A DNA stretch of 64,000 nt from Bordetella genomosp. 7 (lineage in GTDB: Bacteria > Pseudomonadota > Gammaproteobacteria > Burkholderiales > Burkholderiaceae_B): assembly GCF_002261265.1 (NCBI RefSeq), contig NZ_NEVK01000001.1:62001-126000 (forward strand), written 5' to 3'. Below, piece after piece: positions 1-64,000 of this stretch (the first letter of the stretch is position 1; every line of letters starts with the position of its first letter). The position numbers and the translations under genes are program-made. The notes beneath the pieces are model-generated. The model worked only from the letters and a program-made list of their open reading frames with translations, searched no databases and was not told the origin of the DNA.

Positions 1-576
1 GCAGCGGACATGGCCGACGAGGCGCAAGTCGTGCAGCTGTTCCAGGCGGTAGACCGCGAGCTGGGGCGCGTAGACGCCCTGGTCAACAATGCGGGGGTGC
101 TGGAAACCCAGATGCGCGTAGAGGACATGGATGCGGCACGCGTCTCGCGCATCCTGGCCACCAACGTCGTAGGCGCGCTGGTCTGTTGCCGCGAGGCGGT
201 GCGCCGCATGGCCCCCCGGCACGGCGGCCGGGGCGGGGCGATCGTCAACGTGTCGTCGGTGGCCGCCCGCCTGGGCTCGCCGGGCGAATACGTCGACTAC
301 GCGGCGTCCAAGGGCGCGCTGGATACGCTGACCATCGGGCTGTCGAAAGAAGTGGCTGCCGACGGCATCCGCGTCAACGCGGTACGCCCGGGAACGATCT
401 ATACCGATATGCATGCCAGCGGCGGCGAGCCCGGCCGGGTTGATCGCCTGGCAAGCTCGATTCCGCTGCAGCGCGGCGGCACCGTCGACGAAGTGGCCGG
501 CGCCGTGATGTGGTTTTTCTCGGAAGAGGCCGGCTATACCACCGGCTCGTTCATCGAGGTGTCGGGCGGCAAGTAG
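1..576 (+). CDS. SDR-family oxidoreductase, 5' end cut by window edge
   Basis: The reading frame is open from base 1 and ends in TAG at 576, so only the C-terminal part (about 190 residues) of a roughly 250-residue short-chain dehydrogenase is visible. It shows the LVNNAG motif, the catalytic Ser in IVNVSS, and the YxxxK pair in YAASK. The N-terminal Rossmann glycine motif must lie upstream of the window. The C-terminal VSGGK ending is usual for classical FabG-like or glucose-dehydrogenase-like SDRs. These enzymes interconvert alcohols and ketones with NAD(P)H, but the substrate cannot be read from sequence. An internal ATG at 10 has no ribosome-binding site and is probably not the start. Confidence 0.9.
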   Translation, partial: AADMADEAQVVQLFQAVDRELGRVDALVNNAGVLETQMRVEDMDAARVSRILATNVVGALVCCREAVRRMAPRHGGRGGAIVNVSSVAARLGSPGEYVDYAASKGALDTLTIGLSKEVAADGIRVNAVRPGTIYTDMHASGGEPGRVDRLASSIPLQRGGTVDEVAGAVMWFFSEEAGYTTGSFIEVSGGK

Positions 577-594
577 CCCTGCGCCCCCCGCTGC

Positions 595-741
595 CTATCG
601 GCCGGTATTGGGGTAGTCGGGGCCCGCGTCATGAAAGCCGCCGGTGCTGTAAGGATTGACGGCGCCCGGGTGGGGCGGCCCCGCGCGGTGCGGGCCGTCG
701 GCGCAGGCGGCCAGGGTCAGCCAATGTAAACGAGATTTCAT
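595..741 (-). CDS. Small putative lipoprotein (48 aa)
   Basis: A 48-residue frame not overlapped by any larger gene starts at an ATG at 741, preceded by a strong ribosome-binding site (AGGAG, about 8 nt before the start). It begins MKSRLHWLTLAAC, which resembles a very short signal peptide with lipobox LAAC (Cys13). The remainder is rich in Gly, Pro, His and Asn with no hydrophobic segment, as expected of a small secreted or lipid-anchored peptide. It lies 51 nt downstream of trpC on the same strand, separated by a perfect palindrome, and could be read through from the trp genes or transcribed alone. No family was recognised. The hydrophobic stretch is short, so lipoprotein export is an inference. 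Confidence 0.45.
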   Translation of the reverse strand: MKSRLHWLTLAACADGPHRAGPPHPGAVNPYSTGGFHDAGPDYPNTGR

Positions 742-772
742 GATGGTCTCCTGAGAGTCCTTGGAGCGGGCT

Positions 773-792
773 GTCGTACGCCGGCGTACGAC
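773..792. repeat. Perfect 20-bp palindrome after trpC
   Basis: The 20 bases consist of GTCGTACGCC followed directly by its reverse complement GGCGTACGAC and abut the trpC stop codon. There is no U-run on either strand, so it is not a standard intrinsic terminator. It may be a protein-binding site or an mRNA 3'-end stabiliser. Confidence 0.5.
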
Positions 793-1581
793 TCACTCCA
801 TCAGCCGCGCCAGTTCCACTCCGGGATCGTCCGCACGCATGAACGCTTCGCCAACCAGGAAGGCGTCTACGTTGTGGCGCCGCATCAGTTGGACGTCTTC
901 CGGAGAAAGAATGCCGCTTTCGGTAATGACCCGCTTGCCGGCGGGGATCATGGGCAGCAGGTCCAGGGTGTTCTGCAAGCTGGTTTCAAAGGTGCGCAGA
1001 TTGCGGTTGTTGATGCCGAGCAAGGGCGTCTGCAGGCTGAGCGCGACGTCGAGTTCCTTGGCGTCGTGCACTTCCACAAGCACATCCATGCCCAGTTCAA
1101 ACGCGACGGCTTCCAGTTCGCGCAGGTGGGTGGGTGTCAGGGCGGCCACGATCAACAGCACGCAGTCGGCGCCCATGGCGCGCGCGGAGATGACCTGGTA
1201 GGGGTCGATGATGAAATCTTTGCGCAGCACGGGCAGCGGGCAAGCCGCGCGGGCGCGCCGCAGATTGTCGTGCGAGCCCTGGAAAAATTGCACGTCGGTC
1301 AGTACCGACAGGCACGCCGCGCCGTGCACCGCATAGGTGGCCGCGATGGCCGCCGGGTCGAAGTTTTCGCGCAGCACGCCCTTGGAGGGCGACGCTTTCT
1401 TGATTTCGGCAATGACGCCGGCCTTGCCCTGGGCGATCTTGTCTTCAATGGCCTGGGCAAAACCTCGCACGTCCTGGCGCGCCTGCGCCTCGCGCAGCAG
1501 CTCTGCTTCGCTGCGCATTTGGCGCGCGGTTGCGACTTCCTCAGCCTTGACGGCGAGAATCCTCGCGAGAATGTCGTTCAT
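793..1581 (-). CDS. trpC: Indole-3-glycerol-phosphate synthase TrpC
   Basis: This is the fifth-step enzyme of tryptophan synthesis, converting carboxyphenylamino-deoxyribulose phosphate to indole-3-glycerol phosphate in the cytoplasm. The 262-residue length fits the monofunctional (beta/alpha)8 enzyme. It carries [11 protein letters not shown] (residues about 58-68), [11 protein letters not shown] (about 119-129) and a C-terminal TESGI phosphate-site motif. There is no fused TrpF domain. The ATG at 1581 overlaps the trpD stop by four bases, indicating translational coupling in a trpG-trpD-trpC unit. Confidence 0.97.
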
Positions 1582-2609
1582 TTCAGGAATTTCCGGGTAT
1601 ATGTGCAGAACTCTTCCAGCTTGGCTCGCGCCGCGCCGTTAGCAATCGTTTCAAAAGCCAATTTCAGGGCTTCGGCAATGGTGGGGGCCTTATTGCCGGC
1701 ATAAATGGCCAAGCCGGCATTGAAGCCGACGATGTCGCGGGCAACTCCGTCGACATTGTCCAACGCCTGGATGACAAGCTCGCGGGATTCTTCACGGTTG
1801 CTTACCTTGATGCCCCGATTAGACACCATTGCCAACCCATAGTCTTCGGGGTGGATTTCATATTCGCGCACTTCACCATCCTTGAGCTCTCCCACCATGG
1901 TGGAACCGCCCAGCGAAGCTTCGTCCATGCCATCTTTGCCATGCACCACCAACACGTGGCGCGACCCCAGGCGCTGCAAAACTCGTACCTGAATGCCGAC
2001 CAGGTCGGGGTGGAACACGCCCATCAGCTGGTTGGCCGCGTTGGCGGGGTTGGTGAGCGGCCCCAGGATATTGAAAATGGTACGCACGCCCAGCTCTTTG
2101 CGCACGGGCGCCACGTTCTTCATGGCGCTATGGTGCGCGGGGGCGAACATGAACCCGATACCGGTGGCCTGAATGCATTCGGCGACTTCGGCGGGGCTGA
2201 GCGCAAGGTTCGCGCCCAGGGCTTCCAGCACGTCGGCGCTGCCGGACGAGGAAGACGCGCTGCGGCCGCCATGCTTGGCGATCGGCACGCCTGCGGCCGC
2301 CGCCACGAACATGGCAGTGGTCGAAATATTGAAGGTATGGCTGCCGTCGCCGCCGGTGCCGCACATGTCGAGCAGGTCTTGCGGATTGGGCGTGACCACC
2401 GGGGTGGCGAACTCGCGCATGACCTGGGCGGCGGCGGTGATTTCGCCGACGGTTTCTTTCTTGACCCGCAACCCCATCAGCAGCGCGCTGGCAATCTGCG
2501 GCGACATTTCGCCGCGCATCAGCATGCGCATCAGGTGCAGCATTTCATCGTGGAAAATTTCGCGATGCTCGATGCAGCGCGTCAGGGCTTCGGTGGGCGA
2601 GATGGACAT
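1578..2609 (-). CDS. trpD: Anthranilate phosphoribosyltransferase TrpD
   Basis: It transfers the phosphoribosyl group of PRPP to anthranilate, the second committed step of tryptophan synthesis. The 343-residue protein has the glycine-rich PRPP loop [11 protein letters not shown] (residues about 84-94), NIST, and [15 protein letters not shown] (about 112-126), matching the family's KHGNRxxSSxSGSAD with Gly in place of Asn. It is monofunctional, unlike the enterobacterial TrpGD fusion. It begins 14 nt after trpG ends and overlaps trpC by four bases. Confidence 0.97.
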
Positions 2610-2623
2610 GGTGTCGGTTCCTT

Positions 2624-3196
2624 TTATTGGATGTTCAGGAAGTTGCGCAGCAGGTCATGCCCATGCTCGCTCAGCACGGACTCGGGGTGAAACTGTACGC
2701 CGTATACCGGCAGTGTCTTGTGGCGCACGCCCATGATGTCGCCATCGGGCGCGGCGGCGGTCACTTCCAGGCAGTCGGGCAGCGTATCGCGCGCGATCGT
2801 CAGCGAGTTGTAGCGAATGACGGTATATGGCGAGGGCAGCCCCGCGAAAATGTCGGTGCCCCGATGCGTGATCTGCACGGTCTTGCCGTGCATGATCTGG
2901 GGGGCCCGCACAATGTCGCCGCCGTAGGCCGCGCCGATGGCCTGGTGGCCCAGGCATACCCCCAGGATGGGCACCTGGCCGGCAAAACGCTGGATCAGGG
3001 CCACCGACACCCCGGCCTCGGCCGGTGAGCAGGGGCCCGGCGACACGCAGATGCGGTCGGGTCGCAGCGCGGCGATTTCGTCGAGCGTGATCTGGTCGTT
3101 GCGGGCGACCTGCACATCCTGCCCCAGCTCGCCAAAGTACTGCACCAAGTTGTACGTGAAGGAATCGTAGTTATCGATCATCAGCAATCTAGACAT
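2624..3196 (-). CDS. trpG: Anthranilate synthase glutaminase subunit TrpG
   Basis: This class I glutamine amidotransferase (190 residues) supplies ammonia to TrpE for conversion of chorismate to anthranilate; the same subunit often also serves p-aminobenzoate synthase. The oxyanion motif [10 protein letters not shown] lies near residues 53-62, the nucleophile is Cys81 in GVCLGHQ, and the His170/Glu172 pair is in QFHPES. An AGGA site lies 6 nt before the ATG. Its partner trpE is not adjacent but 3.8 kb away beyond pntAB, so trpGDC needs either its own promoter or long read-through antisense to pntAB. Confidence 0.96.
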
Positions 3197-3332
3197 GGCG
3201 ATTCCTGTGCGTGGCAGCGAGCGGGAGTGTTTTGTTGTGGAATTTCAAGGGTTTGGGCGCGAGCGAACCCGCCCGGCGCCACCCTGGGAAGGGGCGATCA
3301 TGGGTGACTGCGGGGAACAAGAGTACGGGCAT
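3189..3332 (-). CDS. Possible upstream ORF coupled to trpG (47 aa)
   Basis: A 47-codon frame starts at ATG 3332, preceded by a perfect AAGGAG (3342-3347) with a 9-nt spacer, and stops at a TAG that lies inside the first codons of trpG (8-nt overlap). That layout is what a translationally coupled leader ORF would have. It has only one Trp codon (residue 18), so it is not an obvious Trp-sensing leader peptide, and its Pro/Arg-rich composition is unremarkable. Nothing similar was recognised. It may be a chance frame in GC-rich DNA. Confidence 0.3.
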
Positions 3333-3887
3333 TGGGCAGGTCTCCTTGGGTGTTGGAGCCGCCGTGCCGGAGTGCCATTCTGCTAAACCTTGCCTGCCGG
3401 TACGGCGGCAAGGTGCGGTTCGGGAACCGCAGCAACGTGCCGCTTCCTATTGGAAGCGCCACCACTTAGCAATATTGATCGATGTGATACGGGTCATGGC
3501 CGACCGGATGTTCGTTGGTTGCGGCAAGTTGCCACAAGTGAGGGGAATATTACCATGCGTGGCGCGCTCCGGCACATCCGGCCCTGCTCGAATGCATGCC
3601 GGTTTCCGCAGCGCGGAACGACTGCGCGCAAGTTGCCACGGGACTCGCAAGTTGCGTCATCATGCGCGATTTTGGTGCGCGGAAGCCTCATAAGCATGTA
3701 AGCTTCTGCTGCTGAACACAGTACGGCTGGCGTGTCGTTTCCGGCGATCCCGGAAGTCCCTGTCCGCAGTCATCGATCCACCGAAAATCAACAAAATACC
3801 AATCAACGTCGCATCCCATGCGGCATTGTGTGCATCGGCTCGCCTGTGGCAGTGGGCGATGCCATGCAATTCTTGAGGATGTTGTGT
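3333..3887. other. Intergenic region between trpG and pntA
   Basis: This is a long gap that must hold the divergent promoters of trpGDC (minus) and pntAB (plus). Visible structure includes a hairpin at 3388-3413 (CCTTGCC / GGCAAGG arms), a palindrome at 3415-3430 (GCGGTTC-GG-GAACCGC), and three direct repeats of GCAAGTTGC at 3524, 3628 and 3647, the first two extending to GCAAGTTGCCAC. The repeats lie upstream of pntA and could be operator sites. The frames across the gap lack ribosome-binding sites and recognisable domains, so no further gene is called. Confidence 0.5.
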
Positions 3888-5492
3888 ATGCAAGCTCAAT
3901 CGACACCGCAGGCGCAGCGCATCGGGATTCCGCGCGAAACCTTTGACGGGGAAAAGCGCGTCGCATCGGTGCCCGATGCCGTCGCGAAGCTGGTCAAGCT
4001 GGGGTTCCAGGTAGCGGTGGAATCCGGGGCGGGGGAAGCCGCCAATTTCAGCGACGACGCCTACCGGGAGGCGGGCGCCGAGATCATTGACGGGGCTGCC
4101 GCGCTGTGGAGCGCGTCCGACATCGTATTCAAGGTGCGCCCGCCCACCGCCGACGAAGTGTCGCTCATGCGCGAAGGTGGCATGCTGGTGGGCTTTATCT
4201 GGCCGGCCCAGAATCCGGAGCTGATGCAGCAGCTGGCCGCCAGGAAGGCGACGGTGCTGGCCATCGACAGCCTGCCGCGCACCTTGTCGCGCGCACAGAA
4301 AATGGACGCGCTGACCTCGATGGCAGGCGTCAGCGGTTACCGCGCCGTGATCGAGGCCGCCAACGCCTTCGGGCGCTACTTCAATGGGCAGATCACGGCG
4401 GCGGGCAAGGTTCCGCCGGCCAAAGTGTTTGTCGCCGGCGCCGGCGTGGCCGGGCTGGCCGCCATCGGCACGGCCGCGAACCTGGGCGCCATTGTGCGCG
4501 CCAACGATACGCGGGCCGAGGTCGCCGACCAGGTCAAGTCGCTGGGTGGCGAGTTCGTCAAGGTCGACTACGAAGAAGAAGGCTCGGGCGGCGGCGGGTA
4601 CGCCAAGGTCATGAGCGAGGGCTTCCAGGCGGCTCAGCGGGCGATGTATGCCGAGCAGGTCAAGGACGCCGACATCGTCATCACCACGGCGTTGATTCCC
4701 GGCAAGCCGGCCCCCAAGCTCATTACCGCAGACATGGTGCGCTCGATGCGCCCGGGCAGCGTGATCGTGGACATGGCCGGCGAGCAGGGCGGCAATTGCG
4801 AGCTTACCGTGCCGGGCGAGGCCGTGGTGCGCCATGGCGTGACCATCATCGGCTATACGGACCTGGCGTCGCGCCTTGCGAAGCAGTCGTCCACCCTTTA
4901 TGCCACCAACCTGCTGCGCCTGGCCGAAGAGCTGTGCAAGGCAAAGGATGGCGTGGCAGTGGTCAACATGGAAGACGACGCGATCCGCGGCCTGACCGTC
5001 ATCAACGCGGGCGAAGTCACCTGGCCCGCGCCGCCGCTGAAGCCCGCCGCGACCCCGCCGGCCAAGCCGGCCGCCGCGCCTGCGGCGAAGCCCGGCGGGC
5101 ATGGCCACGGCGCCACCGGGCCGCTGCCGGCCAAGGCGGTGGCGGGCATTTTCGCGGCAGCTGCCGTTGCCTTCTGGTTCATCGGCAGTTATGCGCCCGC
5201 CGCCTTCCTGGGCCATTTCACGGTATTCGTGCTGGCTTGCTTCATCGGATACATGGTGGTGTGGAACGTCACGCCCGCGCTGCATACCCCGCTGATGAGT
5301 GTGACCAACGCCATTTCCAGCATCATCGCCATCGGCGCGCTGGTGCAGATTGCATCGCCCGACGCGGGGCAGGCGGGCCGGCCCGACGAATTGATCCGCT
5401 GGCTGGCGTTCATTGCGCTGGTGCTCACAGCCGTCAATATGTTCGGCGGCTTCGCCGTCACCCGCCGCATGCTGGCCATGTTCCGTAAATAA
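3888..5492 (+). CDS. pntA: NAD(P) transhydrogenase subunit alpha PntA
   Basis: This subunit of the proton-translocating transhydrogenase couples hydride transfer between NADH and NADP+ to proton movement across the inner membrane. The 534-residue protein combines the soluble NAD(H)-binding domain I (from [17 protein letters not shown]; Rossmann segment [14 protein letters not shown]) with an Ala/Pro/Lys- and His/Gly-rich linker near residues 385-410. Four C-terminal transmembrane segments of domain II follow. It is therefore the unsplit, enterobacterial-type alpha chain. An ATG at 3732 in the same frame is possible, but the ATG at 3888 with GAGG 9 nt upstream gives the family N-terminus. pntB follows after 18 nt. 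Confidence 0.95.
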
Positions 5493-5510
5493 TAAGTAGA
5501 GAAGAACATC

Positions 5511-6920
5511 ATGTCCCAAAGTCTTGCTACGGTGGCGTACCTGGGCGCCGCCATCTTGTTCATCCTGAGCCTGGGAGGGCTGTCCAACCCCGAGACCTCG
5601 CGGCGCGGAAACTGGTTCGGTATTTTCGGCATGGCCCTGGCCGTGCTGGCCACGGTGTTCGGGCCTCGTGTCGATGCATCGGGCATTGCCTGGATCGTGG
5701 CAGCGTTGGTCATAGGCGGCGCCATAGGCCTGTACGCCGCCCGGATCGTCAAAATGACCCAGATGCCGGAACTGGTGGCCCTGATGCACAGCCTGGTGGG
5801 TCTGGCCGCCTGCCTGGTGGGGTTTGCCAGCTACGTCGATACCTCGTTGCAGCTCCAGGGCGCCGAGAAAGTCATCCACGAAATCGAGATCTATGTCGGC
5901 ATCCTGATCGGCGCGGTAACGTTCTCGGGTTCGCTGATCGCTTTCGGCAAGCTCAATGGCCGCATCGGCGGCAGGCCGCTGCTGCTTCCGGCGCGCCATT
6001 GGCTGAACCTGGCCGCGCTGCTGGTGGTGATCTGGTTCGGGCGTGAGTTCATTCGCGCCGATTCGGTGGCCGACGGCATGGTGCCCCTGCTGGTAATGAC
6101 GGCAATCGCCCTGTTGTTCGGCGTGCACATGGTCATGGCCATCGGCGGCGCCGACATGCCGGTGGTGGTGTCCATGCTCAACAGTTATTCGGGCTGGGCG
6201 GCGGCCGCCACCGGATTCATGCTGAGCAATGACTTGCTCATCGTCACGGGGGCGCTGGTCGGTTCTTCGGGCGCGATTCTGTCGTACATCATGTGCACCG
6301 CGATGAACCGCAATTTCATCAGCGTGATCGCCGGCGGCTTCGGGTCGGGCGCTTCGTCCGCCAAAAAGGGCGATGCGGCCGAGCAACAGGGTGAAGTCAC
6401 CCCCATCGGCGCCGCCGAAACCGCCGAGATGCTGCGCGAGGCCAAGAGCGTGGTGATCGTGCCGGGCTACGGCATGGCGGTGGCGCAGGCCCAGCACACC
6501 GTCAACGACATTACCCGCACGCTGCGCGAAAAAGGCGTCGATGTCCGCTTCGCCATCCATCCGGTGGCCGGCCGCATGCCGGGGCACATGAACGTGCTGC
6601 TGGCCGAAGCCAAGGTTCCGTACGACATCGTGATGGAAATGGACGAGATCAACGACGATTTCCCCGATACCGATGTGGCCATCGTTATCGGCGCCAACGA
6701 CATCGTCAACCCCGCCGCGCAAGAAGACCCGGGCAGCCCTATTGCCGGCATGCCGGTGCTTGAAGTGTGGCGCGCCCGCAATTCCATCGTGATGAAGCGG
6801 TCCATGGCGTCGGGGTATGCCGGGGTGGACAACCCGCTGTTCTACAAAGAGAACAACCGCATGTTGTTCGGCGACGCCAAGCAGATGCTGGACGAAGTGC
6901 TGGGCGCCCTGAAGGCGTAA
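5511..6920 (+). CDS. pntB: NAD(P) transhydrogenase subunit beta PntB
   Basis: This is the membrane plus NADP(H)-binding subunit of the transhydrogenase. The first 270 or so residues are a run of hydrophobic helices (domain II). They are followed by a short charged linker and domain III, with [34 protein letters not shown] and [10 protein letters not shown], the NADP-binding signature. The 469-residue length is typical. It is co-transcribed with pntA and converges on trpE, with a strong hairpin in the 60-nt gap. Confidence 0.96.
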
Positions 6921-6924
6921 CGAA

Positions 6925-6967
6925 GGCGCTCGCGCCTGCCGCCACCGTGCGGCGGCAGGCGAGCGCC
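6925..6967. terminator. Hairpin between convergent pntB and trpE
   Basis: Arms GGCGCTCG-c-GCCTGCCGCC and GGCGGCAGGCGAGCGCC form a roughly 17-bp stem with one bulge in the gap between two convergent genes. Neither strand has a clear U-run, so Rho-independent termination is uncertain. It could act as a bidirectional transcription barrier or mRNA end protector. Confidence 0.5.
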
Positions 6968-6980
6968 CGCACGCGCCGCG

Positions 6981-8501
6981 TCAGATGGGCTCGTCAAGCC
7001 CGTGCTGCACCTGTTCGGCGGCGCGCAGCACGGCGCGGGCCTTGGCCTCGGTTTCGGCCCATTCGAGCTCGGGGTCGGAATCCGCCACAATGCCCGCGGC
7101 CGCCTGCACGTATAGCGTGCCATCCTTGATGACACCCGTACGGATGGCGATTGCCACGTCCATTTCGCCGCCGTAGCTCAGGTAGCCGGCCGCGCCGCCG
7201 TAGATGCCGCGGCGCACCGGCTCGAGTTCGTCGATGATTTCCATGGCGCGCACCTTGGGCGCGCCTGTGAGCGTGCCGGCAGGGAAGGCGGCGCGCAGCA
7301 CGTCCATGCTGCTCATGCCCGGGTTCAGGGCGCCGGTCACGTTGGACACCAGATGCATGACGTGCGAATAGCGTTCGATCGTCATGGTGTCGGTGACCTT
7401 TACCGAGCCCACTTCGGCCACCCGGCCCACGTCGTTGCGCGCCAGGTCTATCAGCATGACGTGTTCGGCGATTTCTTTCGGATCCGCGCGCAGCTCTTCG
7501 GCAAGCGCCAGGTCTTGTTCCGGGGTGGCGCCGCGCTTGCGCGTGCCGGCCAGCGGACGAATGGTGATCTGCGATTTGGGCGTGCCGTTGTCGCTGACCT
7601 GTTCCTGCCGCACCAGGATCTCGGGCGACGCGCCCACCACCTGGAAGTCGCCGAAGTTCCAGAAATACATATAGGGCGACGGGTTCAGCGAGCGCAGCGC
7701 GCGGTACAGCGACAGCGGCGAGTCGCGGAACGGCTTGGCGATCACCTGGCCGACCTGGACCTGCATCAGGTCGCCCGCCGCGATGTATTCCTTGGCGCGG
7801 CGCACGGCGGCCAGGTAGTCTTCCTTTTTGAAGTCGCGCCGTTCTTCGGTCTGCATGCTGGCGTGGCTGTAGGGAATGTCCACGGGGCGACGCAGTTTGG
7901 CGCGCAGATCCAGCAGGCGCTGCTGCGCGCGGCTATAGGCCTCGGGCTGCGAGGGGTCGGCATACACCATCAGGTAGGTGCGGCCGGCCAGGTTGTCGAC
8001 GATCACAAGTTCATCGACGTGCATCAGCATGATGTCGGGCGTGCCGCCCTGCATGCCGGCCGGAAACGGCTTGGTGGCCGGGCCCAGTCGCGGTTCGATG
8101 TGGCGCACCGTGTCGTAGCCGAAGTAACCGGCCAGGCCGCCGCAAAACCGGGGCATGCCGGGGCGCACGGCTACCTTGAAGCGGCCCTGGTACTGCTCGA
8201 TGAAAGCGAGCGGATCGCCCTGGTTCGTCTCGATTACCTGCCCGTCGCGCAACACTTCGGTGGTGGTGCCTTCGGCCCGGATCACAGTGCGCGCCGGCAG
8301 GCCGATGAACGAATACCGTCCGAAGCGCTCGCCGCCGACCACCGATTCCATCAGGCAGCTCATGCGCCCGCCCTGCGCGCCGCTGTGGGCCAGTTTCAGA
8401 TAGATGGCCAGCGGCGTATCCAGATCGGCGTAGGTTTCGGCCACCAGCGGAATGCGGTTGTATCCCTGTGCTGCCAGTGCTTTGAATTCAATTTCGGTCA
8501 T
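6981..8501 (-). CDS. trpE: Anthranilate synthase component I TrpE
   Basis: TrpE (506 residues) makes anthranilate from chorismate with ammonia from TrpG and is the usual point of feedback inhibition by tryptophan. The N-terminal allosteric region contains MESVVGGERFGRYSFIG, the counterpart of the LLES Trp-binding motif. The chorismate-utilising domain has IRPLAGTRKRG, ELRADPKEIAEHVMLIDLAR and the C-terminal GAPKVRAMEIIDELEPVRRG block. The gene is preceded by a leader peptide and attenuator, so transcription is expected to respond to charged tRNA-Trp. It is not followed by trpG, as it would be in a contiguous trpEGDC operon. Confidence 0.97.
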   Translation of the reverse strand: MTEIEFKALAAQGYNRIPLVAETYADLDTPLAIYLKLAHSGAQGGRMSCLMESVVGGERFGRYSFIGLPARTVIRAEGTTTEVLRDGQVIETNQGDPLAFIEQYQGRFKVAVRPGMPRFCGGLAGYFGYDTVRHIEPRLGPATKPFPAGMQGGTPDIMLMHVDELVIVDNLAGRTYLMVYADPSQPEAYSRAQQRLLDLRAKLRRPVDIPYSHASMQTEERRDFKKEDYLAAVRRAKEYIAAGDLMQVQVGQVIAKPFRDSPLSLYRALRSLNPSPYMYFWNFGDFQVVGASPEILVRQEQVSDNGTPKSQITIRPLAGTRKRGATPEQDLALAEELRADPKEIAEHVMLIDLARNDVGRVAEVGSVKVTDTMTIERYSHVMHLVSNVTGALNPGMSSMDVLRAAFPAGTLTGAPKVRAMEIIDELEPVRRGIYGGAAGYLSYGGEMDVAIAIRTGVIKDGTLYVQAAAGIVADSDPELEWAETEAKARAVLRAAEQVQHGLDEPI

Positions 8502-8545
8502 GGGGGTCTCGCAGGTTTCTTGGGGGCTACGGGCCGGGCACGCAA

Positions 8546-8579
8546 CAAAAAAGCCCGGTCCAGTGATGGGTCCGGGCTT
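8546..8579 (-). terminator. trp attenuator (intrinsic terminator before trpE)
   Basis: On the minus strand, arms AAGCCCGGACC and GGACCGGGCTT flank a short ATCACT-containing loop and run straight into six U residues, a textbook intrinsic terminator. It lies 63 nt after the trpL stop and 45 nt before the trpE start, the position of a trp attenuator. A perfect 7-nt complement exists between the Trp codons of trpL (GGCGCTG, 8670-8676) and CAGCGCC (8581-8587) just 5' of the terminator, a possible alternative pairing. Confidence 0.88.
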
Positions 8580-8641
8580 AGGCGCTGTGTTCGTACAGCT
8601 TCGGCACTAGTCGGCAAACGCGTCCAGGGCCGGGAAGGGAA

Positions 8642-8716
8642 TCATCGCCACCCGGAAGACCAACGCCACCAGCGCCACGCGGCGCTGTGCTGGAAGGTCT
8701 TGGGGCAGGCGATCAT
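8642..8716 (-). CDS. trpL: trp operon leader peptide TrpL (24 aa)
   Basis: A 24-codon frame (ATG at 8716, TGA at 8642) contains five Trp codons, four within six residues: W14, W16, W17 and W19 in the stretch AAWRWWRWSS, plus W23. It sits directly upstream of an intrinsic terminator and trpE. Ribosome stalling on these codons when charged tRNA-Trp is scarce would favour the antiterminated leader; in excess tryptophan the terminator forms. No strong Shine-Dalgarno sequence is visible before this ATG, so the exact start is the weakest part of the call. It lies 45 nt downstream of gph, so attenuation may act on transcripts coming from rpe-gph. Confidence 0.85.
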   Translation of the reverse strand: MIACPKTFQHSAAWRWWRWSSGWR

Positions 8717-8761
8717 TGATGAGAAAAATCTGCTTGTTGCGCTGGAGGCAAAGCGCCGGGA

Positions 8762-9499
8762 TCAGGAGGCCGCGCCATCCAGGGCGGCTGCCGGATTTCC
8801 GGGCTGGCCCTTGGTGCGGTCGGCGTTCCAGAGTGCGATCCACTGGGCGGCTTCGACGATGCCGGCAACTATACCATCGACATCCAGGCTGTGCACATCC
8901 TGCCCTTCGTTGTAGCCGTAAGGCACGGCCAGCACTTGCACGCCGGCGGCGCGGCCCGCCAGTGCGTCGTTGACCGAGTCGCCGATCGCCACGGCCTGCG
9001 CCGGGGCCACGCCCAGGCGCTCGCAGGCGTACAGCATCTGGTCGGGGTCGGGCTTGCGGCGCGCGCAGGTGTCTCCGCACACCACTTCCTGGAAAAAGCC
9101 CGCCAGGCCGGTGCGCTGCAATAGCGGCAGGGTGAACTCGGTGGGCTTGTTGGTGACGACAGCCAGCTTCAGGCCCTGGTCGCGCAGCGCTTTCAGTCCT
9201 TCGATGACGCCGTCGAATACCGTCGCCTTGTCGCCGTTTACCAGGTGATAGTGGCGGAAAAACGATGCGCGGGCGCGGGCGAACAGTTCGGGGTCGGGTT
9301 CGGCATCGTGCAGCGAGCCGGCCAGCGCTCGGCGCACCAGGTTGTCGACGCCTTTGCCCACGAAAGTGGCGATTACGTCTTCGCGCAGGGGGGGCATGCC
9401 CAATTCGATGCGCATGGCGTTGGCGGCATGGGCCAGGTCGGGCACCGAGTCGAGCAGGGTGCCGTCCAGGTCGAGCAGAACGGCGTGGAATGTGGTCAT
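8762..9499 (-). CDS. gph: Phosphoglycolate phosphatase Gph
   Basis: This HAD-superfamily phosphatase (245 residues) hydrolyses 2-phosphoglycolate from DNA repair or oxygenase side reactions. It has the nucleophile motif DLDGTLLDSVPDL at the N-terminus, a helical cap, VVTNK (motif II) and AIGDSVND (motif III). The ATG at 9499 is preferred because GTGAGG lies six bases upstream; a GTG at 9511 overlapping the rpe stop is the alternative. It follows rpe and precedes trpL-trpE, an arrangement common in betaproteobacteria, so these genes probably share a transcript. Confidence 0.93.
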   Translation of the reverse strand: MTTFHAVLLDLDGTLLDSVPDLAHAANAMRIELGMPPLREDVIATFVGKGVDNLVRRALAGSLHDAEPDPELFARARASFFRHYHLVNGDKATVFDGVIEGLKALRDQGLKLAVVTNKPTEFTLPLLQRTGLAGFFQEVVCGDTCARRKPDPDQMLYACERLGVAPAQAVAIGDSVNDALAGRAAGVQVLAVPYGYNEGQDVHSLDVDGIVAGIVEAAQWIALWNADRTKGQPGNPAAALDGAAS

Positions 9500-9507
9500 G
9501 ACGGGCC

Positions 9508-10215
9508 TCACGCGGTCAGGGTGCCGGCCTTCGCGATTTCGTCGCGCAGGGCCTGGATGACTGCGGCGTAATCGGGCTTGCCGAAAATGGCCGAACCGGC
9601 CACGAAGGTATCTGCCCCGGCGGCGCGGATCTGCGCGATATTGTCGACTTTCACCCCGCCATCGACTTCAAGCAGGATGGGCTGGCCGCCCTGTTGCGTC
9701 CAGCGGTCGATGCGCGCCCGCGCATCGCGCAGCTTGGCCAGCGTGCCGGGAATGAAGCTCTGGCCGCCGAAGCCGGGGTTTACCGACATCAGGAGCACCA
9801 CGTCGAGCAGGTCCATGACGTGGTCCATGGCGTCCAGGGAGCTGGCCGGATTGAACACCAGGCCGGCCTGGCAGCCGTGGTCGCGGATCAGCGACAGGGT
9901 GCGGTGCACATGGCGCGAGGCTTCGGGGTGAAAGGTGATGATGTTGGCGCCCGCCTTGGCAAACTGGGGAATCAGTTCGTCGACCGGCTCGACCATAAGG
10001 TGCACGTCGATAGGCACCTGCACGTGCGGCCGGATTGCGGCGCAGACCATGGGGCCGATGGTCAGATTGGGAACGTAATGGTTGTCCATGACGTCGAAGT
10101 GGATCCAGTCGGCGCCGGCGTCGACGACATTGCGGACTTCTTCGCCCAGGCGGGCGAAGTCGGCAGACAGGATACTGGGCGCGATACGAGTGGCGGCCTG
10201 AGACGCAGTAGGCAT
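9508..10215 (-). CDS. rpe: Ribulose-phosphate 3-epimerase Rpe
   Basis: It interconverts ribulose 5-phosphate and xylulose 5-phosphate in the pentose phosphate pathway. The TIM-barrel protein shows [16 protein letters not shown] at the start, the metal ligands in [17 protein letters not shown] and [22 protein letters not shown], and [10 protein letters not shown] with the catalytic Asp near the end. The start at 10215 gives the usual length (235 residues); an upstream ATG at 10239 would add eight residues. Neither has a strong Shine-Dalgarno site. It is divergent from apaG and is the first gene of the rpe-gph-trpE block. Confidence 0.95.
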
Positions 10216-10339
10216 GATGATCGGGGTTTCCGCGGGCATAATGTGCCATTATTGTAGTTTGCCGTACCAGAATGCCGCCCGGTCCGGTTACAACCGCCCG
10301 CGGCAGGCTCCCTTTACCAGCGCTCATCGGGAAAGGCCC

Positions 10340-10714
10340 GTGAAACCCTACGACCTGACCGTCACCGTTGCTCCGGTTTTCGTGCCCGAGCAATCCGATC
10401 CCGCCGAACAGCAGTATGTGTTCGCCTACACGGTGCGCATCACCAATACCGGCGAGCACCCTGCGCAAGTCATCAGCCGTCACTGGATCATCACGGACGG
10501 CGACCAGCGTGTCCACGAAGTGCGTGGCCTGGGGGTAGTGGGGCAGCAGCCGCTGCTGGCTCCCGGCGAAACCTTCGAATACACCAGCGGCTGTCCGCTG
10601 AACACCCCCGTGGGCACCATGAGGGGTACTTACCATTGCGTGGGCGAGAACGGAATTCCGTTCGAGGTGCCCATCCCCGAATTCCTGCTGGCCATGCCCC
10701 GCACGCTGCACTGA
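10340..10714 (+). CDS. apaG: ApaG protein
   Basis: This small (124-residue) beta-sandwich protein of the ApaG/DUF525 family has the conserved YVFAYTVRITNTG segment, SRHWIITDGD and the glycine-rich GVVGQQPLLAPGE. ApaG was first linked to the apaH (diadenosine tetraphosphatase) locus and to divalent-cation handling; its biochemical role remains poorly defined. The start is a GTG preceded by GGGAAAGG. It is divergent from rpe and is followed by mltA after 35 nt. Confidence 0.92.
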   Translation: MKPYDLTVTVAPVFVPEQSDPAEQQYVFAYTVRITNTGEHPAQVISRHWIITDGDQRVHEVRGLGVVGQQPLLAPGETFEYTSGCPLNTPVGTMRGTYHCVGENGIPFEVPIPEFLLAMPRTLH

Positions 10715-10749
10715 CACGGCGGCATGCCGGCATTTTTCCGTATTTGTAC

Positions 10750-12045
10750 ATGAAGCGTTTACTGAGCCTGTTGTGCATGCCGCCGCTGTTGGCGGCATGC
10801 AGCCTGACGCAAGTTCCGCCCGAGCCGGGCCAGCAGGCGCCGGCCGCCTCGCCGGGCGCGCCATCTGTAACCGGACCGCTGGTCGTGCCGCCGCTGTCGG
10901 CGTTGCCGGACACGCCCGCGCGGGCGCTGGGCGGGCGCTTCCAGCGGGCAAACTGGGCCGACCTGCCGGGCTGGTCGGCCGACGACCTGTCTCAGCTGTG
11001 GCCGCTGTTCATCCGCAACTGCAAGGGGCTGATGCGGCCCACCAGCGGCAACCTGGCCGCGCCGGCGCGCGCCGCGCCACGGGTCTGGCAGCCGGTTTGC
11101 GCGGCCGCCGCCGATCTTGGGCAAGATCCCCTCGACGCCGCCACGGTGCGGGAATTCGTGCAGACGCATCTGCAGCCCTGGCGCCTGAGCGGCGCCGACG
11201 GCCGCCCGGCCGCCAACACGGTCACGGGCTACTACGAACCGTTGGTGCGCGGGTCGCGGCGGCAGGGCGGGGTGTACCAGTGGCCGCTTTACGCCGTGCC
11301 CGACGATCTGCTCACCATCGACCTGGGCGCGGTATACCCGGAATTGGCCGGCAAGCGGGTGCGCGGCAAGCTGGTCGGCAAGCGGGTGGTGCCCTACGAC
11401 ACGCGCGCCGCCATTGAGTCGTCGAACCGCAAGCCGCCGGCCATCGTCTGGGTTGACGACCCCGTCGACAACTTTTTCCTGCAGGTGCAGGGATCCGGCC
11501 GCGTGCTGCTGACCGACGGGCCGGACGCGGGCACCACAATACGGGTGGCGTATGCCGACCACAACGGCCAGCCTTATGCATCCATCGGACGCTGGCTGAT
11601 CGACAAGGGCGAATTGGGCGCCGACCAGGCTTCGATGCAGAATATACGGGCCTGGGCGCAGCGCAATCCGCAGCGCGTGCGCGAAATGCTCAATGCCAAT
11701 CCGGCTGTGGTGTTTTTTCGCGAAGAGGCCGTCACCGACCCCGAGCTCGGTCCCAAGGGCGCCTACGGCATTCCGCTGGCGCCGCGTCGTTCCATTGCCG
11801 TGGACGCCGGTTTCGTGCCGCTGGGTGCGCCGGTGTACCTGGCCACGACGTGGCCGGCCTCCGACCGGCCGCTGCGGCGCCTGGTATTCGCGCAAGATAC
11901 CGGCGCCGCCATCCGCGGCGCCGCGCGGGCCGACTTTTACTGGGGATATGGCGACGAGGCCGGCGCCCTGGCGGGCCGCATGAAACAGCGCGGCCAGATG
12001 TGGGTGCTGTGGCCCCGGCAGGCAGGGGAGCCCAGCGCGCGATGA
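10750..12045 (+). CDS. mltA: Membrane-bound lytic murein transglycosylase A
   Basis: A lipoprotein signal peptide (MKRLLSLLCMPPLLAAC, lipobox LAAC) starts this 431-residue protein, so it should be anchored to the outer membrane. The MltA barrel domain (VTGYYEPLVRGSR onward) and a C-terminal 3D domain (IAVDAGFVPLGAPVYL, then FAQDTGAAIRG with catalytic-type Asp residues) identify a peptidoglycan lytic transglycosylase that cleaves MurNAc-GlcNAc bonds to 1,6-anhydro products. The start shown follows from the signal peptide; no clear Shine-Dalgarno site is visible. Its TGA overlaps the ATG of the next gene by four bases. Confidence 0.94.
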   Translation: MKRLLSLLCMPPLLAACSLTQVPPEPGQQAPAASPGAPSVTGPLVVPPLSALPDTPARALGGRFQRANWADLPGWSADDLSQLWPLFIRNCKGLMRPTSGNLAAPARAAPRVWQPVCAAAADLGQDPLDAATVREFVQTHLQPWRLSGADGRPAANTVTGYYEPLVRGSRRQGGVYQWPLYAVPDDLLTIDLGAVYPELAGKRVRGKLVGKRVVPYDTRAAIESSNRKPPAIVWVDDPVDNFFLQVQGSGRVLLTDGPDAGTTIRVAYADHNGQPYASIGRWLIDKGELGADQASMQNIRAWAQRNPQRVREMLNANPAVVFFREEAVTDPELGPKGAYGIPLAPRRSIAVDAGFVPLGAPVYLATTWPASDRPLRRLVFAQDTGAAIRGAARADFYWGYGDEAGALAGRMKQRGQMWVLWPRQAGEPSAR

Positions 12046-13211
12046 CTCACCAGATAGTCGTTTGCGGCGCCGGCATTATTGGTTTGGCCAGCGCCCTGGC
12101 GCTGGCGCGTCGCGGGCTGCGCGTCGCGTTGCTGGCGCCTGCATCGACGGTGCCCGCCGCCGACCCCGATACCTATCATCCGCGTGTCTATGCCATATCG
12201 CCGGCCAGCCAGAAGTTCCTGGCCGGGCTGGGAATCTGGGACGCCCTTCCGACCGCACGCATCACGCCGGTGCAGGCCATGGAAATCCATGGCGACGCGG
12301 ACGGCCGGGTCGACCTCGATGCCTGGCATGCGGCGCAGCCGCAGCTGGCCTGGATCGTCGAGTCCGGTGAAATCGAACGCGTGCTGATCCAGGCCGTGCG
12401 CATGTTCGCGATTCCGTGGTTGCCCGAACGTTGCGTGGGGTACCGCGATGGCGCGGTGGAAACCAGCTCGGGGCAGTGGCTGCGCGCCGAGCTGTTCGTG
12501 GGCGCCGATGGCGCTTCTTCGCCCCTGCGCGCCGCGGCCGGCATTGCGCACAAATCAGTGCCATACGAAGACACGGGCCTGGTGGCGCACCTTGACGCCG
12601 AACGCCCGCACCATGGCACGGCTTTCCAGTGGTTCCGCGACGACGGCGTGCTGGCGCTGCTGCCGCTGCCCGATACGTCGGCGGGGCCGCAGGTATCGAT
12701 GGTGTGGTCCATGCACAACCCGCAGGCGGCGGCGTTGCAGGCGCTGGCTCCGCAAGAACAGGCCGATCGGCTGCAAGACATGCTTGCGCAGGCTTCGCAC
12801 GGGCGGCTGGGCCGCCTGACGCTGCGCGGCAAGGTGCACGGTTTTCCGCTGACGCTGGATCAGGCGCAAATGACGGCGCCGGGCATCGCGCTTGCCGGCG
12901 ATGCCGCGCATCGCGTGCACCCGTTGGCGGGGCAGGGCCTGAACCTGGGGCTGGGCGATGTCGAAGCGCTGGCGCGCATCGTGGCAGAGCGCGAGCCCTA
13001 CCGCACGGCCGGCGACCCGCGGGTGTTGCGCCGCTACCAGCGCGCCCGCGCCGAGTCGGTGTTGGCCATGCGGTTGGCTACCGACGGCCTTTACCGGCTG
13101 TTTGGCGCTCGGGCGGCGCCGCTGGCCTGGCTGCGCAATGCAGGCATGCAATGGGTGGACGCCGCGCCCGTCCTGAAGCGCTATTTGATCAACGGGGCCT
13201 CGCGCAATTAA
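12042..13211 (+). CDS. UbiH/COQ6-family FAD-dependent monooxygenase
   Basis: This 389-residue flavoprotein hydroxylase has an N-terminal dinucleotide motif GAGIIGLASALALARRG and the family motif GDAAHRVHPLAGQGLNLGLGD near residue 285. The family hydroxylates the aromatic ring during ubiquinone synthesis (UbiH, UbiI, UbiF, UbiM). Which ring position this member serves cannot be told from sequence. It overlaps mltA by four bases and is followed 18 nt later by dsbC. Confidence 0.88.
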   Translation: MTHQIVVCGAGIIGLASALALARRGLRVALLAPASTVPAADPDTYHPRVYAISPASQKFLAGLGIWDALPTARITPVQAMEIHGDADGRVDLDAWHAAQPQLAWIVESGEIERVLIQAVRMFAIPWLPERCVGYRDGAVETSSGQWLRAELFVGADGASSPLRAAAGIAHKSVPYEDTGLVAHLDAERPHHGTAFQWFRDDGVLALLPLPDTSAGPQVSMVWSMHNPQAAALQALAPQEQADRLQDMLAQASHGRLGRLTLRGKVHGFPLTLDQAQMTAPGIALAGDAAHRVHPLAGQGLNLGLGDVEALARIVAEREPYRTAGDPRVLRRYQRARAESVLAMRLATDGLYRLFGARAAPLAWLRNAGMQWVDAAPVLKRYLINGASRN

Positions 13212-13229
13212 GCCGGGCCAGGAGTACTC

Positions 13230-13994
13230 ATGAACTTCCGAATTTCCGCAGTCTTGTCCGGCGCCGCATGCGCGGTGGGGTTGGCCCTGGCGGGCAGCGC
13301 GTGGGCGCAGGCGCCCGCTGCGCAGCAGGACAAGGTTTATTCCACCGAATCTGTCGCGGATCCGGCCGCGCAGGCCGTCAAAGATCGCTTCGCGCAGCGG
13401 TTCGGCGAACTCAGTGTGACGGCCGTGCGCCGCACCCCCTATGGCATTTTCGAAGTGCAGCTGGGCACCGAGCTGGTCTACACCGACGAAAACGTGACCT
13501 GGGTGATGGAAGGCCCGCTCATCGACGCGGCCACGCGGCGCGACGTCACGCGGGAGCGCCAGGAAAAGCTGGGTGCGGCGGCGTTTGACGAACTGCCGCT
13601 GGACATGGCCGTCAAGCAGGTGCGCGGCGACGGGTCGCGCAAGATGGCCATTTTCGAAGACCCCAACTGCGGCTATTGCAAGCAACTGCACAAGACGCTG
13701 CAAGACGTCGACAACCTGACCATCTACACCTTCCTGTATCCGGTGCTGACGCCCGATTCCACGACCAAGTCGCGCAACGTCTGGTGCGCCAAGGACCAGG
13801 CTCGGGTGTGGCAAGACTGGATGCTGCGCGGCCAGACGCCGCCGAGCGCCGAATGCGACGCGCCTATCCAGCAGGTGCTGGCGCTGGGGCAGAAGCTGAT
13901 GGTGCGCGGCACGCCCGCCATCTTCTTCGAGGACGGCAGCCGCCTCAACGGCGCTGCGCCGCTTGAAATGATCGAGGCCCGTCTGGGCCAATAA
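13230..13994 (+). CDS. dsbC: Thiol:disulfide isomerase DsbC
   Basis: This periplasmic disulfide isomerase is 254 residues long with a cleavable signal peptide ending near AGSAWA-QAP. The N-terminal dimerisation domain (about residues 40-110) is followed by a thioredoxin fold with the active-site motif CGYC in FEDPNCGYCKQL, a second cysteine pair (NVWCAKDQ, SAECDAP) and the cis-Pro segment RGTPAIFF. DsbC corrects wrong disulfides in secreted proteins using electrons from DsbD. An AGGAG site precedes the ATG. Confidence 0.93.
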   Translation: MNFRISAVLSGAACAVGLALAGSAWAQAPAAQQDKVYSTESVADPAAQAVKDRFAQRFGELSVTAVRRTPYGIFEVQLGTELVYTDENVTWVMEGPLIDAATRRDVTRERQEKLGAAAFDELPLDMAVKQVRGDGSRKMAIFEDPNCGYCKQLHKTLQDVDNLTIYTFLYPVLTPDSTTKSRNVWCAKDQARVWQDWMLRGQTPPSAECDAPIQQVLALGQKLMVRGTPAIFFEDGSRLNGAAPLEMIEARLGQ

Positions 13995-14006
13995 CCGGAG
14001 CTTGCC

Positions 14007-14978
14007 GTGAATGACGATGCCATCAAGGTCGCGCTGCTGGATGACTACCACGGCGTGGCCGAACGCTACGCCGACTGGAGCACGCTGGGCGCCAACGTCC
14101 AGGTGCAGTCGTTTCGCGACTACCTGCCCGAAAGCGCGCGGGTGCAAGCGCTGCAGCCGTTCGATGTCATCGTCGCCATGCGCGAGCGCACCCCGTTTCC
14201 CGCGCAACTGGTCAATGCCCTGCCCAGGTTGCGCCTGCTTATCACCACGGGCATGCGCAACCTGGCCATCGACATGGATGCCTGCCGTGATCGCGGCGTG
14301 GTCGTCTGCGGGGCGCCGGGCAGCGCGGACGCCAATACGGCCACGGCCGAACTGGCCTGGGCCCACATCCTTGCGCTGTTCAAGAACCTGACCATCGAAG
14401 ACGCCAATATGCGGCGGGGCCTGTGGCAGACCGGCATGCCCCAGCCGCTGGCAGGCAAGTGCCTGGGCGTGGTGGGGCTGGGCAAGCTGGGCGCCGCGGT
14501 GGCCCAGGTGGGCAAGGCCTTCGGCATGCAGGTGCTGGCCTGGAGCCCCAACCTGACGCCCGAGCGTGCGCAGGCCGCTGGCGTCGGGTTCGCATCCAAG
14601 CACGAGCTCTTCGCCAACGCGGATGTGGTCAGCCTGCACCTGGTCCTGAGCGAAAGCACGCGCCAGGTCGTGGACGTCGCTGCGCTGGCCGCCATGAAGC
14701 CCACCGCGTTCCTGGTGAATACGTCGCGCGCGGGTCTGGTCGATCAAGACGCCCTGGTGGATGCGCTGCGCAAGGGCCGGCTGGCCGGCGCCGGCCTGGA
14801 TGTGTATCCCGAAGAGCCGCTGCCCGCCACCGATACGCTGCGCGCCTTGGACAACGTGGTGCTTACGCCGCATCTGGGGTATGTCAGCCCCGAGAACTTC
14901 ACGGTGTTCTACCGCAGCGCCCTAGAAGCGGTGCAGGCCTGGATGGCCGGCAACCCCATACGCGTTCTCAACGCGTAA
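14007..14978 (+). CDS. D-2-hydroxyacid dehydrogenase family protein
   Basis: A 323-residue NAD(P)-dependent dehydrogenase of the D-isomer 2-hydroxyacid family. It has the Rossmann motif GVVGLGKLGAAV near residue 155, a catalytic Arg in NTSRAGLVDQDAL, Glu in YPEEPLP, and a catalytic His in LTPHLGYV. The subgroup resembles phosphoglycerate-dehydrogenase-like or glyoxylate-reductase-like proteins without an ACT domain; the substrate is unknown. Translation starts at GTG 14007, 12 nt after dsbC, and the gene converges with ttcA. Confidence 0.87.
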   Translation: MNDDAIKVALLDDYHGVAERYADWSTLGANVQVQSFRDYLPESARVQALQPFDVIVAMRERTPFPAQLVNALPRLRLLITTGMRNLAIDMDACRDRGVVVCGAPGSADANTATAELAWAHILALFKNLTIEDANMRRGLWQTGMPQPLAGKCLGVVGLGKLGAAVAQVGKAFGMQVLAWSPNLTPERAQAAGVGFASKHELFANADVVSLHLVLSESTRQVVDVAALAAMKPTAFLVNTSRAGLVDQDALVDALRKGRLAGAGLDVYPEEPLPATDTLRALDNVVLTPHLGYVSPENFTVFYRSALEAVQAWMAGNPIRVLNA

Positions 14979-15024
14979 AAATCCCGTAATAGTCGCCTGA
15001 CAGCGGGGCGGCCGGCGCGGCCGC

Positions 15025-15996
15025 CTAGCGCCGCTCGAACATCACTTTCTGCTCGGTCAGTGCGGGTTCATTGTCGGCGCAGCCCGCGCCGGCGCCGCCA
15101 TGCGGCGTCGCGGGTTCCGACGGGTCGATGTGGTCGAACGCCGTATCGCCGCCGGCATCGGGCACTCCGGTGGGCTTCAGGCCCGCGAAGTCGAACAGGT
15201 CGCGGTCCATCAAGTGCGACGGCACGATGCGCGACAGCGCATTGAACACGTTCCATGAACGACCGGGATGCCGGCGGTCCCACTCGCGGATCATGCGGCC
15301 CACTTCTTGCCGCTTCAGGTTTTCCTGCGAGCCGCACAGGTTGCACGGAATGATGGGAAACTGCTTGAATGCCGCGTAGGCGATCAGGTCGCTCTCGGGC
15401 ACATAGGCCAAGGGGCGGATCACCGTATGCCGGCCGTCATCCGACACGAGCTTGGGCGGCATGGCCTTGGCCTTGCCGCCGTAGAACAGGTTCAGGAAAA
15501 ACGTCGCAAGAATGTCGTCCCGGTGGTGGCCCAGCGCGATCTTGGTGGCGCCCAGTTCGCTTGCCACCCGGTACAGGATGCCGCGCCGCAGCCGCGAACA
15601 CAGCGAACACATGGTTTTTCCCTCGGGAATGACCCGGGTCACGATCGAATACGTGTCCTGTGTCTCGATGTGAAAGGGCACGCCCAGCGAACTCAGGTAA
15701 TTGGGCAGGACATCGGCCGGAAAGCCGGGCTGCTTCTGGTCGAGATTCACCGCGACGATGTCGAACGAAAAGGGGGCCCTCTTGCGCAGATTGATCAGGA
15801 TGTCGAGCAGCGAATACGAATCTTTGCCGCCCGACAGGCACACCATGACGCGGTCGCCTTCCTCGATCATGTTGTAGTCGGAGATCGCGCGGGTGGTTTC
15901 GCGCGCCAGGCGTTTGCTGAGCTTATTGCCCTCGTGGCGGATCTTTTCTTCGGCGGGAGTACGCGCCACGGGGGCGGTGTCGACAAGGTCTTGCAT
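15025..15996 (-). CDS. ttcA: tRNA 2-thiocytidine synthetase TtcA
   Basis: This ATP-dependent enzyme thiolates cytidine 32 of certain tRNAs. It has the PP-loop SGGKDSYS near residue 54 and two CxxC motifs (CSLC in [15 protein letters not shown] in IPCNLCGSQ) that bind the iron-sulfur cluster. At 323 residues it is of normal length, with a low-complexity C-terminal tail. It lies 9 nt downstream of folB on the same strand and is probably co-transcribed. Confidence 0.95.
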
Positions 15997-16005
15997 GACA
16001 GGAGC

Positions 16006-16365
16006 CTAGCGGTTGATCTGTATTTCGACGCCCACGGCCGCGCAGTCGGAGAACGCCATGGGTTTGCTGATGCGCAGGCGCAGCGCCCGCACCTCGTCGA
16101 AGTCGCGCAACAGGCGCGCCGCCACCTGTTCCGTCAGTGTTTCGATCAGGTTGACGTGGGCCTGCGTGCATTCTTCGACAATGGCTTCGCGCAGGCGGCG
16201 ATAGTCGAGCACGCTGTGGATATCGTGATCGTCGACCGTGCGCGTGATGTCGACGTCGAATTCGGCGTCGATATGCAGGGGTTGGGTCGCGCGGCGTTCG
16301 TGTTCAAGGATGCCGATACGGGCGTCCAGTGCCAGCCCGGAAAGGATGATGCGGCGTGTAGGCAT
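16006..16365 (-). CDS. folB: Dihydroneopterin aldolase FolB
   Basis: A 119-residue folate-pathway enzyme that cleaves 7,8-dihydroneopterin to 6-hydroxymethyl-dihydropterin and glycolaldehyde. It shows GLALDARIGILEHERR, with the family's catalytic Glu in GILEHE, VLDYRRL and NLIETLTEQVA. It starts the folB-ttcA operon and is divergent from a flavoprotein gene across a 114-nt gap. Confidence 0.92.
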   Translation of the reverse strand: MPTRRIILSGLALDARIGILEHERRATQPLHIDAEFDVDITRTVDDHDIHSVLDYRRLREAIVEECTQAHVNLIETLTEQVAARLLRDFDEVRALRLRISKPMAFSDCAAVGVEIQINR

Positions 16366-16479
16366 GATGAATACCTAAAAGACAGAAACGGGATTGTAAG
16401 GCGGGCGGCGCGGCTGGCTACAATCCGGGCTGATGTGCCGCGGGCGGCGCAATGCTAAGCCTTACGGAAGACGAGTTTC

Positions 16480-17376
16480 ATGCAGCAATACGACGCAGTG
16501 ATCGTGGGCGGCGGCCCGGCCGGCGCCTCTTGCGCCATCTGGCTTGCCCGGCTGGGCCTGGATGCGCTGCTGGTCGAGGCCGCCGCGCAACCCGGCGGGC
16601 TTGCCCACGACAACCCGTTCAACGATGACTGGATCGCCGTGCTGCCCGACGTCACGGGCCAGCAGGTCGCAGCCAATATTGCCCGCAGCGTGCGGGCCGC
16701 CGGGGTGGCCACGCGGCTGAACACGGTGGCGCGCCGGGTGGTTTGTCGCGACGGGGGCTTTGACGTGGAACTCGAGGCAGGGGGCCAGGCAATGCAGGCG
16801 CGAGGGCGTGCGCTGGTGATCGCCTCCGGTGTGCGTGCTCGTGGCCTGCCGGGCCGGCCCGCGGACGCCTCCTGGCCCGGCGTGCTGGTCGGTCCGGGCT
16901 CGGCCATCATGGCGCAGGACTACACCGGCCAGTCGGTGGCGGTGCTGGGCGGCGGCGATAACGCGTTCGAGAATTTCGTCTACGTGCGCAATCGCGGCGC
17001 AGGCGAAGTACATCTGTACGCACGCACCGTGCGCGCCCAGCAGCAATGGGTGGCGCGCGCCGGCAACGAGGGCGTGCATGTCGGCCAATATGTGGTCGAT
17101 CCTGTGGCGCGCACCGTCAACGGCCAGGCGTACGACCTGATCCTGGTGTTCTACGGCTGGGAGCCGCAAGCCGCCTTCGCCGATGGCCTGGGCCTGCAGC
17201 GCGATCCGCGTGGTTACATCCACACCGACCCGGCCACGGCCGAGACCAGCGTGGCGGGCGTGTACGCCATAGGCGAAGTGGCCAACCGCATGCATCCCTG
17301 CGTGGTGACCTCCATGGCCGACGGCGTGGTCGCCGCCAAAGCCATCCAGCGCCGCCACGAACGCGGCGCAGCATAA
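16480..17376 (+). CDS. NAD(P)/FAD-dependent oxidoreductase (thioredoxin-reductase-like)
   Basis: A 298-residue two-nucleotide-domain flavoprotein. The FAD motif VGGGPAGASCAIWLARLG is at the N-terminus, a second motif AVLGGGDNAFENF near residue 155 binds NAD(P)H, and a C-terminal segment (VYAIGEVANRMHPCVVTSMADG) contacts FAD. The redox-active CxxC of true thioredoxin reductase is absent, so it is more like ferredoxin/flavodoxin-NADP reductase homologues or small pyridine-nucleotide oxidoreductases. The electron acceptor is unknown. A tandem repeat array follows 21 nt after its stop. Confidence 0.85.
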   Translation: MQQYDAVIVGGGPAGASCAIWLARLGLDALLVEAAAQPGGLAHDNPFNDDWIAVLPDVTGQQVAANIARSVRAAGVATRLNTVARRVVCRDGGFDVELEAGGQAMQARGRALVIASGVRARGLPGRPADASWPGVLVGPGSAIMAQDYTGQSVAVLGGGDNAFENFVYVRNRGAGEVHLYARTVRAQQQWVARAGNEGVHVGQYVVDPVARTVNGQAYDLILVFYGWEPQAAFADGLGLQRDPRGYIHTDPATAETSVAGVYAIGEVANRMHPCVVTSMADGVVAAKAIQRRHERGAA

Positions 17377-17397
17377 AGGCAGCCGTATCCGCGCGAG

Positions 17398-18111
17398 GTG
17401 TCTGACACCCTCCGGGAGTCAGACACCAGTGGCACCTAGAAGGCGCCGTTACCGCAGTGTCCGATTCCCGAAGGGTGTCAGACACCGTTGGCAGGCAGAA
17501 AGCGCCGTTACTGCAGTGTCTGACTCCCGAAGGGTGTCAGACACCGATGGCAGGCAGAAGGCGCCGTTACTGCAGTGTCTGACTCCCGAAGGGTGTCAGA
17601 CACCGATGGCACGCAGAAGGCGTCGTTACTGCAGTGTCTGACTCCCGAAGGGTGTCAGACACCCACGGCGGGCAGAAGGCGTCGTTACTGCAGTGTCTGA
17701 CTCCCGAAGGGTGTCAGACACCGACGGCAGGTAGAAGGCGCCGTTACTGCTGTGTCTGACTCCCGAAGGGTGTCAGACACCGATGGCACGCAGAAGGCGT
17801 CGTTACTGCAGTGTCTGACTCCCGAAGGGTGTCAGACACCGACGGCAGGCAGAAGGCGTCGTTACCGCAGTGTCTGACTCCCGAAGGGTGTCAGACACCG
17901 ACGGCAGGCAGAAGGCGCCGTTACTGCAGTGTCTGACTCCCGAAGGGTGTCAGACACCGACGGCAGGTAGAAAGCGTCGTTACCGCAGTGTCTGACTCCC
18001 GAAGGGTGTCAGACACCGACGGCAGGCAGAAGGCGCCGTTACTGCTGTGTCTGACTCCCGAAGGGTGTCAGACACCGACGGCGGGCAGAAGGCGCCGTTA
18101 CTGCAGTGTCT
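17398..18111. repeat. Tandem palindrome array 1 (59-bp period, 11 direct copies)
   Basis: The array opens with one inverted copy (17398-17426), followed by eleven direct copies at 17457, 17516, 17575, 17634, 17693, 17752, 17811, 17870, 17929, 17988 and 18047, and a truncated twelfth (18106-18111). Each copy is a 29-nt hairpin: arm GTGTCTGAC, T-T mismatch, CCC, loop GAA, GGG, arm GTCAGACAC. The 30-bp linkers are nearly identical and differ at a few alternating sites. The region lies between the 3' ends of convergent genes. Open frames across it (CLTPEGCQTP-type repeats) are judged non-coding. Confidence 0.97.
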
Positions 18112-18159
18112 TCTCCCTGGGCCGGGCAGGACGCTGGACGGCCCAAACCGCGCCTTCCG

Positions 18160-19923
18160 CTATTTGGCAGTCAGCACACAATCCAGCGCGGCCGGCGGCG
18201 CCAGCCGCACCGTAAAGGCCCGCAGTTCGTCGCGGCGGAACACGTGCACGGTAACGCGGTCGCCCGGTCGATACTGGGCCAGCAACTGTTCCAGCCCGGC
18301 CGAATCATCCACCCGCAAGCCGTCGATGGCCACCAGGGTATCGCCGGCGGCCAGCCCGCCCTTATGTGCCGCTCCGCCTTCGAGCACCGTGGCCAGCACC
18401 AGGGAATCTGCCTGCTTGCGCGTGCGCACGTCCAGCGACGGGATGTTCAGGGATGCCTTCCATTGCAGCCCGATGCCATGTGGCGCCAGCAGTTCGGCCA
18501 ACGGCACGTCGGCCGTGCCGTAGGCGTATCGCGCCACAAAGCGGCGCACATCCACGCCGGTGGCCTCGCGCACCAGCGCGGGCAGTGCGTCTTCGGGTAC
18601 GCCCACCGGCTTGCCGCGATAAAAATCCCGGCCGTAGCGCCGCCACAGCAGCCGCATCACGTCGTCCAGCGACGCCGCCCCACCGCTTTCGCGGCGGATC
18701 GTCAGGTCCAGGCCCAGCGCCACCAGCGCACCCTTGGTGTAGTAGCTCACCAGCGCGTTGGGCGAGTTTTCGTCCTGCTTGTAGTAGCGCGTCCAGGCGT
18801 CGAACGAGCTTTCGGCCACCGATTGCTTGTGGCGCCCTGGCGTGCGCGCCACGCTGGTGATGGTCTTGGCCAGCAGGCGCAGATAGTCGGCCAGGCTTAC
18901 CGTGCCAGAGCGCAGCAGCATCAGGTCGTCGTAATACGACGTAAAGCCTTCAAATACCCAAAGCAGGCGCGTCAGGGCCGGCTGTTGCAACGAATAGGGC
19001 GCAAAGGCGGCGGGCTTGATGCGCTTGACGTTCCAGGTGTGGAAATATTCGTGGCTGAGCAGCCCCAGAAAGCCGCGGTAGCCATCGCCCTGGCCTTGCT
19101 GGCCTTGCACGGGAAGGTCTTTGCGCGAGGCCATCAGTGCCGTGCTGGCGCGATGTTCCAGGCCGCCGTAGCCGTCGCCCACCACCATGGTCATGAACAC
19201 ATAGCGGTCGCTGCTGTCCAGGAACGGCGCGCGCTTGCTGCGAGGTTCAAAAAGTGCGATCTGCGCTTCGCAGATGCGGCGGGCGTCGTCGGCGATGCGC
19301 GCCAGGTCCAGCCGCGGCGCCACGCCGGTGAACACCAGCTCGTGCTCCGCGCCATGCGCGGTAAAGCGCGCCACCTGTGGCGTGCCCATTTCCACGGGGT
19401 GATCGATCAGGGCGTCGTAATCGGGAGCCAGGTAGCGGCCAAAACCGTGGCGCCGTGCCGCGCCGGCGTAGCCGCGCGCTTCGGGCAGGCTGGTATAGAC
19501 CTTCCAGCCATCGATGCCCCGCGGGGGCTCCAGGTCGAGCAGGCAGGGCGCCGATTCGCGGCCTGCTACGCGCAGGAATACGCTCGTGCCGTTGAAAAAT
19601 CCGTGCGTTTCGTCCAGGTGCGCGCCGCGCACCGACAGGTCCCAGGCGTAGACCGTGTACTCGACCTGCAGCGGCCCTTCGCAAGGCGCGGCCTGCCAGG
19701 TATGGTTGTCGATCTTGGTTACGGCAACCGCGCGGCCGCCGGCACGGGCGTGCAGCGTTTCGATCTGCCGGGAAAAATCGCGGATCAGGTAGCTGCCGGG
19801 TATCCAGGCGGGCAATGCCAGGCGCTGGCCGGCGGAGTCCGGCTCGGGCACCGTCAAGGTGACGCGGTAGCGGTGGCCGGCGGGGTCGTAAGGCTCAAGG
19901 CGGTAAATTACGGGTTTGTCCAT
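18160..19923 (-). CDS. M61-family metallopeptidase (glycyl aminopeptidase-like) with PDZ domain
   Basis: A 587-residue protein with an N-terminal beta-rich M61 domain. The catalytic zinc motif HEYFH sits near residue 290 ([17 protein letters not shown]), followed by [11 protein letters not shown] containing the third-ligand Glu region, and a C-terminal PDZ-like domain ([17 protein letters not shown]). Members include the Sphingomonas glycyl aminopeptidase. No signal peptide is visible. It converges on the flavoprotein gene across repeat array 1. Confidence 0.88.
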
Positions 19924-19967
19924 TGCGGTATCTTACTTTCCCAAACACGATTTTCCAGGAGACTTCC

Positions 19968-20744
19968 ATGAGCGAATCATTTGTGCTGGTCGAAACCCGC
20001 GGCCGGGTCGGGCTGTTGACGCTTAACCGCCCCAAGGCGCTCAATGCGCTCAATGATCAGCTGATGGACGAGTTGGGCGCCGCGCTGCTGGCCTTCGACG
20101 CCGACGACGGTATCGGCGCGATCGTGATCACCGGCAGCGAAAAGGCCTTTGCGGCCGGTGCCGACATAGGCGCCATGAAAGACTGGTCGTACATGGACGT
20201 GTACGCCAGCGAATACATCTCGCGCAACTGGGAAACCATCAAACGCGTGCGCAAGCCGGTCATTGCCGCGGTGGCGGGCTATGCCCTGGGCGGCGGCTGC
20301 GAACTAGCCATGATGTGCGACATCATCATTGCCGCCGACTCGGCCCGCTTCGGCCAGCCGGAAATCAAGCTGGGCGTCATCCCTGGCGCGGGCGGCACGC
20401 AGCGCCTGCCGCGCGCGGTGGGTAAGGCCAAGGCCATGGACCTGGTGTTGACCGCCCGCCTGATGAAAGCCGAAGAGGCCGAGCGTGCCGGCCTGGTTTC
20501 GCGGGTCGTGCCTGCCGACAAGCTGCTCGACGAGGCCATTGACGCCGCCACCGTCATCGCATCGATGTCGCTGCCCTCGGTCATGATGGCCAAGGAATGC
20601 GTCAACCGCGCGTACGAATCGCCGCTGAACGAGGGCGTGCTGTTCGAGCGCCGGGTGTTCCATTCGCTGTTTTCCACGGCCGACCAGAAAGAGGGCATGG
20701 CGGCGTTCGTCGAAAAGCGTCCGCCCGCGTTCCAGCACAAGTAA
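19968..20744 (+). CDS. Enoyl-CoA hydratase (crotonase family)
   Basis: A 258-residue crotonase with the oxyanion-hole segments [14 protein letters not shown] and [18 protein letters not shown], and both catalytic glutamates (in GCELAMM and [16 protein letters not shown]), as in classical short-chain enoyl-CoA hydratases of beta-oxidation. An AGGAG site precedes the ATG at 19968; an in-frame upstream ATG at 19923 lacks one. It is divergent from the M61 peptidase. Confidence 0.92.
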
Positions 20745-20928
20745 ATCCGGCGGGCGCAGGGGGCGCCCGGGCAAGGGTACGCGCGGTCCACACCCGGTTT
20801 CGCGCTGTAACTTTTACGTCGCACACTGTTGCGGTGTCCGAGCCTATTCTGTAACGGCGTTATGTTGGAAGGTGGCCGCCTGGCAGCAGGCGGCCGGCTC
20901 ATTTGCCAATACGAACAAGGAGCCCCTC

Positions 20929-22509
20929 ATGCATTGTCGCCCGTCCATTCCCGCCCGCCGCTGGCGCACCGCCACTCTGGCGGGCGCCCTGGGAGCCTGC
21001 TTTGCCTGCGCTGCGCTCGCCCAGGAGCCTCGCCACACACTGCGGCTGGTTTCCGAAACGCCTGCCGTGGCCTCCAGCGCGCCCCTTTCTGCCCAGGAAC
21101 TGCGCGATACCGCAGTAGATGCGTATCTGTACGCCTATCCGCTGGTCTTGATGGAGGCCACGCGCCGCAGTTCGACCCAGGTGCAGCATGCGCTGGCCGG
21201 CAAGGCGCCCATGAACCAGTTCGGCCACCGGACGGTCTTCCCGGATCCGGGCAACACAGACGTCGCCTGGCCCAGCACCGACATGTTGTATTCCAGCCTG
21301 TGGTACGACGTATCCCGGCAGCCCCTGGTCATACGCGTGCCCGCCTCGGGCGGCCGCTATTACGCGTTGTCGCTGCTGGATATGTGGACCGACGAATTCG
21401 ATTCGCGCGGTACCCGCACCACGGGCAACGGCGAGCAAACGTTTGTGCTTGTGGGTCCGCATTGGCAAGGCATCGCGCCCGCAGGCATGGACGTCGTGCG
21501 CAGCCCCACCAACATGGGGTGGCTGATCGCGCGCATCCAGGCTGGGGGGCCGCATGAATATGCGGCCGTCAACCAGTTCCAGGCGGGGCTGACGGCCACT
21601 GCGTTGCCGGTGGCTCCGCCGGCGCCGGCCACGCCGCCGCGGCCCGGGGCGGCCAAGCCGGCAGTCTGGCCCCAGAGCCCGGCCAGCCCGGGGTATTCGC
21701 CAGTGGGGGCGGCGTCGGCTCTGCCGCCGCCCGCGCCTGTGCAACCGGCGTCCTCGGTCACCTGGGACACTCAGGGCACGCCGGGGCAGCAAGTCGCCGC
21801 CATGGACCCGGCCACATTCTTCACCGTGTTTTCCGAGCTCCTGCAGGCCAACCCGCCGCACGCGAACGACAACGCCATACTGTCGCGCCTGCGTCGCATC
21901 GGCCTGGCCGGCCCCCAGCCCTTCGTGTATTCGAACCTGGATCCGGTGGTGCAACAGGCGCTGGCGGACGCGCGTCCCGTGGCGGGCCGCCGCATCGCGG
22001 ACGCGGTTGCGCGCATGGGCACGCCCCTGAACGGCTGGAACACCGTGCTGCATGGCATCGGTTCATACGGCACCGACTATACGCGCCGGGCCGCGGTTGC
22101 CTACGCCGGGCTGGGCGCCACCACGCCGCATGACGCCCTGTATCCCATAACCACCGTGGACGAAGACGGTGAGCTGCTCGATAGCAACGAAGAGTACGTC
22201 CTGCACTTCGACAAGGGGCAGTTGCCGCCCGTCAATGCGTCGTGGTCGCTGACCTTGTATAACGCCCAACAAGGCCTGGCGCCCAACCGCAAGGGCCGCT
22301 ATGCGCTGCGCAGCACCGATCCCCTGCAATACAACGCCGACGGCTCGCTCGATATTTACATTCAGCGCGACGATCCGGGCCCCGGCAAGTCGCAGAACTG
22401 GCTGCCCGCCCCCGACCAGGGCAACTTCATGCTCAACATGCGCCTGTATTGGCCCCAGGACATCGCGCTCGACGGCCAGTGGGCTCCGCCGCCGGTCCGG
22501 GAAGACTAA
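20929..22509 (+). CDS. Exported DUF1254/DUF1214 domain protein
   Basis: A 526-residue protein of unknown function starting at an ATG with AAGGAG upstream. It has a signal peptide (basic start, hydrophobic LAGALGACFACAALA, cleavage near AQEP). DUF1254 follows (DAYLYAYPLVLMEATRR to WTDEFDSRGTRT), then a Pro/Ala-rich insert of about 60 residues (about 225-285), then DUF1214 (YGTDYTRRAAVAYAGLG to NMRLYWPQ). The insert is unusual for this family and probably a flexible linker. The protein should be periplasmic. A strong terminator follows. Confidence 0.85.
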   Translation: MHCRPSIPARRWRTATLAGALGACFACAALAQEPRHTLRLVSETPAVASSAPLSAQELRDTAVDAYLYAYPLVLMEATRRSSTQVQHALAGKAPMNQFGHRTVFPDPGNTDVAWPSTDMLYSSLWYDVSRQPLVIRVPASGGRYYALSLLDMWTDEFDSRGTRTTGNGEQTFVLVGPHWQGIAPAGMDVVRSPTNMGWLIARIQAGGPHEYAAVNQFQAGLTATALPVAPPAPATPPRPGAAKPAVWPQSPASPGYSPVGAASALPPPAPVQPASSVTWDTQGTPGQQVAAMDPATFFTVFSELLQANPPHANDNAILSRLRRIGLAGPQPFVYSNLDPVVQQALADARPVAGRRIADAVARMGTPLNGWNTVLHGIGSYGTDYTRRAAVAYAGLGATTPHDALYPITTVDEDGELLDSNEEYVLHFDKGQLPPVNASWSLTLYNAQQGLAPNRKGRYALRSTDPLQYNADGSLDIYIQRDDPGPGKSQNWLPAPDQGNFMLNMRLYWPQDIALDGQWAPPPVRED

Positions 22510-22555
22510 CCCTCGGCACACCCCGGCCGGGCGTCATCCGGCGCCCCGCTGCCGC

Positions 22556-22600
22556 AGCTGCCGGCCCGCACCAAATATTGGTGCGGGCCGGCAGCTTTAT
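22556..22600 (+). terminator. Intrinsic terminator before the atp operon
   Basis: A perfect 19-bp stem (AGCTGCCGGCCCGCACCAA and its complement) with a 3-nt loop is followed by TTTAT. It should end transcription of the upstream DUF1254 gene and insulate the atp promoter that begins immediately after. Confidence 0.85.
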
Positions 22601-22630
22601 TTGCTCGGTCAAATCGAATCACGCTATACT
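22601..22630 (+). promoter_or_regulatory. Predicted sigma70-type promoter of the atp operon
   Basis: TTGCTC (22601-22606), an 18-bp spacer and TATACT (22625-22630) resemble a sigma70 promoter. It sits between the upstream terminator and atpI with about 80 nt of leader. Confidence 0.55.
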
Positions 22631-22709
22631 CTACGGGTTTGACGCTTGCGGGATAAAAACACATGGCAAACCTGTCGCGCATGTGTGTTCGCAAGAGCGG
22701 GGAAGCCTG

Positions 22710-23138
22710 ATGCAAAGCCTGGTGCAACACAATCCGGTGCTTACCGAAGCCGATCGCGCGGCGCTCGATGCTCAGGCTTGCCGGGGGCTCTTGTGGGCAT
22801 TGGCGGCGCAGGGGGCCATGGGGCTCGCGGCGGCATTAATTGCAGGGATCATTGCGGGTAAGGCGGCCGGGTTGTCGGCGTTGGCGGGGGCGGGTGCGTA
22901 TTTCGTACCCAATGCGTTGTTTGCATTGCGTCTGCTCGTCAACGTGCTCAAGTCGGGTCGAGCCAATCCTGTTACTTTTTTCCTAGGCGAGGCGGCCAAG
23001 TTGCTCATGACGGCATTGCTGTTGTGGCTGCTGTCGCGTGTGGCGCAAAACTGGCTGGTATGGCCGGCTGTGCTGCTCGGGCTGGTCTTCACGCTCAAGG
23101 GCTATCTCCTGTTGTTAATGTTCCGCAAGTTGTCATAG
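22710..23138 (+). CDS. atpI: ATP synthase accessory protein AtpI
   Basis: This is a 142-residue, four-helix hydrophobic membrane protein at the head of the atp operon. AtpI assists c-ring assembly and is usually non-essential. Hydrophobic stretches include LLWALAAQGAMGLAAALIAG, AGAGAYFVPNALFALRLLV, LLMTALLLWLLS and WPAVLLGLVF. GGGGAAG precedes the ATG. Confidence 0.88.
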   Translation: MQSLVQHNPVLTEADRAALDAQACRGLLWALAAQGAMGLAAALIAGIIAGKAAGLSALAGAGAYFVPNALFALRLLVNVLKSGRANPVTFFLGEAAKLLMTALLLWLLSRVAQNWLVWPAVLLGLVFTLKGYLLLLMFRKLS

Positions 23139-23206
23139 CTGCTTAGAAATCATGCAAACGTCCGGCTCGCAAGGGTCGTTCATTCAGCAAACAGGGTAGG
23201 GTTCAA

Positions 23207-24088
23207 ATGGCTGCTGCCAGCGACGTATCGCCTCAGTCCGCGTATATTCAGCACCACCTGGTGCATCTGAACAATCTTGGCGAAAAGCAGTCCGTCATCG
23301 CCCAGTTCGACGTCATCAACTATGACTCGGTGTTCTGGTCCGCCCTGACGGGTCTGGCAGTCATCCTGGTTCTTTGGCTGGCCGCGCGCCGCGCCACGGC
23401 AGGGGTGCCCGGCCGCTTCCAGATGTTCGTCGAAATGATCGTCGACATGGTGGACGAACAGGCCAAGGGCATCGTCACCAATGCCAAGAGCCGCCTGTTC
23501 GTGGCCCCCCTGGCGCTTACCGTGTTCCTCTGGATCGTCCTGATGAACGCGCTCGACCTCATCCCCGTCGACCTGATGCCGTCCATCTGGCGCTGGACCG
23601 GCCTGGGCGACGAGCACGGCGATCCTTTGTACTACCATCGCATTCTGCCCACGGCCGACCTGAACGTGCCCATGGGCATGTCGCTGGGCGTGCTGCTGCT
23701 GATGTTCTACTACGGCATCAAGATCAAGCACCCGGGCGGTTTCGTCAAAGACCTGTTCGCCGCGCCGTTCCATGCCCATGGCATCGGAGCCGTGCTGCTG
23801 GCCCCGGCCAACCTGCTGCTGAACCTGATTGAATACGCCGCCAAGTCCGTTTCGCTGGGCATGCGGTTGTTCGGCAACATGTTTGCCGGCGAACTCGTGT
23901 TCATGCTGATCGCCTTGCTGGGCGGCGCCTGGACAGGGCTCAACGCAGCCAGCGTGGGCCTGGGTATCGGCCACATCCTGGCCGGTTCGGTGTGGGCCAT
24001 CTTCCACATCCTGATCGTGCTGTTGCAGGCCTTTATCTTCATGATGCTGACGCTGGTGTACATCGGCCAGGCTCACGAAGGGCACTAA
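23207..24088 (+). CDS. atpB: ATP synthase Fo subunit a
   Basis: This 293-residue integral membrane subunit provides the proton half-channels facing the c-ring. The essential arginine is in [14 protein letters not shown]; other conserved segments are [12 protein letters not shown] and the C-terminal [21 protein letters not shown]. Length and hydrophobicity are normal for betaproteobacteria. Confidence 0.97.
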
Positions 24089-24175
24089 CCCGATTCCTGG
24101 CGCGGGTTTCCGCCCGCGCCCAGGGGCGCAAGATTTTCTTGCATTCCAAGCAGTACCGTTTTCTTACATTTTTGA

Positions 24176-24445
<270 letters not shown>

Positions 24446-24465
24446 GTCCGACGGTTCATGGCAAC

Positions 24466-24487
24466 GCCCGCCGGCGCAACGGCGGGC
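24466..24487 (+). other. Hairpin in the atpE-atpF gap
   Basis: GCCCGCCG and CGGCGGGC pair around a 6-nt loop 20 nt after atpE, without a U-run. Within an operon it may stabilise the upstream atpE mRNA or limit read-through, consistent with the need for more c subunits than other subunits. This is inference from position and structure. Confidence 0.5.
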
Positions 24488-24593
24488 TTGACGCCGGCGG
24501 CAGCAGCTTCAGCTGCGTGCATGTCGGCCAAGTATCGAGTGCTCCGTGACGCCCTTCATGTGTCCGGAGCCGTAAGGTGTTAAAGGAACGACC

Positions 24594-25064
24594 GTGAATC
24601 TGAACGCGACGATCTTTTTCCAGATGCTCGTGTTCTTCGTTCTGGGCTGGTTCACGATGAAATTCGTGTGGCCGCCTCTGACGAAGGCGATGGACGAGCG
24701 CCGCCAAAAAATCGCCGACGGCCTGGCCGCCGCCGAGAAGGGCAAGGCCGATCTGGCCCAAGCCCAAGCGCGCGTCAGTCTGATCGAGGCTTCTGCCAAA
24801 TCCGAGACCCACGCCCGCATCGTCGAGGCCGAGAAGCAGGCCGCCTCGCTGATCGAGCAGGCTCGCCGCGAGGCTGAAGCCGAGCGCGCCCGCATCGTCG
24901 CCCAGGCGGCGCAAGATGCCGCGCAGGAAGTCCAGCGTGCCCGCGACCTGCTGCGCGACGACGTCGCCGCATTGGCTGTCAAGGGTGCTGAACAGATCCT
25001 CCAGCGCGAGGTTGATGCCCGCGCCCATGCCGAGCTGCTCAACCAGCTCAAGGCGCAGCTTTAA
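24594..25064 (+). CDS. atpF: ATP synthase Fo subunit b
   Basis: A 156-residue stator subunit with one N-terminal membrane segment ([19 protein letters not shown]) and a long charged coiled coil ([16 protein letters not shown] onward). Translation starts at GTG 24594, preceded by AAAGGA. The stop is 12 nt from the atpH start. Confidence 0.95.
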
Positions 25065-25076
25065 TCCGGGAACGCC

Positions 25077-25616
25077 ATGGCTGAACTTTCCACTGTCGCC
25101 AGGCCCTACGCCGAGGCACTTTTTGGTGCGGCACGCGACGACAAGGCCGGTTTGCAGGCCTGGGCCGAACTGGTCGGCGAGCTGGCCCATGTGGCTGCTC
25201 ACCCCGACGTGCGCGAAGCGATGTCCGATCCGCGCCTGGGCGATGCGCAGCGCATCGAACTCTTTACCAGCCTGGTCAAGGCTGAGTTGCCCCAGGGTGC
25301 GCGCAACTTCATCGAGCTTCTGGTGGCCAACGACCGCCTTTTGCTGCTGCCCAGCATTGCGCAGCAATTCGTCGCGCTCAAGAACCAACACGAAGGCACG
25401 GCGCAGGCGGAAATCACCAGTGCGTTCGAGCTCGGCGCCGATCAGGTCAAAGACCTGGTCAACGCCCTTGAAACCAAGTTCGGTCTGAAGCTCAGCCCGG
25501 TCGTCACGGTAGACAAGTCGCTGATCGGCGGCGTGCGCGTGGCGGTAGGCGACCAGGTACTCGATACTTCCGTAAAAGCCCAATTGGCCCGCTTGCGGGA
25601 TACGCTGGCTGCCTGA
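25077..25616 (+). CDS. atpH: ATP synthase F1 subunit delta
   Basis: A 179-residue peripheral-stalk protein joining subunit b to the alpha3beta3 head. It has the family N-terminus [15 protein letters not shown] and the C-terminal block [25 protein letters not shown] (split here for length: [15 protein letters not shown], then [10 protein letters not shown]). It is in its standard place between atpF and atpA. Confidence 0.96.
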
Positions 25617-25653
25617 CGCGCAAGGCCAGATAAACAGGATTCCAGGAGTCAAT

Positions 25654-27195
<1,542 letters not shown>

Positions 27196-27293
27196 GGCAA
27201 TGTCCGGCGTAGTGGCGGGCCGCGTGCCCGCCCTACGGTAGGGCGGGGCGAGCCCCGGCCGCAACCGCCAAGCCGTTACAACAGGAAAGCGCA

Positions 27294-28199
27294 ATGCCCG
27301 GAATCAAGGAAATCCGAACCAAGATCAAGAGCGTGCAAAACACGCGCAAGATCACCAAGGCGATGGAGATGGTCGCTGCATCCAAAATGCGCAAGGCGCA
27401 GGACCGGATGCGCGCGGGTCGTCCGTACGCCACCAAAGTGCGCGAGATCGCTGCGCACCTGATGCAGGCCAACCCCGAGTACAGCCATCCGTACCTGATC
27501 GAACGCGATATCAAGGCGGTAGGCGTGGTGCTGGTCACCACCGACAAGGGTCTGTGCGGCGGCCTGAACACCAACATCAGCCGTGTGACGCTGGCCAAGC
27601 TCAAGGACTTCGAGCAACGCGGCATCCGCGTGCAGGCCACGGCGTTCGGCAACAAGGGCCTGGGCCTGCTGACTCGCATTGGCGCCAATCTGGTCTCGCA
27701 CGAGGTGCAGCTGGGCGACAAGCCCGACCTCGACCGCCTGCTGGGCGCCATCAAGGTGCAGCTCGACGCCTATCTCAGTGGCGAAATCGATGCGTTGTAC
27801 GTGGCGGCTACCCGCTTCGTCAACACCATGAAGCAAGAGCCGGTGTTCCTGCGTCTGCTGCCGCTCGAAAGCGGCTTGGACGATCCCTTCCAGTCGGGCG
27901 TTGAAAAACTGGCATCGACCGCTGAGGTCAAGTCGAACTACAGCTGGGACTACATCTACGAGCCCGATGCCAAGAGCGTGATCGACGACCTGCTGCAGCG
28001 TTACGTCGAAGGTCTGCTGTACCAGGCCGTGGCCGAGAACATGGCCTCGGAGCAGTCGGCCCGGATGGTCGCCATGAAGGCAGCGTCGGATAACGCCAAG
28101 AAGGTTATCGGCGACCTGCAGCTGGTCTATAACAAGACCCGCCAGGCGGCGATCACCAAGGAAATTTCGGAAATCGTAGGGGGCGCGGCCGCCGTCTAA
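27294..28199 (+). CDS. atpG: ATP synthase F1 subunit gamma
   Basis: The 301-residue rotor shaft begins with [20 protein letters not shown] and ends in the conserved helix [20 protein letters not shown], which contacts the catalytic sites. CAGGAAAG lies before the ATG. It follows atpA after a 98-nt spacer. Confidence 0.97.
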
Positions 28200-29642
<1,443 letters not shown>

Positions 29643-29651
29643 GGAGCTCAC

Positions 29652-30077
29652 ATGGCTACCCTGCAAGTGGATGTGGTCAGCGCAGAAGAAGCGATCTTCG
29701 CCGGTGAGGCTAAGTTCGTGGCACTGCCTGGCGAGGCGGGTGAGCTGGGCATTCTGCCCGGGCACACCCCGCTGATCTCGCGCATACGCCCCGGTACAGT
29801 CAAGATCGTCCGTGCCGATGGAGGCGAGGAGAACATCTTCGTCGCCGGGGGCATCCTTGAAGTGCAGCCGGGCATGGTGACGGTGCTGGCCGATACGGCC
29901 ATCCGCGCCGCCGACCTCGACGAAGCCCGCGCCGTGGCGGCGCGCGAAAAGGCCGAAGAGGCCCTGCGCAACGCCAAGGACAAGGCGGATATCGCGGTGG
30001 TTGAGGCGGAACTCGCCATGCTGGCCGCGCAAGCCGTGGCTGCGCGCAAGCTGCGCCAGACCCGCAGCACGCACTGA
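29652..30077 (+). CDS. atpC: ATP synthase F1 subunit epsilon
   Basis: A 141-residue central-stalk subunit with an N-terminal beta sandwich ([33 protein letters not shown]) and a C-terminal two-helix inhibitory arm. It begins nine bases after atpD with AAGGAG upstream. It is the last gene of the operon and is followed by a terminator. Confidence 0.96.
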
Positions 30078-30120
30078 TATCAGTACCCCGTGCGCCGCGT
30101 GTCCCGCGCGGCGCACAAAC

Positions 30121-30147
30121 AAAAAGGGCGGCCTTGGCCGCCCTTTT
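30121..30147. terminator. Bidirectional intrinsic terminator of the atp operon
   Basis: AAAAAGGGCGGCC and GGCCGCCCTTTTT pair perfectly around a TT loop, giving a GC-rich stem with an A-tract on one side and a T-tract on the other. It lies 43 nt after atpC. A second GC hairpin (GTGCGCCGCG... CGCGGCGCAC) lies just upstream. Confidence 0.9.
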
Positions 30148-30354
30148 TGTTTTTGCATTTCCAAACGGGGCGCGTGCATATGCGTGTGGCGCGTCCGCTC
30201 GTCGCCGCGCTTTGCGCTAGTACCCAAAAAGCAGGAACTGGCAAGCGCTGGACGCTTGGATTACGTATAACCCGCAATATGACATGTGCGGATACCGCCT
30301 AGCTGGACTGACGCGTACGCTTGCGTTTATTGCGTACGTATCAAGGAGCTCGTC

Positions 30355-31125
30355 TTGCGGGAAACACTCGATTGCGCCGTACTGATGACGCCCGGCCATG
30401 AAGCCTGGGTGCGCGACTGGGTCGCCAGCCACCAGGGCCAGGGCCGCCTGCGCCTGTACGCGCAGGAACTGTCCGCGTTGGCGCCGGGTTTGCCAGATAC
30501 GCGCCTGCTGGCGCGCGCGCGCCTGGCGCTACGGCGCTACGACGGCTGCGTCATCCCGGTGGCGCCAACGTCCTTGTCGTGGGTGCGCACCATTCTTGCC
30601 AATGCTGGGGCCGAGCCGCGTACGCCGTTGGTTGCCATGGTGTTCGACATCACCGCGCCGGCCATACTCGATCTGCTCGCCCTGGGGGCGGCCGACTTCA
30701 TGCGCGCGCCGGCCTGCACCGATGAGCTTCGGGCACGCCTGTCGCGGCTATGCCGCGGGGGGCCATCCATGACACCCCAGATGGCGCCAGGGGGTGCGGC
30801 GGGCGCGCCTCCGTGCACGGTGCGTGAACCCGTGCCGGGCTACGGCGCACGGGCGAGCGCGCGCCGTACGGCAACGCGTGCCCGTCTTGAAGCGGCCTTG
30901 GCCGCGTTGCATGCGCAGGACGCCACGCTGGCTGAAGAACCTTTCCGGCAGGCCAAGTCCCGCGTGGTTGCCGGCTTCGAACGCGAATACTTGCGTCGCG
31001 CGTTGTCACGCCATGGCGGCAACGTGGCCCAGGCCGCGCGCGCGTCCAGCAAGCATCGCCGCGCGTTCTGGGCACTGATGCGCAAGCACCGCATCGACGC
31101 GTCGCCGTACCGCGAGCCCCGCTGA
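30355..31125 (+). CDS. Atypical regulator: receiver-like domain plus Fis-type HTH
   Basis: About 256 residues. The N-terminal 120 or so residues alternate beta and alpha segments like a receiver domain (VIPVAPTS, LVAMVFDITAP, LGAADFMRAPACTDELRARLSRL) but lack the acidic pocket and an obvious phospho-acceptor Asp. A Pro/Ala/Arg-rich linker follows. The C-terminus (REYLRRALSRHGGNVAQAAR, then HRRAFWALMRKHRID) is a clear Fis/NtrC-type helix-turn-helix. There is no AAA+ domain, so it cannot activate sigma54 directly. TTG at 30355, six bases after AAGGAG, is the best start; an ATG at 30286 has no such site. Its targets are unknown. Confidence 0.7.
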   Translation: MRETLDCAVLMTPGHEAWVRDWVASHQGQGRLRLYAQELSALAPGLPDTRLLARARLALRRYDGCVIPVAPTSLSWVRTILANAGAEPRTPLVAMVFDITAPAILDLLALGAADFMRAPACTDELRARLSRLCRGGPSMTPQMAPGGAAGAPPCTVREPVPGYGARASARRTATRARLEAALAALHAQDATLAEEPFRQAKSRVVAGFEREYLRRALSRHGGNVAQAARASSKHRRAFWALMRKHRIDASPYREPR

Positions 31126-31152
31126 CGCGGCAGGCGCTGGTTTCGATCCCTG

Positions 31153-31390
31153 GTGTCTGACGCCCTGGCGTGATTGGTGTCTGACACCCTTCGCGTGATT
31201 GGTATCTGACACCCTTCGGGAGTCCGACACCAGTAATTCCCGGCGAGAGTCAGACGTCGGCAATTTCCGGCGGGCGTCAGGCAATGGCAATGTCCCGTCG
31301 CTACCGAAGGCAGGCGCGCCGCAGATGGGCGCGTGTGTGATGGGCGTCTCGCGTGTAATTGGTGTCTGACTCCCGAAGGGTGTCAGACAC
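31153..31390. repeat. Degenerate palindrome array 2
   Basis: Three tandem left halves (31153, 31177, 31202; GTGTCTGAC or GTATCTGAC starts, 24-25 bp period) end in one nearly complete inverted copy (31202-31230). Decayed right-arm remnants follow to about 31285, and a perfect direct copy sits at 31362-31390, 7 nt from the katA stop. The array lies between the 3' ends of convergent genes. Confidence 0.85.
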
Positions 31391-31397
31391 CGCCAAG

Positions 31398-32897
31398 CTA
31401 CCCTTCGCTCATGCCCGGGGCGGGTTGGGGGGCTTGATGCTTGCGTACGCGTTCCTCGATACGCTTGCCTACATCCGGATCGACGCTCTTCCAGTACTCG
31501 AAAGCTCGTTCCAGCACGGGCGAACGCACGCCGCCAAGCAGGCTTCCGGCAACAGTTTCAACCAGGCGCGCGCGCTGCGCGTCGTCGAATACCTCGCGTA
31601 CCAGGATGCCCGGCTGAGTGAAGTCGTCGTCTTCTGCACGCAAGGTGTAGGCGCTGCGTACCATTTCGCCATCGGCTTCCCAGCCGTCTTCTGCCTTGCC
31701 CGACGTGTCGGCCCAGGCGCGGCCTTCGGAATTGGGCGCATAAACCGGCTGGTTGCCGCTGTGCTCGTAGGCCATGTGGCCGTCGAACATATATGTATTG
31801 ACCGGCACCTTGGACTTATTGACCGGCAACTGGTGAAAGTTGGCGCCGATGCGGTGGCGCTGCGCGTCGTGGTAGGCGAACGCCCGGCCCAGCAGCATCT
31901 TGTCGGGCGACAGGCCGATGCCGGGAACGGTATTGCCGGGAGAAAAAGCTGCCTGCTCGATTTCGGCAAAGAAATTCTCGGGGTTGCGATCGAGCGTCAT
32001 CGTGCCCACTTCGATCAGCGGGTAGTCTTTATGCGACCAGGTCTTGGTAAGGTCGAACGGGTTGATGCGATACGTCTTTGCGTCTTCGTAAGGCATCACC
32101 TGCACCGAAAGCGTCCAGCGGGGGTAATCGCCCCGTGCAATGGCGTCGAACAGGTCGCGGCGGTGGAAGTCGGCATCGCTGCCGGCCATGTCCTTGGCTT
32201 GCTGGTTATTGAAGAATTCCATGCCCTGCCGGGTATGGAAATGGTATTTCACCCAGAAGCGCTCGCCCTGGGCATTGACCCACATATACGTATGCGAGCC
32301 ATAGCCGTTCATGTGCCGCCACGTGCGCGGCAGCCCGCGGTCGCCCATCAGGTACGTGACCTGATGCGCCGATTCGGGGTTGTTGGTCCAGAAGTCCCAT
32401 TGCATGTGGTTGTCGCGAAGGCCGGAATCCGGCAGGCGCTTCTGGCTGCGTATGAAGTGCGGGAACTTCATCGGGTCGCGCACGAAGAAAATGGGCGTGT
32501 TGTTGCCCACCAGGTCGTAGTTGCCTTCGGAGGTATAGAACTTCAGCGAGAACCCGCGCACGTCGCGCCAGGTGTCGGGGCTGCCGGCTTCGCCCGCCAC
32601 GGTGGAGAACCGCGCGAGCATTTCGGTTTTACAGCCTTTCTGAAACAGCGCGGCCTTGGTGTACCTGGACACGTCCGCCGTGGTTTCAAACACGCCAAAG
32701 GCGCCGGCGCCTTTGGCATGCGGCTGGCGTTCAGGAACCTTTTCCCGGTTGAAGTGCGCCATCTGCTCCAGGAAGTGGACATCGTGCAGCAAGATGGGAC
32801 CATTGGGGCCGATGGTCAACGAGTGGCGATCGCTTGGCGCGGGCGCTCCGGCCCCGGTAGTAGATGGCGTGGCGTCGTGCTTTTTTGAGTTTGTCAT
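31398..32897 (-). CDS. katA: Haem catalase (KatA type)
   Basis: A 499-residue monofunctional clade-3-like catalase that disproportionates hydrogen peroxide. The distal His is in [15 protein letters not shown], the haem-pocket segment is [20 protein letters not shown], and the proximal haem-ligand Tyr is in [14 protein letters not shown]. The Gln-Pro before HAKG departs slightly from the more common VVHAKG. It has no signal peptide, so it is cytoplasmic. An AGGAG site precedes the ATG at 32897; an upstream in-frame ATG at 32954 lacks one. Confidence 0.95.
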
Positions 32898-33068
32898 GGT
32901 GGCTCCTGGAAGAAGATGACAAGCAGGCGAAAGCGGGTTCGGCCCGGGCGGCAAGGTTCACTGTACACCAGGTTATCCTGGCCTTAGCCTGCGCCGGCGC
33001 ATGCACATTGCGTACGGCCGGGGGGCGAACGCAAGCCGACATAAAACATCGCGCCCACGCGGGGCGGG

Positions 33069-33920
33069 TCACATGTTCGTCTGGTCCGGCGGCACACCTT
33101 CCGGAAGCATCGCCGCACAATGGGCGTTCTTGCGCAGTTCAAGCTGTGCGCCCAGCCCGTAGCAGGCCATCGAGATCGAGCCCATAGTATGGCCGCGCAC
33201 CAGCAGTTCAGGCTTGCTGTTTTCGGCGGCCGCCAGGCCCGCGATGTATAGCAGCGGCACGAAGTGGTCCGGGGTGGGAACCGCCAGGTCGTAGTCGGCA
33301 TGCCCGGTCAGGCGCAACAGGTCGCCGGGTTGATCGGCAAGTTGCGCGGCCACGGCGTCGTCGAAGCGCCGTGCCCAGTCGTAGGCCAGGTCGGCCTGGC
33401 CCCATTGCAGGCGCCCCAGGTTGTGCACGACGTTTCCGCTGGCCACCACCATGACGCCGCGTTCTCGCAGGGCGTCGAGCCTTGCGGCCAGATCCAGATG
33501 GTATTCAAGGGGGCGCAATGCATTGATAGACAGCTGCACCACCGGTATGTCGGCGTCAGGGTATAGGTGCGTCAGTATGGACCAGGTGCCGTGGTCCAGC
33601 CCCCATTGGTCGATATCGAGACCGACCCATTGCGGTTTGACCAGCTCTACGATTTCGCCGGCCAGGTCCGGATCGCCGGGCGCGGGGTAGTCGAAATCGA
33701 ACAACTGTTGAGGAAAGCCGTAGAAGTCGTGGATCGTGCGTGGCCGGGGCATGGCGGTGACTGCCGTCGCGCCGAAATACCAGTGGGCAGATACCACCAG
33801 CAGCGCGCGTGGCCGGGGCAAGTGCTCGCCGAAGGCGCGCCATGCTTCGGTGAAATCGTTTCGCTCCAGAGCGTTCATGGGGCTGCCGTGGCCGATGAAC
33901 AGTGCGGGCATCTTGCTCAT
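33069..33920 (-). CDS. LigB/DODA-family extradiol ring-cleavage dioxygenase
   Basis: A 283-residue member of the class III extradiol dioxygenases, close to the YgiD/4,5-DOPA dioxygenase type. It has the metal-site motif LFIGHGSPMNAL at the N-terminus, SAHWYFGATAVT, LDHGTWSILTHLYPDADIPVVQ (shown in part), VVASGNVVHNL and a C-terminal TMGSISMACYGL. These non-haem iron or zinc enzymes open catechol rings; the natural substrate here is unknown. An AAGGAG site precedes the ATG at 33920. It is divergent from hemE. Confidence 0.88.
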   Translation of the reverse strand: MSKMPALFIGHGSPMNALERNDFTEAWRAFGEHLPRPRALLVVSAHWYFGATAVTAMPRPRTIHDFYGFPQQLFDFDYPAPGDPDLAGEIVELVKPQWVGLDIDQWGLDHGTWSILTHLYPDADIPVVQLSINALRPLEYHLDLAARLDALRERGVMVVASGNVVHNLGRLQWGQADLAYDWARRFDDAVAAQLADQPGDLLRLTGHADYDLAVPTPDHFVPLLYIAGLAAAENSKPELLVRGHTMGSISMACYGLGAQLELRKNAHCAAMLPEGVPPDQTNM

Positions 33921-34186
33921 AGTGTCGCTCCTTGGGCGGCGCGGCTGGGTGCGCCTGCTGCGCACAGGAAAGCCGGCAACGACGGCGCAAGACCAGGCTG
34001 GGCTGATCCGCCAGTCGCTTGCAACATCATAGTCGGATTGCGCGACTGCGTTATGGCGACCGGGTCGGGTATTGCTGCGTGGGCGCGCCGCCCACGCCCG
34101 CCCAGAAAGCCGCCGGTTGCGGCAGCCCATCCTTCGTCGCGCGCCCCGGGGGGTAAAATCACGGCTTCCGATGTTGAAGGATGGCC

Positions 34187-35260
34187 GTGTCTGCTACCCC
34201 TTTGAAGAACGATGTGTTCTTGCGCGCGCTCTTGCGCGAACCCGTCCCCTATACCCCCATCTGGCTGATGCGCCAGGCGGGCCGATATCTGCCCGAGTAC
34301 AACGCCACCCGGGCGCGCGCGGGCTCGTTCATGGGCCTGGCGCAGAACCCCGAATACGCCACCGAAGTCACGCTTCAGCCCCTGGCCCGTTACGATCTTG
34401 ATGCGGCCATTCTGTTTTCCGACATTCTTACCGTGCCGGACGCGATGGGCCTGGGCCTGGACTTCGCCCCGGGCGAGGGGCCGCGCTTTGCGCAGCCGGT
34501 GCGCACAGAAGACGACGTCGCGCGCCTGGCCGTGCCCGACATGGCCAAGTTGCAGTATGTGTTCGATGCCGTGGCCCTGATCCGGCGCGAACTCGATGGC
34601 AAGGTGCCTCTCATCGGCTTTGCCGGCAGCCCCTGGACCATCGCCTGTTACATGGTTGAAGGCCGTGGCAGCGCCGACTACCGCCAGATCAAATCCATGC
34701 TGTATGCGCGTCCGGACCTGCTGCATCGCATCCTGGAAATCAACGCCCAGGCCACGCTGCAATACCTGAACGCGCAGATCCAGGCCGGCGCACAGGCCGT
34801 GATGCTGTTCGACAGCTGGGGCGGCGTGCTGGCCGACGGCCTGTTCCAGCAGTTCTCGCTGGCCTATACCCGCAAGGTCGTGGATGGGCTTATTCGTGAG
34901 CATCAAGGCCGCAAAGTGCCCGTGATCGTGTTTACCAAGGGCGGTGGTCAGTGGCTCGAAGATATCGTGGCCTGCGGCTGCGATGCCGTCGGGCTGGACT
35001 GGACGGTGAACCTGGGCCAGGCGCGCCAGCGGGTGAACGATGCCGTGGCGCTGCAAGGCAACCTCGACCCGATGACGCTGTTCGGCGGCGCACAGGCCAT
35101 CCGGGCCGAAGCGCGTCGCACGCTCGATTCGTACGGGGCGGTGGGCCGGGGTGGTCACGTGTTCAATTTGGGCCACGGAATTTCGCAGTTCACGCCGCCC
35201 GAGGCGGTGGCCGAATTGGTGGATGAAGTGCATAGCCATAGCCGTGCATTGCATGGCTAA
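34187..35260 (+). CDS. hemE: Uroporphyrinogen decarboxylase HemE
   Basis: This haem biosynthesis enzyme decarboxylates the four acetate side chains of uroporphyrinogen III. It has the N-terminal signature [15 protein letters not shown], the catalytic Asp region [22 protein letters not shown], and LFDSWGG. The GTG at 34187 is chosen because GAAGGA lies 5 nt upstream and it gives the usual N-terminus MSATPLKND; the ATG at 34181 overlaps that site. Length is about 357 residues. Confidence 0.95.
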
Positions 35261-35610
35261 GTAAGTGGCCGCTATCGCGGCCCTGGGCGACCGCACATGG
35301 GGTTGGCCGCTTACTTGTGCACAGTGCGCAGGCAAGTCGGGATAACCCCGAATAGCTGGAAGCGTTTCTGGGAATTGCTTATAAGTATTTGAAAATAAAC
35401 AGCAAATACATATGCAACTACCGCCGGAGCATGTTTTTTCAGCCGTTCGCCTTGACAAGTCCCAACGTTGTTGGCGATTTTTCCCCAAAGTTATCCACAG
35501 CCCCGTGTGCTTTCAGTAAATCGTCATGGCGCGACAATCTGTTAGCCGCAAAACCCAGAATCTACTTTAATTACGCAAGCGCCCAGCCATGTCTTTCCGC
35601 TCTGTCCCGT
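35261..35610. promoter_or_regulatory. hemE-priA intergenic region with a DnaA box
   Basis: This 350-bp gap is AT-rich compared with the rest of the window, particularly 35370-35430 and 35480-35580. It holds a perfect DnaA-box match TTATCCACA at 35491-35499, a one-mismatch match TTGTGCACA at 35315-35323, and TTGACA at 35452. It probably carries the promoter for priA-rep. No gene is evident; the open frame from 35389 leading into priA lacks a ribosome-binding site and family similarity. Confidence 0.5.
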
Positions 35611-37692
<2,082 letters not shown>

Positions 37693-37695
37693 CGC

Positions 37696-39753
37696 ATGTC
37701 CGACAGTACACCCATAGGCCACGGCCTGAACCCCGCCCAGAAAGAGGCTGTGCTGTACCTGGACGGCCCGTGTCTGGTGCTGGCCGGCGCGGGCAGCGGC
37801 AAGACCCGCGTCATTACCCAGAAGATTGCGTACCTGCTGCGCGAATGCGGTTACATGGGCCGCAATATCGTGGCGCTGACCTTCACCAACAAGGCCGCCC
37901 GCGAAATGGGCGAGCGCGTCAAGCCGCTGGTGGATCGTCAGATGGCAAAGGGGCTGACCATCAGCACCTTTCACGCGCTGGGCGTCAAGCTGTTGCGGGA
38001 AGAGGCGCGCCATGCAGGCCTGAAGCCGCAGTTTTCCATATTGGATGCGGACGACGCGATGGCCATCATCCAGGAACTGCTGGCCACGACGGACCGCGGG
38101 CGCTTGCGCGCGGTGCAGTCGGTTATTTCGTTGTGGAAGAATGCGCTGCTCAGCCCCGACGATGCCGAACGCATCGCGGCCACGCCCGGCGAAGTCGAGG
38201 CCGCGCGCGTGTACCGAAACTACAGCGCCACGCTGGCGGCCTACCAGGCGGTGGATTTCGATGATCTCATCCGCATACCCGCGCAGTTGCTGGAGCACAA
38301 CGAAGAGGTACGCACGCGCTGGCAGAACCGCGTGCGCTATTTGCTGGTGGACGAATATCAGGACACCAATGTGTGCCAGTACCGGCTGGTGCAGCTTTTG
38401 TGCGGAAGCCGAGCCATGTTTACCGCGGTGGGAGACGATGACCAGGCCATTTATGCCTGGCGCGGCGCCACGGTCGAGAATCTGGCCAAGCTCACCACTG
38501 ACTACCCGCAGCTCAAGCTGATCAAGCTGGAACAGAACTACCGGTCGGTGCAGCGTATCCTGGCGGCGGCCAATACGGTTATTGAAAAGAACCCCAAGCT
38601 GTTCGAGAAGAAGCTCTGGTCCGACCTGGGGGTGGGCGAGCCCATCGTTGTATCGGCGATGGACAATGATGAGCACGAGGCGCAGTCCATTGCCATGAAG
38701 ATATCGGCCGCGCGTTTCGAGCGGCAGGCGCAGTGGAAGGATTTCGCTGTGCTGTATCGCGGCAATCACCAGGCGCGCATCCTGGAGCAGGCGTTGCGCA
38801 ACCTGAAGATCCCGTACACCATCGCTGGCGGCCAAAGCTTCTTTGACAAGGCCGAGGTGCGGGACATCCTGGCTTATCTGCGGCTGATCGCCAACGACGA
38901 CGATGATCCCGCCTTCATACGGGCCGCCACCACACCCAAGCGGGGCATCGGACAGGCCACGTTGCAGGTGCTGGGCCAGTACGCCGCGCAACGAGAAGTG
39001 TCGTTGCTGGCGGCAGTGGATGAATCTGGCCTGGAAGGCCTGTTGCAGGCCCGGCAACTCGAATCGTTGCGCACTTTTGCCGAGTTCATCCGCCGCATCC
39101 AGTGGCGCGCGGGCCGGGGGCGTACCGATGGCGCGGGCTCGCCCGAATCGGCGGGCGCGATCCTGGACGACATGCTGGCGGCTATCCAGTATGAGCGCTA
39201 TTTGTACGATACGCTCGACGAGAAGCCCGCGCAGGCACGGTGGGAAAACGTGCTCGAGCTCACGGGCTGGCTCAAGCGCAAGGCCGACGAAGACGGAATG
39301 ACGCTGTTTGACCTGGTGCAGCACGTTGCGTTGATCACCATGCTCGAGCGCGGCGACGAAGAAGAGCCGGACGCGGTGAAGCTGTCGACGCTGCATGCGT
39401 CCAAAGGCCTGGAGTATCCGCACGTGTACATCGCCGGCGTGGAAGAAGGCTTGCTGCCGCACTGGGGCAAGGATGACGAAGAGGGCGACCCGGCCCGCGC
39501 CGCCGAAAGCCTGGCGACCCGCATCCAGGAAGAGCGGCGCCTGATGTACGTGGGCATCACCCGCGCACAGCGCAGCCTGAATATCAGCTGGTGCAAGAAG
39601 CGGCGCCGCGCCCGCGAAGACATGGTGCGCGAGCCTTCGCGCTTCATCGAAGAAATGGGTCTGGGCGACGTGCCGGTGCAAGAAGACGAAGCCACGCGCG
39701 CCATGAGCCCGAAAGAACGCCTGGGGATGCTCAAGGCGCTGCTGCGCAAATAG
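37696..39753 (+). CDS. rep: ATP-dependent DNA helicase Rep
   Basis: A 685-residue superfamily-1A 3'-5' helicase. The motifs are AGAGSGKT (I), TFTNKAAREM (Ia), LVDEYQDTN (II), VGDDDQAIYAWRGA (III), EQNYRS (IV), STLHASKGLEYPHV (V) and VGITRA (VI). The N-terminus GLNPAQKEAV and the 670-690-residue length favour Rep over UvrD. Rep removes proteins ahead of the fork and takes part in PriC-type restart, which fits its coupling to priA. A split palindromic repeat and the IS110 element follow 24 nt after its stop. Confidence 0.93.
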   Translation: MSDSTPIGHGLNPAQKEAVLYLDGPCLVLAGAGSGKTRVITQKIAYLLRECGYMGRNIVALTFTNKAAREMGERVKPLVDRQMAKGLTISTFHALGVKLLREEARHAGLKPQFSILDADDAMAIIQELLATTDRGRLRAVQSVISLWKNALLSPDDAERIAATPGEVEAARVYRNYSATLAAYQAVDFDDLIRIPAQLLEHNEEVRTRWQNRVRYLLVDEYQDTNVCQYRLVQLLCGSRAMFTAVGDDDQAIYAWRGATVENLAKLTTDYPQLKLIKLEQNYRSVQRILAAANTVIEKNPKLFEKKLWSDLGVGEPIVVSAMDNDEHEAQSIAMKISAARFERQAQWKDFAVLYRGNHQARILEQALRNLKIPYTIAGGQSFFDKAEVRDILAYLRLIANDDDDPAFIRAATTPKRGIGQATLQVLGQYAAQREVSLLAAVDESGLEGLLQARQLESLRTFAEFIRRIQWRAGRGRTDGAGSPESAGAILDDMLAAIQYERYLYDTLDEKPAQARWENVLELTGWLKRKADEDGMTLFDLVQHVALITMLERGDEEEPDAVKLSTLHASKGLEYPHVYIAGVEEGLLPHWGKDDEEGDPARAAESLATRIQEERRLMYVGITRAQRSLNISWCKKRRRAREDMVREPSRFIEEMGLGDVPVQEDEATRAMSPKERLGMLKALLRK

Positions 39754-39776
39754 CGAACGGGCGGTTTGTGCGATGG

Positions 39777-39787
39777 GTGTCTGACAC
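39777..39787 (+). repeat. Left half of a palindromic repeat split by the IS element
   Basis: GTGTCTGACAC ends exactly where the insertion sequence begins. The other half, ACGGAGTCAGACAC, is at 41012-41025. Joining the halves through the CT dinucleotide present at both junctions rebuilds a complete repeat copy whose arms pair fully apart from one A-A mismatch. Confidence 0.85.
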
Positions 39788-39804
39788 CTTGTATCTTGAA
39801 GGCG

Positions 39805-39990
39805 GTGGTGATTAGCTATCGCTACTAGCGTATCCGGTGAGTTTGTTCTGACACCGAAAGCCTGGACTTTGTGACGCAGATTAGGCCCCGGATGCGCGCC
39901 TCTGAGAGCCGACTGGACATTGGACGGTAGCCTAGGGCATTGTGACCCTGCATGTACAAGGCAAATGGGCGCAGTGGGCTTGGAGGCCAA
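39805..39990 (+). ncRNA. Predicted IS110 bridge RNA
   Basis: Stem 39828-39837 with 39888-39897 (10 bp, one G-U) encloses an internal loop containing TCTGACACC (39847-39855), identical to the target left half (39780-39788). A second stem (GCCTC 39898-39902 with GAGGC 39983-39987; AGCC-ACTG with CAGT-GGCT; CATT 39918-39921 with AATG 39964-39967) encloses a loop. Its 5' side has GACGGTA (39923-39929), identical to the element's right end (41002-41008); its 3' side has TACAAG (39955-39960), complementary to CTTGTA at the left end (39788-39793). An apical AGGG/CCCT hairpin separates them. The right-target guide is weaker: CGCAG (39875-39879) pairs with CTACG with one mismatch. The layout follows the bridge RNA described for IS621. 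The transcript ends are guesses. Confidence 0.75.
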
Positions 39991-40010
39991 GTTAAGAGGA
40001 GTCCGAGTCG

Positions 40011-40994
40011 ATGTTTTTTCTGGGAATTGACGTTTCGAAGGCCAAGCTGAACTGCGCTCTGATCGGCGCTGAAGGCGATAAGCGCAAGACCAAGGTGGTG
40101 CCCAATACGGTCGCGGGCATCCAGGCCTTGCTAGGGTGGTGCGCCAAGCAAGGTGCGCAGCCGGAGCAGTTGCACGTGGTGCTCGAGCCGAGCGGGCCGT
40201 ACCACGAGCAGGCGGGCACTGCGCTGCATGACGCGGGGGCCAGGGTCTCGATGATCAATCCGGCGCAGGCGCGCGATTTTGCCGGTGCGCTGGCGGTGCG
40301 CACCAAGACCGATGAGATCGACAGCTACGTGCTGGCCCGCTACGGGCAGGCACTGCGTCCGCCGTTGTGGCAGCCGGCGCCGCTGCACGCGCGGCAACTG
40401 CGCGCGCTGCTGGCCAGGCACGAGGCGCTGGCCAAGGATCTGCAGCGTGAGCTCAACCGGCAGGAGAAGGCCCAGTTCGGCCAGTCGCCCGAGCCGGTCA
40501 CCGGCTCGATTGACCAGGGCGTGGCGTTTCTGACCGAGCAGATCAAGCGCCTGGAACGTGCTATCAATGACCATATCGACCGCCATCCAGACCTGAAAGA
40601 GGACCGGGACCTGCTGACCAGCATTCCGGCCGTCGGTCCGCAGACCGGCAACGCGTTGCTGTCGATCATGCATAACCGGCGCATCGAATCGCCTCAGTCG
40701 CTGGCGGCCTATCTGGGCTTGGCGCCCGTACAGCGCCAGTCCGGCACCAGTCTGAACGGCCGGTCTCGGCTGTCCAAGACGGGGCCGGCTAGAGTGCGAG
40801 CCACCCTGTACATGGCCGCGGTCGTGGCCGTGCGCCATAACCCTCACATACAGGCGCTCTACGCCCGTTTGCTGGCCGCCGGCAATTCCAAAATGGCCGC
40901 TCTCGGGGCAGCCATGCGCAAGCTGGTCCACCTATGCTTCGGCGTGCTTAAAAACCGCACCCCATATCGCAGCGATTACGCGTTAGCCACTTGA
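40011..40994 (+). CDS. IS110-family transposase (bridge-RNA-type recombinase)
   Basis: A 327-residue protein with the N-terminal RuvC-like DEDD domain (first Asp in FLGIDVSKAKLNCA, Glu in VVLEPSGPYHE, Asp pair in RTKTDEIDSYVLARY). A helical middle follows, then the C-terminal Tnp20 domain with LTSIPAVGPQTG and the serine-recombination-like region LAAYLGLAPVQRQSGTSLNG. All four expected acidic positions appear present and the frame is intact, so it is probably active. AGAGGAG lies upstream of the ATG. Recombination of circular donor DNA into the target should be guided by the RNA encoded just upstream. Confidence 0.92.
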   Translation: MFFLGIDVSKAKLNCALIGAEGDKRKTKVVPNTVAGIQALLGWCAKQGAQPEQLHVVLEPSGPYHEQAGTALHDAGARVSMINPAQARDFAGALAVRTKTDEIDSYVLARYGQALRPPLWQPAPLHARQLRALLARHEALAKDLQRELNRQEKAQFGQSPEPVTGSIDQGVAFLTEQIKRLERAINDHIDRHPDLKEDRDLLTSIPAVGPQTGNALLSIMHNRRIESPQSLAAYLGLAPVQRQSGTSLNGRSRLSKTGPARVRATLYMAAVVAVRHNPHIQALYARLLAAGNSKMAALGAAMRKLVHLCFGVLKNRTPYRSDYALAT

Positions 40995-41011
40995 CTGCCA
41001 AGACGGTATCT

Positions 41012-41417
41012 ACGGAGTCAGACACCGGCGGACTGGGGGGAGGCGCTGCGCTTGTGCCGGTGTCTGGCTCCCGAAGGATGCCTGACACCGTTTGGTGCGA
41101 TGCGCATTTGACACCTACGGAGTCAGACACCGGCGGACTGGGGGAGGCGCTGCGCCTGTACAGGTGTCTGGCTCCCGAAGGGTGCCTGACACCGTTTGAT
41201 GCGATGCGCGTTTGACACCTACGGAGTCAGACACCGGCGGACTGGGGGGAGGCGCTGCGCCTGTGCAGGTGTCTGGCTCCCGAAGGGTGCCTGACACCGT
41301 TTAGTGCGATGCGCATTTGACACCTACGGAGTCAGACACCGGCGGACTGGGGGGGAGGCGCTGTGCTTGTGCAGGTGTCTGGCTCCCGAAGGGTGCCTGA
41401 CACCGTTTGGTGCGATG
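41012..41417. repeat. Tandem palindrome array 3 (104-105-bp units, four copies)
   Basis: Units begin at 41011, 41115, 41220 and 41325. Each contains one inverted-type palindrome (TTTGACACC-TACGGAGTCAGACACC across the unit boundary) and one direct-type palindrome (GGTGTCTGGCTCCC... GGTGCCTGACACC), so the repeated unit is an inverted/direct pair. The first unit was interrupted by the IS element. The array lies between rep (plus) and an M20 peptidase gene (minus). Frames through it are repeat artefacts. Confidence 0.93.
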
Positions 41418-41444
41418 AGATGGCTGACGCTGTTGCGTGATGGA

Positions 41445-42575
41445 TCAGGCGAGTTCGCGCAGCAGCAGTTCCCAGAACTTGAGCCGGGTCTGCAGGGTGG
41501 AAACCAGGATGTATTCGTGCAGCGTATGCGCGCCGTCGCCGTCGGCGCCCAGGCCGTCGAGTGTGGGCACGCCTATGGCGGACGTGAAATTTGCATCGCT
41601 GCCGCCGCCTGTCATGGGGGCTTCTTCGAGTGCAAAGCCGGCTTCGCGCGCGTACTGCTGCGCGCGCGACAGCAGCGCCGCGGCCGCGTCGGTGCGCACC
41701 ATCGGCGGCCGGTTGAGTTCGACGTTGATATCCAGCTCTACATCGGGCCCTACTGCACACAGGTTGCGCATGCGGCGCAGCACATCTTCGGCCGCGCCCA
41801 TATCGGGCACGCGGAAGTCGACCACGCAGCGGCAGCGGGCCGGCACGGTATTGGTGACTGTGCCGCCGGCAATCGTGCCCACGCTTACGGTAACGCCGCG
41901 CTCGTAATCGGTCATGGCTTCCAGGGCCAGCACCTGGTGCGCCATTTCGCGTATGGCGCTACGGCCCTTTTCGTGCTGCATGCCGGCATGCGCGGGACGG
42001 CCCTTGACGTCCAGGCGCAGCATGCCGGTGCCTTTGCGGGCCGTGACACACTTGCCGCCGTTGGGTCGGGCGGGCTCGCACACCAGCGCGTACTTGGCGT
42101 TGGCGGCGTACCGTTCAATCGATGCGCGCGAGGCATGGCTTCCGGTTTCTTCGTCGGGCACCATCAGGAAGTCCACAGGCAGGCGGGTGGCGCCAGGTTG
42201 GGCCAGCCTGGCCAGCGCAGCCAGCGCCAGGTAGATGCCGCCTTTCATGTCGTAGCTGCCCGGGCCGTACAGGCGGTCGCCCTCGACGCGGCACGGATTG
42301 TCCTGCAGCGTGCCGACCGGGTGTACCGTGTCCAGGTGCGCCAGCACCAGGATGCCGGGCCGCGTATCGCCGGGGGCGCGATTGGTGGTGTACAGCAGCG
42401 GGCCCGTGGCCGGGCCAAGCGGCGTGATTTCAACGTTCAGGCCGGCCGCGCTTGCCTGCGCCTGCACCAGTTCGGCCATGGCGGCCACGCCTTGCGGCGA
42501 GTTCGACGGCGATTCGCATTGCACCCACGACTGGATGCCGGCGACGATTTCTTCGGTGGTGGGCAACGATGACAT
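41445..42575 (-). CDS. M20-family metallopeptidase (carboxypeptidase G2-like)
   Basis: A 376-residue cytoplasmic dizinc amidohydrolase. The zinc ligands are in VLAHLDTVHP (His with Asp two residues on), GSYDMKGGI (bridging Asp) and DEETGSHASR (Glu pair), with GGGSDANF near the C-terminus; the dimerisation lid contains VKGRPAHAGMQHEKGRSA. This subgroup removes terminal glutamate or other amino acids from N-acyl or short peptide substrates. It is the last gene of the ABC transport operon, which suggests it processes the imported compound. Confidence 0.9.
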   Translation of the reverse strand: MSSLPTTEEIVAGIQSWVQCESPSNSPQGVAAMAELVQAQASAAGLNVEITPLGPATGPLLYTTNRAPGDTRPGILVLAHLDTVHPVGTLQDNPCRVEGDRLYGPGSYDMKGGIYLALAALARLAQPGATRLPVDFLMVPDEETGSHASRASIERYAANAKYALVCEPARPNGGKCVTARKGTGMLRLDVKGRPAHAGMQHEKGRSAIREMAHQVLALEAMTDYERGVTVSVGTIAGGTVTNTVPARCRCVVDFRVPDMGAAEDVLRRMRNLCAVGPDVELDINVELNRPPMVRTDAAAALLSRAQQYAREAGFALEEAPMTGGGSDANFTSAIGVPTLDGLGADGDGAHTLHEYILVSTLQTRLKFWELLLRELA

Positions 42576-42608
42576 GTGGTGGTTCCAGAATGTAGAAAGA
42601 CCGCAGGC

Positions 42609-43511
42609 TCAGGCGACCTGCTGGCCCGCCAGTTTGGCGAGTTCGGCGTCGCCGGGCAGTTTGCCTTCAAACCACAGGCTGGCACAAGCCGCCGACATTG
42701 CGCGGCCATCGTGGCCGATGCCGGGCACCACCTGCAATTTCCAGCCGAACGGCACGCCGCGGCGTTCGGCTTCGCGCTGGCCGGCCTCGAAGTAATAATG
42801 GGCGCGCGCAAACCGGTGCGGGCCCTGGCGCAGCGCGGGCGGGTCGGACGGGAGGTTGGGATCGTTGGTGGCGATATCCTGGTCGCCCGCCAGGATGGTC
42901 ATCGGATAGGCCAGCAGGCGAACCAGGTGTTCTTCCGACAGACCGACGCCGTCCAGGCCTTCGGGGAACGGATGATCGAAGGTGGGCAGGGTGTACCAGC
43001 CCGGGTTGGCGGCCGTCACCGCGCAGAAGGGCGCATGCGGCTGGCTGCTCATCAGCCGATGCACGAACTGGCCTCCCGCCGAATGGCCGAACAGATACGC
43101 CTGTTCGACCTCGGTGATTTCGGCCCGGCGCAGATCGGCAAATACCTTGGCCACGAGGGCGTACGTCCATCCGTCGACGTGGCGAGGGTTGCCGCCGGGG
43201 CTGAACACGCGGCCGTTGTTGTAGCTTTCGACGCCAGGCCAGATATCGTTGGAGAACGTGGGCGCCACGATCAACAGCTTGTGCTTGTCGGCAGCGGGGA
43301 TCCAGAAATCGCGGTAGTCATCGCCATTGCGCAGTACGCCGTGCTGCACGATCACGACGGGGCGGTCGGGCGTGTAGCCGTAGGGGCGGTAGGTTTGCAG
43401 CGTGAAGGGACGATCGGCATTGCGATCGTCGTCGACATAGACGATAGCGTTGCGGCCGGCGTGGCCCAGTTCGTGGGCGATGCGCTCGACGTTGGACGTT
43501 TCTGCTTTCAT
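42609..43511 (-). CDS. Alpha/beta hydrolase (polyhydroxybutyrate depolymerase/esterase-like)
   Basis: A 300-residue alpha/beta hydrolase with the nucleophile elbow GHSAGG (YLFGHSAGGQFVHRL), an oxyanion segment VVIVQHGVLRNGDDYRD, an Asp in LAGDQDIATND and a C-terminal His in GIGHDGR. It has no signal peptide. It sits between the ATPase gene and the M20 peptidase in one operon, so it probably hydrolyses an ester or amide bond of the transported substrate. The actual substrate is unknown. Confidence 0.8.
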   Translation of the reverse strand: MKAETSNVERIAHELGHAGRNAIVYVDDDRNADRPFTLQTYRPYGYTPDRPVVIVQHGVLRNGDDYRDFWIPAADKHKLLIVAPTFSNDIWPGVESYNNGRVFSPGGNPRHVDGWTYALVAKVFADLRRAEITEVEQAYLFGHSAGGQFVHRLMSSQPHAPFCAVTAANPGWYTLPTFDHPFPEGLDGVGLSEEHLVRLLAYPMTILAGDQDIATNDPNLPSDPPALRQGPHRFARAHYYFEAGQREAERRGVPFGWKLQVVPGIGHDGRAMSAACASLWFEGKLPGDAELAKLAGQQVA

Positions 43512-43520
43512 GGCTGCGTA

Positions 43521-44524
<1,004 letters not shown>

Positions 44525-44528
<4 letters not shown>

Positions 44529-45508
44529 GCGGCAGTATTCTCGCGGGCGATCGGTACGTAGCAGCGGAAGCTGCGGGGCCCTTCCTGGCTGGCGGCGGGA
44601 GCCTGTTCGGCGCAGCGCGGGATGGCGCTGGGGCATCGCGGCCGGAAGGCGCAGCCGGCGGGTCGGCCCGCCAGGCTGGGCGCCATGCCCTCGATCTGGT
44701 GCAGGCGCGCGCCGGGGGCGGTGTTGGCCGGCATCGAATCCAGCAGCCCCCGCGTGTAGGGGTGGCGCGGCGCGTCCAGCACCTGTGCCACGGGCCCGGC
44801 CTCGACAATGCGGCCGGCATACATCACCGCGACGTGATCGGCGAGTTCGGCCACTACGCCCAGGTCGTGGGTGATCCAGATCAGGGCGGTATTGTGAAGC
44901 CGGCAGATTTCCTGCATGCGATAGAGGATCTGCCCCTGGATGGTGACATCCAGCGCCGTGGTGGGTTCGTCGCAGATGATCAGGTCCGGGTTGTTCAGCA
45001 TCGCGATGGCGATGGCCACGCGCTGCCGCATGCCGCCCGAAAACTCGTGCGGATAGCTGTCCAGGCGCGTTTCGGGCGACGGAATGCCCACCATGGCCAG
45101 CGCCTCGCGGCAGCGCTCGCGCGCCTGGGCCACGGGCACCCGCTCGTGCGTAAGAATCGCCTCCATCATCTGCTCGCCGATGCGCAGCACCGGGTTCAGC
45201 GTCATCAGCGGGTCCTGGAAAATCATGGCGATGCGGTTGCCGCGCAGGCGTCGCATGCCTTCTTCGTCGAGCTTGCGCAGGTCCTGGCCCTTGAAGAGAA
45301 TTTCGCCGGATACGACTTCGCCCGGCGGGTCGATCAGGCCCAGCAACGAAAAACCGGTGACCGACTTGCCGGAACCGGATTCTCCTACCAGCCCCACGAT
45401 TTCGCCGCGCCGCACCGTCAGGTCGACGCCGTCCACCGCCGGCCAGGCGCCGGCTTCGGTATGAAAGGCGGTGCGCAGTCCGCGCACCTGCAGTATTACG
45501 TCGCTCAT
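44525..45508 (-). CDS. Peptide-type ABC transporter ATPase (OppD/DppD-like)
   Basis: The 327-residue first ATPase subunit has Walker [11 protein letters not shown]-loop [18 protein letters not shown], signature [10 protein letters not shown], Walker [13 protein letters not shown] and the C-terminal cysteine cluster [14 protein letters not shown]. It forms a heterodimer with the downstream ATPase to power import. The ATG at 45508 overlaps the permease stop by four bases. Confidence 0.93.
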
Positions 45509-46425
45509 GCTCGTCGGGGATCCAGGGCTTCGCGCAGGCGGTCGCCCACAATGTTGATGGTCAGGATCAGCAGCAGCAATGCAATGCCCGGGAACATGCT
45601 GATCCAGTAATCGCCCGACAGCAGGTATTGGAAGCCGTTGGCAATCAGCAGCCCCAGCGAGGGCTCTGTAATGGGTACGCCCACGCCCAGGAAAGACAGG
45701 GTGGCCTCCAGCGCGATGGCGGTGGCGATCTGGATGGTGGCGAACACCATCACGGGCCCCAGGCAATTGGGCAGCAGGTGGAACGCCATGATGCGCCACG
45801 CCGGAAAGCCCAGGTTGGCGGCGGCCTCGATGTATTCTTTGCGGCGCTCTTGCAGGGCGCGGCCCCGCATGATGCGCGCGTAGTGCGCCCATTGCACCAC
45901 CACCAGCGCCAGAATCACCTTGTCCACGCCGCGGCCCATCATGGCCAGCAGCACCAGCGCCACGAGAATGGTGGGAAAGCCCAGGATGAAGTCAACCACC
46001 CGCATGACCACCGTATCCACGAAGCCGCCCACGTATGCCGCGATCAGGCCCGCGATACTGCCGATGGCCGTGGCCAGCGCCACCGCCGTCAGGCCCACCA
46101 GCAGGCTGATGCGCAGGCCGTACAGAATGGCGCTGAACATGTCGCGGCCCTGGTCGTCGGTGCCCAGCAGGTACACCTGGCCGTCCATCGACTCGGAGCC
46201 GGGCGGCAGCCGCCCGTCGAGCAGGTTGAGGTTGGCCAGGTCGTAAGGGTTCTGCGGCGCGAAGTAGGGGGCGGCCATTACCACCACCATCAGCAGGACC
46301 AGCGCGATCACCGAGCCCATTACCGTGGGCCGGCTGCGCAGTTTTTTCAGGATGGCGACACGGCGCGGCGTTTCAGCCAGGGGCTGGATGGTGCGCGTAC
46401 GGCCATTGGAAGACGATTGAGCCAT
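45505..46425 (-). CDS. Peptide-type ABC transporter permease (DppC-like)
   Basis: A 306-residue inner-membrane permease with an N-terminal membrane segment (MGSVIALVLLMVVVMAAPYF), an extracytoplasmic loop containing LGTDDQGRDMFSAILYG, typical of the DppC/OppC family, and about five further helices. The EAA-type coupling loop is EAAANLGFPAWRIMAFHLLPN. It overlaps the ATPase gene by four bases and lies 3 nt after the other permease gene. Confidence 0.93.
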   Translation of the reverse strand: MAQSSSNGRTRTIQPLAETPRRVAILKKLRSRPTVMGSVIALVLLMVVVMAAPYFAPQNPYDLANLNLLDGRLPPGSESMDGQVYLLGTDDQGRDMFSAILYGLRISLLVGLTAVALATAIGSIAGLIAAYVGGFVDTVVMRVVDFILGFPTILVALVLLAMMGRGVDKVILALVVVQWAHYARIMRGRALQERRKEYIEAAANLGFPAWRIMAFHLLPNCLGPVMVFATIQIATAIALEATLSFLGVGVPITEPSLGLLIANGFQYLLSGDYWISMFPGIALLLLILTINIVGDRLREALDPRRA

Positions 46426-46428
46426 GAC

Positions 46429-47406
46429 TTAATGTGCAGGAGCGACAAGCTGCACGCGCGGATCAAGCGCGGCATAAAGAATATCGACGATGAAGTTCAC
46501 GATGACGAAGATCAGCGTCACCAGCATCACGTACGCGACGACCACGGGGCGGTCAAGCTGATAGACGCTGTCGATCAGCAGCTTGCCCATGCCTGGCCAC
46601 GCAAACACGGTTTCGGTGATGGTGGAATAGGCGATCAGGCTGCCGAATTCCATGCCGACCACCGTGACCACCGGGATCAGGATGTTGCGCAGAATATGGC
46701 GGCGCACGATGCGGCCGGGGCGCACGCCCTTGGCACGCGCGAACTTCACGTATTCCTGCGATTGCGCCTCGGCCACGCCGGTGGCGGTCAGGCGCAGCAC
46801 CAGCGCGATGTTGGCCAGCGCCAGGTTGATGGCGGGCATGATGATGTGCGACCAGCCATCGGCGGTAAGAATCGACAGCCGTACGCCCAGCACGCTGACC
46901 GTGTCGCCGCGCCCCGAGGCGGGCAGCCAGCCCAGCCATACCGCGAACAGCAGAATCAGCATCATGCCTTGCCAGAAGTTGGGCAGTGAAAAGCCCAGCA
47001 CCGAGCTGGCCATGATGCCGCGGCCCAGGACCCGGTCGCGGTACAGGCCGGCTACCAGGCCCAGCGGGATGCCCACGATACAGGTCATGCCAATGGCGAC
47101 CACCACGAGTTCGAACGTGGCCGGCACACGCTGCAGGATCAGTTCGATGGCCGGTATGCCGTGCACGAATGAGTTGCCCAGGTCGCCGTGCAGGGCGCGC
47201 CACAGGAAGGTGAAATACTGCTGCCAGATCGGCTGGTCCAGCCCCAGGCGGGCGATGGTGGCCTGGCGGGCCTCCACCGTTGCCTCGGGGCTGACCAGCA
47301 GCTCGATCGGGTCGCCCACGGCATACACCGCAAAGAAAACCACGACCGAGACGGCCAGCAGCACGAACAGGCTCTGAAGCAGCCTGCGCAGGGTGAACAA
47401 AACCAC
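46429..47406 (-). CDS. Peptide-type ABC transporter permease (DppB-like)
   Basis: This 325-residue first permease has an N-terminal helix (LFVLLAVSVVVFFAVYAVGD), the DppB-type periplasmic segment LGLDQPIWQQYFTFLWRALHGDLG and the coupling loop FARAKGVRPGRIVRRHILRN. It pairs with the downstream permease to form the translocation channel. Confidence 0.93.
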   Translation of the reverse strand: MVLFTLRRLLQSLFVLLAVSVVVFFAVYAVGDPIELLVSPEATVEARQATIARLGLDQPIWQQYFTFLWRALHGDLGNSFVHGIPAIELILQRVPATFELVVVAIGMTCIVGIPLGLVAGLYRDRVLGRGIMASSVLGFSLPNFWQGMMLILLFAVWLGWLPASGRGDTVSVLGVRLSILTADGWSHIIMPAINLALANIALVLRLTATGVAEAQSQEYVKFARAKGVRPGRIVRRHILRNILIPVVTVVGMEFGSLIAYSTITETVFAWPGMGKLLIDSVYQLDRPVVVAYVMLVTLIFVIVNFIVDILYAALDPRVQLVAPAH

Positions 47407-47444
47407 GTTGCGAGTTCCTTGGGGTCTTGCAAAAACAGCCGGCG

Positions 47445-49058
47445 TTATGGGGCCGGCTTAACCGAAGTAGCGAGAGTGTACTGGTCGGCGCGACCTTCGT
47501 ACGTGAGCCCCTTGCGGAAAGCCCACAGGGTGCTTTCGTAGTGCAGGGGGATGCTGGGCAGGTCGTCCAGAGCGATGGTCAGGGCCTGCTGCAGCAGTTT
47601 TTCCCGCTGGGCATCGTCCACAGTGGTGACGGCCTGGCGGAAGATTTTATCCAGTTCCGGGTTCGAGTAGCGGCCATAGTTGCTGGTGCCCATGCCCAGT
47701 TCGGGCGCGTACGAGGTTACCCAATACTGCAGGAACGATGAGGCCTCGCCGGTTTCGGATGACCATCCGCCCATGGCGACGCTGAACTCGCGCTTGGCCC
47801 GCTTCGGGAAATACACCGAGCGCGTCATGGCGTCGACATTGGCCTTGATGCCGACGCGCGACAGATACTGCGCCACGGCCTGGGTGATCTGGCCGTCGTT
47901 GATATAACGGTCGTTCGTCGAAGACAAAGTCAGCTCGAAGCCGTCCGGATAGCCGGCCTCGGCCAGCAGCTTGCGCGCGGCTTCGGGGTCATACTTCAGT
48001 TCGGGCGGCTGGGGCAGTGTGCCGAACATGCCGTCGGGCAGGAACTGGTTGGCCGGCGTGGCCATGCCGTCCATGATGCGGTCCACAATGGTCTTGCGGT
48101 CGATGGCCGTGCTGATGGCGCGCCGCACCCGCACGTCCTGCAGCGGGTTCTTGCCGCCGGGGGCCTTTACCAGCGGGCTGTCGTCGCGATCGACATCGAA
48201 CTGGAAGTAAATGACGCGCACCGATGGCGTCACCACGTAGCCGAACCCCGGGGTGTTCTTGATACGCGGCACGTCGCGCGCGGCCGGACTTTCGATGACA
48301 TCGAAGTCGCCCGCCAGCAGACCGGTCAGTCGCGGGCCCGCGCCGGGCACCGGCACGAAAGTCACGTTGCGCCATTCGGGCTTGTCGCCCCAATAGGCGT
48401 CATTGCGCTCCAGTTCGATGCCCGAGCCCTTCACGTATGACTTGAATTTGTACGGGCCGGTGCCGATCGTGTTCTTGCCATTGTTGAAATCGATGACCCT
48501 GGGCCAGTCGCCGGTCACGCCGCATTTCTTGTCGAGATCGAAGCTGATGGGGCCATGCTCGACGATGCCGCTCCACAGAATGCCCATGCGCGTCAGGTCG
48601 TTGGGCAGCAGCGGATACGGCTTCTGCGTCTTGATACGCAGCGTGCGGGCATCTACGGCCGAGACATCGGCGAACTTCTTCACGACGGCGGCATAGGAGC
48701 CGGCGATGGCTTCTTCATTGTTCATGGCCCGGCAAAACGTGAAGATGACGTCCTGCGGGGTAAATGGCTGGCCGTTCGAGAACTTTACGCCCTCGCGCAG
48801 GTTGAATTCCCAGGTGGTGTCGTCCAGGGCCTTCCACGACGAGGCCAGGCCTGGCACCAGGCTCATCTTCGCGTCCTGCGCGACCAGGGTTTCGAAGATG
48901 TGGGCAGCCAGCGCATTGTTGGGGGTGGCCTGGTGGTAGTGCGGGTCCATGGCGGTGGGCTCGGAGGCCAGCGCGATCTTGAGCGTCTGGGCGTGCGCGC
49001 CGCCGGTCAGGCCGAGCAGCGCGACCAGGGCGGCCGTGCGTATGCGGAATGCGGACAT
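47445..49058 (-). CDS. Peptide-type ABC transporter substrate-binding protein
   Basis: A 537-residue family-5 solute-binding protein with a signal peptide (LVALLGLTGGAHA-QTL), SEPTAMDPHYHQ at the mature N-terminus, LREGVKFSNGQPFTPQDVIF and a C-terminal DLPSIPLHYE. An AGGAG site precedes the ATG at 49058. It is first among the transporter genes and 64 nt after the deacylase-like gene. It is strongly similar throughout to the orphan binding protein at 51684-53303, indicating a local duplication. The ligand is unknown. Confidence 0.93.
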   Translation of the reverse strand: MSAFRIRTAALVALLGLTGGAHAQTLKIALASEPTAMDPHYHQATPNNALAAHIFETLVAQDAKMSLVPGLASSWKALDDTTWEFNLREGVKFSNGQPFTPQDVIFTFCRAMNNEEAIAGSYAAVVKKFADVSAVDARTLRIKTQKPYPLLPNDLTRMGILWSGIVEHGPISFDLDKKCGVTGDWPRVIDFNNGKNTIGTGPYKFKSYVKGSGIELERNDAYWGDKPEWRNVTFVPVPGAGPRLTGLLAGDFDVIESPAARDVPRIKNTPGFGYVVTPSVRVIYFQFDVDRDDSPLVKAPGGKNPLQDVRVRRAISTAIDRKTIVDRIMDGMATPANQFLPDGMFGTLPQPPELKYDPEAARKLLAEAGYPDGFELTLSSTNDRYINDGQITQAVAQYLSRVGIKANVDAMTRSVYFPKRAKREFSVAMGGWSSETGEASSFLQYWVTSYAPELGMGTSNYGRYSNPELDKIFRQAVTTVDDAQREKLLQQALTIALDDLPSIPLHYESTLWAFRKGLTYEGRADQYTLATSVKPAP

Positions 49059-49122
49059 AGTGGTTGTCTCCTGGATGCGTGGCGATGTCAACGTTGTGAT
49101 GAATCCGGGCCGTGTTGGCGGC

Positions 49123-50091
49123 CTAGGCAATCGGTTGGGCCAGGCGCAGCACCGTTACCCCGGGGCGCACATTGGCCAGCGACGGCATGATGAGCACGCA
49201 GTCGTCATACGGTGTCACGAAGGGCTCGCCGGCATTCCAGCCCAGCAGCGTGCCGGCCCGGGGCAGACGTTCCAGGCCGCGCCACGGTTGCGCGAAGCGC
49301 ACGTCGGCCGTCTCAGCGGCGATGGCATGCGTAACGCGCAAGGCTTGCTGGCGCGGCGCAGGCGGCGCGGTCCATTCGGCGGGCAGATCGCCCGGGTCGA
49401 ACGCGCCCGCAGCCGCCAAGAAGCGGGCCATCTGGTCGATGGCGACATCTCGCGACGCCGGGTCGCCATGAAATCCGCATTCGATCAGCAGCGAGCGGGT
49501 GCCGTTGTCGCCGCTTTCGCCAAAGCGGCCGTAATCGCGCATGCGCACGCCTGACGCATGGCCGGCATCGGCAATGATGTTGGCGGGGTTGCCCAGCTGC
49601 AAGGCCAGTTCGATGTTCCGGTCGTGCACGCCGGTCAGTTGCAGGGGCACATCGGAATTGCTCATCGAGTGGAAATCCAGCAGCCAGTCTGCCCGGTCTA
49701 CCCAAGGCCGCAGGGCCGCGGCACGCTCGCGTTCGCACGTCGAGGGCGCGGCCAGTTTGTCGGCGCTCCACACGCGGTTCATGTCTTCGTCGACGAAGCG
49801 TGCGGGCAGGTAATTGGCGGCATCGAAGCGGTCGAACGCGGCCAGGTTGCAGAACGCCAGGGTCAGCGTGCCACGCCGGGGTTGCGGGCCGTGTGCGAGC
49901 AGGGCCTTCAGCGCCCAGGCGCCGCACAGCTCGTTGCCGTGCACCAGCGCCGTGAGCATGACGCGCTTGCCCGGCGCGCCGGAGTCGAAATGCCACACGC
50001 CGGGCGTGCCGGTATTGCCCTGTCGTTCGGCAGTCAGATCCGGACAGTCGAGAGTGAAGGGTCGCAGCGGTGTGGCGGCATCGGTAACCAT
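49123..50091 (-). CDS. Succinylglutamate desuccinylase/aspartoacylase-family zinc hydrolase
   Basis: A 322-residue M14-like enzyme with the zinc motif HGNELCG (His and Glu ligands) near residue 47, a third ligand in LDFHSMSNS, and the catalytic-type Glu in LLIECGFHGD. The family removes acyl groups from acyl-amino acids or acts on short amides. The C-terminal beta domain (AGTLLGWNAGEPFVTPYDD) is present. GGAG precedes the ATG at 50091. It is the first gene of the operon, divergent from the LysR regulator. Confidence 0.85.
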   Translation of the reverse strand: MVTDAATPLRPFTLDCPDLTAERQGNTGTPGVWHFDSGAPGKRVMLTALVHGNELCGAWALKALLAHGPQPRRGTLTLAFCNLAAFDRFDAANYLPARFVDEDMNRVWSADKLAAPSTCERERAAALRPWVDRADWLLDFHSMSNSDVPLQLTGVHDRNIELALQLGNPANIIADAGHASGVRMRDYGRFGESGDNGTRSLLIECGFHGDPASRDVAIDQMARFLAAAGAFDPGDLPAEWTAPPAPRQQALRVTHAIAAETADVRFAQPWRGLERLPRAGTLLGWNAGEPFVTPYDDCVLIMPSLANVRPGVTVLRLAQPIA

Positions 50092-50400
50092 GGGCGCTCC
50101 ACGAAGCAGGTTTTCGGCATGTGGGCGCCAACCCGCGCGGCACGCCGCCGGCGTGCACGGCTGCACGAGGCCCGGGCTTCCGGACACGATGCTGCCATGG
50201 ACACGTTTCCCCTGCGGCGCGCGGGCAAGGCCTGGGCCAGCGCGGCCGAATTGTTATCTGGGCAGATTCTAGGAGCCGCCACCTTTCGCGACAATTAGAA
50301 TATTTGGCAGAGCATTTGCTTTTTTGGCAAAGATAGCCGACGATGACGCGGGGTTGCCGCTTGCCTTTGCAGTGGCCGCCTGCGGCCCCACAGGAGACCT
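50092..50400. promoter_or_regulatory. Divergent control region: deacylase/ABC operon and LysR gene
   Basis: This 309-bp gap contains the promoters of both transcription units. The AT-richer stretch 50290-50335 has two direct copies of TTTGGCA at 50303 and 50323, exactly two helical turns apart, a spacing suited to a LysR tetramer. No gene is evident within it. Confidence 0.5.
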
Positions 50401-51357
50401 ATGCTGGGAATTTCGCTGAAGTACTTCGTGGCAGTCGCCGAAACGGGCAGCCTCAGCGCCGCTTCCAGGCAGTTGCACGTGGCGGTGTCTGCCATCAGCC
50501 GGCAGATCGCCCGGCTGGAAGAACAGGTGGGCGCGCCGTTATTCGAGCGTGCCCCGCGCGGCATGGCGCTGAGCGAAGCCGGCCGGCTGTTGCTGGCGCA
50601 TGCGCGCCGCACCTGGCTTGAAGCGGACGAAGTCATGCGCCAGATCGCCGCCTTGCAGGGCACGCCGCACGACGAGATCCGCGTCGGCGCTTCCGAAGGG
50701 CCGGCGCAGGGCTTCCTGCCTGTCGCCATGGTGGATTTCCGCAAGCAGTATCCGCGCACGCGGTTTTCGCTCCAAGTGCTTACCCCGCCCGAAGCGATGC
50801 GCTATATCGCCAACGGCGACATTGATGTCGCGGTGTCGTTCAACGTCGAGCCGGCGCAGGGGGTGGCGGTCGTGCATTCCTGGCGCGCGCCGGTGTACGC
50901 CGTCATGGCGGCGACCCATCCGCTGGCCGTGCGCAGCAGCCTGCAGCTCGAGGACGTGCTGGCCTATCCGCTGGCGCTGACCGATGACAAGAGCACGGCG
51001 CGGCGCCTGCTCAACCGCACCTGCGCGTTGGAAGATATGCAGTTGCAGGCGGCGCTGATTTCGAATTATTCGCCGGCGCTGCATGGTTTTGTGCGCAATT
51101 CCGATGCAGTGATGTTCGCTGGCTACATCTCGGTGGCCTGGCGCCTGGAGCAAGACGGGCTGGTGGCCCGGCCCGTCGTCAGCGCCGAACTGCAGTCGCG
51201 CAACCTGCAGATCCAGACCATGGAAGGGCGGCTGCTGCCGCCAGGCGTGGTGCGCTTCATCAACCACCTGAAATCGCGCATCGACGAAGTCGAGGCCACG
51301 TTGCCGCAGGAAAGGCAGCAGGCGCGCAGCGAGAAAAAACGCGTGAAATGGGTTTGA
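50401..51357 (+). CDS. LysR-family transcriptional regulator
   Basis: A 318-residue regulator with an N-terminal winged HTH (FVAVAETGSLSAASRQLHVAVSAISRQIARLEEQVG, given here in parts: ETGSLSAASRQL, SAISRQIARLEE) and a periplasmic-binding-like effector domain from about residue 90. A lysine/arginine-rich tail ends it. It is divergent from the deacylase/ABC operon and very probably controls it in response to the substrate or a breakdown product. Confidence 0.92.
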   Translation: MLGISLKYFVAVAETGSLSAASRQLHVAVSAISRQIARLEEQVGAPLFERAPRGMALSEAGRLLLAHARRTWLEADEVMRQIAALQGTPHDEIRVGASEGPAQGFLPVAMVDFRKQYPRTRFSLQVLTPPEAMRYIANGDIDVAVSFNVEPAQGVAVVHSWRAPVYAVMAATHPLAVRSSLQLEDVLAYPLALTDDKSTARRLLNRTCALEDMQLQAALISNYSPALHGFVRNSDAVMFAGYISVAWRLEQDGLVARPVVSAELQSRNLQIQTMEGRLLPPGVVRFINHLKSRIDEVEATLPQERQQARSEKKRVKWV

Positions 51358-51375
51358 CGGCTGGTGCGGGGGGCG

Positions 51376-51654
51376 GTGTCTGACACCCTACGGGAGTCAG
51401 ACACCAGAACCGTTGGAAGATGCCCGGGGGCAGCACCGGTGTCTGACTCCCGAAGGGTGTCAGACACCTTGGTCGTTGGAGGATGCCGGGGGCAGCACCG
51501 GTGTCTGACTCCCGTAGGGTGTCAGACACCTTGGCCGTTGGAAGATGCCCGGGGGCAGCATCGGTGTCTGACTCCCGAAGGGTGTCAGACACCTTGGCCG
51601 TTGGAAGATGCCGGGCGCAGCATCGGTGTCTGACTCCCGAAGGGTGTCAGACAC
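51376..51654. repeat. Tandem palindrome array 4 (62-63-bp period, four direct copies)
   Basis: As in array 1, the first copy is inverted (51376-51404) and is followed by direct copies at 51439, 51501, 51564 and 51626, each 29 nt. Linkers of about 33 bp (TTGGCCGTTGGAAGATGCC type, G-rich) are shared within this array but unrelated to those of the other arrays. One direct copy has loop GTA instead of GAA. The array fills the gap between the convergent LysR and orphan binding-protein genes. Confidence 0.95.
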
Positions 51655-51683
51655 CTTGACGCCCAAGGCCGTGCCTTGTCGGC

Positions 51684-53303
51684 TTATTGCGCGGGCCGTA
51701 CCGACATCGCCAGGGTGTACTGGTCGCGGCGGCCTTCGTAGGTCAGGCCCTTGCGGAAGGCCCAGATGCTGCTTTCGAAGTGCAGCGGAATCAGCGGCAG
51801 GTTGTCCAGTGCGATCTGCGTGGACTCTTGCAGCAGTTTTTCGCGCTTTTCGGGGTCAACCGTCACAATGGCCTGCTCGTACACCTTGTCGAAGTCGGCG
51901 TTCGAAAAGCCGCCGTAGTTGCTGGTGCCCAGGCTGCGGGCCGAATCCAGCGATGCCACCCACAACTGGAACAGCGCCGACGCTTCGCCCGTTTCAGCCG
52001 GCCAGCCGCCCATCGCGAAGCTGAACTCACGCTTGGCGCGCTTGGGAAAGTAGATCGACGCAGTCATCGCATCCACGTGGGTCTTGATGCCGATGCGCGA
52101 CAGATACTGGGCCACTGCCTGCGTCACCTGGGCGTCGTTCACATACCGGTTGTTGGTGGACGACAGCGTCAGCTCAAAACCGTTGGGATAGCCGGCTTCG
52201 GCCAGCAGCTTCTTGGCGCCTTCCGGGTCGTACTTGATTTCCGGCGCGGCAGGCAGCGCGCCGAACATGCCGTCAGGCATGAACTGGTACGCAGGCGTGG
52301 CCAGGCCGTCCATGATGCGCGCATTGATCGTCTTGCGGTCGATGGCCATGCTGATGGCCTTGCGAACCCGCAGGTCTTGCAACGGGTTCTTGTCGTCCGG
52401 GCTCTTGACGAACGGGCTGGGGTTGCGGCCGACGTCGGGCTGGAAGAAGATCAGGCGGGTCGACGGCGTGGCCACGTACTCGAACTTGCCGTTGTCTTTC
52501 AGACGCGGCAGGTCGCGGGCGGCCGGGTTCTCGATGACATCGAAGTCACCCGACAGCAGGCCCGTCAGTCGGGGGCCGGCGTTGGGCACCGGCACGAACT
52601 TCACCGTTTGCCAGTGCGGCTTCTCGCCCCAGTACGTCTCGTTGCGCTCCAGTTCGATTCCGGTGCCCTTGACGTACGACTTCAGCTTGTACGGGCCGGT
52701 GCCGATGGCGTCTTTGCCATTATTGAAATCAACCACCGTCGGCCACGCGCCCGTTACGCCGCAGCCTTCTTTGGGGGCGAACTTCAGCGGGCCGTGCTCG
52801 ACAATGCCGTTCCAGATGATGGGCAGCTGGCGCGCCAGCTCGGCGGGCATCAGCGGGAAGGGCGCGGCGGTCTTCAGGATGACAGTGTGGTCGTCCGGCG
52901 TCTGCACATCGGTCAGCAGCTTGGTGACCGTCATGTACGACTGCGAGATATTGGTCTCGTTGTTCAGCGTGCGGCACACCGAGAACAATACGTCCTGGGA
53001 CGTAAAGGGCTCGCCGTTCGAGAACTTCACGCCTTCGCGCAGCTTCAATTCCCAGGTCAGGTCGTCCAGGTTCTTCCAGGACACCGCCAGGCCGGGCTTG
53101 AGCTGCATGTCGGCGCTGCGATAGATCAGCGAATCGTAGATGTGCGCGGACAGCGCATCGTTCTGCGTCTGCTTGTGATAGTGCGGGTCGGCGGAAGTCG
53201 GCTCCGACGACAGGGCCACGGTCAGGGACTGTGCCAGGACGGTCGGTGCGATGATGAGACCGGCGCTGGTAACCAGCGCGGCCAGGGAAGTGCGGATATT
53301 CAT
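51684..53303 (-). CDS. Orphan peptide-type ABC substrate-binding protein
   Basis: A 539-residue family-5 binding protein with signal peptide (LAALVTSAGLIIAPTVLA-QSL) and SEPTSADPHYHK at the mature start. It is a close paralogue of the binding protein at 47445-49058, and the shared blocks such as LREGVKFSNG and SSTN-RY are nearly unchanged. It has no permease or ATPase genes of its own, so it probably feeds the neighbouring transporter, widening its ligand range. GGAG lies before the ATG at 53303. Confidence 0.92.
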   Translation of the reverse strand: MNIRTSLAALVTSAGLIIAPTVLAQSLTVALSSEPTSADPHYHKQTQNDALSAHIYDSLIYRSADMQLKPGLAVSWKNLDDLTWELKLREGVKFSNGEPFTSQDVLFSVCRTLNNETNISQSYMTVTKLLTDVQTPDDHTVILKTAAPFPLMPAELARQLPIIWNGIVEHGPLKFAPKEGCGVTGAWPTVVDFNNGKDAIGTGPYKLKSYVKGTGIELERNETYWGEKPHWQTVKFVPVPNAGPRLTGLLSGDFDVIENPAARDLPRLKDNGKFEYVATPSTRLIFFQPDVGRNPSPFVKSPDDKNPLQDLRVRKAISMAIDRKTINARIMDGLATPAYQFMPDGMFGALPAAPEIKYDPEGAKKLLAEAGYPNGFELTLSSTNNRYVNDAQVTQAVAQYLSRIGIKTHVDAMTASIYFPKRAKREFSFAMGGWPAETGEASALFQLWVASLDSARSLGTSNYGGFSNADFDKVYEQAIVTVDPEKREKLLQESTQIALDNLPLIPLHFESSIWAFRKGLTYEGRRDQYTLAMSVRPAQ

Positions 53304-53465
53304 TTTGGCTCCAGTCGGTGATCGTTCGCACCGGACGGCGGGGGTGCCGCCAGTTGCAATCAATCGTGACAAGGCGCCGATTATCGGAAGCCGATTCCCG
53401 CGTTGTCAATTCGCGAATTTCATGTTGCAATGCAACAAATCTTCGGCCCACGCATCAAAAACGAC

Positions 53466-53500
53466 AAGGCGCCACCCTCGCTTCGAGGTGTGGCGCCTTG
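53466..53500. terminator. Long hairpin downstream of the small protein gene
   Basis: AAGGCGCCAC and GTGGCGCCTT form the outer stem and CCTCG/CGAGG an inner stem, with no U-run. It lies about 70 nt 3' of the small gene at 53571-53804 and may end its transcript or protect it. Confidence 0.5.
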
Positions 53501-53570
53501 GACGCGTGCCGGGGCACGCAAGGCAATGCCGCCCGACTCGTAAAAGTGGCGGGCGGCGGCCGTTACAGTA

Positions 53571-53804
53571 TTACCACTGCGAACCGGCGTAGTGCGCGCT
53601 GGCGGCGCGGGCACGATTCATGGTGTCGTTGACTTCGGCAACGTAGTTGGCGAAGGCGCGGGCGCCGCGGGCAATTTTGCCGGCGGCCTGCTTCAGCAGC
53701 ACCAGTGGTTGGGCGTTAGATTGGGCTTCCATCGCGCCGCGAAGCAGGTCGCGTTCAAGCGCGTCGGTAAGGCGGGCATTGCTATTAAGGGTCAGTTCGC
53801 TCAT
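53571..53804 (-). CDS. Small uncharacterised helical protein (77 aa)
   Basis: A 77-residue, Ala-rich protein predicted to be mostly helical, with segments such as ARLTDALERDLLRGAMEAQ and KIARGARAFANYVAEVNDT. It has no signal peptide or membrane span. A GGAGAAAA site precedes the ATG. The composition and the hydrophobic heptad-like pattern are reminiscent of small phasin-like proteins, but no family was recognised. Confidence 0.65.
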   Translation of the reverse strand: MSELTLNSNARLTDALERDLLRGAMEAQSNAQPLVLLKQAAGKIARGARAFANYVAEVNDTMNRARAASAHYAGSQW

Positions 53805-53877
53805 GGTTTTCTCCAGTCCGTTTCGTCTTGGGGTAAACCATTATAGGGATAACCCTAAGTGCAATGCAACATCTATC

Positions 53878-53886
53878 TGTGGATAA
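53878..53886 (-). promoter_or_regulatory. DnaA-box match
   Basis: TGTGGATAA on the plus strand is a perfect complement of the DnaA box TTATCCACA. It lies in the 95-nt gap between nnrD and the small protein gene, near an AT-richer tract. A single box might modulate transcription rather than replication. Confidence 0.4.
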
Positions 53887-53899
53887 GTTGTAACTACCG

Positions 53900-54751
53900 T
53901 TAACCGTGGCCGTTGCGCAACTGCCGGACGGCGTCGGGGAGCTCGCTTGCGGTGAGTCCGATGGGTCCGGTTCCCCGGGCTACCAGAAAATCGGCAGCCG
54001 CCCCGTGTAGCCACACGGCCCCGGGTACGGCCTGATCCAGCGGGATGCCCTGCGCGATCAGGCTGCCCAGCATGCCGGCCAGGGTATCGCCGGTACCCGC
54101 CGAGGCCAGGCCGGCGTTGCCCGTGATGTTGCGCCAGCAATGGCCATCAGGCCGGCATACCAGGGTGCCGGGCCCCTTCAGCACCACCCAGGCGGCGTGG
54201 CGGCGCGCCAGCTCGCGGGCGGCGCCCAGCCGGTCGGCCAGCACCGCCTGTGTGCTGACGCCCAGCAAGCGGGCGCCTTCGGCAGCGTGCGGGGTCAATA
54301 CCACCGGGCCGGGGCCCCAGCCGGGCAGGGCGCCCGCCGCCAGCAGATTCAGCGCGTCGGCGTCCAGTACCAGCGGCGTGTCAGCTTGTTGCGCAAAAAG
54401 CCCGCACAGGGTGGTTTGCGATAGGCTGTCCGTGCCCAGGCCGCAGCCGGCCACCCAGGCATCAATAGGCAGGCCGGCCCGATAAAGTCCGGCGGCATCG
54501 CGCAGCATCAGCTCGGGCTGCAGGGGGTCGCAGGGCAGCGGACAAGCCTGCTGCGCAAAGCCCACCAGGACTTTGCCCGCGCCGGTTTTCAGGGCGGCGC
54601 GACCGGCCAGCAGCGCGGCCCCGACCATGCCCGGCCCGCCGCCAATGATGGCAACGGTGCCGTGGGTGCCCTTGTGGGCATCGGATCGGCGCGGCGCGAA
54701 CAACAGGGGAAGGTCCTGGCGAAGAATGGGCAGGGGATCACGGGCGGACAT
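53900..54751 (-). CDS. nnrD: ADP-dependent NAD(P)H-hydrate dehydratase
   Basis: A 283-residue ribokinase-like enzyme that repairs hydrated NADH and NADPH. It shows [24 protein letters not shown] near residue 32, [33 protein letters not shown], and the [19 protein letters not shown] nucleotide site near residue 215. The N-terminal epimerase domain (NnrE) is not fused, as it is in the E. coli protein. Confidence 0.92.
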
Positions 54752-54840
54752 GGCGGCGCTTGCGGAGCAAGTCAGGCAGAGAATGGATGACTATCCACTA
54801 TAGTGCCCCTGGAGCACAGGCAATATTCAAGGAGACAACG

Positions 54841-55674
54841 GTGCGCGACTCATCGCTGGACCATTATTCCCAGTACCAGGCCCTGAAACTGCGGCGGCAT
54901 CCGCATGGCATCCTGGAAATCATCATGGGCGCCAAGGGCGGCGCGCCCGGCAAGCTTTCTACCGCGGACGCCCGGCTGCACCGCGAACTGGCCGACATAT
55001 GGCGCGACGTCGATACCGACCCCGCCACCCGCGTGGTGGTGATCCGCGGCGAAGGCAAGGGGTTTTCCGGCGGGGGAGACCTGGAGCTTGTCGAACAGAT
55101 GGCCGACGACTTCCAGGTACGGTCGCGGGTGTGGCGCGAGGCTCGCGACCTGGTCTACAACGTGATCAACTGCAATAAGCCCATCGTGTCGGCCATGCAT
55201 GGGGCCGCCGTGGGCGCGGGGCTGGTGGCCGGGCTGCTGGCCGACATTTCCATCGCTGCGCGCGATGCGCGCATTATCGATGGGCACACGCGTCTGGGCG
55301 TGGCGGCGGGCGACCATGCCGCCATTGTGTGGCCGTTGCTGTGCGGCATGGCCAAGGCCAAGTACTACCTGTTGTTGTGCGAGACGGTGACGGGCGCCGA
55401 GGCCGAGCGCATCGGGCTGGTGTCGCTGTGCGTGGACGAAGCCGAATTGACCGACAAGGCATTCGAGGTGGCCACGCGGCTGGCCAACGGCTCGCAGACG
55501 GCCATCCGCTGGACCAAATATGCGCTGAACAACTGGTTGCGCACCGCAGGCCCCAGCTTCGATGCGTCGCTGGCCCTGGAGTTCATGGGGTTTGCCGGCC
55601 CCGACGTGCGCGAAGGCATCCAATCCCTGCGCGAGCGGCGTGCGCCGGATTTCGATCCCGGCGCGCCGTTCTGA
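54841..55674 (+). CDS. Enoyl-CoA hydratase/isomerase family protein
   Basis: A 277-residue crotonase-fold protein starting at GTG 54841 with AAGGAG upstream. It has oxyanion segments [16 protein letters not shown] and [20 protein letters not shown]. The first canonical catalytic Glu position (after GAAVGAG) is replaced, and the second region is [17 protein letters not shown], so the chemistry may differ from simple hydration. It belongs to the acyl-CoA gene group here and converges with the next hydratase. Confidence 0.85.
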
Positions 55675-55695
55675 CAGGCGCATCCGGGCAGGGCG

Positions 55696-56448
55696 CTATT
55701 TCTTTGTCAGGAACCGCGCGAATGCGTCCTGCGCTTCCTGTGTTTGCAGCCGGGCCCGGAATTGGGCCGCTTCGTACTCAAGCGTTTCGTCGACCGCCTG
55801 ACGGTCGGCCCGCTTGAGCATGGCCTTGGTCAGCCGCAGGGCGTTGCGCGGCTGGGCTGCGAGTTCGGCCGCCGTTGCGTGCGCCATGGCCAACGCCTGG
55901 CCGGGTTCAGCAATGTCGGTCGCCAGGCCCGTTTGCACCGCGGCCTCGGCGTCGAACGCCTTGCCCTGCAACAGCCACTGCGCGGCCTTGCGCGCGCCCG
56001 CCAGTCGGGGCAGCAGCAGGCTGGATGCGCCTTCGGGGCACAGCCCCAATGCGACGAACGGGATGCGCAGCGTGGCATTGCGCGCCGCATAGACAAAGTC
56101 GCAATGCTGCAGCAAGGTGACGCCGATACCGACCGCGTAGCCCTCTACCGCCGCGATCACCGGCACGTCAGTGGCGATCAGGGCGCGCAGAAACGTCATG
56201 CCGGCGCTGTCGCCTTCGGGGCGGTCGCCCTGGAAGTCGCGCAGGTCGTTGCCCGCCGTGAAATGTCCGCCTGCGCCAGTCAGGATCACCGCCGACAGGC
56301 TGGAGTCGTCGGTCGCGCGGGCCAACTGGTCTGCCAGCGCCAGATAGGTGGCGATATCCAGCGCATTGCGCCGTTCCGGGCGATTGATCGTCAGGGTCAG
56401 GACGCCGCCCTCGCGCTCGACCTGCAGGCTGTCGGGCGTGGCGCTCAT
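55696..56448 (-). CDS. Enoyl-CoA hydratase/isomerase family protein
   Basis: A 250-residue crotonase with [13 protein letters not shown] and [20 protein letters not shown], plus [21 protein letters not shown]. The VGIGVTLL segment resembles delta3,delta2-enoyl-CoA isomerases or atypical hydratases. The ATG at 56448 overlaps the stop of the nitronate-monooxygenase-like gene by four bases, so the two are co-translated and controlled from the TetR divergent promoter. Confidence 0.88.
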
Positions 56449-57437
56449 GCGAACTCCCGTGCGGCAAGCCGCGCACGCGCCTCGGCGTACTCGCGGCGCA
56501 GGTTGGCCACGATGTCGGCGGTGGGCAGGACGCTGTCGATGCCGCCCACCCCCTGGCCGGCGCCCCAGATGTCTTTCCAGGGCTTGACGCGGGTCGAGCC
56601 GAAGTTGGACGCGCCCGTGTCCGGGGCGGGCAGGTTGGCCGGGTCCAGGCCGGCTGCCACGATGCTGGATTTCAGGTAATTGCCGGGGATGCCTGTAAAG
56701 AAGGGCGTGTACAGAATGTCGGCCGCACCGGCATCTACGATGGCCTGCTTGTAGCCGTCGGACGCATTGGCTTCGGCGCTGGCGATGAAGCGCGTGCCCA
56801 TATAGACAAAGTCGGCGCCCATGGCCTGCGCTGCCAGAATATCCGCGCCGGACGTAATGGCGCCCGACAGGATGATCGGGCCGTCGTAGCGGCGCCGGAC
56901 TTCGCGCAGCAGTGCGAACGGGCTCAAGGTGCCCGCATGGCCGCCCGCTCCGGCGCACACCAGGATCAAGCCGTCCACGCCCGCTTCCAGCGCTTTTTCG
57001 GCGTGCCGCACGGTGGTGACGTCATGGAAGACCTTGCCGCCCCAGGCGTGGATGCCGTCAACCAGGTCGCCGGGCGCACGCAGGCTGGTAATGATGTAAG
57101 GAACGCGATGCTTGGCGCAGACGGCCAGGTCTTGTTCGAGGCGGTCGTTCGAATGGTGGATGATCTGGTTCACCGCGTAGGGCGCCACTGTCGCGGCCGT
57201 GTCGGTGTTGCGCCGCGCGGCCAGGCTTTCCTGGACTTCGGACAGCCACTCATCCAGCAGCGACTGCGGCCGTGCGTTGAGTGCGGGAAAAGACCCCACC
57301 ACGCCGCTGGCGCATTGTTCCACCACCAGCTTGGGGTTGGACACGATGAACATGGGCGAACAAATGACCGGCAGCGTCATTTGCGCATAGAGCTGGGAAA
57401 CCAGGGCGTGGGGCTGGGCGGCGTCGCGTGCGTTCAT
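56445..57437 (-). CDS. Nitronate monooxygenase/2-nitropropane dioxygenase family protein
   Basis: A 330-residue FMN-dependent TIM-barrel enzyme. It has the N-terminal LPVICSPMFIVSNPKLV, VCAGAGGHAGTLSPFALL with the catalytic-type His, GAITSGADILAAQAMGADFVYMGTRF for phosphate binding (given in parts: SGADILAAQAMGAD, GTRF). Family members oxidise nitronates or act as enoyl reductases. Coupling to an enoyl-CoA hydratase and divergence from a TetR gene suggest acyl-CoA or fatty-acid detoxification. Confidence 0.88.
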   Translation of the reverse strand: MNARDAAQPHALVSQLYAQMTLPVICSPMFIVSNPKLVVEQCASGVVGSFPALNARPQSLLDEWLSEVQESLAARRNTDTAATVAPYAVNQIIHHSNDRLEQDLAVCAKHRVPYIITSLRAPGDLVDGIHAWGGKVFHDVTTVRHAEKALEAGVDGLILVCAGAGGHAGTLSPFALLREVRRRYDGPIILSGAITSGADILAAQAMGADFVYMGTRFIASAEANASDGYKQAIVDAGAADILYTPFFTGIPGNYLKSSIVAAGLDPANLPAPDTGASNFGSTRVKPWKDIWGAGQGVGGIDSVLPTADIVANLRREYAEARARLAAREFA

Positions 57438-57476
57438 GAGTGAGCGGAAGTTGAAAGTGAGCCGGGGGCGTGCATA

Positions 57477-57504
57477 TAATTACCTACCGGACGGCCGGTA
57501 ATTA
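57477..57504. promoter_or_regulatory. Predicted TetR operator
   Basis: TAATTACC and GGTAATTA form exact 8-bp arms around a CCGG-containing centre (TACCGGACGGCC). The core resembles the ACCGACCG/CGGT-type sites bound by several acyl-CoA-responsive TetR regulators. It lies 40 nt upstream of the nitronate monooxygenase start and about 45 nt upstream of the TetR gene, so one bound dimer could repress both directions. Confidence 0.65.
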
Positions 57505-57548
57505 ATCGATATTCATTTAACGGCAAGCGTCGCCCGCATGTCAATGCG

Positions 57549-58196
57549 ATGCGCCGCGCCCTTGCCTTCATGCCCGACAGCATTGCTTCCACCAAGCGGC
57601 CACGCGCCGGCCGCCCCCCGACCCTGGCTGCGCCGCGCGAACGCATCCTGGAAGAGGCCGCGCGCCTGTTCGCGAAATCGGGCTACGAAAACAGTTCAGT
57701 GGCCGACCTTGCCGCCGCCATCGGGGTATCGAAGGCGGCGATTTACCATTACTACCCCACCAAGCAGGACATCTACGACGCGATCATCATCGATGTGCTG
57801 CGCGGCATGACGGCGGCCGTATCCCAGGCCGTGGCGCAGGCGCCCGGCCACCGCGAGCGCCTGCGTGCGTTCATGCTGGCTCACGCCCGCTACTTCGAGC
57901 AGCATCATCCGCAATTCGTCACGATGCTGGTCGGCTATTCGGGCATGACCATCACCGAACGCGAAGACGCCGCGCATCTGCGCGACGATTACGAACGCAT
58001 GCTGCGCGACATCCTGGCCGCCGGCATGGCCGCAGGTGAATTCCGCGCGCTCGACGTCGCGTCCTCGGGCCGTGCGGTGCTGTCGACGCTGAACTGGATG
58101 GCGCGCTGGTATCGGCCGGGGGGCCCGCAGGCGGCCGAAGCCATCGCAGAAGATTTCTTCGACCTGCTGGCGGGCGGCCTGGTGGCGCCGGAGTAA
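57549..58196 (+). CDS. TetR-family transcriptional regulator
   Basis: About 215 residues with a standard TetR DNA-binding domain (RILEEAARLFAKSGYENSSV, then AAIGVSKAAIYHYYPTKQDIYDAI) and an all-helical ligand domain. Related regulators control beta-oxidation genes. The ATG at 57549 has no clear ribosome-binding site; an in-frame ATG at 57570 (MPDSIAS) is an equally good start. It is divergent from the nitronate monooxygenase/hydratase pair. Confidence 0.9.
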   Translation: MRRALAFMPDSIASTKRPRAGRPPTLAAPRERILEEAARLFAKSGYENSSVADLAAAIGVSKAAIYHYYPTKQDIYDAIIIDVLRGMTAAVSQAVAQAPGHRERLRAFMLAHARYFEQHHPQFVTMLVGYSGMTITEREDAAHLRDDYERMLRDILAAGMAAGEFRALDVASSGRAVLSTLNWMARWYRPGGPQAAEAIAEDFFDLLAGGLVAPE

Positions 58197-58325
58197 CGGC
58201 GTGCAGGCCGCAACTTGTGCAGGACGCGCACAACAACGTTCGCAAAACGGAATACGTCAATACGGGCCGAGGGCTAATATCCCAGGGTTCTTTCCGAGTT
58301 TTATCTTTCTTCTTTCTTATTGATC

Positions 58326-59555
58326 ATGTCGCAACGACCCGCTCCCCTGACCGGCATACGCGTGCTGGACCTGACCCGCGTCCTGGCCGGCCCCTGGTGC
58401 ACCCAGAACCTTGCCGACCTTGGCGCCGAAGTCATCAAGATCGAACGTCCCGGCGCGGGCGATGACACGCGCGCGTGGGGCCCGCCTTATCTGAAAGACG
58501 CCACGGGCGCCGATACCACCGAGGCCGCGTATTACCTGAGCGCCAACCGCAACAAGTATTCGGTGGCGCTCGACATCGCGTCGCCGCGCGGCGCCGAACT
58601 GGTGCGCGAACTGGCGCGCCAGAGCGATATCCTGGTCGAGAACTTCAAGGTGGGCGGCCTGCGCAAGTACGGCCTGGACTACCAGACGCTCAAGGCCGAA
58701 AACCCCCGCCTGATCTACTGCTCGATCACCGGATTCGGCCAGACCGGCCCCTACGCCAGCCGCCCTGGATACGACTTCATGATCCAGGGCACGGGCGGGC
58801 TCATGAGCATTACCGGCGAGCGCGACGACCTGCCGGGCGGCGGGCCGCAAAAGGCCGGCGTGGCCGTGGCCGACCTGATGACCGGCATGTATTCCACCGT
58901 TGCCATCCTGGCCGCGTTGCACGAACGCGGCCGTAGCGGCCTGGGCCAACACATCGACATGGCGCTGCTGGATTGCCAGGTCGCCATGCTGGCCAACCAG
59001 AACCTCAATTACATGACAACCGGCCAGGCCCCCAGGCGCGCCGGCAATGCGCACCAGAACCTGGTGCCGTACCAGGTGTTCGCCGCGAGCGACGGCCACC
59101 TGATCGTGGCGGTGGGCAACGACAGCCAGTTCCGCAACTATTGCCGTGTGATCGGGTTGCCCGAGCTGTCGGACGATCCGCGCTTTTCCACCAACCCGCA
59201 ACGCGTGCAGAACCGCGACGCGCTGGTGCCGTTGCTGGCCGAGCGCATGGCCACCGGCGAGCGCGACTTCTGGCTGGCCGAGCTCGAGGCGGCCGGCGTG
59301 CCGGCCGGCCCCATCAATACGCTGGACCAGGTCTATAAAGACCCGCAGGTGCAGGCGCGCGAGATGTGGCGCGAACTGCCGCACCCCACCGCCGGCAAGG
59401 TGCCGGTGGCCGCCAGCCCGCTCAAGTTCTCGGACAGCCCGGTGCAGTACCGCCGTCCCGCGCCTTTGCTGGGCGAGCACACGCGGCAGGTGTTGTCCGA
59501 AAGGCTGGGCCTGTCTGAAGAAGAAATCCAGGCGCTCGCGCAGCCGCGCAGCTGA
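58326..59555 (+). CDS. CaiB/BaiF family CoA-transferase (class III)
   Basis: A 409-residue class III CoA-transferase that moves CoA between carboxylic acids. The N-terminus GIRVLDLTRVLAGPWCTQNLADLGAEVIKIE is diagnostic (parts: LDLTRVLAGPWC, LADLGAEVIKIE), and the catalytic Asp is in GVAVADLMTGMYS. Other motifs are SITGFGQTGPYA and AGNAHQNLVPYQ. The ATG at 58326 is used; no strong Shine-Dalgarno site is visible. It is followed by a 3-hydroxyacyl-CoA dehydrogenase. Confidence 0.92.
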   Translation: MSQRPAPLTGIRVLDLTRVLAGPWCTQNLADLGAEVIKIERPGAGDDTRAWGPPYLKDATGADTTEAAYYLSANRNKYSVALDIASPRGAELVRELARQSDILVENFKVGGLRKYGLDYQTLKAENPRLIYCSITGFGQTGPYASRPGYDFMIQGTGGLMSITGERDDLPGGGPQKAGVAVADLMTGMYSTVAILAALHERGRSGLGQHIDMALLDCQVAMLANQNLNYMTTGQAPRRAGNAHQNLVPYQVFAASDGHLIVAVGNDSQFRNYCRVIGLPELSDDPRFSTNPQRVQNRDALVPLLAERMATGERDFWLAELEAAGVPAGPINTLDQVYKDPQVQAREMWRELPHPTAGKVPVAASPLKFSDSPVQYRRPAPLLGEHTRQVLSERLGLSEEEIQALAQPRS

Positions 59556-59636
59556 GCGGCCAACGGGGCGCAATGCCCGCGGCGGACATCCGCGGCGGGC
59601 GCCCCTCGATGATCAATCCGCTACGGAGCACAAGCA

Positions 59637-61160
59637 ATGACAGATATTCAGACCATCGCCGTCGTCGGTGCCGGCGCCATGGGGCGCGGCATTGCGCAGA
59701 TCGCCGCGCAGGCGGGCGTCCAGGTGCGGCTGTACGACACCAGCGGCGACGCCATTGCCTCGGCGCGCGAGTCGCTGCGGCAACTGTGGGACAAGCTGGC
59801 GCAGAAAGGCAAGCTCAGCCACGCAGACGCCGAGGCGGCGCTGGCGCGGATTCATCCTGCCGCCGCGCTGGACGAACTGGCCGACTGCCAGGTGGTGGTC
59901 GAAGCCATCGTCGAACGGCTGGACGTCAAGCGCGATCTGTTCGTCAAGCTGGAAAGCATCGTCGGGCCCGATTGCATCCTGGCCTCGAATACCTCATCGC
60001 TGTCGATCACCGCGATTGCGGCTGCGTGCCAGCGCCCGCAGCGCGTGGTGGGCTTTCACTTCTTCAACCCGGTGGCGCTGATGAAGGTGGTCGAAGTCAT
60101 CGATGGCCTGCGCAGTGATCCCGCGGCTGGCGATGCGCTTGCCGCCCTGGCGCGCCGCATGGGCCATACCCCGGTGCGCGCCAAGGACATGCCCGGCTTC
60201 ATCGTGAACCATGCGGGCCGAGGCATGAACATAGAGGGCCTGAAGGTGGCGCAGGAATCCGTGGCGTCGTTTGCGCAGATCGACGCCATCATGCGCGAAC
60301 AGGCCGGATTCCGCATGGGGCCCTTCGAACTCATGGACCTGACCGCGCTGGACGTTTCGCATCCGGTCATGGAATCGATCTATCGCCAGTTCTTCGATGA
60401 ACCGCGCTTCCGGCCGTCGCCCATCACGGCCGTGCGCCTGGCGGGCGGCCTTATCGGCCGCAAGGCCGGTGCGGGTTTCTACGATTACCCCGATGGCCAG
60501 AAGCAGGCGCCTGCCGAGCCCGCCGCGCCCGCGGCCGAGCCCGGCCTGCGTGTGTGGGTCAGCCCGGCGCATGAAGAGGGCAGGGCGCGCGCCCTGGCGC
60601 TGCTCGAATCGCTGGGCGCCGGCATCGTCGATACGGCTCAGGCGCCCGACGACGCGTTGTTGCTGGTGACGCCATATGGCGAAGACGTATCCACCTGCGC
60701 CAGCCAGCAAGGCCTGGATGCAACACGGACGGTCGGCCTGGACACCCTGCATGGGCTGGCCGCGGGCAAGCGCCGCACGCTGATGCTGTCGCCCGCGACG
60801 CAGGCACGCTGGCGCGACGCCGCGCACGCGCTGCTGGCCGGCGACGGTGCGCCAGTCAGTGTGATCCAGGATTCGGCGGGTTTCGTGGCGCAGCGCATCG
60901 TGGCGGCGATCGTCAACGTGGCTTGCGAGATCGCCCAGCAAGGCATCGCCACGCCGGCCGACATCGACCGCGCGGTGACGCTGGGCCTGGGCTACCCGAT
61001 GGGGCCGCTGGCGATGGGCGACGCCCTGGGGGGCGAGCGCATTCTCGAGATCCTGCGCAACCTGCAGCGCGTAACCGGTGACATGCGCTATCGGCCCAGC
61101 CTGTGGCTGCAGCGGCGGGTGCAGCTGGGCCTGTCGCTGCTCGCCGAGCCCGCGGCCTGA
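59637..61160 (+). CDS. 3-hydroxyacyl-CoA dehydrogenase, two-domain
   Basis: A 507-residue NAD-dependent enzyme of beta-oxidation type. The Rossmann motif VVGAGAMGRGIA is at the N-terminus, the catalytic region is SNTSSL...VGFHFFNPVALMKVVEV, and there are two C-terminal helical 3HCDH domains. The second is a near-complete extra copy near residues 400-490 (GFVAQRIVAAIVNVACEIAQ), as in PaaH-like proteins. It is likely co-transcribed with the CoA-transferase (81-nt gap). Confidence 0.92.
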   Translation: MTDIQTIAVVGAGAMGRGIAQIAAQAGVQVRLYDTSGDAIASARESLRQLWDKLAQKGKLSHADAEAALARIHPAAALDELADCQVVVEAIVERLDVKRDLFVKLESIVGPDCILASNTSSLSITAIAAACQRPQRVVGFHFFNPVALMKVVEVIDGLRSDPAAGDALAALARRMGHTPVRAKDMPGFIVNHAGRGMNIEGLKVAQESVASFAQIDAIMREQAGFRMGPFELMDLTALDVSHPVMESIYRQFFDEPRFRPSPITAVRLAGGLIGRKAGAGFYDYPDGQKQAPAEPAAPAAEPGLRVWVSPAHEEGRARALALLESLGAGIVDTAQAPDDALLLVTPYGEDVSTCASQQGLDATRTVGLDTLHGLAAGKRRTLMLSPATQARWRDAAHALLAGDGAPVSVIQDSAGFVAQRIVAAIVNVACEIAQQGIATPADIDRAVTLGLGYPMGPLAMGDALGGERILEILRNLQRVTGDMRYRPSLWLQRRVQLGLSLLAEPAA

Positions 61161-61185
61161 CGGACACTCTTCGCCCGGCGCGCCG

Positions 61186-62094
61186 CTACGCCGTCGACCG
61201 GGCGATCTGTTCGCGCAGCCATTGGTGGGCTGGGTCTCGGTGCAGGCGTTCGTGCCACAGCATCACCATGTCGAACCCCGGTATATCCAGCGGCGCCCGC
61301 ACCGCACGCAATTCGGTTGCGCCGCGTATGAGTCGCGCGGGCACCATCGCCACCAGATCGGTGGTGGCGAGCACGGACCGAAGCACCAGAAAGTGTGGCA
61401 CGGACAGCACGACGTTGCGCTGCATGCCTTGTTGGGCCAGCACCATGTCGGTCACCCCGTAGAACCCGCCTTCGTCCTGCGACACGACGGCATGGTCGAG
61501 CCGGCAGAACTGCGCGAGCGTGGGGCGGCGCTTCAGCCCGGGATGGCCAGCCCGCCCTGCCAACACATAATGCTCATGGAACAAGGGCCTGCGCCGCAAT
61601 GCGGGCGGCGACTCGGCCGCAATGTGAAAGGCCAGGTCCAGTTCGCCCTGTTCGAGCTGGCGCGCCAGGCGCTGCGGCGAAAGCGGACAGATGGCAATGC
61701 GCGAACGCGGCGCGCGGGCGCGCAGCCCGGCCAGGGCCGGCTGCAATACGGTCGCTCCCGCGTAATCGGATGCAGACACGCGCCAGGTAAGTTCGGCGTT
61801 GGCCGGCTCGAAGGCGCCGGGGGGCGCGATAGCCTCGCGCAGTGCCTGCAGCGCCACGCGCAGGGGCTCGCGCAGTTGTTCTGCGCGGGCGGTGGGCCGC
61901 ATGCCGCGTGGTCCGGGCAGCAGCAGGGGGTCGCCCAACACGTCGCGCAGCCGGGCAAGCTGCAGGCTGACCGTGGGCTGCGACAAATGCAGCCGGCTCG
62001 CCGCGCGCGTGACGTTCAGCTCGGTCAGCAGCGCCTCCAGCGTCACCAGCAGATTCAGGTCCAGCCGACGCAGCCGATCTACGGTATTGGGCAT
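61186..62094 (-). CDS. LysR-family transcriptional regulator
   Basis: A 302-residue LysR protein with RRLDLNLLVTLEALLTELNV, TRAASRLHLSQPTVSLQLAR HTH and an effector domain resembling NodD/NocR-type regulators (VLRSVLATTDLVAMVPARLI). The ATG at 62094 is preferred over the TTG at 62109. It is divergent from the NAD(P)H oxidoreductase gene, which it probably controls. Confidence 0.9.
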   Translation of the reverse strand: MPNTVDRLRRLDLNLLVTLEALLTELNVTRAASRLHLSQPTVSLQLARLRDVLGDPLLLPGPRGMRPTARAEQLREPLRVALQALREAIAPPGAFEPANAELTWRVSASDYAGATVLQPALAGLRARAPRSRIAICPLSPQRLARQLEQGELDLAFHIAAESPPALRRRPLFHEHYVLAGRAGHPGLKRRPTLAQFCRLDHAVVSQDEGGFYGVTDMVLAQQGMQRNVVLSVPHFLVLRSVLATTDLVAMVPARLIRGATELRAVRAPLDIPGFDMVMLWHERLHRDPAHQWLREQIARSTA

Positions 62095-62143
62095 GGCAAT
62101 AGTGACCAATAAAGGAATTCATTTCTAATATAGCGGACGCGAC

Positions 62144-62172
62144 CCTATCGTGTGGCTGGCTATCTCGATAGG
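62144..62172. promoter_or_regulatory. Inverted repeat upstream of the NAD(P)H oxidoreductase
   Basis: CCTATCG and CGATAGG are exact 7-bp arms with a 15-bp spacer. The right arm overlaps the ribosome-binding site of the oxidoreductase gene. It could be a LysR-type operator or an mRNA hairpin that affects translation. Confidence 0.45.
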
Positions 62173-62180
62173 AGCTTTCC

Positions 62181-62963
62181 GTGAATCTGTTGCTTGTCTA
62201 TGCCCATCCTGAACCGCGCTCGCTGAACGGGTCCATCAAGAACTTTATTTGCCGGCATGTGGAGCGCGGCGGCCATGCGGTGCAGGTTTCCGATCTGTAT
62301 GCCATGGGCTGGAAGGCCGCGCTCGATGCGCAGGACAACATGGCCTGTGAGCCGGAAGCTCGCTTCGATCCTTCGGCCGAATCTGCAGCGGCCTTCCGGA
62401 ATGGTACGCAAAGCGCCGATATCGAACGCGAGCAGGAGAAACTGCGCTGGGCCGATGGCGTCATTCTGCAGTTTCCGCTGTGGTGGTTCTCGATGCCGGC
62501 GATCCTGAAGGGATGGGTTGAGCGCGTCTACGCGTATGGATTTGCCTATGGCGTGGGCGAGCACTCGGACACCCATTGGGGCGACCGCTATGGCGAAGGG
62601 ACGCTCGCGGGCAAGCGGGCCATGCTGGTCGTGACTGCGGGCGGCTGGGAGTCGCACTACGGCCCCCGCGGCATCAATGGCCCTATCGACGACCTGCTGT
62701 TTCCCATCCAGCATGGCATCCTGTACTACCCCGGGTTTGATGTGTTGCCGCCGCACGTCATCTATCGCACCAGCCGCATTGACACGCCCGCGTTCGAGCG
62801 TGTGTGCCAGGCGCTGTCGCGCCGCCTGGACGACTTCTGGACGGCGCAGCCCATTCCCTTTCGCAAACAGAATGCGGGCAGCTACCTGATCCCGGAGTTG
62901 ACCCTGCGGCCGGACATTGCGCCGGGCGAGTCCGGGTTGGCCATACACCTGGAGCGGCGATAG
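62181..62963 (+). CDS. NAD(P)H dehydrogenase (quinone), flavodoxin-fold
   Basis: A 260-residue NQO/MdaB/YwrO-type flavoprotein that reduces quinones or other electrophiles in one two-electron step. It has the N-terminal LLVYAHPEPRSLNGSI, ILQFPLWWFSMPAILKGWVERV and TAGGWESHYGPRG flavin-site motifs. Translation starts at GTG 62181 with AGGAG upstream. Its divergence from a LysR gene is a common arrangement for inducible quinone reductases. Confidence 0.9.
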   Translation: MNLLLVYAHPEPRSLNGSIKNFICRHVERGGHAVQVSDLYAMGWKAALDAQDNMACEPEARFDPSAESAAAFRNGTQSADIEREQEKLRWADGVILQFPLWWFSMPAILKGWVERVYAYGFAYGVGEHSDTHWGDRYGEGTLAGKRAMLVVTAGGWESHYGPRGINGPIDDLLFPIQHGILYYPGFDVLPPHVIYRTSRIDTPAFERVCQALSRRLDDFWTAQPIPFRKQNAGSYLIPELTLRPDIAPGESGLAIHLERR

Positions 62964-62991
62964 AGGCGCCAGGCGCGCGCATCGCGCGCGT

Positions 62992-63020
62992 AAAAAAGCC
63001 CCCGCAATGCGGGGGCTTTT
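62992..63020. terminator. Bidirectional intrinsic terminator
   Basis: AAAAAAGCCCCCGC and GCGGGGGCTTTT pair around a short AAT loop, between the convergent oxidoreductase and cytochrome genes. The A-tract and T-tract flanks allow termination from both sides. Confidence 0.88.
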
Positions 63021-63039
63021 CTTCGGGCCAGGGCAGGGA

Positions 63040-63954
63040 CTACTGGACCGACTGGACCATGTATTCGACAGCGGCCCGAATGTCTTCTTCGGAGGCGTTG
63101 GCCGCGCCACCCTTGGGCGGCATGGCGCCCTTGCCGGTGATGGCGACCTTGACCATGGCGTCCATGCCGGTCTTCAGGTAGGGTTCCCAGGCGGCCTTGT
63201 CGCCCAGCTTGGGAGCGCCGGCCACGCCCGTGCCGTGGCAAGCGAAGCAAGTGGCTTTGTACAGTTTTTCGCCAACCGGATTGACCGCGGCTTCGGCCTT
63301 GGGCGCCGGGGCCTGGGCTTGCTGTTGAGCCGGGGCGGGGGCTTGGGCCTGTGCCTGGGGGGCCGCGGCAGCAGGCGCGGCAGCGGCAGCGGCCGGAGCA
63401 GCCGCCTGCTTGGTTTCTTCGGGCTTGGCCTCGCCTTCCTGCGCGGGGGCTTCGGGTTCTTCGAACGAGCCGCCGGATTCATTGGCCATGTAGACCACCG
63501 CACGGGCGACTTCGTAGTCGCTCAGGGCCGGGTTGCCGCCCTTGGCGGGCATGGCGCCCTTGCCGTGCAGGGCCACGTCGAGCATGGCGTCGTAGCCCGC
63601 TTTCAGGAGAGGTTCCCAGGCGGCCTTGTCGCCCAGCTTGGGCGCGCCGGCCACGCCCGCCGTGTGGCAGGCCGTACAGACGGCCTGATAGACCTGTTCG
63701 CCGGTCTTGAAGACCTTGGGCGCGTTGGCATCGACCAGTTCAAACCCGGCCACCGGGGCAATGCGGCGGGCCACCGCTTCTTCGGTGAGGGTGTCGGAGC
63801 CGGCGCCCGTCTTGTCGCTGGCCGTGACCAAGTTCACCAGCATGATGATGACGATGATCGGCACCAGGAACGACAGCACGACCGTGACGATCAGCTGTTT
63901 GGGAGTCTTGATAGGCGACGCGTGTTCTTCGTGGTGTTCCTGCTCGTTGCTCAT
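63040..63954 (-). CDS. Membrane-anchored di-haem cytochrome c (c5-like)
   Basis: A 304-residue cytochrome with an N-terminal membrane anchor (residues about 17-42, TVVLSFLVPIIVIIMLVNLV). It has two cytochrome c5-like domains, each with one CxxCH haem site (CTACH and CFACH) and an axial Met in KGAMPAKGG and KGAMPPKGG. The two domains share the block AGVAGAPKLGDKAAWEP/TGVAGAPKLGDKAAWEP, showing internal duplication, and are joined by an Ala/Pro/Gln/Glu-rich linker of about 70 residues. It probably carries electrons to terminal oxidases in the periplasm. AGGA precedes the ATG at 63954. Confidence 0.92.
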   Translation of the reverse strand: MSNEQEHHEEHASPIKTPKQLIVTVVLSFLVPIIVIIMLVNLVTASDKTGAGSDTLTEEAVARRIAPVAGFELVDANAPKVFKTGEQVYQAVCTACHTAGVAGAPKLGDKAAWEPLLKAGYDAMLDVALHGKGAMPAKGGNPALSDYEVARAVVYMANESGGSFEEPEAPAQEGEAKPEETKQAAAPAAAAAAPAAAAPQAQAQAPAPAQQQAQAPAPKAEAAVNPVGEKLYKATCFACHGTGVAGAPKLGDKAAWEPYLKTGMDAMVKVAITGKGAMPPKGGAANASEEDIRAAVEYMVQSVQ

Positions 63955-64000
63955 AACCAAATCCTGCAAATCGGGTACCGGGGCGCCTGGCGGCGGCAAC

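Follow-up and report, generated by a model that had tools for sequence, protein, structure and literature searches.

A predicted bridge RNA in an IS110-group insertion sequence of Bordetella genomosp. 7, with guides corresponding to its REP-like target and its own ends

Background

The closest described counterpart of the locus considered here is IS621 of Escherichia coli, for which Durrant et al. (2024) reported the same arrangement of target and donor loops in a bridge RNA; in the same paper, bridge RNAs were predicted in 85.7% of IS110-group elements (PMC11208160). The seekRNA described for ISEc21 and the IS1111 group (PMC11187229) is similar, being encoded in non-coding sequence and directing insertion through short stretches that match either strand of the target, and the upstream position given there for IS110-type elements is the one found here. 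The seekRNA is described as shorter (74 for ISEc21) and in terms of target matches, whereas the RNA predicted here has both target and donor loops, as in IS621. On the host side, it has long been known that IS110 elements can target REP repeats (PMC1525189), and Bordetella genomes contain REP-like Bor repeats (PMC1590033). The Bordetella petrii genome paper reports six copies of IS1663 in a 5,287,950-bp genome. IS1663 is also counted among the ISfinder IS110-family elements, with more than 7,000 unique insertion events, in the seekRNA paper, where target logos were computed for ISfinder IS110 members, IS1663 being among those counted (PMC11187229). No guide assignment for the present element was found in the literature on IS1663 or Bordetella combined with bridge RNA, seekRNA, or IS110, in the part of it that was covered.

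The mechanism was published in 2024 and is not new; the element described below reads as a sound, well-supported new example of it. It provides an independent confirmation, starting from raw sequence, in the form of a Bordetella-type IS110-group element with a complete predicted bridge-RNA system and identifiable guides.

The Element, Its Copies, and Its Target

The window analyzed is a 64,000-nt stretch of the Bordetella genomosp. 7 genome. Reading of the sequence places an IS110-group insertion sequence with an intact transposase gene at 39788–41011 (Table 1); it is probably an autonomous element of ~1,222 bp. The left non-coding end is long, beginning TGTATCTTG and occupying 221 nt ahead of the transposase, while the right end (40991–41009, TTGACTGCCAAGACGGTAT) is short. 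Only 15 nt follow the stop codon, and the RNA in the right end that is a feature of the IS1111 group is absent. The core dinucleotide is CT in most of the relatives examined.

Both expected domains of the recombinase, PF01548 (DEDD RuvC-like) and PF02371 (Transposase_20), score above cut-off, and residues 2–320 align to the solved recombinases of IS621 (8wt6) and ISCro4 (PDB 9t56), the latter with E = 1e-58. The active site of IS621 is reported to consist of D11, E60, D102, D105, and S241 (PMC11208158), to which D7, E59, D101, D104, and S244, respectively, are aligned.

Two copies in the same genome are complete, and a third is cut off by the start of a contig. Among relatives, there are six copies in G001 (95% protein identity), three in G003 (87%), and eight in G092 (73%), and within each of G000, G001, G003, and G092 the copies occupy different chromosomal places. 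The element is probably IS1663-like, a likeness that comes from copy number (six in G001, at 95% amino acid identity, and six of IS1663 in B. petrii). No near-identical copy was found in plasmid records, of which 1,288 carry relatives (E up to 1e-40); eight places from these were analyzed. Phage records with relatives number 17.

The insertion is at the left edge of a tandem array, the 105-bp unit of which bears the target palindromes. The uninterrupted target TGACACCTACGGAGTC occurs in the array at 41109, 41213, and 41318, and across the genome there are 60 sites with at most two mismatches to TGACACCTACGGAGTCAGACACC. The target presumably belongs to the Bor repeats. The REP-like repeat family of these hosts is tied here to a defined, predicted RNA-guided inserter.

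Table 1. Coordinates, in window positions, of the element, its predicted bridge RNA, and adjoining host sequence.
Feature	Position	Strand	Basis
Left target flank TCTGACAC, within REP-like host repeat	39780–39787	+	Flanks of 3/3 own-genome copies
Left core dinucleotide CT	39788–39789	+	Read directly; CT also at right junction
Left non-coding end, encoding predicted bridge RNA	39790–40010	+	Model R1 match
−10 half of predicted circle-junction promoter, TATCTT	39792–39797	+	Joined-end scoring
5′ stem-loop of predicted bridge RNA	39805–39825	+	Helix 1, compensatory changes in 6/8 pairs
Target-loop stem, 5′ arm, pairing with 39888–39897	39828–39837	+	Helix 2, compensatory changes in 9/9 pairs
Left target guide TCTGACACC	39847–39855	+	Exact match to left flank plus core C
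Right target guide CGCAG, complementary to CTGCG	39875–39879	+	Right target here CTACG
Target-loop stem, 3′ arm	39888–39897	+	Covariation
Donor-loop stems, 5′ arms GCCGACTG and CATT	39908–39921	+	Helices 5 and 6
Left donor guide GGACGGTA, sharing GACGGTA with IS right end	39922–39929	+	Permutation, 39/20,000
Donor-loop inner hairpin AGGG/CCCT	39934–39949	+	Helix 7, 98.4% of cells paired
Right donor guide TACAAG, complementary to left-end CTTGTA	39955–39960	+	Permutation, 56/20,000
Donor-loop stems, 3′ arms AATG and CAGTGGGC	39964–39979	+	Covariation
IS110-family DEDD/serine recombinase, 327 aa	40011–40994	+	Pfam PF01548, PF02371; structure alignments
IS right end, with TTGACT (40991–40996) as −35 half of predicted junction promoter, then GACGGTAT ahead of core	40991–41009	+	Joined-end scoring
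Right core CT, opening a tandem array of 3.9 REP-like 105-bp units	41010–41417	+	

Structure and Covariation of the Predicted RNA

The original prediction was of a putative bridge RNA with two loops in the left non-coding end, to be checked by folding 39790–40010. As a single sequence this region folds unremarkably (z = −1.48, with 20 of 200 shuffles folding equally well). This makes the fold of the lone sequence weak evidence, and the structure was tested by comparing homologues. Sixteen left ends, all from Gammaproteobacteria, were aligned: those of the window, G001, G003, Achromobacter mucicolens, G010, G092, G379, G635, G378, and seven of the eight plasmid elements. Unaided, RNAalifold recovered three parts of the structure (5′ stem-loop, target-loop stem, and inner donor hairpin), with compensatory changes in 24 of 33 pairs. 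It also proposed a pairing between left end and right donor guide, a consequence of the donor complementarity; for the final structure this pairing was dropped and the donor-loop stems were added.

In the final structure, both partners have changed in 31 of 39 pairs and 84.3% of cells are paired across the 16 homologues, compared with 39–49% in controls with slid partners. The covariation score is 0.540 vs. 0.253 for shuffled alignments, none of 500 reaching it, and 0.09–0.19 for slid ones. The target-loop stem contains one G-U pair. In the donor loop, CATT (39918–39921) pairs with AATG (39964–39967); the outer stem (helix 5) is weak, with 54.8% of cells paired, and helix 6 has 89.1%. The two-loop structure is upheld mainly by covarying stems in both loops, weakly for the outer donor stem; the fold of the single sequence adds little. 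By analogy with IS621, the RNA would start near 39804.

A covariance model (R1) built from the 16-sequence alignment matches 39788–40008 at 188.1 bits, the window being one of its training sequences. Among 35 loci that played no part in its training, 27 match (E up to 0.1), four with weak scores (E 0.002–0.02), and the eight without a match are those at which only a partial transposase was found. Rfam gave no match at the gathering score for the whole window, nor at E up to 1 for 39700–41500.

There are five R1 matches in G003 vs. three transposase genes. The two extra ones (L111 and L114) were considered as orphan bridge RNAs, but have directly after them one N, marking an assembly join, and no transposase; they are accordingly taken as probable collapsed full copies. 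In G004, a weak R1 match (L104:1501–1650, 23.5 bits) adjoins GTGTCCGGCACC-type repeats and is likely a degraded remnant of this IS.

Target Guides and Flanking Sequences

Direct reading bears out the loop positions and guide matches originally given, at every coordinate. The guide in the first loop was said to be the left half of the target, and TCTGACACC indeed matches TCTGACAC plus the core C; the donor matches, GACGGTA to the right end and TACAAG complementary to the left end, and the partial right-target guide, with its single mismatch, were also correctly reported. Copies with the same guide are not at unrelated targets: in all three from the window's own genome, the left flank is TCTGACAC followed by CT.

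Where relatives have other guides they generally have other flanks, with exceptions. In G003 the left guide is TCTGGCACC and the three complete copies are at TCTGGCAC; of the N-joined copies, one is at TCTGGCAC and the other (L114) at TCTGACAC, where the guide reads TCTGGCAC. The right guide in G092 is GGGACAG, and all eight copies stand before CTGTCCC; the left guide ends GGTGCC, which is also the flank of six copies, the other two having GAGCC. Two Methylomonas copies have the left guide ATCGGAG and the site ATCGGAG, and for the E. coli, Pantoea, and Acinetobacter plasmid elements the left flanks match over all eight bases tested.

For the right guide, a first test with a sliding 7-base window was not significant (1,466/20,000 permutations). 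Guides were then located by an anchor, AGAT (or AGTTTAG, AGGTAGG). With this anchor the guides match their own right flanks at a mean of 3.78 of 5 bases vs. 2.16 when permuted (0/50,000; 19 families, 35 elements), and with one family per distinct guide (n = 12) at 3.35 vs. 1.86 (0/50,000). As the anchor was chosen after seeing the sequences, a register-shift control is given: shifting by 1–3 bases lowers the match to 1.12–1.83. In the first anchored version the wrong AG had been used in G003, G092, L072, and L078, and the result was still 0/50,000. L047 and L087, for which no right flank was read, are not in this set, nor are L062, L063, and the eight plasmid loci; of the latter ten, four were read separately, with matches at 5/5 bases in L062, L096, and L097 and at 2/5 in L100.

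Left guides match their own left flanks at a mean of 6.47 of 8 bases vs. 5.10 permuted (0/20,000; 31 families, 47 elements, the left ends of L062 and L063 having been added by hand). The match is at least 7/8 in only 16 of the 31 families, and some of the best matches fall outside the expected loop position. For nine held-out elements (L007, L074, L076, L081, L082, L086, L088, L090, and L091; the flank of L085 was too short) the values are 6.00 and 5.21 (29/20,000). Their left ends were taken from the R1 match; those of L074, L082, and L088 are doubtful, yet were counted. Pooling gives 6.36 vs. 5.08 over 40 families and 56 elements (0/20,000). Excluded from the left-guide tests were L080 (partial R1 match) and L049, L061, L068, L077, L083, L084, L089, and L092 (partial transposase); L046 is the same place as L057. 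Note that the permutations treat families as exchangeable, which is true only roughly. The correspondence of guides and flanks, including the permutation results, indicates that the first loop pairs with both halves of the target and covaries with them across relatives, in support of the bridge-RNA interpretation first proposed for this locus.

Donor Guides and a Possible Junction Promoter

The 7-nt sequence GACGGTA at 39923–39929, in the second loop, is identical to that in the right end at 41002–41008. Donor guides vary little among the families, yet favor their own ends (39 and 56 of 20,000 permutations for left and right, respectively).

Joining the right and left ends through CT, as in a circle, would form a sigma-70-like promoter, TTGACT-17-TATCTT for the window copy. 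In 24 families scored the same way, the best sigma-70-like site always has a 17-bp spacer, and the mean match is 9.08 of 12 vs. 6.76 for shuffled sequences. The −35 element starts 19 bases before the core in all families except L093. The right-end motif of L093 is ~95 bases beyond a likelier candidate, so this end is probably misplaced and the L093 donor and promoter rows should be ignored.

Proposed Mechanism and Alternatives

Very probably, then, this is an IS110 element that excises as a circle and is inserted by means of its own bridge RNA into a REP-like repeat. In the excised circle, the joined ends would provide the promoter for a bridge RNA of ~180 nt from the left end, to be bound by the recombinase. 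The first loop would pair with the host repeat, TCTGACACC with the bottom strand and CGCAG with the top strand, and the second with the joined ends of the element itself. Cleavage beside the CT core would be the work of a recombinase tetramer, by way of a serine intermediate, and strand exchange would insert the circle. The boundaries, catalytic residues, RNA structure, guide-target and guide-donor correspondence, and promoter-like junction are the sequence basis of this scheme, while the circle, its transcription, the length of the RNA, its binding by the recombinase, and the chemistry are carried over by analogy with IS621.

A structured region directly upstream of a transposase start could also be a 5′ leader regulating transposase translation, with the protein alone recognizing the target and the apparent guides being captured target remnants. 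There is some precedent in ISPpu9, an IS110-family element for which regulation of the transposase by small RNAs and 5′-UTR structure has been reported (PMC8450116). A captured target would not, however, give sense and antisense half-targets at fixed loop positions, and across 12 distinct types of right guide the agreement with the right flank is lost as soon as the register is shifted; for IS621, moreover, recombination is reported to require the RNA (PMC11208160). This explanation is accordingly considered very improbable. Still harder to credit is that the matches reflect chance together with common descent of the elements and their flanks. Seven families have a right guide for GACCC in common, most of them at CTGACC-type targets, as common descent would have it, and the nonsignificant sliding test could be read in the same direction. 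Against this, the anchored test with each distinct guide represented by a single family retains its full significance, the left guide is supported by the held-out elements, backward control patterns occur once per genome vs. 28–59 real sites, and copies are at different chromosomal places in four genomes (G000, G001, G003, and G092).

Mismatched Targets and Guide Changes in the Lineage

Both the guides and the target repeat differ from those of IS621. The left guide here matches the core C and the eight bases before it, with no partner in this guide for the core T, and the right guide is mismatched at the first base after the core. The mismatch is between CGCAG (39875–39879) and CTACG (41010–41014). 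Only two of the five bases beyond the core match the window's right guide, with the first mismatched in both complete copies, and taken alone this guide is not convincing. The two readable right targets in this genome are CTACG and CTTCG, vs. the CTGCG that the guide asks for, and CTGCG is the right target of four of the six G001 copies and two of the three in G003. None of the 50 TCTGRCACCTNCGG sites in the window's own genome carries the required G at the variable position, which is found at 20 of 59 sites in G001 and 17 of 28 in G003. The own genome also has 27 sites of the form TCTGRCACCCTGCGGGAG, which fit the right guide but have one base more on the left side; all three copies are found elsewhere, for which the probability by chance is ~0.27 (50 vs. 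27 sites, three insertions).

Left guides in hosts of the Bordetella and Achromobacter type are TCTGACAC, TCTGGCAC, and TCAGACAC, and in G092 the pair is GGTGCC/CTGTCCC. A possible, if rather doubtful, further reading is of a lineage in which guide reprogramming, host by host to the local repeat, is recorded in nature, the window copy being caught between hosts. If so, the register of the left guide would in nature count for more than a mismatch of the right guide next to the core, which three insertions are too few to establish statistically. The six G001 copies depart from this rule: in four of them (L009, L011, L013, and L014) the matching left sequence is separated from the core by one additional C, a slip of one base in the left register. 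In any case, the close relatives, whose guides differ and whose flanks match, are a natural data set for rules of mismatch and register.

Other poor fits are scattered among the relatives. Right flanks match poorly for L015, L057, L064, L066, and L078 (1–2/5) and for L100 (2/5). On the left, counting the first copy per family, L058 matches at 4/8 and G092, L063, L070, L071, L072, and L100 at 5/8, as do L007, L074, L086, and L088 in the held-out set. In the distant L062 and L063 the left junction is TT and not CT, the right junction of L062 being CT.

A sister group (L058, L062–L064, L069–L073, and L075, from Nitrosomonas, Duganella, and others) has the left end CGTAT, not TGTAT. The right donor guide in the sister-group RNAs examined is ACGAG instead of ACAAG, except that L073 differs, and the right guide GGGTC, for CTGACCC targets, is common to many of these elements.
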